Shown piece after piece: positions 1-33,523 of a DNA stretch of 33,523 nucleotides (position 1 is the stretch's first letter; each line of letters starts with the position of its first letter). This stretch comes from a virus. The translations under genes were made by a program, and so were the position numbers. The notes under the pieces are model-generated. The model searched no databases, was not told the origin of the DNA, and was given only the letters and a program-made list of their open reading frames with translations. Location: positions 1-33,523 of the IMG/VR virus record IMGVR_UViG_3300031576_000220; one strand, written 5' to 3'.

Positions 1-459
1 GACGCCGGCGCGAGGTAACCCGCCGTGGACGCCGGCGCGAGGTAACCCGCCGTGGACGCCGGCGCGAGGTAACCCGCCGTGGACGCCGGCGCGCGGTCCC
101 CCGCCGTGGACGCCGGCGCGCGGTCCCCCGCCGTGGACGCCGGCGCGAGGTAACCCGCCGTGGACGCCGGCGCGAGGTCCCCCGCCGTGGACGCCGGCGC
201 GCGGTCCCCCGCCGTGGACGCCGGCGCGAGGTAACCCGCCGTGGACGCCGGCGCGAGGTAACCCGCCGTGGACGCCGGCGCGAGGTCCCCCGCCGTGGAC
301 GCCGGCGCGAGGTAACCCGCCGTGGACGCCGGCGCGAGGTAACCCGCCGTGGACGCCGGCGCGCGGTCCCCCGCCGTGGACGCCGGCGCGAGGTCCCCCG
401 CCGTGGACGCCGGCGCGAGGTAACCCGCCGTGGACGCCGGCGCGCGGTCCCCCGCCGTG
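1..459. repeat. 17 tandem copies of a 27-bp coding repeat
   Basis: Exactly 17 units of 27 bp fill 459 bp with no indel; unit 1 reads GACGCCGGCGCGAGGTAACC plus CGCCGTG. Units differ only at two linked sites: A (gaggtaacc), B (gcggtcccc) and C (gaggtcccc), in the order AAABBACBAACAABCAB. On the minus strand these encode TAGYLAPAS, TAGDRAPAS and TAGDLAPAS. Unit length is a multiple of three, so copy-number change keeps the frame. There are no spacers, so this is not a CRISPR array. The array probably continues past the left edge. Confidence 0.97.
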
Positions 460-887
460 TGGGCTTCGCCCACCCCCTCCCAGGCCTTGCTGTTGAGCCG
501 GATGTACGCGGTCGCCCCCACGAGGCCGCGAGCCTGCCCCGCCTGGACATAGACGAGCCGCCCCGTGCGGAACTTGCATTTCGACCCATCCGGGAACCGG
601 ACCAGGTTGTCGGGAGCGTCCTCGACTTCATAGATCTGCCAGAGGGCGGTTGAGTCATCGAGTCGGAGCAGCCCGTAGTCGCCGAGCCCATACTCGAGCC
701 CGTGGATGCCGCCGCCGCACTCCACGCGGGAGTTCCAGTCCGGCGCCGTGACGGTGGCGCCGATCTCGAGCGGGTGCTTGAAGCCGTTGTGGCTGCCGCC
801 GTCGGAGGCGCAGGTGCGGAGCACGAGTACGGTGCCAGCCGTCTTGCTCGCGGCCGGGGCGGGTGCGGCCTTCGTCGCGGCGGTCAT
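1..887 (-). CDS. Nonapeptide-repeat protein, DUF7666-like head (3' end cut by window)
   Basis: Translation starts at ATG 887, overlapping the stop of the small gene before it (ATGA), and stays open for 295 codons to the left edge, so the C-terminus is missing. Residues 1-16 are an Ala/Pro/Lys-rich leader. Residues 18-140 form a compact domain with VLVLRTCASDGG, APDWNSRVECGGGIHGLEYG and a later FRTGRLVYV segment. From memory this pattern (Cys-Asn/Asp-Gly, PDW, CGxGLHGL) matches a phage and bacterial family catalogued as DUF7666, whose members often carry nine-residue repeats after the domain. Here residues 144 onward are 9-residue repeats T-A-G-[Y/D]-[L/R]-A-P-A-S, at least 17 copies, resembling the TAGY-type solenoid of ice-nucleation proteins. 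Function is unknown; an elongated beta-solenoid is an inference. The family name is recalled, not searched. Confidence 0.78.
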   Translation of the reverse strand, partial: MTAATKAAPAPAASKTAGTVLVLRTCASDGGSHNGFKHPLEIGATVTAPDWNSRVECGGGIHGLEYGLGDYGLLRLDDSTALWQIYEVEDAPDNLVRFPDGSKCKFRTGRLVYVQAGQARGLVGATAYIRLNSKAWEGVGEAHTAGDRAPASTAGYLAPASTAGDLAPASTAGDRAPASTAGYLAPASTAGYLAPASTAGDLAPASTAGYLAPASTAGYLAPASTAGDRAPASTAGDLAPASTAGYLAPASTAGDRAPASTAGDRAPASTAGYLAPASTAGYLAPASTAGYLAPA

Positions 888-991
888 TCAGCCGGCTCCG
901 CGCACCGGCTGCACAGCGTCTCCTCGTGATCCACCCAGGAGCACCCGCCCGGGCACGGGTCGTACCAGACGCAGCCGCAGACGCGGCACAC
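884..991 (-). CDS. Small Cys-rich zinc-finger-like peptide
   Basis: A 35-residue product from GTG 991, or a longer one if an upstream start is used. It contains seven cysteines in the pattern CRVCGC, CPGGC, CSRC, with the core CPGGCSWVD. Very similar CRVCGC...CPGGC-W-V...LCSxC peptides are common in phages and are generally annotated as hypothetical; the two CxxC pairs suggest zinc binding. The TGA stop overlaps the ATG of the repeat protein (ATGA), consistent with coupled translation. The start is weakly supported because no clear ribosome binding site precedes GTG 991. The gene begins 14 nt after the end of the tRNA-like sequence. Function unknown. Confidence 0.5.
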   Translation of the reverse strand: MCRVCGCVWYDPCPGGCSWVDHEETLCSRCAEPAE

Positions 992-1004
992 GCCACGCCG
1001 CGGC

Positions 1005-1081
1005 TGGGAGCGGGGCGCCGGATTCGAACCGCGTCCTGGGGGCTGAACTCCCCCGGGCGTCCCTACCACACCGGCCCCGCT
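1005..1081 (-). tRNA. Degenerate tRNA-like gene, anticodon TTC by geometry
   Basis: Read on the minus strand, 77 nt fold as a cloverleaf: acceptor AGCGGGG/CCCCGCT (7 perfect pairs), D stem GGTG/CGCC with loop TGGTAGGGA, anticodon stem GGGGG/CCCCC with loop AGTTCAG, variable AGGA, and T arm CGCGG-TTCGAAT-CC(G)GCG with one bulged G. Discriminator C and an encoded CCA follow. The middle triplet is TTC (Glu), but position 33 is G rather than the near-universal U and position 8 is C, so it may be inactive or unusual. Shifting the loop by one gives TCA (opal suppressor) but breaks the stem. Its first base is the last base of the stop codon of the ParB-like gene. Confidence 0.5.
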
Positions 1082-2547
1082 CACTTTTTCCGCCCCTTCT
1101 TCGCCGGCCGCTTCGCCTTTGCAGACGTCTGCACCGGGGCGGCCTCGTTCAGGATCTTCGCCGCGTCCACGCCGAAGCTCTTCGCCATCGCGGGAAGCCG
1201 CTCGTCGATGTTCCAGTCGTAGGCGACGTTGTCGCAGGCGTGGAGGAAGACCAGGTGGCGCACGAGATCCTCGGCCGTGCGTCCGAGAGGGACGGGGTTG
1301 CTCTTCGGGACGCCACGATCGGACACGACCCCGAGCAGGATCTTCGCGAGGGGCCCGGTGCTCTCGGCCGACATCGTCGAGATCTTCGCGCCGATCGCCG
1401 CGAGGATCGCCGGGCGGGCCTTCATGTACCGCTCCTGCAGCTCGTGCTTCCGCCGATCCTGCTCGGCGCGCTTCGCCTGTTCGTGCGCCACCTGATCCTT
1501 CACCGTGACGCCGGCCTTCCCCGCCTTCGCCACCGTCCGCTTCTGCTTCGCCCGGATCTCGGCGCCCCAGTGGACCATGCACTTCTCCCTGGCGATGCAG
1601 ACCGCGAACGCATCGCCGCGCCCGGGACCGACCGCCACGTAGCCGATGACGGCGTGCTCGCAGGGCTTCGAGTTGTTCAGGCCGTCCGCGCGCTTCCAGG
1701 AGCGGGGGAAGTAGGTCCGGCCCTCGCGCGCCTCGTCGGCGATGTAGCTGGCGTGGGTGATCGGGATGACCTTCTTCGCGTCGGCGAGGGTCGCGGCCGT
1801 CTCCGGGAACAGCATCGTGTCCGGATCCTTCGGCTGGAACCGCACGTGCTGGTCGATCCAGCCCTGCAGCTCGCGGACGCTCCGCGGCTTCACGTGCTCG
1901 ACCGGCTCCGACTCCTCATCCTCTGGCGCTTCGGGATTCCAGAGCAGGGCCTCGCGCGTGAAGACCGCCGACTCCTCAAGGTCGATCGCCCGCGCCTGGT
2001 CCTTCGGGCTCAGCCGCGCGAGCAGGGTGGCGTGCCCGGCGGAGATCTTCCCGTCGAGGAAGAGCTTCTTCGCTTCCTTGGTCAGCTCGAGCAGCTTCAC
2101 CCGGTCGTAGACGTACTTGACCGATCGCCCGATCTTCTCGGCGATGCGGGCGACGTCGTAGCCCTTGACCAGCAGCAGCCGGCGGTAGCTCTCCGCCTCC
2201 TCGAGCGGGTGCAGGTCCGCGCGCTGCAGGTTCTCGACCACCTGGATCTCGAGCACCGCCTGGTCGTCGAGCTCGCGCACGATCGCCGGCAGCTCCTCGA
2301 GCCCGACCATCTGGGCGGCCGCGAACCGGCGATGACCGCAGACCAGCTCGTACCGGCCCGCGCCGTTCAGCGACCGCACCAGCACCGGCTGCAGGAGCCC
2401 CTTCTCGCGGATGCTGGCGGCGAGCTCCTCGAGCTGGTCCCCGGTGACGGTGCGCCTCGGGTTGAGTGGCGAGCGGTCGATCTGGTCGAGAGGGATGCTG
2501 CGAAAGTCGGCCCCGGGCTGGATGCTCGCGGCGACGGCGGTCTTCAT
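1081..2547 (-). CDS. ParB/RepB/Spo0J-family protein
   Basis: 488 residues from ATG 2547, chosen because GGAGGG lies 7 nt upstream; the in-frame ATG at 2562 would lack a site. Residues about 14-105 are a ParB N-terminal domain with IPLDQIDRSPLNPRR, GLLQPVLVR and the signature ELVCGHRRFAA. VENLQRADLHPLEEA and a KorB/Spo0J-type helix-turn-helix (EKIGRSVKYVYDRVKLLEL) follow to about residue 180. The C-terminal 300 residues hold Cys positions (KPCEHAV, FAVCIAREKCMVHWG) and a basic Lys-rich tail. Family members bind DNA and act in partitioning as CTP-dependent clamps; phage versions in recombination operons are also seen without a ParA. No ParA is visible here, so partitioning is uncertain. Confidence 0.88.
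   Translation of the reverse strand: MKTAVAASIQPGADFRSIPLDQIDRSPLNPRRTVTGDQLEELAASIREKGLLQPVLVRSLNGAGRYELVCGHRRFAAAQMVGLEELPAIVRELDDQAVLEIQVVENLQRADLHPLEEAESYRRLLLVKGYDVARIAEKIGRSVKYVYDRVKLLELTKEAKKLFLDGKISAGHATLLARLSPKDQARAIDLEESAVFTREALLWNPEAPEDEESEPVEHVKPRSVRELQGWIDQHVRFQPKDPDTMLFPETAATLADAKKVIPITHASYIADEAREGRTYFPRSWKRADGLNNSKPCEHAVIGYVAVGPGRGDAFAVCIAREKCMVHWGAEIRAKQKRTVAKAGKAGVTVKDQVAHEQAKRAEQDRRKHELQERYMKARPAILAAIGAKISTMSAESTGPLAKILLGVVSDRGVPKSNPVPLGRTAEDLVRHLVFLHACDNVAYDWNIDERLPAMAKSFGVDAAKILNEAAPVQTSAKAKRPAKKGRKK
1121..1132. repeat. 12-bp perfect palindrome GCAGACGTCTGC, copy 1
   Basis: A perfect palindrome inside the 3' end of the ParB-like gene. The same 12 bases occur at 28147-28158 in a non-coding stretch; I found no third copy. 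It is a candidate protein binding site, but this copy could be fortuitous since it lies in coding DNA. Confidence 0.6.
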
Positions 2548-2548
2548 G

Positions 2549-2830
2549 TCACGACCCTCCATGGGATTGGGTGCACTGGTGCTGCACGAGTCCGTTCGAC
2601 GTGAGCGCCACGATCGGCCTGCCGTCGCTCCGCTCGCCGATCACGAAGTAGGCCCGGGGGCCGGGGTCCAGCTGCACCGTGCGGCCGGCGGTGGCATCGT
2701 GGGCCACCACCACCGAGGCTCCGCAGCCGGCGCAGGGACGGGCCTCGAGCTCGCGCGCGACCGGGCTCGGCTCGCGGGTGCCGCGGAGCACCTGCTCCTC
2801 GAGGCCCAGATGGAGCGTGCCCTGGGTCAT
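2549..2830 (-). CDS. Small hypothetical protein with CxxC zinc-ribbon-like start
   Basis: 93 residues from ATG 2830, which overlaps the stop of the gene before it (ATGA). The stop TGA lies one base before the ATG of the ParB-like gene, so it sits in the same coupled chain. Mid-protein RPCAGCGASVVVAHD followed by VQLDPGPRAYFVIGE and a C-terminal NGLVQHQCTQSH resembles a class of small phage proteins with a CxxC pair, a 'DPEPVPY'-like turn and a late His/Cys pair, which may bind one zinc. These are normally uncharacterised. No catalytic motif is visible. Confidence 0.75.
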   Translation of the reverse strand: MTQGTLHLGLEEQVLRGTREPSPVARELEARPCAGCGASVVVAHDATAGRTVQLDPGPRAYFVIGERSDGRPIVALTSNGLVQHQCTQSHGGS

Positions 2831-3540
2831 GCCAGCATCGCCTCGAGCTTCACGGCGAGCTCGGTCAGGCGCGGGCGGGAGACGGCCAGACGGTTCTCGC
2901 CGCCGATCCAGAGCTGCTCGGTGTCGCCGAGCCCGGCGTCGCACGTCCAGTAGGACCCGCTCTTCTTCGGGGCCTCCTTGACGAACACTCGCTCGCCCCC
3001 GAACGAGGCCGTGACGCGCTCGGCCAGGGTGCGGAAGTCGCGGAAGACCGCTTCGTCGGTCTGATGAGCCGGCTCGGCGCCGACGGGGGCAGGAGCCCCA
3101 CCTGCCGCACCGCCGACGCCGGCGACCGGCTCGTCCTCACCGGAGAGGTAGTCCTCGGCGGCCGTGGCGACGCGGCTCCGCTGGTTGCGGATCCGCACCG
3201 CCTTCACGGTCTCGCCGGCGAACTGGGCGTCCGCGACGTAGAGCGTGACCTTCTCACCCTTCCAGAGCTTGGTGTTGATGCCGAACGCCTTGTTCAGCAC
3301 CTTGCGATTCGTGGCGTTGAGCAGCAGAACGCGATCCCGGCCCGCGAACTTGAGGCCGCCCATGTTGTGCTTCTCGCGGCCGCCCTCGAACGTGACCGTC
3401 TTGTAGTGCAGCACGTCCTCGATCGTGACGACGGCGTCTTTGCCCTCGACCAGGTTCTCCGCGGTCAGCCAGATCGAATCCTTGAACAAGCCACTCGGCC
3501 CCTCGTAGGGCGTCCCGACCGGCGGGGGTCTGTCAGCCAT
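2827..3540 (-). CDS. Phage recombination-associated protein of unknown function
   Basis: 237 residues; the TGA overlaps the next ATG. Residues 15-140 contain VVTIEDVLHYKTVTFEGG, LLLNATNRKVLNKAFG and LWKGEKVTLYVADAQFAGE, ending with VKAVRIRNQ. A conserved block of this type (a 'NATN...L.K.FG....W.G..V.LY' core) is often found beside recombination exonucleases in phages and is usually left as hypothetical. A Gly/Ala/Pro-rich linker at about 150-165 separates a C-terminal region, 170-237, with YWTCDAGLGDTEQLWIGG. It sits between the DnaQ-like exonuclease and the ParB-like gene. A DNA-binding or annealing partner of the nearby nuclease is a guess from position only. Confidence 0.75.
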   Translation of the reverse strand: MADRPPPVGTPYEGPSGLFKDSIWLTAENLVEGKDAVVTIEDVLHYKTVTFEGGREKHNMGGLKFAGRDRVLLLNATNRKVLNKAFGINTKLWKGEKVTLYVADAQFAGETVKAVRIRNQRSRVATAAEDYLSGEDEPVAGVGGAAGGAPAPVGAEPAHQTDEAVFRDFRTLAERVTASFGGERVFVKEAPKKSGSYWTCDAGLGDTEQLWIGGENRLAVSRPRLTELAVKLEAMLA

Positions 3541-4126
3541 TGCTCACCTCCTGTGAGAGTGCGCGCGCGAGCGCGATCGTGAGACGCACGTCGGCGAGCG
3601 CCTCGTGGGATTCCATGACCGGGATCCCGAAGTGCCGGCACAGCGTGGCGAGCTGGTAGTTCTCGGGCGGCACGCGGCGGGGCCGTTCGTCGAACCACCA
3701 GAGCGCCCGCTGGCAGGTGCAGCGGACGCGTGGATCCGCAGGCAGGAATCGGCCCCAGTGGTTGAACAGGGCCTGGAGCCGCGGTCCATCGAAGGACGCC
3801 GCGTTGTGGCCGACAAGCCGCGCGACCTTGTAGGGCTTGCCGGTGCGCCGGCTCACCATCTCGAGCGACTTGTGGCGGTCGAGGAAGTCGGTGAACCGAG
3901 AGACGACGCGGATCGGCGCCTCGGCCCTGGCCCAGGCCTCCACCGTGTAGTGGTTCATCTCGAGCGCCGCCGGATCCGCGGCCGTGACGTCGAAGGCGAT
4001 CTTCGCCTCGAACGTCTCGATCTCCGCCCAAGCCTCGTCCACGGTGATTGCGGCGAGCTGGATGTCCGGGTGGTGCGGGAGCAGGCCCGCCGTTTCGAGA
4101 TCGAAGAAGACCGTGCGGGGGCTCAC
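3533..4126 (-). CDS. DnaQ-like DEDDh 3'-5' exonuclease
   Basis: 197 residues from GTG 4126, which overlaps the preceding stop (GTGA). The DEDDh motifs are in order: DLETAG (Asp9, Glu11), a middle HNAASFDGPRL block supplying the second Asp, and a C-terminal HEALADVRLTIALA block (His and Asp). AAITVDEAWAEIETFEAKI between motifs is typical of the RNase T/exonuclease I-like fold. Likely activity is 3'-5' degradation of single-stranded DNA or RNA ends. It has no polymerase domain and lies directly after a RecE-like nuclease, so a role in processing recombination ends fits. It ends 8 nt inside the next gene. Confidence 0.9.
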   Translation of the reverse strand: MSPRTVFFDLETAGLLPHHPDIQLAAITVDEAWAEIETFEAKIAFDVTAADPAALEMNHYTVEAWARAEAPIRVVSRFTDFLDRHKSLEMVSRRTGKPYKVARLVGHNAASFDGPRLQALFNHWGRFLPADPRVRCTCQRALWWFDERPRRVPPENYQLATLCRHFGIPVMESHEALADVRLTIALARALSQEVSNG

Positions 4127-4959
4127 GCGATCGCCTCGTCCGGCAGGAGGCCGATCATGGCGTCCGTCACGGTCGCGGTCTGAATCCCCTCGAACATGCC
4201 CGGCCAGCGATCGGTCCGCTCGCACGTGGCGAGCTTCGCCATCAGGCGATCGCAATCGGTGAGACCGCAGACGATCGCATCGGGAGCCAGCACGAACACG
4301 GCGACGTCGTGCGGCGGGCTGCTCTCGACCACGATGAAGTAGAAGAACTCGATCGGCCGGCCGAGCTTCGCCGCACCGTCCCAGTACCAGGCCCCCTGGC
4401 GGAAGTAGCCGAGCTTCGTCACCGCCCAGGGGCTGAAGTCTTTCAGCGAGCGCGTGGTCTTGATGTCCGCCATGACCCCATTCCCTAGGAGATCGGCGCG
4501 GCCGCGACAGAGGCGGCCCTCCCGCTCCCAGAGCATCGTGACCTCCCGCTCCGGGGCCACCTTGAGCAGCCGCGCGACATCGGCATGGACGCGGATCGCG
4601 GCCGCCATCGCGCGGACCTTCGCCATCGCATCGTCGCGCAGCACGATGAACCCACCCTGCTCGATGTCGGCGACCGCGTCCTTGTAGGCCTTGGTCGCGC
4701 GCGGCTTGACGTTGCCGGCCGCGACCTCGAGCGGCTCCGGGGCGTAGCGGTTCTGGAACAGGTCGGGCTCGAGCACCGCCGTGTGGAGTGCGGTCCCCAG
4801 GTGCTGAGCCGCGGTCTCGACCCGCTCCTGGCCCAGCATGTACCGGTAGTGCATCGGGCTCGTGGCAAGCCACTCGAGGCGCCCCGAGCCCATGGCGTCG
4901 ATCTCCAGGTAGCGGTCCATCGGCAGGCCCGGATGGAATCCCACCGAGCGCGGGGTCAC
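4123..4959 (-). CDS. RecE-like PD-(D/E)XK exonuclease
   Basis: 278 residues from GTG 4959, overlapping the upstream stop (GTGA); the longer reading to 5190 is rejected because it runs over another coupled gene and begins with an Arg/Pro-rich shadow. Features are LGTALHTAVLEPD (about 54-66), and the nuclease core GRADLLGNGVMADIKTTRS with Asp156, Asp165 and Lys167 as metal/catalytic residues, then AVTKLGYFRQGAWYWDG, the helix that follows in exonuclease VIII-type enzymes. Such enzymes resect double-stranded ends 5'-3' for annealing-dependent phage recombination. No obvious RecT/Bet annealase is in the window. Confidence 0.88.
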   Translation of the reverse strand: MTPRSVGFHPGLPMDRYLEIDAMGSGRLEWLATSPMHYRYMLGQERVETAAQHLGTALHTAVLEPDLFQNRYAPEPLEVAAGNVKPRATKAYKDAVADIEQGGFIVLRDDAMAKVRAMAAAIRVHADVARLLKVAPEREVTMLWEREGRLCRGRADLLGNGVMADIKTTRSLKDFSPWAVTKLGYFRQGAWYWDGAAKLGRPIEFFYFIVVESSPPHDVAVFVLAPDAIVCGLTDCDRLMAKLATCERTDRWPGMFEGIQTATVTDAMIGLLPDEAIA

Positions 4960-5141
4960 GCGGCACCCCGCTTCCGGACCGGCGCCGTCGGGATGAACAG
5001 CGACCAGTGCGGCTTGCGCTTGCCCTTCTCGCGGAAGCAGACGTGAGCCGGCATGCCGTTGGTCGAGGGCACGATCGCGACGACCACGTCCACACCGCCG
5101 ACCTCGACGATGCGCTGCAGGGGGTTTGTGAGCCGGGTCAT
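4956..5141 (-). CDS. Small hypothetical protein
   Basis: 61 residues from ATG 5141. Both ends overlap neighbours by 4 nt (ATGA at the start, GTGA at the end), which is the main evidence that it is real. It begins MTRLTNPLQRIVEVGGVDVV and ends in a basic KGKRKPHWSLFIP segment. No family recognised. Its place between the HNH protein and the RecE-like nuclease may indicate a small accessory factor, but nothing in the sequence shows this. Confidence 0.65.
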   Translation of the reverse strand: MTRLTNPLQRIVEVGGVDVVVAIVPSTNGMPAHVCFREKGKRKPHWSLFIPTAPVRKRGAA

Positions 5142-5446
5142 GCCGCACCCACATGGCGAGCCGCCCGCCGCCCGCGCGACCAGGAGTCACGCAGGTTCAT
5201 GCTCGAGCTGCCGGCGTAGAGATGATCGGGCCTCACGCAGGCCGGCACATCACACACGTGGCAGACGAGGGCACCCTTGGGGATCCGCCCCTTGAAGAGC
5301 GCGTAGGCGACCCGGTGGGCGTAGTGCACGACCCCCCGGAGCTTGAAGATCCCGTAGCCCTCCCCCATCCGGGCCCGGCGCCAGAGCCAGCAGCCGGACT
5401 TTGCCACGCGGACGTAACGCTTCAGGGACTTGCGCGTGAGGATCAT
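5138..5446 (-). CDS. HNH endonuclease
   Basis: 102 residues from ATG 5446, which overlaps the ATPase stop (ATGA). Motifs in order: SGCWLWRRARMGEGYG, VVHYAHRVAYALFKGRIP, LVCHVCDVPACVRPDHLYAG, then a short NLRDSWSRG tail. This is the compact phage HNH type (GCWLW...AHR...CH.CD.P.CV.P.HL). Such enzymes nick or cut DNA; some are homing enzymes, others serve packaging or recombination. The tight overlaps on both sides suggest it is a settled operon member rather than a recent insertion. Confidence 0.9.
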   Translation of the reverse strand: MILTRKSLKRYVRVAKSGCWLWRRARMGEGYGIFKLRGVVHYAHRVAYALFKGRIPKGALVCHVCDVPACVRPDHLYAGSSSMNLRDSWSRGRRAARHVGAA

Positions 5447-6774
5447 GACGCAGCCCCCTTCCCGGCCGGCTCGTCCTCGAGCACGCTGCCGTCCTCGATG
5501 ATGACCGTGGCGCCGCCGTCCTCGACCCTCTCGATCCACAGCTGAGCGTCGTGCTCGTCCGCGCTCTCGCCCAGCAGCCGGAGCGATTCCTCGTCGAGCA
5601 GGGACCCGTCGCGGATCAGAAGGACACGCAGCTTCGGGTTGAGCGCGATCCCGATCGCCACCGAGACGCGCAGCTGCTCCGCGGCCGAGGCCTGGTCAAA
5701 CGGCAGGCCGTTGAACGTGACGAACCCGTCCGTGTCGAACCCGAGACCCTCGACCGGGAACGAGGCCTTGGCGACCGCCTCCTGCTTCGCCGCGTCGATC
5801 GTGTCGATCCGCGCGGTCAGCTTCTGCGATGCGTCCCGTTGCGCTTCGAGCTCGGCCAGGAGTCGGGCGTTCTCAGTGTTCTCCCGCACCTTGCGGTTCA
5901 CATCCTCGACGCCGGCGAGGCGCTCCTTGATCGGGGCGAGGTCGACGTCGACCAGCGCGTCGGCCATGACTCGCGCCTCTGCCGCCTGCTGGCGCATTGC
6001 CTCGGCCTGTCGCTCCTGGCTCTCGAGCGTGACCTGGGCGGCTTTGAGCTTCTCCTGCAGCCGGGCGATCTCGTCCTCGATCGCCTGGCACTGGGCCCGC
6101 GTGCCGACGATCGATTCCTGGATGCGATCACAGTTCTCGCGGATGGAATCGGCGCGCCGGCGGGCGACCGCGTGCTCCGTGTTCGTCGCCCCGGCCGCGT
6201 CGAGGTCCGCGAGGATCTCGGACGCCGAGACGTCCTCCGCCGGCACGTCCCTGTGCTTCGCCGGGAGGGCCTCGTAGCGGGCCCGGAGCGCTTTCCCGTC
6301 CCGGTTCACGTCCGTGCGCACCGCGAAGACGCTGGCCCGCTCCCGGTCGAGCTGGGTGAAGTCGAGCCCGAGCAGCGCCCGGAGGGTCTCCGCCTGGTTC
6401 GCCGGCTCCATCCGAGCGAACGCGAGCGGATCGAACGAGAGCCGCCCAACGATATCGTCGAGCCGCCCCTGCGGAGAAGTGAACCGGGCGCCGTCCTTGG
6501 TCTCGACGGTCAGCATGCCGCCGCCGTCGGCCGTGAACGTCCTGCGAACCAGGAACTCGCCCAGGTCGCAGGTGACCTCGGCGTGCTTCTCGCCGCGGCG
6601 CACCGGTTGTCTGCAGATCAGCTCCTTGCCGCCCAGGGCGTAAGCGATCGAGTCCAGGACCGAAGACTTCCCCTGGCCGTTCTTCCCGCCGACGATCACC
6701 ACGTTCCCTTCGGGCGAGATCTCCACCGCCCGAAGGCGCTTCACGTTCTTCGAGCTGAGCTTGAGGATCCTCAC
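5443..6774 (-). CDS. SbcC/Rad50-like AAA ATPase
   Basis: 443 residues from GTG 6774, overlapping the preceding stop (GTGA). The N-terminus MRILKLSSKNVKRLRAVEI is typical of RecF/SMC-type ATPases, followed by Walker A GGKNGQGKSS (29-38). A coiled coil spans roughly 200-265 (Glu/Gln/Arg-rich heptads) and again about 285-335. The C-terminus has an ABC-signature-like DQASAAEQLRVSVAIGIAL and Walker B-like LRVLLIRDGSLLD. It is much shorter than SbcC (about 1000 residues), like the mini-Rad50 proteins of other phage recombination loci. It probably manages DNA ends together with the nucleases encoded downstream. Confidence 0.9.
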   Translation of the reverse strand: MRILKLSSKNVKRLRAVEISPEGNVVIVGGKNGQGKSSVLDSIAYALGGKELICRQPVRRGEKHAEVTCDLGEFLVRRTFTADGGGMLTVETKDGARFTSPQGRLDDIVGRLSFDPLAFARMEPANQAETLRALLGLDFTQLDRERASVFAVRTDVNRDGKALRARYEALPAKHRDVPAEDVSASEILADLDAAGATNTEHAVARRRADSIRENCDRIQESIVGTRAQCQAIEDEIARLQEKLKAAQVTLESQERQAEAMRQQAAEARVMADALVDVDLAPIKERLAGVEDVNRKVRENTENARLLAELEAQRDASQKLTARIDTIDAAKQEAVAKASFPVEGLGFDTDGFVTFNGLPFDQASAAEQLRVSVAIGIALNPKLRVLLIRDGSLLDEESLRLLGESADEHDAQLWIERVEDGGATVIIEDGSVLEDEPAGKGAAS

Positions 6775-6920
6775 CGGGACCCCCGCTCGAGCAGCGCCAG
6801 GACGTCAGCGCGCACCAGGGGGGCGAGGTGGGCCGCGAAGTAAACGGCGGCGGCGAGGATGAGCGTGCCGACGAACCGATCGTGGCTCGTGGCGGGCTGC
6901 GGGCGCTTCCTTGCGGGCAT
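6771..6920 (-). CDS. Small single-pass membrane protein
   Basis: 49 residues from ATG 6920, preceded by AGGAGG 6 nt upstream, the strongest ribosome binding site of the operon and so probably its first translated gene. The N-terminus is basic (MPARKRPQPATSHDR) and is followed by one hydrophobic segment, FVGTLILAAAVYFAAHLAPL (residues 16-35). The stop overlaps the GTG of the ATPase (GTGA). The basic-in rule suggests a cytoplasmic N-terminus. Function unknown; it may only serve to start coupled translation of the ATPase. Confidence 0.75.
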   Translation of the reverse strand: MPARKRPQPATSHDRFVGTLILAAAVYFAAHLAPLVRADVLALLERGSR

Positions 6921-6941
6921 GGCGACCTCCTGTCAGTGGAG

Positions 6942-7060
6942 GCCGCCTGAGCGGACCGATTTCGGGGTCTAACGTCCTGTCGCTAGCCTACTTCGCCAGC
7001 TTTACCCGAATACCTCTTATGCGACAGGCCAGTCCCGAAAAATGGCCGCGCTCAGGCGGC
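6942..7060. repeat. Nested three-block inverted repeat before the recombination operon
   Basis: Three perfect complementary blocks occur in nested order: GCCGCCTGAGCG 6942-6953 with 7049-7060; TTTCGGG 6960-6966 with 7034-7040; CCTGTCGC 6976-6983 with 7021-7028. The spacers are similar but unequal, and the centre is 37 nt. It lies between the stop of the gene at 7052 and the start site at 6920, so leftward mRNA would carry a long imperfect hairpin. Candidate roles are an attenuator, an antitermination or processing site, or a pair of opposed protein sites. No T-tract is present. Confidence 0.7.
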
Positions 7061-7405
7061 AAGATCAAGCTCCAGTTGCGGTTGACGCGCGAGCCGCAGC
7101 ACCTCTCCCAGGGGTGCGCGGGTTTCGATCAGTACCACCTCGGCGAAGTTCAGGCGTACCCGGTGTCTCAGGTGCATAGGGCTCAGTTCCAGGTTGTGGA
7201 AATCCTCGACCAGCCACTTCAGTGCGGCCTCGAGCTGCGGTGCGGCGGCCGCCAGGTGAACGGCCTGGATCCGGACGAGCGGATCGGCGGAGCGTAGCGG
7301 CTGCTCTCCCCATCGATCCCTCACGGTCCATTGTCCTGCCTCGTCGCGCTCGGCCCGCCAGGTTCCGTGCCCCGGCGGGATCATGCGCTTCATCCGTCTC
7401 GCCAT
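7052..7405 (-). CDS. Hypothetical protein
   Basis: 117 residues from ATG 7405; in-frame ATGs at residues 5 and 8 are alternatives, and no strong ribosome binding site precedes any of them. The upstream stop is only 4 nt away. The N-terminal third is Arg/Gly/Trp-rich (HGTWRAERDEAGQWTVRDRW), then a helical part LAAAAPQLEAALKWLVEDFH and an end rich in Leu/Gln (LARQPQLELDLAA). No family recognised. Its position between an operator-bearing promoter and the recombination operon suggests an early gene. Confidence 0.6.
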   Translation of the reverse strand: MARRMKRMIPPGHGTWRAERDEAGQWTVRDRWGEQPLRSADPLVRIQAVHLAAAAPQLEAALKWLVEDFHNLELSPMHLRHRVRLNFAEVVLIETRAPLGEVLRLARQPQLELDLAA

Positions 7406-7409
7406 TCGA

Positions 7410-7574
7410 TCAGGCGGCCCGCTCCCGAGTCACCAGCTTCAGTGCCCCGCGGGGCGGTTCCTGCAATGGCGTGGGCTCGGTGGCCTCGGTCAGGGCCTCG
7501 AGCGCTTCTTTGAGCTCCTCCTTCGTCCGGGTCAGGATCACCACCCCGGTGAAGATCCGCTGCGTGCGCGGCAT
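7410..7574 (-). CDS. Small hypothetical early protein
   Basis: 54 residues from ATG 7574, chosen because AGGAGG lies 6 nt upstream; a longer upstream reading is Arg/Ala-rich and overlaps the promoter. The sequence has TGVVILTRTKEELKEALEAL, a beta strand followed by an acidic helix, and a basic end. It is the first gene after the promoter at 7620-7648. No family recognised; size and charge would suit a small regulator or host-takeover peptide, which is a guess. Confidence 0.7.
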   Translation of the reverse strand: MPRTQRIFTGVVILTRTKEELKEALEALTEATEPTPLQEPPRGALKLVTRERAA

Positions 7575-7614
7575 GGCCGCCTCCTCAATCGGCCGCCTTC
7601 TCTCTGGCAACCGA

Positions 7615-7637
7615 GCGGGAGAATCCACGTCTCCCGC
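7615..7637. promoter_or_regulatory. Operator-like inverted repeat over the -10 region
   Basis: GCGGGAGA (7615-7622) and TCTCCCGC (7630-7637) form a perfect 8-bp inverted repeat with a 7-nt centre. It covers the -10 hexamer and half the spacer of the promoter at 7620-7648, the usual place for a repressor site. The two small regulators encoded just upstream (7682-7954, 8002-8295) are plausible binders. Binding is inferred. Confidence 0.5.
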
Positions 7638-7648
7638 ACACGCGTCAA
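7620..7648 (-). promoter_or_regulatory. Leftward promoter with TTGACG -35
   Basis: On the minus strand TTGACG (7648-7643), 17-nt spacer, GATTCT (7625-7620). An AT-rich patch (GGAAAAAAACTA) precedes the -35, standing out in very GC-rich DNA. It would transcribe the genes at 7410-7574 and 7052-7405 and probably the recombination operon. Confidence 0.55.
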
Positions 7649-7681
7649 TAGTTTTTTTCCTAGCTGCCCGGAGCGCCCGCT

Positions 7682-7954
7682 TCAGGCGACCCGGGACCGC
7701 TCCGGGTCCTGACGCTGCCTCCACCGCAAGGTGGCTCGATGCGCTCGTTTGACCGCCGTGACGGGTGCTCCGATCGCCGCGGCGTAGACCTCGAAGAATT
7801 GCTGATCGGGAGCGCGGACGAAGCCCCGCTCGAAGGCGCCGATGGCCGCGTCGGTGCGCGGGTATCGTTCGCGCTTGAAGTACTCGACCAGGTCGTTCAC
7901 GACCAGGGAGTTGGGGGCGGCCTTGCGCAGTTGGATCAACGGGGGCTTGGACAT
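7682..7954 (-). CDS. Small putative regulator, near-leaderless
   Basis: 90 residues from ATG 7954. Helix-rich with SLVVNDLVEYFKRER, DAAIGAFERG, then QQFFEVYAAAIGAPVTAVKR, reminiscent of the last helices of Cro/CI-type proteins in which the cell of helices ends with a '...YAAALG.PV..V.R' pattern; the basic end RATLRWRQRQDPERS could touch DNA. I cannot assign a family firmly. No ribosome binding site is visible, and the promoter candidate at 7966-7994 would start transcription only about 5 nt before the ATG, as in leaderless repressor mRNAs such as lambda cI from PRM. Confidence 0.6.
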   Translation of the reverse strand: MSKPPLIQLRKAAPNSLVVNDLVEYFKRERYPRTDAAIGAFERGFVRAPDQQFFEVYAAAIGAPVTAVKRAHRATLRWRQRQDPERSRVA

Positions 7955-7965
7955 CGCGCCGGGAG

Positions 7966-7994
7966 GTTTACGCCCGGCCGCGAGGGGCGGTCAA
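7966..7994 (-). promoter_or_regulatory. Leftward promoter giving a near-leaderless mRNA
   Basis: Minus strand TTGACC (7994-7989), 17-nt spacer, GTAAAC (7971-7966), preceded by the AT-rich ATAGTTTTCGC. The stretch from that patch through TTGAC closely matches the promoter at 29929-29957 (TAGT-CTTTTTGC-TTGACG). The -10 match is weak. Confidence 0.45.
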
Positions 7995-8001
7995 GCGAAA
8001 A

Positions 8002-8295
8002 CTATTTGCGGGCGCCGGCGGTCCCCTCCCGTCGTTCGCTGGGCATGGTGGAGAGTGTTTGCATCTCCGTGCGATGGCGGTAGATGTCCGAGAAGGTGAG
8101 CTTTCCCCCGCTGACCTGGACGATCGCGGCCGCGCACGCTGGGCGCGGCGCATGACGGCCTGAGATCCAATCGTAGACGGTGTGTGAGGTCATCGGCACG
8201 CCGAGCTGCGAGAGATCTCGCGCGAGCCGACGAACCGTGCGTTGCTGGACGAAGCGGCCGAACGGCGTGCGCCAACGAAGGGGCTCTGCAACCAC
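8002..8295 (-). CDS. Cro/CI-like helix-turn-helix protein
   Basis: 97 residues from GTG 8295, preferred over GTG 8310 because GGAGG lies 8 nt before it. The DNA-binding part is RRLARDLSQLGVPMTSHTVY (helices 1-3) followed by DWISGRHAPRPACAAAIVQV, the layout of small Cro-type and XRE proteins where the recognition helix carries SHTVYDWISG. LTFSDIYRHR follows, a common extension of this group. Likely a transcription regulator for the nearby promoters; no cleavage or oligomerisation domain of a full repressor is present. The preceding hairpin at 8320-8360 separates it from the lysis genes. Confidence 0.7.
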   Translation of the reverse strand: MVAEPLRWRTPFGRFVQQRTVRRLARDLSQLGVPMTSHTVYDWISGRHAPRPACAAAIVQVSGGKLTFSDIYRHRTEMQTLSTMPSERREGTAGARK

Positions 8296-8319
8296 AGGAT
8301 CATCCTCCACGGGGCCTGG

Positions 8320-8360
8320 GGGCGACCGGAGCGGCCCACGCGCGGGCCCTCCGGTCGCCC
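8320..8360. terminator. Strong hairpin, probable terminator after lysis genes
   Basis: GGGCGACCGGAG (8320-8331) pairs perfectly with CTCCGGTCGCCC (8349-8360), and GGCCC/GGGCC extend the stem inside with one bulged C, leaving loop ACGCGC. It follows the last gene of the lysis cassette. No T-run is present on either side, so it may need Rho or act as an mRNA stabiliser. Confidence 0.6.
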
Positions 8361-8373
8361 GATAGTCACGGCG

Positions 8374-8622
8374 CTAGATGCTGCCCGCCCAGGCGTCGGG
8401 ATCCACGCCGGTCGTCCCGGTCGCGATGTCCTTGGCGATCCCGCTGAGCGTGTTCGGCAGATCGGCGAGCGCCGGGACCGCGTAGCCGGCGATCAACGCC
8501 TCGATCGCCGCCTCGCGCTCAGCACCCTCCGGGTACTTCACGATCAGCTCCTTGAGCTCCGCCACCGCCTTCTCCGGGGCGATGCCCACCGCCTCCAGCA
8601 ACTTCTTCAGCGCGTCGTTCAA
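8374..8622 (-). CDS. Small hypothetical protein of the lysis region
   Basis: 82 residues starting at TTG 8622, which has GGGAGGA a few nt upstream. The sequence is mostly amphipathic helix (DALKKLLEAVGIAPEKAVAE, EAAIEALIAGYAVPALADL) with an acidic character and no clear membrane segment or motif. It lies 40 nt after the membrane/beta-barrel gene and before the hairpin at 8320-8360. I recognise no family; location suggests co-expression with lysis genes. Confidence 0.65.
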   Translation of the reverse strand: MNDALKKLLEAVGIAPEKAVAELKELIVKYPEGAEREAAIEALIAGYAVPALADLPNTLSGIAKDIATGTTGVDPDAWAGSI

Positions 8623-8662
8623 CTCGTCCTCCCTGTTCGAGTATGCTGCCTGGGGTGGTCGG

Positions 8663-9517
8663 TTACTTCGCTCCGAGCAGGCGATGGCCGAGCACGACCT
8701 TCGCCATGTTCACGCGCTCGTCGAGATCGTCGAACGGCCTCCCGTGGACGTAGGTCGCGGCGAGCGACCAGCCGTCCTTGAAGACGCGCGCGATCGTCAG
8801 GTGCCCCTCGTAGCCGCGCCAGCCGTCCGTGTCCCCTCGCTGGAAGAACGCGGCGCCAGCGCCGATGAAGAGCTTCGTGTTGCTCGCCTCACCGCGCGGC
8901 GGGTAGACCTTGAGGTTGGCCGATCCGCGGAGCAGGTTCTCGTGACCGGTCGACGCGTCGATCGGGAAACCGTGGTCGTACGTGCCGAACACCGAGAAGC
9001 GATCATGCAGCGAGTAGGTCAGCGCACCCCCCGCGCTCACCCCCCGCCAGCTCTCGGTACCAGTCTCCTCCTCGAAGAACACCATGCCGCCGGCGTTCAC
9101 CGAGAGCTGCGTGCGCTTGCCCGCGTCCCAGATCGAGTAGGTCTGGGCCGATGCCGCCGGGACGAGGAACAGCATCGCCCCGACGATCAGTGGCAGGACC
9201 GCGGGGTTCGCCGGCACGATCGGGTTGCTGGAACGGGCCGCGGGAGCGACGACCGCGAGGTAGAAGCCCTGCACGTAGGCGAATGCGATCGCGGCCTGGC
9301 TGGCGATCGCCCAGGCGTCCAGCTTCGCCTCGACGCCGCCCCAGATCGCGAGTCCCACGCCGAGCACCGATGCGACCACGCCCGCGACCGGTCCCGCGGC
9401 CGAGCCCGCGAACTTCGCGATGAATGGCTTCACGTACTGGAGCACAATCGGGACCATGGTGAGCTTCGCCATGACCAGCGGCTGTAGCAGGATTGCGAAC
9501 GGGCTGTTCGGGTCCAT
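8663..9517 (-). CDS. Holin-like membrane domain fused to signal peptide and beta-barrel-like domain
   Basis: 284 residues from ATG 9517, with GGAGGGAAG directly upstream. Residues 5-92 hold three hydrophobic stretches (about 7-30, 41-60, 68-92) separated by few charged residues, as in a holin or phage membrane protein. Residues 105-124 (VLPLIVGAMLFLVPAASA, then Gln125) look like a secretion signal with an A-S-A cleavage site. Residues 126-284 alternate polar and hydrophobic positions with aromatics (QLSVNAGGMVFFEEET, LTYSLHDRFSVFGTYDHGF, TKLFIGAGAAFFQRGD, WSLAATYVHGRPF), as in small outer-membrane barrels; lambda Lom is a phage precedent for such proteins. The frame is unbroken. An internal start at GTG codon 101 could yield the barrel alone. 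It follows amidase and lipoprotein genes. Confidence 0.75.
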   Translation of the reverse strand: MDPNSPFAILLQPLVMAKLTMVPIVLQYVKPFIAKFAGSAAGPVAGVVASVLGVGLAIWGGVEAKLDAWAIASQAAIAFAYVQGFYLAVVAPAARSSNPIVPANPAVLPLIVGAMLFLVPAASAQTYSIWDAGKRTQLSVNAGGMVFFEEETGTESWRGVSAGGALTYSLHDRFSVFGTYDHGFPIDASTGHENLLRGSANLKVYPPRGEASNTKLFIGAGAAFFQRGDTDGWRGYEGHLTIARVFKDGWSLAATYVHGRPFDDLDERVNMAKVVLGHRLLGAK

Positions 9518-9558
9518 CTTCCCTCCTCCTTGAGCTCTGCGACCGTGCGGCGGCCGCG

Positions 9559-9708
9559 CTACCGAATGACGGAGGCCGAGTCGACGGCCGCCGTGGTGTC
9601 CGGAGCGACTGACTCCGGGACGACTTCCTCGCTCTTGCCGGCGCTGCCACCGCCGAAGTCGCAGCTGGAGAGAGCGAGGGCGAGCAACGCGATCGGGATG
9701 TACCTCAT
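9559..9708 (-). CDS. Small lipoprotein, candidate spanin-type lysis protein
   Basis: 49 residues from ATG 9708, with AGGAGG upstream. A short signal sequence MRYIPIALLALALSSC ends in a lipobox L-S-S-C (Cys16), followed by a Gly/Ser stretch and an acidic, Pro/Thr/Ala-rich remainder. Outer-membrane spanins of phages are small lipoproteins of this type, and the gene lies in the lysis cassette. Against this, Asp follows the Cys, which in enteric bacteria retains lipoproteins in the inner membrane, and no obvious i-spanin with an N-terminal anchor is adjacent. Could also be a superinfection or surface lipoprotein. Confidence 0.75.
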   Translation of the reverse strand: MRYIPIALLALALSSCDFGGGSAGKSEEVVPESVAPDTTAAVDSASVIR

Positions 9709-9736
9709 GGGGAACCTCCTACTGTGGACGGATGCC

Positions 9737-10123
9737 TCACTTCGGGATCAGACCGATCCCCTTCAAGAGCCCGCCGACGATCATCGATGCGGCGAGAATG
9801 AAGATCGACAGCCAGTACTGCGGTTTCTTGTAGAACTCCAGTTTGTTGCCCAGGTCGTTGCCAACGCGCTCGACCTCGATGGAGACGTGCCTCTCCAGCC
9901 CGCCGATCGCCTGCGTGATGTGATCCTTGACCGTCTCGACTGCTTCCTTTCTCGCCTGCTCATTCCGCTCATCGAGCCTCGCAATCAGAGTTCCCTGTTG
10001 GTGCTGCGTGTCCGCGATGCCGCGCGTCGTCTGCGCATTGTCCTGGACGACCGCCGCCAGCTTGTCCGTGACGTCGAGCTGGCGCTTGAAGAGATCCTCG
10101 CTGACCACGCGCGCCTCGCTCAT
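9737..10123 (-). CDS. Coiled-coil protein with C-terminal membrane anchor (XhlA-like)
   Basis: 128 residues from ATG 10123, overlapping the amidase stop (ATGA). Residues 10-95 are a long charged helix with heptad character (LDVTDKLAAVVQDNAQTTRG, ARLDERNEQARKEAVETVKD). A single membrane segment follows near the C-terminus, YWLSIFILAASMIVGGLL (about 103-120), then KGIGLIPK. This layout matches hemolysin XhlA-type proteins, which accompany phage amidases and holins in membrane lysis. An inner-membrane partner of the lipoprotein is an alternative. Direct coupling to the amidase supports a lysis role. Confidence 0.7.
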   Translation of the reverse strand: MSEARVVSEDLFKRQLDVTDKLAAVVQDNAQTTRGIADTQHQQGTLIARLDERNEQARKEAVETVKDHITQAIGGLERHVSIEVERVGNDLGNKLEFYKKPQYWLSIFILAASMIVGGLLKGIGLIPK

Positions 10124-10623
10124 CGGAGCATCTCCTGGAACAGCTCGAGGTCGAACTTGGTGCCCGGGCAGCTCTTCGCCGGGTTGAAGTCACGGTGGCC
10201 GACCACGCGCTCGACGGGGATCCCGTTCTTAGAGATCCAGCGGGCGATCCCCCGGTCGATCGCAACCTTGAGCTGCTCGTTCGGAGGTGGAGACTTGTCG
10301 AAGTTGCCGACGAGGCAAATGTGGAAGGCTCGCGTGTTCATCTCACCCTGCGGACACGCGGCCGCCGGACGCTCCTCGTGGCGCCCAACGATGCACTCGT
10401 ATTCGCCGCCGACCAGCTCGACGAGGAGGTGATAGCCGCAGTCCATCCAGGGCGCGATGACGCCCTTCATGCCCTCGGCGAGCAGCGCGTGTGCCTTCTG
10501 CTCGGTGATGATCTGGTCCTGGAAGCGCCAGCTCGTGTGGAATCGGCGGATCGCAGCCGTGTTAAACTGCACGCCGTCCGGAGTCGCCGAGTGGTGGATC
10601 ATCACATGGGTTCGGAGCGACAC
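10120..10623 (-). CDS. N-acetylmuramoyl-L-alanine amidase endolysin
   Basis: 167 residues from GTG 10623, preceded by GGAGGTGAG 6-8 nt upstream. It is an Amidase_2/PGRP-type zinc amidase, about the size of T7 lysozyme. Motifs: VMIHHSAT (His10/His11), DCGYHLLVELVGGEYECIVG, AFHICLVGNF and VVGHRDFNPAKSCPGTKFD, providing the zinc ligands His143 and Cys152 and the nearby Lys150. It cleaves the bond between muramic acid and L-alanine in peptidoglycan. There is no signal peptide or cell-wall binding domain, so release needs a holin. Its 5' end abuts a divergent plus-strand HNH gene. Confidence 0.95.
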   Translation of the reverse strand: MSLRTHVMIHHSATPDGVQFNTAAIRRFHTSWRFQDQIITEQKAHALLAEGMKGVIAPWMDCGYHLLVELVGGEYECIVGRHEERPAAACPQGEMNTRAFHICLVGNFDKSPPPNEQLKVAIDRGIARWISKNGIPVERVVGHRDFNPAKSCPGTKFDLELFQEMLR

Positions 10624-11101
10624 GTGGCCTCACCTCCCGTCGTCCTAAGCTGCGAGGCTTGCGGGCGACAGTTCAGGGTCTATCCCTACCGCGCAAAGAC
10701 CGCACGCTTCTGTTCGCAGCGCTGCTCGTGGCCCATCGTTGTTCGAGAGAGCCATTGTTCGTGCCGCGATCGGACCGAAAGCCCTGATGAGCAATGGTTA
10801 CGTCCGGATCCGTACGTCCAGCGGCTGGCGATATGAGCATCGGGTCGTCATGGAGCGCTCGATCGGCAGGCCCCTCCTCATCACCGAGGCTGTCCACCAC
10901 GTCAACGGGGATCGAACGGACAACCGCCGGACCAATCTCCGCCTGATCCCACGGCGCGAGCACGACAGGCAACACACAGCACATCGCTGGCGGACCGGCA
11001 CCTTCAACGTCACTGCTCCGGTCTGCGGAGCAATTCGAACTGAAAGGCACGTGCGAGGCCTGCCGTGCGGGCGACGCGGTCCCTGCCCATTTCACCGTTG
11101 A
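10624..11101 (+). pseudogene. HNH endonuclease with zinc ribbon, apparently frameshifted
   Basis: Opposite in strand to all its neighbours. From GTG 10624 (GGAG upstream) one frame encodes [20 protein letters not shown] and RFCSQRC, a zinc-ribbon head usual in free-standing phage HNH enzymes. A second frame, open from TTG 10739 (ATG at 10787), continues with [20 protein letters not shown] and [20 protein letters not shown], the HNH core with its His-His and Asn residues. The frame change falls between about 10725 and 10790. Either the gene is broken, or the core alone is made from 10739 or 10787. It looks like a homing-type gene inserted between the amidase and tail genes. Confidence 0.7.
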
Positions 11102-11150
11102 TTCGTGCGTGCGCTGGATTCCCAACGGCTCCTCCCTGAGCCTTGCCTGG

Positions 11151-11363
11151 CTACATCGCTGCGGCGCGCGTCTGGATGTCCGTGACCACCGTGTCCTCGA
11201 GCACCTCGAGGGTGCCATTGCAGACCGGGCAGTGGAGCTCGCCCTCGGCTCGCTCGAGCGTGTCCCGGGTGTAGCGGCTGTGGATCCAGCGGCCGCAGAT
11301 GGTGCAGATCGAGCAGAACCCGATCGCCGCGATACGAACGACCACTACGTGTGATCGCTTCAT
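11151..11363 (-). CDS. Small zinc-ribbon protein
   Basis: 70 residues from ATG 11363, 4 nt after the stop of the gene before it. The protein has two CxxC pairs, CTIC (Cys20, Cys23) with an additional Cys17, and CPVC (Cys45, Cys48), spaced like a zinc ribbon, then an acidic LEVLEDTVVTD strand. The function is not clear; small zinc ribbons are common between phage structural genes. Downstream lies only the opposite-strand HNH gene. Confidence 0.65.
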   Translation of the reverse strand: MKRSHVVVVRIAAIGFCSICTICGRWIHSRYTRDTLERAEGELHCPVCNGTLEVLEDTVVTDIQTRAAAM

Positions 11364-11367
11364 CGGC

Positions 11368-11709
11368 CTAGATCGTCGGTAGACGCCATTCGATCTCTCG
11401 CTCAGCGCCCCAGTCCGGCTTGCCGGTGTTGTCCACGTATTTGACCTCGCCCTTGAAGAGTGCGGACTTGATCCCGGCGAGCATGGCGGTCGTGACATAG
11501 TTCGTGCCGCCGAGCTCGGTCCAGATGAAGGTCCCGTTTGCGGCCGCGCCGTCGATCGCGCCGGCGACGTCGATCGTCAGGCCGTTGACCTTGGACACCA
11601 TCTGCAGCCTGGCCGTCCAAGCGGTCACGTTGATGACGACCCCGGCCTCGTCCTTCACCGTCAGCCTCAAGTTCTTGCGGGTCGCCCCGACTACCACCTG
11701 GATCGCCAT
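11368..11709 (-). CDS. Baseplate/tail-associated beta-sandwich protein
   Basis: 113 residues from ATG 11709, two bases after the upstream stop. Strand-rich: IQVVVGATRKNLRLTVKDEA, NVTAWTARLQMVSKVNG, then a SALFKGEVKYVDNTGK segment and a terminal EREIEWRLPTI. The pattern of an N-terminal strand pair, a 'DL/NVTxWxARLQM' strand and a late 'G.V.Y.D..GK.....I.W.L' matches the small N-terminal domains of phage baseplate and receptor-binding proteins (BppU-like). Assignment rests on pattern only. It follows a tail-fibre-like gene. Confidence 0.6.
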   Translation of the reverse strand: MAIQVVVGATRKNLRLTVKDEAGVVINVTAWTARLQMVSKVNGLTIDVAGAIDGAAANGTFIWTELGGTNYVTTAMLAGIKSALFKGEVKYVDNTGKPDWGAEREIEWRLPTI

Positions 11710-11711
11710 GT

Positions 11712-12443
11712 CTAGGTCCCTCCCACGATCGTGTCGTCCGCGCTCGTGTCGCGCTTCAAGGTATCGGTGATAGGGACGTCGCCGACGGTGTCCGCGAACT
11801 GGATGTCGCCGACGGTCTCAGTGAGCTGGATGTCCGGTGACGACAGCGTATCGGTGGGCCGGAGATCGGCGAGCTGCTCGATGAGGTCGATCGCGGGGAG
11901 GTCCGCGATCGGCTCGGGAGACCAGATCTCGAGCTTGAAGTCCACCGCCATACAGTCGACGACGTCGTCGAAGAAGGTCGGGATCCCGAAGTGGACCCGC
12001 AGGCGCCAGCCCCACTTCTGGGCGTTGATCTTGGCAATCGTCCAGGGCTGCCCGTCCGCCGGGTCGGCCGCGAAGTCCTGGGCGTCGTTCGCCACGGCTT
12101 CCACCGCATGCTCGACGCCGCGCGGCGTGCCATTGATCGAGGGCTGGTATTCAGCGAGTCCGACCAGCAAGGCACTCGAGTCCACCTTTTTCACGCGCGT
12201 GATGGCCCGGACGAACGAGATCGGATCCGTGACCGTTGCCGCGTCGAGCGTCCACTCCTCCCGGTAGGCGCCGCTCGCGGGGTCGCCTTCATTGATCCCG
12301 CGCAGCAGGCTCCCCGTGGCGTCGTTGCCATCCTTCATCTCGGCAACGGTCCCCTGAACGGCCAGACACGTCGGCTGGAGCACGTCGAGGGCAAAGCTCA
12401 CGCCGGAAGCTGCGCGGAGGGTCTGCTTGAGGATGTCCGCCAT
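11712..12443 (-). CDS. Tail-associated structural protein with C-terminal short repeats
   Basis: 243 residues from ATG 12443. Residues 1-170 contain VSFALDVLQPTCLAVQGTVA and PADGQPWTIAKINAQKWGWR; the 'PWT...IN....G.R' phrase recurs in phage distal tail and fibre proteins where it forms a lectin-like sandwich. The last 60 residues are acidic and repetitive: LTETVGDIQ, FADTVGDVP, ITDTLKRD, encoded by an imperfect 30-bp tandem repeat at about 11760-11835. A structural role near the tail tip or host-recognition apparatus is inferred from this and from the neighbouring genes. Confidence 0.6.
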   Translation of the reverse strand: MADILKQTLRAASGVSFALDVLQPTCLAVQGTVAEMKDGNDATGSLLRGINEGDPASGAYREEWTLDAATVTDPISFVRAITRVKKVDSSALLVGLAEYQPSINGTPRGVEHAVEAVANDAQDFAADPADGQPWTIAKINAQKWGWRLRVHFGIPTFFDDVVDCMAVDFKLEIWSPEPIADLPAIDLIEQLADLRPTDTLSSPDIQLTETVGDIQFADTVGDVPITDTLKRDTSADDTIVGGT

Positions 12444-12617
12444 CGACTAGGGCTGGCCTGCGAGTGGCGGCGTGCTGTCCTGAAAATACATCGGTCCCTC
12501 CCCCTGCTTGCGCATTGGGCCGGGACCGAAGGTCAATCTACAGGGTTGGCGGGCGGGATTGTCAACTGAGGGGCAGGCGGCCCATGGGGCCGTACTCCAC
12601 CCGGGGGGCCACCACCG
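12444..12617. other. Non-coding gap with inverted repeat
   Basis: No credible gene in either strand over 174 nt. It holds the promoter candidate at 12537-12565 and, downstream of it on the leftward transcript, the perfect inverted repeat TCGGTCCC/GGGACCGA (12491-12498 with 12522-12529; 23-nt loop), which could be a leader hairpin or weak terminator. No good ribosome binding site precedes ATG 12443. Confidence 0.6.
12537..12565 (-). promoter_or_regulatory. Leftward promoter with perfect TTGACA
   Basis: Minus strand TTGACA (12565-12560), 17-nt spacer, TGTAGA (12542-12537). The consensus -35 is rare in such GC-rich DNA. It would transcribe 12443 onward: the fibre-like, baseplate-like and zinc-ribbon genes and possibly lysis genes. 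Confidence 0.5.
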
Positions 12618-12857
12618 TCACTGTAACGGGTTCCAAGAGGGCGGCGTAGTCGCCTTGCCGCGCACCTCCTTCGCCCTATTGGGCAGCGCCGCCAGCGCGA
12701 GGAGCGCGATGAACGGACTGCAGAAGAATGCCACCATGAACCAATCTAGCCCCCTGTGGCCCTTCTCTTTGGCTACGATCGGAACCAAGACTACGGTCGT
12801 AAAGAGCATTACAAACGCGGCATAGATCCAAGCGAGAACCATTTCCCCGGGCTCCAT
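12618..12857 (-). CDS. Small two-pass membrane protein
   Basis: 79 residues from ATG 12857. Two hydrophobic segments, MVLAWIYAAFVMLFTTVVLV (6-25) and FMVAFFCSPFIALLALAALP (40-59), flank a KEKGHRGLDW loop; the tail is basic. The 'KGR/HR...W.....F.SP..AL..L..LP' arrangement is that of widespread small membrane proteins of unknown role found in phages and bacteria. A holin-like or superinfection function is possible but unsupported. No strong ribosome binding site is seen; the region just upstream duplicates the one upstream of 13707. Confidence 0.65.
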   Translation of the reverse strand: MEPGEMVLAWIYAAFVMLFTTVVLVPIVAKEKGHRGLDWFMVAFFCSPFIALLALAALPNRAKEVRGKATTPPSWNPLQ

Positions 12858-12861
12858 TCTT

Positions 12862-12937
12862 GGAGGCGTCTGCGAGTACGTCCGTGTGTCTGAGATCGCC
12901 GTTCCAACTACACTGGGGGTGCGGCCGTGCGTCCCCG
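12862..12937. repeat. Imperfect repeat, copy 1 (upstream of 12857 gene)
   Basis: Matches 13725-13778 in the same orientation with small indels: shared blocks include GGAGGCGTCT-CGAG, TCCGTG, TGAGATCGCCG and GCGGCCGTGC. Both copies lie immediately upstream of a leftward start codon, suggesting a duplicated 5' region. No promoter is obvious within it. Confidence 0.55.
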
Positions 12938-12946
12938 AGAGATTCC

Positions 12947-13642
12947 CTACCCGTGTCTCGCAAACGATTCGTTCACATATTTCTGCACGTTCCGCGCGAA
13001 GTTGGTCTGGATGACGCGCTTCGCGGTTCGATAGAACTCGAGCCGCGCGGGCAGCCGAACCGTGGGCTTGAACGCGTAGAGCAGCCGGGTGGCCTTGCCC
13101 ACGGTGCGCTGGAGGATCCCAACGCCCGGGACCTGGAAGGTGCCGAGCAGGCCCTGGCGCACGGGGCGTCCACGCGCGCCTGCCTTGCGCTTCCTTGAGC
13201 GCCCGGCCGCAGGGCGACGGAGCTGCAGGCGCCTGACGAAGAGCTGCTCCGGGACCGACTGAGTCTGGCTCGGACGGGCGCCCCCGGCGACGGGGATCGC
13301 CACGCCGCCACCCTTGACGCCCTTGCGCGATCCACCGGTCTCGAATTGCGGCAGGAGGAGCGGGCTACCAGCGAGCGCGCGACCGATCCCAATCCCGACA
13401 CGCGCCTCCCAGCGATTGCCGACGTTCGGGATGTCGAAGCCCGCGCGAAACAGCTTCACCTGCTTCATCATGAAGTCGCGCTTGCGCACGGTAAACGCGC
13501 GGGTGAGCTGGTCACGCTCCGCCGCCTGCACCTGGCGCCCGGTGTCGTTGACCGCGAGGATGCTGGCGAAGAGCATCCGCTTGTAGCCCTTGTCGAGACG
13601 GAGGAGGGCTCGCGTGGCGTTGAGGTCGACCTGGACGATCAT
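12947..13642 (-). CDS. Minor tail protein Z-like protein
   Basis: 231 residues from ATG 13642, which shares a base with the preceding stop (TGATG). Basic throughout. Features fitting prophage minor tail protein Z are an N-terminal helix with ASILAVNDTGRQVQAAERD and TVRKRDFMMKQVKL, a central FETGGSRKGVKGGGVAIPV block, and the end FKPTVRLPARLEFYRTAKRV. In lambda, gpZ acts at tail completion or head-tail joining; here it lies after the tip genes instead of between connectors, which is unusual. An Arg/Lys-rich insert at about 140-165 is extra. Identity is by pattern. Confidence 0.55.
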   Translation of the reverse strand: MIVQVDLNATRALLRLDKGYKRMLFASILAVNDTGRQVQAAERDQLTRAFTVRKRDFMMKQVKLFRAGFDIPNVGNRWEARVGIGIGRALAGSPLLLPQFETGGSRKGVKGGGVAIPVAGGARPSQTQSVPEQLFVRRLQLRRPAAGRSRKRKAGARGRPVRQGLLGTFQVPGVGILQRTVGKATRLLYAFKPTVRLPARLEFYRTAKRVIQTNFARNVQKYVNESFARHG

Positions 13643-13707
13643 CAGCCGGCCAGGCCTGCCGCGAACACGAGGGCGGCCAGCGAGGAATGCAGACGCAAGA
13701 GGCTCAT
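13642..13707 (-). CDS. 21-residue hydrophobic peptide
   Basis: ATG 13707 is preceded by GTAGGAGGACCCCG, a strong ribosome binding site. The peptide MSLLRLHSSLAALVFAAGLA plus Gly is a single short hydrophobic segment. Its TGA shares a base with the ATG of the minor tail-like gene (TGATG), so it may serve for coupled re-initiation. It could also be a tiny membrane peptide. Real translation is plausible from the binding site but unproven. Confidence 0.45.
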   Translation of the reverse strand: MSLLRLHSSLAALVFAAGLAG

Positions 13708-13916
13708 CGGGGTCCTCCTACCTGGGAGGCGTCTACGAGCTCTCCGTGCTTGAGATCGCCGCCGAACTCGGGGGCGGCCGTGCTCCCCGGTTGGAATCGA
13801 GCGCAATCAGTATACGCCCGCCGTCAAGAACCGCGGCCCACCCGCCCCCACGGTCCGGTCCACCACGCTCCGGTCCCGGCGCCGGCTGTCTAGGGGTGCA
13901 GCTGCGGGCAGGCCGC
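13708..13916. other. 209-nt gap with duplicated upstream segment
   Basis: No gene seen. Positions 13725-13778 are the second copy of the imperfect repeat at 12862-12937. On the minus strand, TTGACG is followed after only 7 nt by TATACT (13815-13810), too close to be one promoter, though either may be part of a weak one. The start of the 13707 ribosome binding site is at its left end. Confidence 0.5.
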
Positions 13917-16900
13917 CTACACCTCCACGGCCACGATCGTCGTCGCCCGACTCGTCGGTCCCAGCGCGTGCGCGACCTCGACCACGACGAAGCGCTTGCC
14001 CGTCCACTTCCCGTCAGATCCCAGGCCGGGGTAGGAGAAGTCGTCCATGTCGGGCCAGAACTCGAACACGTGGCCGCGCTCGATGTCCGGGGCCTTCGTG
14101 GTGTTGAACCTGATGATGGTGCGCGGCTTGCCCAGCAGGTCAGCCATCCGGTTCCGCAACGAGAGCGCGGCACGTGTGTCGTAGATGGCCTTGCCCTCAA
14201 TCTCCACATCGCGACGAATCCCATAACGCTCAGCGGTCTTCTTCAACGCCTGCTCGCGCACCCCCTTGGGACAGAAGAAGCACACCGAGCCGTGCGTGCT
14301 GTCGCTCCCGAGGATGTCGTTCGACCCCCACGCGCCCAGGAGCTCGCCGCAGTGGCGTGACGCAACCGCAGAGTCCTGCCCGTTCGTGCCGCTCTGGAAC
14401 AGGTAGTCGGCGATGTCCTGAAGGCTCTGAATCCAGATGGTGTCCATGAACCGGTCGTCGTGGGCGGTGAGCACCGTGGGGCTGAGCGGGACGGAGAGGT
14501 TTCCGAGAAGCTGAGAGAACCCGAGGCTGGCCCACCCGCTGGTAGCCCTCTCCACATCGACCCCTCCGGTGCCGGCGACGATGCTGCGGGTGTCTGCCAG
14601 TTTGGTGATCGTGACCCTCGCCTCGTTCGACCCCGCCCCGGGGGCGTAGTCCAGCACCCACTCGCTCGATGAGGAGAACGTGATCGGGTCGGTCCCGCTC
14701 GACGAAGCGTTATTGTTCATCGTGACTTGCGTTGCGGAGTCCACGCTCAGGATGCGGTTGCCCGAAGGGAACCCCAGCCCGTTGGCGACCATGCGCCGCG
14801 TCAGTCCGCCGGTGTCCGCCATCGTAACCACGGCCGAACCGGAGGTGCGCGTCCCGGTGCGATTGGCGGTGATCGTGTAGGTCCCCGTGAACGAGGCCGT
14901 GGTGTCCGCGCTGATGGTCAGGGTGGTGTCGGAATCGATCGAAACGATGGTGGTACCGGCCGGGATACCAGTGCCCGCGATGCTCATCCCCGCTTGGAGG
15001 CCGTGGGTTTTCATCCCGCTCGTGATGGTGACGAGACGCACGCCGGACGCATGGGTCCCCGCGACGTTGGCTCCGTAGTTCAAGACCGCCATCGCCCCGT
15101 CGGTGAGCTTCTTCATCGTGGCGTACTGTCCGGGACGCAAGCCCACGCTTCCCCCCACCCCCGCATCTCCGAAGTAGAGGGCGTCGTTGTAGTTCACTTT
15201 GATGAGCCCCCCGACGCCGACGAGGAAGTCGGTGGCCCCGATTCCAGCCGCCGTATCCATCCGTGCCTTCAGGTGCTCACAGAACCCTTGCACGGTGTAG
15301 TCGCCCGCCGTGAGGGTCGCGGCCACCACGCCGCTCGGGGCGGTCTTGAAGTCCAGCCGGTCGTTCACGCCCGAAACGACGGTCATATATTGGTCGCGCA
15401 GCCCGAAGTACTCGTAACCGGCCACGCTGCGCGTGTCGCTGAGGGCGACTTCCGACTCATAGGCCTGCCTGAAGCCATTGTGGGCGTACGCCACGCGGAT
15501 ACCGGTGACGATCGATGATGACGGCGTCTGCTCGACGACCGGCCCCAGCTCGTCCACGATGTCCCAGCGGCTGAACTTCCACGGGTACGTGACCGGCGGA
15601 CTATCCCTCCACACCACCAGCCGCCACTTGTCATCGTAGGGCGAGAGCATGGGCATGGTCATCCCACAGAGGCCCAGCGTTGCGAGGATGCTCATCATGT
15701 CGGAGGCGGTCGTGATGGGCATAGCGTATTGCAGCGCGTTGCCGCGCTCGTCGATGAGCGTGGCGCGGGCATCGGTGAAACTGCCGAACGCGCCCACCGC
15801 CGTCTCAAAGTTGGCAGCCACCTGCCCGCCATAGGTCGTGAGCAGGTAACGCAGCAGGTCCGGAAGCCGTTCGATGAGAGCAAAGGCCGTCCCGGTAAAC
15901 GTACCCGAGGCATCGTCCGCCTTGCCCTGACTGTTCAACCAGAACTTGCCGCGCATCTCCGTCACCGCAGGCTCGATCACCGGCACTCGATAGGGAGCGT
16001 ACTGCGGCCCTCGTATTGATCCAAAAACACCCAGCACGCTGAAGCTCGGCGCGTTCCCGCGTGGAATCAACCGATACGCCCCAAGATGGCGCTCGGTCAA
16101 AAGCGTCTCCTCCCGCGGCTTGTACTGAACGATCAGCCCGATGAAGTAGATGCGAGCCCACCCGGCCGGGCTTGCCGCTTGGTCGAACCTTAGGCGCAGG
16201 ACACGGTCGTTCCCCCAATCCCACAGGTTCGCGGGCCACGCTCCCGAGCCTCCGGGGTAGGGGTCAAGAGTGGAGCCGGCCTCGCCCGGGACCGTCTTGG
16301 CCGAGAGCGTGAAGCCGATGAACAACGCTGTGAGTGCGTCGTTCCAGACTTCACATTTCAGCGCCGTCAGCGGTGTGCTGCTGCGGTAACCGACCACCAT
16401 CTGCATGTTCACCGGGTCACCAAGACGGTCCAGCGACGGGAGCTTCATCACGAGGTCGCGGGCGAGGCCGTAGCCGAGCGTGTTCGCCTGATCAAGGATC
16501 GCGAATGTGTGGTCCGACGGGTTCATCGCATGCCGTGCATGAATGGCACCATTCGTGGCGACCAACACCTCCGCAGGTGCCAACCCCACCCAAGCGAAAT
16601 CAAAGTTGTCGGGCAGCTTTAGCCCCGCCTCCGTGTCCGTGTTGATGATGTTCGCGCCGCCGGCTTCCAGCAGCGCCAGCTTGTTGCCCGCGCCGATGTA
16701 CATCATCGTACCCAGCGCGCCGTCGATCAGGCTCTTGCACTGATGCCCGGCGACCAGCACGCGAGCCGCCGCGTTTACGGCCGCTCCGGCACCGCGCCCG
16801 GTGTCAACCAGCATCGCCGACGCCACACGCCGCGCGCTGCGTAGATGTTCCAACGCGTGATAGCCCGAGCCGTATCGAGTTGGCCACGGCCTGCGCAGTC

Positions 16901-17507
16901 CCGCCCCCGCGAGATTGCCCAATAGCACCCCCAGGCCCATTCCCACCGTCCCATCGGGAGCGCGTGGATAGTCCTGCACGTTCACGTGCCGCAACGTGAC
17001 CGGCCGGTTCCAGTCGGTGCGCTGGCGCAACTGGAGCGTGAGGCTGCTGCCCTCCAGCTCGACCGCGAGCACGCGGAACGGCCCGAACGCCTGCGCGTCA
17101 CCGGTACCGGTCTGCCCCTCGAACAGCCGATAGATCGTGGCCGTGGCGTTGGTGATCACGTGGCTCTGGAGCATCTTGCGCAGCGTGGTATCAAGCAGCG
17201 GGCCCACCCCTGCCGGGAGGATCACTGCCTTGTCGGCATTGACGGTCACCGAGGCCATACAGAGCGGGACCGACGTGCCGCAGAACGTGCCGGGGCACGA
17301 GATGGGCCGGAAGTCCAACACGGCGCTGGTCCACATGCGCCCCACGGCCTGCCCGGGCACCACGTTGGCCAGCGTCCCCACCTCGGCGTCCGCGAGGTAA
17401 AGCGTATCGCTCTGCGTGCCATCGTCCCGCGCGGCCGTGAGCAGCAGCAGGTGGCGCAGCGCCCCGCTCCCTTCGCGGAACTTGTCGAGGAACGCTTGCG
17501 TCGCCAT
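13917..17507 (-). CDS. Large tail tip/hub protein
   Basis: 1196 residues from ATG 17507, overlapping the preceding stop by one base. Size and place (third gene after the tape measure counting leftward) fit the tail hub or host-contact protein of siphoviruses. The N-terminal 170 residues hold VLDFRPISCPGTFCGTSVPL and VELEGSSLTLQLRQRTDW. The middle is strand-rich. Residues about 820-935 hold two related inserts: GLQAGMSIAGTGIPAGTTIV then DSDTTLTISADTTASFTGTY, and GLTRRMVANGLGFPSGNRIL then SVDSATQVTMNN. The first is a well-known phage fibre/bacterial surface repeat type. The end (FVVVEVAHALG, ATTIVAVEV) is strand-like. Mature function is inferred. Confidence 0.75.
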   Translation of the reverse strand: MATQAFLDKFREGSGALRHLLLLTAARDDGTQSDTLYLADAEVGTLANVVPGQAVGRMWTSAVLDFRPISCPGTFCGTSVPLCMASVTVNADKAVILPAGVGPLLDTTLRKMLQSHVITNATATIYRLFEGQTGTGDAQAFGPFRVLAVELEGSSLTLQLRQRTDWNRPVTLRHVNVQDYPRAPDGTVGMGLGVLLGNLAGAGLRRPWPTRYGSGYHALEHLRSARRVASAMLVDTGRGAGAAVNAAARVLVAGHQCKSLIDGALGTMMYIGAGNKLALLEAGGANIINTDTEAGLKLPDNFDFAWVGLAPAEVLVATNGAIHARHAMNPSDHTFAILDQANTLGYGLARDLVMKLPSLDRLGDPVNMQMVVGYRSSTPLTALKCEVWNDALTALFIGFTLSAKTVPGEAGSTLDPYPGGSGAWPANLWDWGNDRVLRLRFDQAASPAGWARIYFIGLIVQYKPREETLLTERHLGAYRLIPRGNAPSFSVLGVFGSIRGPQYAPYRVPVIEPAVTEMRGKFWLNSQGKADDASGTFTGTAFALIERLPDLLRYLLTTYGGQVAANFETAVGAFGSFTDARATLIDERGNALQYAMPITTASDMMSILATLGLCGMTMPMLSPYDDKWRLVVWRDSPPVTYPWKFSRWDIVDELGPVVEQTPSSSIVTGIRVAYAHNGFRQAYESEVALSDTRSVAGYEYFGLRDQYMTVVSGVNDRLDFKTAPSGVVAATLTAGDYTVQGFCEHLKARMDTAAGIGATDFLVGVGGLIKVNYNDALYFGDAGVGGSVGLRPGQYATMKKLTDGAMAVLNYGANVAGTHASGVRLVTITSGMKTHGLQAGMSIAGTGIPAGTTIVSIDSDTTLTISADTTASFTGTYTITANRTGTRTSGSAVVTMADTGGLTRRMVANGLGFPSGNRILSVDSATQVTMNNNASSSGTDPITFSSSSEWVLDYAPGAGSNEARVTITKLADTRSIVAGTGGVDVERATSGWASLGFSQLLGNLSVPLSPTVLTAHDDRFMDTIWIQSLQDIADYLFQSGTNGQDSAVASRHCGELLGAWGSNDILGSDSTHGSVCFFCPKGVREQALKKTAERYGIRRDVEIEGKAIYDTRAALSLRNRMADLLGKPRTIIRFNTTKAPDIERGHVFEFWPDMDDFSYPGLGSDGKWTGKRFVVVEVAHALGPTSRATTIVAVEV

Positions 17508-18361
17508 CAGCCCAGCTGCTCGAGGTTCAAGACGGCGTCATAGAGCCCGTCGAACCGCTGCGAGAACACCGGCCCGCTCATGACGAAGAACTGCCGCGGC
17601 ACGGCGTTCTCGTCCAAGATGATGATGGGCTCGGTTCTGCGGGCCGAGCCGAAGCTAGAGCCCAGCAGCGAGCGCTTCGCGTTGTCGATGCTGCGGAAGA
17701 CGAGCGTATAGGGCGCCCACGCGTCGCCGCGCGCGACGCCGTCCATGTGGCCACCGGCCGTGCGGCTCAGCAGTACGTTGTGGTCCTCGGCCCACGTTGC
17801 CCCACCGTCGCTCGACCAGAAGAGGCCGACATCCTGAAGCAGCCCCAGCCAGATGCTTCCGAGCGCGAACCCCTGGACGTTGTACGCGATAATGTCGAAG
17901 TCGAAATATCGCCCGCTCACCTGGGCGAACTGCAGGATGGAATCGCGCGCCTGTAGCGTGGAGAGGGTGCCAATGCTCGTGTAGGCCGTGGACGAATATC
18001 CTTGAGCCCGCGTCCGGTAGCCCAGGTTGACCGTCGTGGGTGGCACGGAGCCGGCGTGGCCGCGCAGTCCGAAGAACCCGGCCGATGATATGGACTTGTC
18101 GGCCCCGCCGGCTCCGGGTCCGTTCGCGCCGCCACTGAGATCAAGCTGCAGCTTGATAGCCGTATCCGCAGTGCCGACCTTCGTGGACCAGACCCGGTAG
18201 CGGTCGAAACTGTAGAGATTCGTCATCGGGTACTGCGGGTCCTCGTCCTTCGCGGGGGCACCGGAGTACGCGGCATCCCCGTTGATGACGATGGGGATCG
18301 TAGAGCTGGCGAGCTGGCGCACCGCCTTGTTATCCAGCACTCGCCCGTACAGCATGCCCAT
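17507..18361 (-). CDS. Tail tip-associated protein
   Basis: 284 residues from ATG 18361; start and stop overlap both neighbours by one base (TGATG-type junctions), so it is coupled between tape measure and hub. Strand-rich with AYSGAPAKDEDPQYPMTNLY near the N-terminus, a Gly-rich loop (GGANGPGAGG), and FFVMSGPVFSQRFDGLYDAV near the end. The position immediately after the tape measure is that of the distal tail protein in siphoviruses, and a carbohydrate-binding-type sandwich would fit the internal pattern. No diagnostic motif; assignment is mainly by synteny. Confidence 0.65.
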   Translation of the reverse strand: MGMLYGRVLDNKAVRQLASSTIPIVINGDAAYSGAPAKDEDPQYPMTNLYSFDRYRVWSTKVGTADTAIKLQLDLSGGANGPGAGGADKSISSAGFFGLRGHAGSVPPTTVNLGYRTRAQGYSSTAYTSIGTLSTLQARDSILQFAQVSGRYFDFDIIAYNVQGFALGSIWLGLLQDVGLFWSSDGGATWAEDHNVLLSRTAGGHMDGVARGDAWAPYTLVFRSIDNAKRSLLGSSFGSARRTEPIIILDENAVPRQFFVMSGPVFSQRFDGLYDAVLNLEQLG

Positions 18362-20253
18362 CAGTAGGCCCCTGCAATCACCACGCGGTCCTGCGCCCTA
18401 CGCAGGCCGCCGCCGGGCAGCACAAGGCTGGCGACCAGGTCGTAGGCGTCGATCGCCTGGATCACGAAGGTGTTTCCGCCGCTACCAGACGCCGACTGCA
18501 GCCCGGGCCTCGCCTGGCCACCGGACCGCAGGTCCGGCAACGGCGGAGTGAAGTTGCCGGCATCCAAGAGCGCCCGGGTCGGAAGCCCTGAGCCGATCAA
18601 GATGCCGATGATCTTGAAGGCGAGCAGGCGGGCGAGCTGGGCGAGCAGCGCGCTCACCATCGACCTGATGATGGTGACCATCGCGTCGCGGAAGGTGCCG
18701 GCGCCAGTGAGCATGCGCTGGAACACCGCGTTGAATCCCGCCTCAAGCCCACCCTGGACCGCCCGCAGACTCTCGTTGAGGATGTCGGCACTGCTACTCA
18801 CTTGGTCCACGAAGGTGCGCCAGTTATGAAGCACCTCGGCTTGGGCCTCAGCGCTCGTGGGTGCGCGGTCCGTGCCCCGGAGCTCAGGCCTATCGAAGGG
18901 CTCGGGGAACGGCGCCGGCTGATTGGTGCCGCTAACCCCCCCGGATACATCGATCCGCAGGGCCTCCTTGCGCCGCTCGCGCTCCCGGGCCTCGGCCGCA
19001 CGGATGGCCTCCTCGGCCGCGGCCTTCTCGAGACCGAACAGGTCCATCAGCTCCTTCACCCGCTCCGCATGCTTCTGTACCGCCGCGCTGGCCTTCTCGT
19101 GCGCCTGGGTCGCGGCGGCCACCACGTCGACTGCGGCGCCCTGCTCGCGGACATAGAGCGGGAGATCGTCCTGGCCGAACTCGCGCACCGTGCCGCGCAG
19201 GATCCCGAGCTGGAGCTCGAGCCTGGCGATCTCGGCCTTGAAGCGCGCGATCTGTTCGCTCGGCGTGCCCGTGATGAGCTGCGACAGCCCGCCACCCGGG
19301 TCCAGGACGCCCCGCTCACGCCGATCCTCGAGTTCCTTGGTGGCTTCGGCGATGCCGACCCGCAGCCGGCTGATATTGCCCTCGATCTTCCGCGCCTGCT
19401 GCTCGATCGCTTCATCGTTGGAGCCCGGCTTCGTGAAGGCGTCGAGCAGATCGTTGGCCGCATCGGCCGCGGCCTTCTTGATCCGGTTCATCTGACCTTC
19501 GAAGCGCCCGGCCAGGCGCTCCCAGGACTCGTCGAACTTCCGGCCGGCCTCGAGCATCTCGCCCGACATGAGCTGGCCCGTCGACTCCATCTCCTGCCGC
19601 AGTGCGGGGAAGGACCCGCCGAGGCTGTCGATCACCGCAAGCAAGTCCTTACCGCCGCGCCCGAGCAGCTCCTGAGCGACTTTGGCTCGAGCTGCGGCAT
19701 CGGTGGAGGTCTGGAAGGCGGCCGACAACTGGAGCAATGCCTGCATGGGGTCGCGCGAGGTGACCCCGAGCTTGGCGAGCAGCGGGTTCGACTCACCGAT
19801 CGCTACGTTCAGCCGGTGGAGCGCCGTCCTCGCCGTCTCCGCACCGAGCCCCTGGCGTTTGAACAACTCGCTCAGAACCTGGATATCACCGACACCGGTG
19901 CCCGTGGCGCGGGCGAGGTTGTCCAGTTCCTCGACCGTGTCGGCGAGGTGCTTGGCCGCTCCAATGGCAGCCACGCCCACGAGCCCAACGGCGGCTGCGA
20001 CGCCCCCCGCGGCCGCGGCGACGGGCCCGAACCCGGCGGCGGCACTGGCAATGCCGGAGATGCGGGAGATCGCAGCGCCGGCGGCGGGGTTGATCTGAAG
20101 CAGAGCTTCGCGGAGGGAGCCGAGTTGACGCCCCGTGGAGCCGACGGACTTGGCGCCAGCCTCGAGCTGCCTCAGCTGCCCGATCGCCTGGTTGAGCGCG
20201 GCCTGGGCTTCGTTGCGGGCCCGGATGATGACTTCGACCGGTGTCTCTGCCAT
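18361..20253 (-). CDS. Tail length tape measure protein
   Basis: 630 residues from ATG 20253. The N-terminus VEVIIRARNEAQAALNQAIG is the usual tape measure start. A Gly/Ala-rich hydrophobic stretch at about 58-108 (GIASAAAGFGPVAAAAGGVA) and another near 535-570 (SMVSALLAQLARLLAFKIIG) flank long helical parts, including a coiled-coil section around 280-420. Small for the family; by the usual scaling of about 1.5 angstroms per residue it implies a tail near 95 nm. It ends in strand-like sequence contacting the tip. It follows the two chaperone genes, as expected. Confidence 0.92.
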   Translation of the reverse strand: MAETPVEVIIRARNEAQAALNQAIGQLRQLEAGAKSVGSTGRQLGSLREALLQINPAAGAAISRISGIASAAAGFGPVAAAAGGVAAAVGLVGVAAIGAAKHLADTVEELDNLARATGTGVGDIQVLSELFKRQGLGAETARTALHRLNVAIGESNPLLAKLGVTSRDPMQALLQLSAAFQTSTDAAARAKVAQELLGRGGKDLLAVIDSLGGSFPALRQEMESTGQLMSGEMLEAGRKFDESWERLAGRFEGQMNRIKKAAADAANDLLDAFTKPGSNDEAIEQQARKIEGNISRLRVGIAEATKELEDRRERGVLDPGGGLSQLITGTPSEQIARFKAEIARLELQLGILRGTVREFGQDDLPLYVREQGAAVDVVAAATQAHEKASAAVQKHAERVKELMDLFGLEKAAAEEAIRAAEARERERRKEALRIDVSGGVSGTNQPAPFPEPFDRPELRGTDRAPTSAEAQAEVLHNWRTFVDQVSSSADILNESLRAVQGGLEAGFNAVFQRMLTGAGTFRDAMVTIIRSMVSALLAQLARLLAFKIIGILIGSGLPTRALLDAGNFTPPLPDLRSGGQARPGLQSASGSGGNTFVIQAIDAYDLVASLVLPGGGLRRAQDRVVIAGAY

Positions 20254-20257
20254 GCGT

Positions 20258-20506
20258 CTAGGCTCCCAGGTTGAGCCGCACGAGGAGTCGCAGCATATGG
20301 CCGACGCCCATCGGGCCCGGATCCCCCTGCAGATCGCGCCGGATCATGAACGCGCGGTGCTTCCGCGCGGCGGCGATGATCATGCGATCGGCATGAAGGG
20401 CTGCCGCCGGCGAGAGGGGACCGAGTCCCACCAACCTATACGGACGGCTCTCCGCCGGCATCGTCCCCAGCACCAGCAGGTCCTCCGCCAGCTCCCCCAG
20501 GCGCAT
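20258..20506 (-). CDS. Tail assembly chaperone, second reading frame (T-like)
   Basis: 82 residues from ATG 20506, entirely in +1 frame relative to the upstream chaperone with which it overlaps by 71 nt. It begins MRLGELAEDLLVLG and has a basic helical end (RKHRAFMIRRDLQGDPGPMG). It sits directly before the tape measure (4-nt gap), exactly where lambda-type phages encode the T part of a G-GT pair made by ribosomal frameshifting. The frame is closed by TAG about 11 codons before its ATG. Either a +1 (or -2) shift in the overlap or independent initiation (GGAGGAGAG lies about 13 nt upstream) would express it. Confidence 0.65.
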   Translation of the reverse strand: MRLGELAEDLLVLGTMPAESRPYRLVGLGPLSPAAALHADRMIIAAARKHRAFMIRRDLQGDPGPMGVGHMLRLLVRLNLGA

Positions 20507-20885
20507 CCCCCGCGGGCTCTCCTCCGCGAAAGGCCTCTACGGCCGCCTGGGCCGCCGCCACCCCCTCGAGCGAGAAATCCATGATGTGGCGCGCGAGCTG
20601 CTCGTGGACGGCGAACGGGAGCACGTCCCACTGGAGCCCGCCGCCGGCGTCGTCGAAGTTGAACGTGGGCTCGACGACAGCCTTCTCCGCCCACCGGCGA
20701 TAGGTCTCGCGCAGGGTGTCCTTGTCGGCCCCGTCCTTCAGCAGGTAGACCTCGAGCGCCGGGAGCCGGCGGATCGTGGCCACGCAGGGCTTCCCCTCGC
20801 GATCGACCATCCCCACGATCTCGACGTTGCGGGTCTCCTGCTGCCATTCGTCGGCCGCGGTCGCGGCGCGCGGTGTTGCGTGCAT
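20436..20885 (-). CDS. Tail assembly chaperone (G-like)
   Basis: 149 residues from ATG 20885. IRRLPALEVYLLKDGA and ETYRRWAEKAVVEPTFNFDD are typical of the small helical proteins between tail tube and tape measure that coat the tape measure during assembly. The last 35 residues are Gly/Ala/Pro-rich (GGAGGGPAGAGDDAGGEPSV), and this low-complexity tail is where the next frame overlaps. GGGGGAT and TGGGGGA runs in the overlap could promote slippage, although the required shift is not the common -1. Confidence 0.8.
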   Translation of the reverse strand: MHATPRAATAADEWQQETRNVEIVGMVDREGKPCVATIRRLPALEVYLLKDGADKDTLRETYRRWAEKAVVEPTFNFDDAGGGLQWDVLPFAVHEQLARHIMDFSLEGVAAAQAAVEAFRGGEPAGDAPGGAGGGPAGAGDDAGGEPSV

Positions 20886-20900
20886 GGGTGATCCTCCGTC

Positions 20901-21887
20901 CTAGATGGCGCTCTCGCCGTTGCGGAACCGCATGTAGAGCGAGCCGTTGGTCGTGTCGTGATAGCTCTGGATCTCGGTCTCGAGGAAGATCCGGCCATAG
21001 CCCTGGACCGGTCTCGCGGCGCGCGCCACCACCGCCTTGTCCGACTTGAGCTCGAACTCGTAGAAGTTGGCCCCGAGCGCGCCACCGCGGAAGACGAGCT
21101 GCGGCGAGGCGTTGGTGAACGCCTTCAGGTTGTCCAGCGCCGTGCGGGTCTGGAAATCCTGGGAGAACTTGTAGGTCGCCTTGACGAAGTCGCTCCGGAT
21201 GAACTCGGCCGGGTTCAGGCTCCCCAGGTAGAAGCGCTCCGTGTCGCGGGGCGTCTCGTAGCGGACCTCGAACGAGCGCACGTTGAGCCCGCTCGTCGTA
21301 ACGCCGTCGTCGATCGTGAGCGCATGATCGAACTTGATCGGCAGCACCGTGGGCGCGCTGAGCGCTGCGGTCGGGGTGATGTTGGTCTCGATGTCCTTGG
21401 CCAGGACCGCGAACTCGCCCTGAAGCATGGCGTCGACGCCCTGCCCCGCGACCGTGCGCACCGTGAAGGACTCGAAGAGCGCCCCGGCCAGCCGCTGGCA
21501 CTTGCCGACGTCGATGTCGCCCTCGATCATCTCGATCGTGAGTGAGCTGACCGCGAGCTGGGTGAGCTGGTCGTGGATGATGTGGTCCCACGAGATCGCG
21601 GACTCAACCAGGGTGGGCGTCCAGGTCACGCCGAACAGGGCCTTGAAGAGCTTCAGCATCCCCTGGAAGTTCATGCGGAACGTGAACGTGCCGCGGATCA
21701 GGCGCCCGCCCTGGAAGAGCCCGCGCCGGCCGACCGAGTTGTTGAGCGAGGGGTCCGGGATCACGCCCTGGTCCGGGGCGACGTCCATGCTGATGATCTC
21801 CAGCCGGTTGGTCGCGGCGACGGCGGTGCCCCACACCGACTCGAGACCGAACTGGACGTAGCTCTTTCTGCCTTCCCCGATCGGCAT
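20901..21887 (-). CDS. Major tail tube protein
   Basis: 328 residues from ATG 21887. The start GEGRKSYVQFGLESVWGTAV is the standard opening of phage tail tube proteins ('...G.E..WGT...AT..LE'), with a beta-rich body (RGTFTFRMNFQGMLKLFKAL, SSLTIEMIEGDIDVGKCQRL) and LNVRSFEVRYETPRDTERFY late. It polymerises into the tail tube through which DNA passes. Its size is at the upper end for the group. Downstream are the chaperones and upstream the tail terminator, the canonical order. Confidence 0.88.
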   Translation of the reverse strand: MPIGEGRKSYVQFGLESVWGTAVAATNRLEIISMDVAPDQGVIPDPSLNNSVGRRGLFQGGRLIRGTFTFRMNFQGMLKLFKALFGVTWTPTLVESAISWDHIIHDQLTQLAVSSLTIEMIEGDIDVGKCQRLAGALFESFTVRTVAGQGVDAMLQGEFAVLAKDIETNITPTAALSAPTVLPIKFDHALTIDDGVTTSGLNVRSFEVRYETPRDTERFYLGSLNPAEFIRSDFVKATYKFSQDFQTRTALDNLKAFTNASPQLVFRGGALGANFYEFELKSDKAVVARAARPVQGYGRIFLETEIQSYHDTTNGSLYMRFRNGESAI

Positions 21888-21896
21888 CTGCCCCTC

Positions 21897-22352
21897 CTAT
21901 GTCAGGTCGACGATCCAGTCAGCCGTCATGGTGAATGCGTAGACCGTGGCGCCCGTCTTGTCCTCGGCCTCACCGTCTCTCGCGTAGTCGCCGATGGCCG
22001 GGCCCCCGTTGGCGCCGGCCGCCTCGAGTGCTGCGAATCCCGTCCGGATCGCCTTCATCACGTCGCGCACCAGCCGGAGCGCCTTGCGCTGGCCCTGCGC
22101 CGGATCCCGGGCCACGCACCAGATCTGGTAGGTCGCCCGCTCGGTATGTTTGCCGCTCGCCTCGGTGTGAAGGGTTTCGCTGCCGACGTGGATCAGGTAG
22201 ACCGCTTCCCCTGCGCCCTCGGGCATCGCATCCCGCGGCACGCCGATCTGCTTCGAAGGGTTGGTGTTGTAGTTGGAGCCGGCGGTGATGAGGTCGAGCC
22301 GCGCCTTGATCGCATCGAGCACCAGCTCGGCGGTGACGACCGGGACGGGCAT
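21897..22352 (-). CDS. Tail terminator / tail completion protein
   Basis: 151 residues from ATG 22352, 3 nt after the upstream stop. Motifs PVVTAELVLDAIKARLDLIT, then EAVYLIHVGSETLHTEASGK, ATYQIWCVARDP and RLVRDVMKAIRTGFAALEAA fit the small alpha/beta fold of gpU-type tail terminators (a helix, strands, helix, strand YAFTMTADWIVDL). Such proteins cap the tail tube and join it to the head. Identification is by pattern and place between connector and tube protein. Confidence 0.75.
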   Translation of the reverse strand: MPVPVVTAELVLDAIKARLDLITAGSNYNTNPSKQIGVPRDAMPEGAGEAVYLIHVGSETLHTEASGKHTERATYQIWCVARDPAQGQRKALRLVRDVMKAIRTGFAALEAAGANGGPAIGDYARDGEAEDKTGATVYAFTMTADWIVDLT

Positions 22353-22355
22353 CGA

Positions 22356-22661
22356 TCAGACCTTGGCGACCGTGATCGCCACGAGCTGGGACTCCCGCTG
22401 CACCGAGACGATCGTGTAGCTGGTCCCGACCGCCGGGTAATCCACCGTGGCCGCCACCCCCTGCGCCGCGGCCGGGAAGGTGTCGCGGGCGGCCTTCAGC
22501 ACGATCGCCCGGCCGACCAGGACCGAGTTCACGGACGAGGCGATCTCCTCATCCGAGTCCCTGACGATGCACTTCGCGGTGACTCCACCGATGGTGACGG
22601 GGACGCCGAACTCGTCCAGCATCAGCTGGATGTCGTCCGCCTTGTACGCAGGCCATGGCAT
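22356..22661 (-). CDS. Head closure / head-tail joining protein
   Basis: 101 residues from ATG 22661. DIQLMLDEFGVPVTIGGVTA, then AKCIVRDSDEEI and VLKAARDTFP with an ending YTIVSVQRESQLVAITV match the small beta-barrel head completion proteins of lambda FII type ('ML.EFG..V...G....CI.D.....'). It would sit at the head vertex between the connector and the tail terminator. The position before the tail terminator agrees. Confidence 0.8.
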   Translation of the reverse strand: MPWPAYKADDIQLMLDEFGVPVTIGGVTAKCIVRDSDEEIASSVNSVLVGRAIVLKAARDTFPAAAQGVAATVDYPAVGTSYTIVSVQRESQLVAITVAKV

Positions 22662-22682
22662 CCCCGCCCCCTCGGTGTCCGG

Positions 22683-23078
22683 CTACGACGGCGAGTAGGA
22701 CTTCTGCGCGCCCTGGGCGAGCACGCAGCGGTCGTAGACCGGCGAGGTGCCGCCGACGTCGTCCGCCCAGCGGACGAAGGACTTGATCGCCGACCAGTTG
22801 ACCTTGAGCGACTGGAGCACGGTGGCACCGGTCGTGACCTGGACGATCGCCGCCCCGGAGACGTCGGTGTAGGTGCCGCCCAGCGTGTCGCTCTCCTGGA
22901 GCTTCCCGTCGTACGTGGGCGTGGTGCCGCTGACCGGGGTGACACTGACGTCGACCCTGCCCCAGCCCTCGAAGCCGGTGACGTCGACGCCGGTCTGATT
23001 CGCATCGGCCGAGACGCGCCCGGCCGCACCCAGCGCCAGGGGGGTCTCGACGGTCAGATCGTGTGCGGGAGAACCCAT
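22683..23078 (-). CDS. Probable virion protein (capsid decoration type)
   Basis: 131 residues from ATG 23078 with CGGAGGTAACGAAG upstream. Strand-rich: VETPLALGAAGRVSADANQT, FEGWGRVDVSVTPVSGTTPT, QVTTGATVLQSLKVNWSAIK. The composition (Thr/Val/Gly, few Cys) resembles small phage decoration or fibre-like proteins placed after the major capsid gene, such as those stabilising capsids. No motif fixes this. Alternatives are a minor head or connector protein. Confidence 0.6.
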   Translation of the reverse strand: MGSPAHDLTVETPLALGAAGRVSADANQTGVDVTGFEGWGRVDVSVTPVSGTTPTYDGKLQESDTLGGTYTDVSGAAIVQVTTGATVLQSLKVNWSAIKSFVRWADDVGGTSPVYDRCVLAQGAQKSYSPS

Positions 23079-23175
23079 CTTCGTTACCTCCGAGCGGCGC
23101 GAGGGCCGCGATTGAAGTCGAGAGCCGGGTGGCGGGCGCGGAGCCCATGTATTCCCCCGCGCCCACCGGTCGCGG

Positions 23176-25308
23176 TTACGGCGTGACGGTCGCTCCGGTC
23201 GAGACCACGAACGCCTCGGGGCGCTGGTTCACGGTGTCCCCCATGAGGAAGGAGACGACCTTGATCTGGCCCTTGTCGGCGAGGGTGATCGTGTCCACCT
23301 GCAGCTCGAGCACGCCCCAGAGCAGGAACATCAGGTAGCGGAACGGGCCGCAGATGATCCCGTGCTCCGAGGCACCCGTCTTCGCCCGGCCGCTCATCGT
23401 GCCGAGGATCTGGTTCGTGGACGCCGCTCGGTAGGCGCCGATCCGCCCGTCCGTGAGGTCGCCCTCCCAGATGAACGGCGGCACCGTGGTCGCGCCCCGG
23501 GTCTTGACGGCGAGCTCGGCCGCCATCAGGCAGCTGGTCAGGAACGAGATCGAGTCGCTCGAGATGTTCTTCGTGAGGACCTTCCCGACCATCTTGATGA
23601 CCTTCTGCCAGTCCGGCACACCGCCCATCGCCTGCGTCTGAGTGGCCGTGTCCGGGTAGACACCGAGCGGCTCGTTCGCCGCGCCCTGGCCGTAGGCCAT
23701 GTCGAAGTCGAACGCCACGCCGTGGTCGGCGATCAAGTCCTGGCGCATGTCGGACTCGACGTCGAACGAGGTCAGGTTGATGAGCTGACGCGGGCATACC
23801 GTGTTGCCGATGTACGTCTTCGGCGACCCGATCACCCAGCCGTACTTGGAGCTGGACTCGGCGGCACCCGATGCCGGGCTCTCGCCCATGCGCCGCACGG
23901 ACGACCCGACCGTCTTCTTCGGGAACTGGATCGTGCCGACCAGGCCCGGGACCGTGCGAGCGCCGAGCCTCGTGAACATGGCCGCGTTCCGGAGCAGGTC
24001 GATCAGCTCGCCCTGCGTGTTCGTGACGAGCACCGCCCCGCTGTCGCCGGCGCCGCCCGAGCTGAGCGCCCGGATCTGGCGCTGGTCCAGCTCCATGCGC
24101 TGCTCCATCTCGCCGTCGGTCATCTCGGCGACCCGCATCGGGACGAAGATGCTGTGCTCGCTCCTCGGCTGGACCCCGAACCTCTTCATGAGGGCGTTGT
24201 GGAAGTTGCCCTCGACCCCGTCGTACTTGCCCGTGGCGGCGCAGTGCAGGGCGCGCGTCAACCGGAACGCGCGCGCGTCCTTGTGCGTCGCGCCCTTGAG
24301 CGTGGGCTTCAGGTGCTCGGCCGCCGGCGGGGTCTCGACCTCGCCACCCTCGGACCGGGTCTCGAGGATCGTGTCCAGGAGCTCGGCGACCGACTTGCCG
24401 CTCTCGATGAACTCGCCCGCGCGAGCCTGGAGGCCGAACCGGTTGCACATGCGGAGGATCTGCCCCGCGCGCTTGTTGCCCTCAACCCGGACCTCGGTCT
24501 CCGAGCGATTCCCACCCTCGGGTGCCGCCGCCGTGATCTCGACGGCCGCAGGGCGCGGATCGTCCTCGGAGACAGTCTCGATCACGCCCGTTGCCGCATG
24601 CCTGACTCTCTTCATCTTCGGCTCCTCCTTGACGGGCGAATCGCCCTCGGTGATGACCGGGTACTCCTCGGGACCCGGCCCACTCCGTCCCTTCCGTGCG
24701 GTGAAGTCCGCCGGCACCGCGACCAGGCTCACTTCGCACACCCTCCAGCCACTGCGACGGAGGAGGTCGGCCTTGCCGGTTCGCCTCGTGACGACCGTCG
24801 TGTAGTTGGCGCTCGGCTTCCATCCGACGCTGATGAACGGTCGCTTGCCCTGCGCGAACTGCACCTCGATCTCGACCGCGCGGCCGGTGCCGAGGAACTC
24901 GACCGCGCCGCGCAGCTTCTTCCCCTCGAGCCGGATGTTCGTGACGAGCCCGAGCACCATGTCCGGATCGACGTGGGGGAAGTTGGGCCCGCCATGCTCG
25001 AGCAGGAAGCTGACGCCGTTGCGGGCGTTGCTGAGGTCGACCTCGCCCTCGGCGTGACCCAGTACTTCCTCGCCGTAGAAGGTCCAGTAGGGGTTCTCGG
25101 ACGAGATGACGATGTCGTAGACGACGCGCTCCTCGGTGCCCTCGGTGGCGGCAGAGGCTGCAGCACGGGTGCGGCGTGTGAACTCGACCACTTCGCAGGG
25201 CCCGCAGAAGGTCTCCACGCCCGTGCCGGGCGCCTCGGGCTCGGCGATGGCCGGCGCGGCCGCGGTCCGGATGCGCCGCGGGCTCGAGCTCACAGGGTTC
25301 TTCGCCAT
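23176..25308 (-). CDS. Fused prohead protease and major capsid protein
   Basis: 710 residues from ATG 25308. Residues 60-205 match HK97-type prohead (U35) proteases: FLLEHGG with His105, LVTNIRLEGKKLRGAVEF, RPFISVGW with Ser160 and a late EVSLVAVPAD block. Residues 232-320 are charged and helix-rich, a delta/scaffold-like segment. From about 350 the HK97 capsid fold follows (GELIDLLRNAAMFTRLGART, GTIQFPKKTVGSSVRRMGES, LGVYPDTATQTQAMGG, AYRAASTNQILGTMSG). The protease would cleave scaffold and itself. An internal ribosome binding site before codon 232 suggests free capsid protein as well. Single-gene fusions are known but are less common than separate genes. Confidence 0.9.
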   Translation of the reverse strand: MAKNPVSSSPRRIRTAAAPAIAEPEAPGTGVETFCGPCEVVEFTRRTRAAASAATEGTEERVVYDIVISSENPYWTFYGEEVLGHAEGEVDLSNARNGVSFLLEHGGPNFPHVDPDMVLGLVTNIRLEGKKLRGAVEFLGTGRAVEIEVQFAQGKRPFISVGWKPSANYTTVVTRRTGKADLLRRSGWRVCEVSLVAVPADFTARKGRSGPGPEEYPVITEGDSPVKEEPKMKRVRHAATGVIETVSEDDPRPAAVEITAAAPEGGNRSETEVRVEGNKRAGQILRMCNRFGLQARAGEFIESGKSVAELLDTILETRSEGGEVETPPAAEHLKPTLKGATHKDARAFRLTRALHCAATGKYDGVEGNFHNALMKRFGVQPRSEHSIFVPMRVAEMTDGEMEQRMELDQRQIRALSSGGAGDSGAVLVTNTQGELIDLLRNAAMFTRLGARTVPGLVGTIQFPKKTVGSSVRRMGESPASGAAESSSKYGWVIGSPKTYIGNTVCPRQLINLTSFDVESDMRQDLIADHGVAFDFDMAYGQGAANEPLGVYPDTATQTQAMGGVPDWQKVIKMVGKVLTKNISSDSISFLTSCLMAAELAVKTRGATTVPPFIWEGDLTDGRIGAYRAASTNQILGTMSGRAKTGASEHGIICGPFRYLMFLLWGVLELQVDTITLADKGQIKVVSFLMGDTVNQRPEAFVVSTGATVTP
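24613..24630 (-). promoter_or_regulatory. Internal ribosome binding site and start inside the capsid polyprotein
   Basis: AAGGAGGAGC (24630-24621) followed 8 nt after its AGGAGG core by ATG 24615 in the main frame (codon 232, MKRVRHAATG). It is among the best ribosome binding sites in the window, so a 479-residue capsid precursor without the protease may be made in excess over the fusion. Confidence 0.6.
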
Positions 25309-25329
25309 GAGTCCTCCTCGACCTGAGGT

Positions 25330-25746
25330 TCAGCTAGCCAGGATCCCGACCGCGTCGACTTCGAAACCGGTGATGTCGTTGGCGGGGCTGGCGCCGACGT
25401 TCCCGGTGATCCTCAGTCGGACGTGGGTCGCGATGATTCGCAGGATGGGGCTCGCCGCGGCGGAGCGGGACTTGAGGACCGCGACCCGTCCCTTGCTGTT
25501 ATCCGTGGCGACGATGTTGCTCTGCAGCGCGTCGAAGAACGAAGCGTCGGCCGGCAGCCAGTTCACGGCCTCGTCAGCGGAGTACTCGTAAACGACCGCG
25601 CTGGGCGTGATGGCGTTGGTCGCCTTCGTGTACCAGAGCACCTCGATCGCCCCGCGGCATGGGATCGCGGCCGTCGTCAGGACCGCGCTCGCGCCCGCGA
25701 GCGTCTGCGGGGTGAGAACCTTCGTTTTTTCCTGATTGAGTCCCAT
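25330..25746 (-). CDS. Probable virion-associated protein
   Basis: 138 residues from ATG 25746, with GAGGTGG upstream; 21 nt before the capsid gene. Strands dominate (LTTAAIPCRGAIEVLWYTKA, GRVAVLKSRSAAASPILRII, HVRLRITGNVGASPANDITG). The last phrase, 'RLRITGN.G.SPANDITGFEV', is a lectin- or jelly-roll-like edge seen in small phage surface proteins. No family could be fixed. It lies back to back with the plus-strand head cassette, leaving about 50-130 nt between starts. Confidence 0.6.
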   Translation of the reverse strand: MGLNQEKTKVLTPQTLAGASAVLTTAAIPCRGAIEVLWYTKATNAITPSAVVYEYSADEAVNWLPADASFFDALQSNIVATDNSKGRVAVLKSRSAAASPILRIIATHVRLRITGNVGASPANDITGFEVDAVGILAS

Positions 25747-25830
25747 ACCGGTCCACCTCGTTTCGGGCCACGCTCTACGCCGGCACGCTGGTCAGGGTGC
25801 CTCTAACATCGGGGCGGAACGTCTCCCTGT

Positions 25831-25853
25831 CCATTCCGGTAAAGCCGGAATGG
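25831..25853. repeat. 9-bp perfect hairpin at the edge of the plus-strand cassette
   Basis: CCATTCCGG (25831-25839), loop TAAAG, CCGGAATGG (25845-25853). It sits between the two divergent genes. Without a T-run it is not a classical terminator. If it acts on the plus strand, a start at 25875 or later is more likely than GTG 25797. Confidence 0.55.
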
Positions 25854-25874
25854 CATGCCCCAGGCCTGGCCCCC

Positions 25875-26435
25875 ATGATGGCTCTCGTGATGCAGACGCT
25901 CACCAGGTTCCCCGAGAGCTTTGCCGCCGGCACGACCGTCAAGTACACGCGCTCGCTCTCCGACTACCCGGCGAACGACGGCTGGACGATGACGGTCCAC
26001 CTCCGGGGCGACGACAACACCGCCAACGCCACGGTGACCCCCTCCGGCGCCGACTACGTCGTCGAGTTCATGTCAGCAACGACCGCGGGGCTCGTCTCCG
26101 GCCAGTACCAGTGGGCGGAGATCGTCACGAAGAGCGGCGTCGGGACCGTCCAGGCCGACCATGGCAACGTATTCGTGGAGCCCAACTTCGCGACCGCGGG
26201 CCCCGGAGGCCTCCGGACCCATGAGGAGCGAGTCCTCGCGGCCCTTCGCGCGAAGCTGGAGGGTCGGATCACCGCCGACCAGGAGACCCTCCACGTCGAG
26301 GGCATGCTCATCGAGCGGATCCCGCTCAAGGAGATCCCCGCCCTGATCGATCGCTACCAGGCGAAGGTGAGCGCCCAGAAGTCGGGCGGGGCCCCGCTGA
26401 GGCGGACGCTCGTCACGTTCCGGAGGCCCTCATGA
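25875..26435 (+). CDS. Head-tail joining protein with gpW-like C-terminus
   Basis: 186 residues from ATG 25875; ATG 25890 is equally possible (TLTRFPESFAAGTTVKYTRS opens like its relatives), and GTG 25797 would add an atypical leader through a hairpin. Residues 10-115 are a strand-rich domain with NDGWTMTVHLRGDDNTANAT and LVSGQYQWAEIVTKSG. The C-terminal 60 residues (ERVLAALRAKLEGRITADQE, then EIPALIDRYQAKVSA) resemble lambda gpW, which helps seal the filled head. It overlaps the portal start (ATGA). Plus-strand orientation is opposite to the other head genes. Confidence 0.7.
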   Translation: MMALVMQTLTRFPESFAAGTTVKYTRSLSDYPANDGWTMTVHLRGDDNTANATVTPSGADYVVEFMSATTAGLVSGQYQWAEIVTKSGVGTVQADHGNVFVEPNFATAGPGGLRTHEERVLAALRAKLEGRITADQETLHVEGMLIERIPLKEIPALIDRYQAKVSAQKSGGAPLRRTLVTFRRPS

Positions 26436-27988
26436 GCCACAAGCCCGGCTTCCTGTGGCGGACCGCCGCGGCGTGGGACGCCTTGCGTGGCCGCGACCAG
26501 CGACGCACGCGGAGCGTCTACGCCGGCGGCTCGGGCGACCGGACCATGATGGCCTGGGTATCGAGCTGTCTCGCCCCCGACGAGGAGATCCGCGGCGACA
26601 TCCGGATCATGCGCGGTCGCGCGCGCCAGCTCACGCGCGACTGTGCCTTCGTCGAGCGCTACCTGCAGCTCCTTGCGGACAATGTGCTCGGTGCGCAGGG
26701 GATCCGGCTTCGGGCGCAGTACCGGGACGGGACCGGCAACCTCGAGAAGGGGCTGAACAGCGAGGTCGAGGGCTGGTGGAACGAACTGATCGATAGCCCC
26801 TTCACGATCGACGGAAAGCACGACTTCGCCGGTGCCTCGGAGCTGGGCCTCACGACGGCGGCCATCGATGGCGAGACCCTCCCCCGCATCTACCGCGGTG
26901 TCGGCCCCTTCGGGATCGCGATCGGCTTCATCGACCCGGACCTGCTCGAGGAGACGCACAACGTCATGGGCGGTAACGGCCGGAACGAGATCCGCCTCGG
27001 GGTCGAGGTCGCCCCCGGCGGGCGCCCGGTCCGGTACTGGATCCGCCAGGACCCGCGCTACGTCGCCCGGAATGACAGCGGACGCCACGAGCCGGTCGAC
27101 GCCCGCGACATGTTGCACATCGGCCGCGGCCGGCGGGTGAACCAGACGCGCTACGTCACCTGGCTCTACCCGGTGATGCATCTCCTCCACCAGCTCGAGA
27201 GCTACATCGAGAGCGAGCTCGTTTCCTCGCGCATCGCCTCAAACGCATGCGGGATCTGGGAGGACATGGAGGCGGCCGTCGCCGGCACCGAACGGACCTC
27301 GACCGACAAGCCCGATCAGACCCAGCGGATCGAGGCCGAGCCGGGCATGTTCATCGACGCCCCGAGCGGGAAGAAGCTGACTGAGTGGGCGCCCGGGCAC
27401 CCGACGGACGCGTTCGGCCCGTTCGTGAGCGAGCTGGTGCGCGAGATCGCCTCAGGACTCGGCGTCAGCTTCGCGAGCCTCGCGAACAACGTCTCGGAGG
27501 CCTCCTACTCGAACGAGCGCACCTCGCTCCTCAAGGAGCGCGACCGGTGGATGAAGGTCCAGGACTGGTGGATCCGCGTCTGGCAGCGGCCGCTCTTCGA
27601 GGCGGCGCTCGAGGAGGCGGTCTTGAAGGGCATGCTCCCTCCCGACGTGCTCCCGGACGTCGGCCGGCGCGCGCCGGTCCTCTGGGCCCCGCGGCGCTGG
27701 CAGTGGATCGATCCCAAGGATGACGCCGAGACCCGGATCATGATGCTCGAGCACAACCTGACATCGCACCAGCGGATCCACGCCGAGCTCGGCACGGATC
27801 TCGAGGAGATCCTCGAGGAGCGCGCGCGGGCCGAAGAGCTCGCCGAAGAGAACGACGTCGAGCTCGGGCCGTCCGACGCGCCGGAACCGGCCCCGGCGGC
27901 AACGCCCGCGGGTTCGAGCAACGGGAACGGGAACGGCGCCGGCAGCGCGAAGCCGCGGCGTTCGCCCCGTTCCCGGCTCCCCGCATGA
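26432..27988 (+). CDS. Portal protein, lambda family
   Basis: 518 residues from ATG 26432. Hallmarks of gpB-type portals: N-terminal SHKPGFLWRTAAAWDALRGR, then RARQLTRDCAFVERYLQLLA, DNVLGAQGIRLRAQYRDGTG, DGETLPRIYRGVGPFGIAIG, a YVTWLYPVMHLLHQLESYIE wing region, and NNVSEASYSNERTSLLKERD late; the C-terminus is a low-complexity Asn/Gly and basic tail. Twelve copies form the DNA channel at one capsid vertex and bind terminase. Its type agrees with the GpA terminase. It is convergent with the downstream minus-strand genes. Confidence 0.95.
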   Translation: MSHKPGFLWRTAAAWDALRGRDQRRTRSVYAGGSGDRTMMAWVSSCLAPDEEIRGDIRIMRGRARQLTRDCAFVERYLQLLADNVLGAQGIRLRAQYRDGTGNLEKGLNSEVEGWWNELIDSPFTIDGKHDFAGASELGLTTAAIDGETLPRIYRGVGPFGIAIGFIDPDLLEETHNVMGGNGRNEIRLGVEVAPGGRPVRYWIRQDPRYVARNDSGRHEPVDARDMLHIGRGRRVNQTRYVTWLYPVMHLLHQLESYIESELVSSRIASNACGIWEDMEAAVAGTERTSTDKPDQTQRIEAEPGMFIDAPSGKKLTEWAPGHPTDAFGPFVSELVREIASGLGVSFASLANNVSEASYSNERTSLLKERDRWMKVQDWWIRVWQRPLFEAALEEAVLKGMLPPDVLPDVGRRAPVLWAPRRWQWIDPKDDAETRIMMLEHNLTSHQRIHAELGTDLEEILEERARAEELAEENDVELGPSDAPEPAPAATPAGSSNGNGNGAGSAKPRRSPRSRLPA

Positions 27989-27997
27989 CCCGGTCCA

Positions 27998-28082
27998 GCA
28001 GGACTCCCCGCCTCACAGCAGGCCGCACCCTATTGCAGCCGAGGCGCTGCAAGGCCCAGCTCGGGACCACGGGGAGTCCTGC
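27998..28082. terminator. Bidirectional terminator-like inverted repeat
   Basis: GCAGGACTCCCC (27998-28009) pairs with GGGGAGTCCTGC (28071-28082), and inside it TTGCAGC/GCTGCAA (28033-28039 with 28046-28052) makes a second hairpin. It lies between the convergent portal and 28169 genes, where transcripts from both strands must stop. No T-run. Confidence 0.6.
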
Positions 28083-28168
28083 CGGATCGGGCGGAGCGGG
28101 CTAGGGCGGGCCCAGTAGCGCCAGGAGGGCGCCTCCGCCTCGGACTGCAGACGTCTGCGGGTGGGGGT
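28083..28168. other. Gap with palindrome GCAGACGTCTGC, copy 2
   Basis: No gene. Contains the 12-bp perfect palindrome at 28147-28158 (also found at 1121-1132) and a small hairpin GGAGG-GCG-CCTCC near 28125-28137. A candidate protein-binding spot between convergent units; binding by the ParB-like protein is only a possibility. Confidence 0.5.
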
Positions 28169-28411
28169 CTAGGGGCTGATGCCCGCGACGATCTCGTGTT
28201 CCTCGATCTCCACATGCCGCGGCCGCGGCGGATCCACCAAGCGCCCCGCTGGGAGCCGGACCTTGATTGTGCGGTCAATCGCCGCATCGGCTGACCGAAC
28301 GGCTTCCACCTCGGAGATCGCCGATTGCTCGGTCCCGTGGACCGACAGGATCACACTTGAACCATCGATGTCAGACTCGATGACGATCCACACCTTGGCG
28401 CACGCCTGCAT
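28169..28411 (-). CDS. Small hypothetical protein
   Basis: 80 residues from ATG 28411, with a G-rich site (AGGGGGGCC) upstream. It starts MQACAKVWIVIESDIDGSSV and continues ILSVHGTEQSAISEVEAVRS, a strand-helix-strand pattern often seen in small phage orphan proteins, ending acidic (HVEIEEHEIVAGISP). No family recognised. It is the last gene of the accessory block transcribed from the promoter at 29929-29957. Confidence 0.6.
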   Translation of the reverse strand: MQACAKVWIVIESDIDGSSVILSVHGTEQSAISEVEAVRSADAAIDRTIKVRLPAGRLVDPPRPRHVEIEEHEIVAGISP

Positions 28412-28422
28412 TTTCGGCCCCC

Positions 28423-28686
28423 CTAAGGTCTCTCCCTCACGATGAACTCGCGCCGCGACGCCACGTAGGCGCGGCGGAGCGCGACCGTGCTCACGCCATA
28501 GACCTCGGCCATCCTCTCCTGCACCTGGTCCGACGCCAGCACCGCGCCCCGCTCGATGTTACTGAGGCTCGACCCTGCGATCCCGAGCATCGCCGCGGCC
28601 GCGGCGCGGGTGAGCTTCGCCCGGACGCGCAGCTCGGCGAGTGGGCTGCTCCGCCGCGTGACGTACGGACGGTCGGTCCGCGGCAT
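28423..28686 (-). CDS. XRE-family helix-turn-helix regulator
   Basis: 87 residues from ATG 28686, sharing a base with the stop of the gene before it (TGATG). A standard Cro/CI-type domain fills residues 15-75: LAELRVRAKLTRAAAAAMLG (helices 1-2), IAGSSLSNIERGAV (recognition helix), MAEVYGVSTVALRRAY (last helices). No catalytic or dimer domain follows. Likely represses or activates a nearby promoter, perhaps that at 29929-29957. Confidence 0.85.
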   Translation of the reverse strand: MPRTDRPYVTRRSSPLAELRVRAKLTRAAAAAMLGIAGSSLSNIERGAVLASDQVQERMAEVYGVSTVALRRAYVASRREFIVRERP

Positions 28687-28940
28687 CAGCGGTCCACCCG
28701 TCGGTGGCCGGCCAACATCTCGGGGAATCGGCGCCCGTACCGTCTCAGCCCGGCCGCCATGAACGCGACGTCCCCTCGATCGCCGGGTTCCATCTCGCCG
28801 ACCAGCGCGCGCGCCACAGGTCCAGCCTCCTCGAGCGTCGCGAACCGGCGCTCGTCCGCGAGCTGCTGCGTCCCACTCCAGTAGATTCGCCAGGGCCGCT
28901 CACCCTCTTCGTACCGGACCTCAACCCGTCTGTGCTTCAC
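28686..28940 (-). CDS. Hypothetical protein
   Basis: 84 residues from GTG 28940, chosen for GAAGGAGGCGAGTC upstream; a start further up is rejected as Arg-rich shadow. Begins VEVRYEEGERPWRIYWSGTQ, then ADERRFATLEEAGPVARALV and FMAAGLRRYGRRFPEMLAGH. A small strand-helix protein without a recognised family. It overlaps the gene upstream by 20 nt and shares a base with the XRE start, so the three are co-translated. Confidence 0.65.
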   Translation of the reverse strand: MKHRRVEVRYEEGERPWRIYWSGTQQLADERRFATLEEAGPVARALVGEMEPGDRGDVAFMAAGLRRYGRRFPEMLAGHRRVDR

Positions 28941-29328
28941 GACTCGCCTCCTTCTGTCGCCTGAGCGCTGCGACCGATTGCTTTGCCTCACCGAACGAAC
29001 GACCCAAGCCAAGCGGCTCGACTCCCGGCCGCTCGAGCGTGAACGTGACCACCTCGGCCACCTGGTCCTTCCAGACGATCGCGTTGGGCCAGACCTCCTG
29101 CGCCTTCCGCGACAGGTACCCGTCCAGGTTCCGCATTGGCATCCGCCCGAAACGGTTCAGCGGTGGCTCCTCGTCGACGACCATTTCCTCGATGCGCCAC
29201 CCGTGCGTCCGTGTCTCTTTCGGACGCAGGCGGGCTTGGAAGTCCTCCGCAAGCTGGCGCGTCGAAAACACTGCAACCGGCCAATCGCCCTCGTACTCGT
29301 ACCACTCCAGAAGCAGGTACACGGTCAC
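28921..29328 (-). CDS. Hypothetical protein of a phage-common type
   Basis: 135 residues from GTG 29328 (TTG 29334 is possible; the G-rich GGGGGTTGGG precedes both). The start VYLLLEWYEYEGDWPVAVFS followed by TRQLAEDFQARLRP resembles small phage and bacterial proteins beginning 'YL....YDYEG..V..VFST...A', of unknown role. The remainder is helical and charged (SRKAQEVWPNAIVWKDQVAE, SFGEAKQSVAALRRQKEASR). Lies between the hairpin at 29352-29378 and the coupled small genes. Confidence 0.65.
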   Translation of the reverse strand: MTVYLLLEWYEYEGDWPVAVFSTRQLAEDFQARLRPKETRTHGWRIEEMVVDEEPPLNRFGRMPMRNLDGYLSRKAQEVWPNAIVWKDQVAEVVTFTLERPGVEPLGLGRSFGEAKQSVAALRRQKEASREAQTG

Positions 29329-29351
29329 GCCCAACCCCCATTGACGCCGGG

Positions 29352-29378
29352 GGGACGCGCCGGGCCTGCGCGCGTCCC
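29352..29378. terminator. GC-rich hairpin after the RadC-like gene
   Basis: GGGACGCGC (29352-29360) and GCGCGTCCC (29370-29378) form a perfect 9-bp stem with a 9-nt loop, in the 63 nt between the RadC-like gene and the next gene. Lacks a T-run; may be a partial terminator or a processing site lowering expression of the downstream genes. Confidence 0.5.
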
Positions 29379-29391
29379 AACCCCGGGTCTC

Positions 29392-29835
29392 CTAGATCAA
29401 CTGCCGGCTCCGGAACGACACGAACGTGTCGCCGGCGACGATGACGTGATCGAGGACTTCGATGCCGAGCAGCTCGCCACCCTCGACGAGCCTGCGGGTG
29501 ATCGTGAGGTCCTCCTCGCTCGGCTCCGCCTCGCCGCTCGGGTGATTGTGCGCGAGGATGATCGACGCCGCGTTGGCGAGGATCGCCGCCTTGAAGACTT
29601 CGCGCGGGTGAACGATCGACGCGTTGAGCGAGCCGACCGACACGAGCTCCATCGAGCGGAGGCGGTGACGCGCGTCCAGATGGAGGACCACGAACCCCTC
29701 GCGGTCGGTCGGGAGAACGGCCTTCGCCGCGCGGTACGCGTCGTCCGGACCCTGCATCGCGGGAGCGCCGGTCTCGCTGGAAGGGGCGTCGACGGTGATG
29801 AGGCGGACTCGGCGGAGCTTCATCGTTGCGACCAC
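29392..29835 (-). CDS. RadC/JAB (MPN+) domain protein
   Basis: 147 residues from GTG 29835, with GGAGG 5 nt upstream; ATG 29823 is less well placed. The core is EGFVVLHLDARHRLRSMELV, VGSLNASIVHPREVFKAAIL and the JAMM motif HNHPSGEAEPSEED with His96, His98 and Asp109, then ITRRLVEGGELLGIEVLDHV. It is the catalytic RadC domain without the usual N-terminal helix-hairpin-helix part. The family has a metalloprotease-type zinc site of unsettled role, often in mobile elements and sometimes proposed for DNA repair or anti-defence. Follows a strong promoter. Confidence 0.92.
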   Translation of the reverse strand: MVATMKLRRVRLITVDAPSSETGAPAMQGPDDAYRAAKAVLPTDREGFVVLHLDARHRLRSMELVSVGSLNASIVHPREVFKAAILANAASIILAHNHPSGEAEPSEEDLTITRRLVEGGELLGIEVLDHVIVAGDTFVSFRSRQLI

Positions 29836-29928
29836 TGGAACCTCCCTTGCTGCTCCGGCTCACCCGGCCGGACTCGGTCCGCGAGGCTTCGCGCTCGCGG
29901 TCGCTGTCGGACGCTGCCGACGTAGGAG

Positions 29929-29957
29929 AATGTACCGGACCGCCGCCCGGTCGTCAA
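29929..29957 (-). promoter_or_regulatory. Leftward promoter before the RadC-like gene
   Basis: Minus strand TTGACG (29957-29952), 17-nt spacer, TACATT (29934-29929), preceded by CTAGTCTTTTTGC. Best overall promoter match in the window. The imperfect repeat ACCGG-N8-CCGGT in the spacer could be an operator. Reads into the RadC-like and following small genes. Confidence 0.6.
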
Positions 29958-29989
29958 GCAAAAAGACTAGTGATCTTCCGGGGCGCTAT

Positions 29990-31978
29990 CTACCGCCAGC
30001 GCCGTCCCGGCGGCAGGCCCGCCCGGACCCAGCTCGAGCCCCGCGGGCGCGGCAAGGGGACCGCCGTCACCGGTTCCGCCTCGGCCTCGGCGCTGCCGAT
30101 CTCCGGCGCCGGCGGCTCCTCGGCCCCCTCCGCGACCTCGGAGAGTTTGGCCGCGCGCGCGCCGAGCTGTTGGATGAACGCCGGCCCCAGCATCCGGAGC
30201 GCCGCCAGGCCGTAGCACGCCAAATCCCAGAGATGGTCCCTCGGGTGCCCGAACCGGGTCCACTCCCGGACGAGCTGCCCGCCCGACCGCCGCCAGATCG
30301 ATCGGGTCGAGGCCAGCTGGCGGATCCACTCCTCATCGAGCCCGTTCGGCAGGTGGATGTAGCCGGGCCCGGGCTTCTGGAGCCGGAGGCGCGAGAGCAC
30401 GTCCGCGCGGCCGCTGTCGACGCAGAGCGGGAACACGGTCGCGCGGTACCGGTTGCCGCCGCGCCGCGAGGGCACCCCGACCAGCGGCTTCTGCTGGGAG
30501 CGGTCGCCGAAGATCGCGAACAGCTGGCGGCCGTCGCCGAGATTCCGGCGCGAGGCGGCGTACTTGTAGACGGCGTCCGTGGCGTGGCCGCCGGAGTCGA
30601 TCACCGCCCGCCGGATCGTCATGATCTGGCCGCTCCGGTGCTTGAAGCGGCGCTCGAGCTGGAGGTCGTGCATGATCCAGACGTCGTCGCCCTTGCGCGG
30701 ATCGCCCTCGAGCTCGACCACGTCGATCAGCCAGGACTCCTCGCCCGTCCCGTAGCCCCAGACCGAGTGGATCAGCCGGTCGTCCTGCGTGTCGGTGGAC
30801 GAGACCAGCACCCCGACTCCGTGCGGGACGTCGGCACCGTAGTCCTCGCGGCGCGACTCGCCGAGCAGGGTCTCGACCTGGACCTTATCGCTCCGCTCTT
30901 CCCAGGTCTCGCCCAGGTCGTTGTTGACGAACGACCGGAGCTCGTTCGGGCGATCCTTCGCCTCGAGGAAGGTGAGGACGCAGCGCGACCATGGCTTGAA
31001 TCCGAGCGGCGAGTAGAGCGCCGAGATCTGGTAGCTCCGCGTGATCCCGTTCCCGACCGCGGTCGGGCGCCACTCCCCGTTCGCGAGCATCCGCGTCTTG
31101 TGGTGCTCGTCCACCCGCTGGTTGCACTTGCCGCAGACCATCCAGGCGACCGGCATCGCGCCTGGCGGGACCGGCTTCTCCCACTCGATCCAGTGATGCG
31201 CCCCGTCCTGGGTGCCGAACCAGTCGCGGCCCTGCCAGGTGAGGATGTCCATGTGCCGGCAATGCGGGCACGGAATGAAGTAGCGCCGCTGGTCGCCGCG
31301 CAGGTACTCGCGCTCGGTCCGAGACGCCCCGCGGATCCCCGGGTTGCCGGCGAGCGCGATCTTCCGGTCGGGGTAGTTGCTCGTCCCCTGCTTGACGATC
31401 GCCAGCGGGTCCCCGTGACCGTCCGCGTCGTCGTCCCACTCGTCCAGCTCGTCCCCGATCACGACGCGCGCGCCTTGGATCCGGAGCGAGGCGGAGGAGT
31501 TGGAGCCGCCGATCCGGACGGCGCCGCCGCCGTAGTCGAGTAGGAGCAGCGTGTCGCTCGCATCGCGCGATCGCCGGCGGCCGATCTTACGGCTCAGCGA
31601 CTCGCACGCATCGATCATCGGCCGGAAGCGCTGCTTCGCCCAGAGCTTCCCGTTCTCGATCGTGGGCTGGACCACCTGGACCGGGCCGGACTTGCAGTCC
31701 ATCCAGTAGCCGAGGAGGTTGAGGAGGAGCCCGTCCGTTTTCGCGAGCTGGCGCGCGGACATGACGATCGTCTCCTCGACCGGCGAGGACGGCGAGACGT
31801 TCTTCATCCACTCGCGGCTGAACGGGAAGAGATCGGTGACCCAGGGGCCGATCACATGCGCGGACTTGCCCGTCAGTATCCGGTTCGCGTCCGCCCACTC
31901 GTCGACGTCGAGCTCGGGATCGGGCCGCCAGCCCGCGCGCCAGGCCCGCTCGACCAGCTCAACCGCTGGCGCGAGCAC
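29990..31978 (-). CDS. Terminase large subunit, GpA family
   Basis: 662 residues from ATG 31978, overlapping the small-subunit gene by 20 nt. Motifs: N-terminal DVDEWADANRILTG, Walker A-like SARQLAKT (74-81, as in GpA proteins), Walker B VVIGDELDEWDDD (about 172-184), a zinc-ribbon insert with CPHC and CGKC, and the nuclease region with SSTDTQDDR near residue 375 and a later VIDSGGHATDAVYKYA. It translocates and cuts DNA during packaging. Lambda-type large subunits usually generate cohesive ends, so a cos site is expected near the small-subunit gene; none was identified. Confidence 0.95.
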   Translation of the reverse strand: MLAPAVELVERAWRAGWRPDPELDVDEWADANRILTGKSAHVIGPWVTDLFPFSREWMKNVSPSSPVEETIVMSARQLAKTDGLLLNLLGYWMDCKSGPVQVVQPTIENGKLWAKQRFRPMIDACESLSRKIGRRRSRDASDTLLLLDYGGGAVRIGGSNSSASLRIQGARVVIGDELDEWDDDADGHGDPLAIVKQGTSNYPDRKIALAGNPGIRGASRTEREYLRGDQRRYFIPCPHCRHMDILTWQGRDWFGTQDGAHHWIEWEKPVPPGAMPVAWMVCGKCNQRVDEHHKTRMLANGEWRPTAVGNGITRSYQISALYSPLGFKPWSRCVLTFLEAKDRPNELRSFVNNDLGETWEERSDKVQVETLLGESRREDYGADVPHGVGVLVSSTDTQDDRLIHSVWGYGTGEESWLIDVVELEGDPRKGDDVWIMHDLQLERRFKHRSGQIMTIRRAVIDSGGHATDAVYKYAASRRNLGDGRQLFAIFGDRSQQKPLVGVPSRRGGNRYRATVFPLCVDSGRADVLSRLRLQKPGPGYIHLPNGLDEEWIRQLASTRSIWRRSGGQLVREWTRFGHPRDHLWDLACYGLAALRMLGPAFIQQLGARAAKLSEVAEGAEEPPAPEIGSAEAEAEPVTAVPLPRPRGSSWVRAGLPPGRRWR

Positions 31979-32525
31979 GCTGGTCCTCTGGCTCGGCCTC
32001 GTCGCCGGCCATCTCGGCGAGGAAGCGGCTGAACTCCTGCCGCATCCGGAGCGTCATCTGGCGTGGATCGCCCCCGGGGGAGAACTCGGGCCCCAGCCGA
32101 TCCGCCAGGGCGAGGAACTTGTCGCGAGTCTCGCGCGTGAGCTTCTGGAAGTGCGCCTCGGCGGCCCGCGCGTCAACGAGGCTGCGCTCCATCTGCTCGA
32201 GCTCGCGCTCGATCTTGCGCGCGCGGACCCTGGTGAGCCGGGCCGATTCGGCCGCCTGCGTGCCCGGCGCCGGCGCCGACCCGTTCGCCTTGGAGCGCGG
32301 CCCCTTCGGCTTGCTCGGATCCGTGTTCACGTCCCACGCGGCGTCGGCGATCGCGGGGTCGATACGCTGGCGGCCGCGCGGTCCCGTCGTCGGGATCCGT
32401 CCATCCCGGATCGCTTTCGCCACCGCCTGCTTCGATACACCGCGGTGGCGGGCGTACTGCGTCGGGGTCAGCTGAGCAGATGGCCGACCGGACGCCGGCG
32501 CGCGACGCATCCCATCAGCCCGCAC
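31959..32525 (-). CDS. Terminase small subunit (Nu1-like)
   Basis: 188 residues from GTG 32525 (ATG 32510 possible). An N-terminal winged-helix DNA-binding part holds YARHRGVSKQAVAKAIRDG and RQRIDPAIADAAWDV, as in Nu1-type subunits that recognise the packaging site. After a Lys/Ala/Pro-rich linker (about 65-90) comes a long charged helix (LTRVRARKIERELEQMERSL) and an oligomerisation-like tail (FLALADRLGPEF, FSRFLAEMAGDEAEP). It lies directly before the large subunit with overlapping ends. Confidence 0.88.
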   Translation of the reverse strand: MRADGMRRAPASGRPSAQLTPTQYARHRGVSKQAVAKAIRDGRIPTTGPRGRQRIDPAIADAAWDVNTDPSKPKGPRSKANGSAPAPGTQAAESARLTRVRARKIERELEQMERSLVDARAAEAHFQKLTRETRDKFLALADRLGPEFSPGGDPRQMTLRMRQEFSRFLAEMAGDEAEPEDQRARASG

Positions 32526-32964
32526 CGCGGGCCATCACCCCCGCTCCGGGTGAACGGTCACGACCAGGTCCACTCCATCGCGCAGCTCGAGCACGCGGAT
32601 CCGGATGAGCGCCGAGCCGGAGATCGTGAGGTCCGTCCCGTTTGAGGGGAGAGGCCTCGCGCCTCGCGCCTCGCGCCTCGCGCCTCGGTCGCCCGCAGGT
32701 CCGCGCGTTGTGTCCGGGCTGGCCGCAGTGGGCGCACGCGTGAACCTGGCGGCGGGGATCGGACGCGCCTGTTCGCGGGCCACGCAAGTCACCGCCCCCG
32801 CCGAGTTTCTTCCTCGACCGCGCGCTCTGCTCTCGGCCGCGCGCCGCCGAGCGCTTCGCTGGCGCCGGGCTCGCGTGCGCCTCCCGATCGAGGTCCTCAC
32901 CGCTCATGCCCGGGGCGATCACGCGCACCGGCGCTGGGCCCCGATACTCAGCGTTTGCCGGCAT
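32515..32964 (-). CDS. Zinc-knuckle protein with frame-switching repeat
   Basis: 149 residues from ATG 32964. Residues 1-75 are charged and disordered-looking (Lys/Arg/Ser/Pro). HACAHCGQPGHNARTCG provides a CCHC zinc knuckle (Cx2Cx4Hx4C), a single-strand nucleic acid binding motif. Just after it the five 7-bp repeats (32654-32688) interrupt. In the present frame the rest is Arg/Pro-rich and overlaps the small terminase by 11 nt. In the +1 frame the same DNA encodes PSNGTDLTISGSALIRIRVL and ELRDGVDLVVTVHPERG, ending at 32535, 9 nt before the small-terminase start. One repeat unit fewer would join them as a 140-residue protein. It could be a contingency switch or an assembly error. Confidence 0.6.
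   Translation of the reverse strand: MPANAEYRGPAPVRVIAPGMSGEDLDREAHASPAPAKRSAARGREQSARSRKKLGGGGDLRGPRTGASDPRRQVHACAHCGQPGHNARTCGRPRREARGARREASPLKRDGPHDLRLGAHPDPRARAARWSGPGRDRSPGAGVMARGAG
32654..32688. repeat. Five copies of a 7-bp tandem repeat inside a gene
   Basis: GCCTCGC repeated five times, the last copy ending GG. Each added or lost unit changes the reading frame of the surrounding minus-strand gene. Copies of such short repeats are prone to slippage. Confidence 0.9.
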
Positions 32965-33226
32965 CCTTGCCTCCTGCCCTGGCGATCGGCGCGACGCGCT
33001 TGAATGTCGCGGCCCATCGCTTCGCCGTATCGAACGTCTCCGTGTCCGAACCGTCCCAGCTCGCCGACTTCAACAGCAACTCGATCGTCGGGTGGCCGTG
33101 AAAGGTCATCCGGGAGGAGAGGACCTCGACTTCCTTCGGCGCGTCGATCGGCACCAACGCATCAACGCCCTCCGTGAGCCACGTCTCGACCAGGAACGGC
33201 GCCACCTGCAGCACGCGGCATCCCAT
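32948..33226 (-). CDS. Hypothetical protein
   Basis: 92 residues from ATG 33226; a longer upstream reading is Arg-rich and overlaps another gene. RVLQVAPFLVETWLTEGVDA, then VPIDAPKEVEVLSSRMTFHG and PTIELLLKSASWDGSDTETF give a strand-rich body with a basic end (GGKDAGKR). No family recognised. It overlaps the zinc-knuckle gene by 17 nt and lies 2 nt after the upstream stop. Confidence 0.65.
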   Translation of the reverse strand: MGCRVLQVAPFLVETWLTEGVDALVPIDAPKEVEVLSSRMTFHGHPTIELLLKSASWDGSDTETFDTAKRWAATFKRVAPIARAGGKDAGKR

Positions 33227-33228
33227 GG

Positions 33229-33450
33229 TTACCCCACCTGCAGCGTGAGACCGCTGCCGTCGCAGCACGGACACCTCTCGCCAGGCGGCGGATCCGATCG
33301 TCGACTGTGGCGTGCTACAGCGGCGCGAACCTCGTCCGCCGAGCCGAAGCCGGCTTCGTGCAGGATCGCATCCACGGCCATTCGCTGCCGCTCCCACAGG
33401 GTCAGGTCGTCGCGCTGTGGTCCATCGCAGGCCTCCTTGCCTCGTTCCAC
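33229..33450 (-). CDS. Small protein with CPCC zinc-type end
   Basis: 73 residues from GTG 33450, or 50 from ATG 33381, which has GGAG 9 nt upstream. The helix LTLWERQRMAVDAILHEAGF is followed by DEVRAAVARHSRRS and the cysteine pair ERCPCCDGSGLT, which resembles half a DnaJ-type or rubredoxin-like knuckle. A perfect AGGAGG with ATG 33425 in another frame opens a 7-residue leader reading (33402-33425) inside it. No family recognised. Confidence 0.55.
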   Translation of the reverse strand: MERGKEACDGPQRDDLTLWERQRMAVDAILHEAGFGSADEVRAAVARHSRRSDPPPGERCPCCDGSGLTLQVG

Positions 33451-33523
33451 CGGTCAACTCATTTCCGAAGGGTCCGACTACGCGAATGACGGGGCCGCCG
33501 TGACCCTATCCCGAGATCGCACG

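Follow-up and report, generated by a model that had tools for sequence, protein, structure and literature searches.

A fusion gene in a lysis cassette

The DNA analysed here (IMG/VR record IMGVR_UViG_3300031576_000220, 33,523 nucleotides; hereafter the window) contains a lysis cassette on the minus strand, with the order amidase, coiled-coil protein, lipoprotein, fusion gene, the stretch 8622–8374 and a short repressor-like ORF (8310–8002). The fusion gene (8663–9517, minus strand) specifies 284 amino acids, predicted to comprise a holin-like domain, an internal signal peptide and a β-barrel. It starts with the ATG at 9517, ends with the stop codon TAA at 8663–8665, and its ATG is preceded by a strong ribosome-binding site (AAGGAGGAGGG; 9521–9531, minus strand). 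The endolysin is an N-acetylmuramoyl-L-alanine amidase (10120–10623, minus strand; Amidase_2, E 7e-14), in which no signal peptide was seen. The coiled-coil protein (9737–10123, minus strand) has a C-terminal transmembrane segment in an XhlA-like layout, and the small lipoprotein (9559–9708, minus strand; 49 amino acids, lipobox LALSSC) is, from its sequence, a candidate o-spanin. An HNH endonuclease gene (HNH_3, E 1.4e-11; 10739–11101, plus strand) adjoins the cassette in the orientation opposite to its neighbours; a second HNH_3 gene is located at 5138–5539 (minus strand), and a gene for a RadC-like JAB domain (E 1.7e-41; 29392–29835, minus strand) closely follows the gene for the large terminase.

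The two halves of the gene are read in one frame. The GC content at third codon positions (GC3) is 0.85–0.98 for each 40-codon stretch of the fusion frame, the junction included, and matches that of the terminase and capsid genes; the value for an overlapping plus-strand ORF (8552–9487) is 0.69. Because GC3 is unbroken through the junction, the halves form a single intact coding frame with no frameshift. The original prediction of an in-frame fusion at 8663–9517 was thus correct in its coordinates, and the gene lies on the minus strand. The complete protein found no relatives when searched against viral_contigs, phages and genome_contigs, it had no match in Pfam or PHROGs and none near the cut-off in NCBIfam, and queries with the capsid and tail proteins found no kin.

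The closest neighbourhood found is that of phage locus L011, where the amidase is likewise followed by a coiled-coil protein (46% identity to that of the window). The place of the fusion is taken there by a standalone multi-TM protein with no barrel, directly followed by an ORF resembling 8310–8002 of the window. The standalone multi-TM proteins of L011 (5847–6254) and L002 (5798–6223) are mutually related (z 11), and both open with a segment that resembles a signal peptide and is rich in alanine at its end.

The N-terminal half of the fusion (residues 1–95; 9233–9517, minus strand) was assigned as holin-like from hydropathy, charges and its position in the cassette. Hydropathy gives TM-like segments at residues 8–26, 39–57 and 75–93. 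K30 and K35 are located between the first and second segments, the stretch from the second to the third is mostly acidic, and the third is followed by R95; the positive-inside rule applied to these charges gives an N-out/C-in topology. Three transmembrane segments with N-out/C-in topology are the layout of class I holins (PMC9636201), to which the N-terminal half conforms as judged by hydropathy and charge only. As with class I holins of the lambda S105 type, the domain adjoins a cytosolic endolysin with no signal peptide; unlike them, it has no detectable similarity to a holin family and carries an exported protein at its C-terminus. No significant match to holin families was obtained in Pfam or PHROGs, the Hol44 family (PF16079) included; the Hol44 matches seen were confined to other loci and none was above the cut-off. 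A match of the membrane part to a 741-residue frame in G302 (L170; E 9.7e-4) was attributed to composition. The similarity to the holin-like proteins of L011, L002, L003 and L020 is not significant either, so that the N-terminal half is tied to these by position alone. With neither a family model nor similarity to the L011 protein, the term holin derives from topology and place, and we refer to this half as a candidate holin.

A fourth hydrophobic stretch (residues 106–124) ends in PAASA^Q and lies within a predicted signal peptide of residues 100–124 (9146–9220, minus strand), recognized by hydropathy and an AXA motif. The predicted cleavage context is FLVPAASA^QTY, which bears out the signal peptide with an A-S-A site that had been proposed for the gene, and L003 and L020 have equivalent segments. 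Since the three preceding TM segments end in the cytoplasm, the signal would be oriented to export the C-terminal half.

The C-terminal half

Residues 125–284 (8666–9145, minus strand) are predicted to form an eight-stranded barrel of the outer-membrane type, on the basis of an internal repeat and of homology to proteins of the OMP_b-brl family (PF13505). Repeat unit 1 (strands 1–3, residues 136–187; 8957–9112, minus strand) and repeat unit 2 (strands 5–7, residues 214–263; 8729–8878, minus strand) are 33% identical, with a BLASTP E value of 6e-7 and a z of 9.3 against shuffles. When the halves of 15 other window genes were compared in the same way, none exceeded z 1.9. The internal repeats of eight-stranded outer-membrane proteins are double-hairpin shifts, in which strands 1–3 resemble strands 5–7 (PMC6340704), and the repeat of the window barrel has this form.

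The homologous stretch comprises residues 170–234 (8816–9010, minus strand), which were aligned with two proteins from the phylum Myxococcota, L169 and L172. The former came from a search of the genomes of 377 species in that phylum, to which L157 belongs; it has a signal peptide, is a Pfam OMP_b-brl member (E 3.5e-12) and matches residues 171–234. The latter came from a class-level search, is also a member (E 9.3e-17), and matches the barrel at the same place. Comparison of the window barrel with L169 gave a pairwise BLASTP value of 1e-7 and a shuffle z of 11.7, and a profile comparison with L169 plus L172 (hhalign) gave an E value of 8.2e-7. The homology to these accepted members is in register, strands 3–5 aligning as RFSVFGTYDHGF / LLRGSANLKVYP / KLFIGAGAAFFQR versus HVGVEGQLTYVEGF / LNGTANLKLYP / WVLAGAGVGRFER. 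The initial match had a per-genome E value of 3.8e-4 over 377 genomes, equivalent to ∼0.14 matches expected by chance, an estimate that predates the second ortholog (L172) and the pairwise tests. A chance match is improbable because both matching proteins are outer-membrane proteins.

The window barrel shares the in-register homology and the double-hairpin repeat with OmpX/OmpA-like proteins of PF13505. It differs from them in that the window protein does not match the Pfam model (up to E 10), in that its signal is internal, behind a membrane domain, and in that it lacks the C-terminal aromatic residue of the β-signal, its end being HRLLGAK; the chains of L003 and L019 end in W and that of L020 in WFSP. 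The amphipathic-strand score picked eight strands at p 0.07 (for comparison, OmpX scores z 5). The alternating barrel character claimed originally is therefore only weakly significant by this score, whereas the barrel itself is borne out by the OMP_b-brl homology. Single-sequence AlphaFold2 predictions of the full protein and of the C-terminal half failed (pLDDT 40.6 and 39.5; the Foldseek result on the model was noise), and the fold assignment thus rests on homology and repeats. A profile of the repeat unit found no match in viral_contigs or the PDB. Phylum-level genome searches of Planctomycetota and Pseudomonadota gave no matches. Overall, the layout of the gene and the identity of its C-terminal half as a barrel are very probably as described.

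Fusions in related lysis cassettes

The recurrence of this architecture was assessed in 80 viral loci with related amidases, 70 of which have at least 2 kb of downstream sequence. The screen selected proteins with at least two TM segments, followed by a signal and then at least 60 residues with no TM segment. It yielded four lysis-cassette fusions besides that of the window (in L003, L020, L009 and L017), and all five are situated just downstream of the related amidases. One further locus, L014, was discarded, because the protein that scored there is an ordinary membrane protein encoded on the opposite strand.

The fusions of L003 (6941–7654, plus strand; 237 amino acids) and L020 (3728–4423, plus strand; 231 amino acids) each have three TM-like segments, a signal (GAPAIA^D and IPAQA^A, respectively) and about four strands. 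They are colinear throughout (E 0.003, 25% identity); with homology over their whole length at this identity, this type of fusion has been kept over a long divergence. With about four strands, the exported part has too few for a single-chain barrel and would have to oligomerise. In L020, a gene for an 805-residue secreted β-helix-like protein with no Pfam match (1305–3722, plus strand) lies between the amidase and the fusion gene.

In the other two fusions (L009, 5515–6186, plus strand; L017, 2083–2703, plus strand), two TM-like segments are joined through an internal lipobox to a lipoprotein domain. Their lipoprotein domains are 61% identical (z 56) and their membrane halves are unrelated (z −0.7). 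In L022, a separate lipoprotein gene with its own Shine-Dalgarno sequence (5520–5954) is related to that of L017 (z 6.9). In all five fusions the number of TM segments leaves the signal facing the cytoplasm, since three segments start outside or two start inside.

A stop codon between the halves was found in no homologue, the window fusion itself having no close one. The window barrel scored z 2.45 against L003, no similarity was seen to L020, L004 or L019, and we do not claim common ancestry of the window fusion with those of L003 and L020. Relatives in which the halves are joined exist in L003 and L020, and comparable parts occur apart, as holin-like proteins in L011 and L002 and as standalone signal-peptide barrel-like genes in L019 and L004. 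The in-frame fusion originally proposed for this amidase cassette, in which a holin-like domain is followed by a signal peptide within the chain and by a barrel of the outer-membrane type, is supported as real.

Proposed processing and role of the fusion

We favour, with some reserve, the interpretation that the gene encodes a lysis polyprotein, which signal peptidase I would divide into a holin and an outer-membrane protein. Translation would start solely at the ATG at 9517. Residues 1–95 would become embedded in the inner membrane and form a class I holin with three helices and N-out/C-in topology; the segment that follows would stay cytoplasmic, with R95 as the positive flank, and residues 100–124 would act as an ordinary Sec signal peptide within the chain, taking the 160 residues at the C-terminus to the periplasm. 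Signal peptidase I would cut after PAASA, and the freed domain would then assemble in the outer membrane as a barrel of eight strands. In this way one gene would supply inner- and outer-membrane proteins in equal quantity when lysis takes place, and the barrel would most likely help to weaken or open the outer membrane as the last step.

The distance from the hydrophobic core of the signal to barrel strand 1 is about 12 residues in the window, 18 in L020 and 31 in L003. A spacer of about 12 residues is too short to cross the periplasm, so an outer-membrane barrel would need cleavage. An AXA motif with a nearby proline is present in all three fusions, and cleavage by signal peptidase is, from these features, probable. 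A precedent for a lysis protein with a cleavable signal peptide is RI of phage T4 (PMC8385771). A comparable layout is that of FbcH of Bradyrhizobium (cytochrome b plus c1), a polyprotein cut at an internal signal peptide, in which a multi-pass membrane protein likewise precedes the signal and the exported part. FbcH differs in being a respiratory enzyme, not a lysis protein, and is unrelated in sequence to the window fusion.

Holins, phage outer-membrane proteins and unimolecular spanins are already known, and a phage normally encodes its holin, endolysin and outer-membrane factors in separate genes. In the open-access literature searched (most subscription papers being outside its scope), no fusion of a holin to an outer-membrane protein or lipoprotein via an internal signal was described. 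If the proposed scheme is right, a holin and a barrel made in fixed ratio from a single chain would link the first step of lysis to the last, signal peptidase I would become a host factor in lysis, and lysis cassettes that apparently lack a spanin would be explained. Such fusion genes escape automatic annotation. A bolder reading, which we regard as less likely than not, is that linking holins to outer-envelope proteins by way of a cleavable signal inside the chain is a recurrent, unnamed lysis strategy that arose on several occasions from differing holins and cargos. The L003 and L020 proteins would then form a multi-chain barrel, and the form in the window would represent the duplicated, single-chain state. 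The multi-chain barrel would resemble that proposed for the ancestor of eight-stranded outer-membrane proteins, and barrels of one and two units offer a test of whether duplication of a four-strand piece gave rise to eight-stranded barrels.

A direct role of the barrel in lysis seems to us to fall just short of an even chance. Phage-encoded outer-membrane proteins with envelope-modifying or exclusion roles are known in general, and the barrel could be such a late, Lom-like protein, joined to the holin only to share the timing of expression and export. Like lambda Lom and the cyanophage barrel family PF24653 in Pfam, it would be an outer-membrane barrel carried by a phage, and the small lipoprotein of the window could act as o-spanin. 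L011, the nearest kin by neighbourhood, has a holin-like gene and no barrel at the same place, which makes the barrel look accessory. Lambda Lom and the PF24653 proteins are encoded by standalone genes, the window barrel together with a holin-like domain. Its position behind the endolysin and its physical linkage to that domain speak against such a role, as do related cassettes, which fill the same place with barrels or lipoproteins fused to holin-like domains. Because envelope lipoproteins occur there, we favour the lysis role and regard exclusion or envelope modification as less likely.

An internal start, which the original prediction had allowed for at GTG codon 101, fares worse. GTG101 and ATG123 of L003 do just precede the signal sequences, and dual starts are common among holins (PMC9636201). 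The codon exists in the window, but no Shine-Dalgarno sequence was found before it and the n-region of the product would be devoid of positive charge; in L020, neither ATG nor GTG nor TTG occurs between codon 103 and codon 144, the latter lying inside the hydrophobic core of the signal. By contrast, strong Shine-Dalgarno sequences precede the starts of the fusions (window, AAGGAGGAGGG; L020, AAGGAGGGG; L003, GGGAGGTGG), and the standalone genes of L019 and L022 also have clear ones. Separate translation of the barrel is thus poorly supported and improbable, and a single polypeptide is the better reading of these sequences.

Less probable still is a polypeptide that stays uncleaved and ties the inner to the outer membrane. 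Unimolecular spanins of the T1 type (gp11) span both membranes as one protein (PMC6139136), and the window fusion is similarly a single lysis gene with parts for both. However, the spacers in the three fusions are too short for the periplasm, and their AXA motifs speak for cleavage. Classic unimolecular spanins moreover have the reverse order, with an N-terminal lipoprotein signal and lipid anchor and a C-terminal TM segment; the window fusion has its TM segments at the N-terminus and no cysteine lipobox, and a barrel takes the place of the periplasmic linker. That the halves were joined by chance or decay (a lost stop codon or an assembly error) and do nothing as a fusion, to which the lack of a close relative might point, is scarcely credible given that coding statistics are intact in both halves and that four further phages have comparable fusions, of which two share homology over their whole length.
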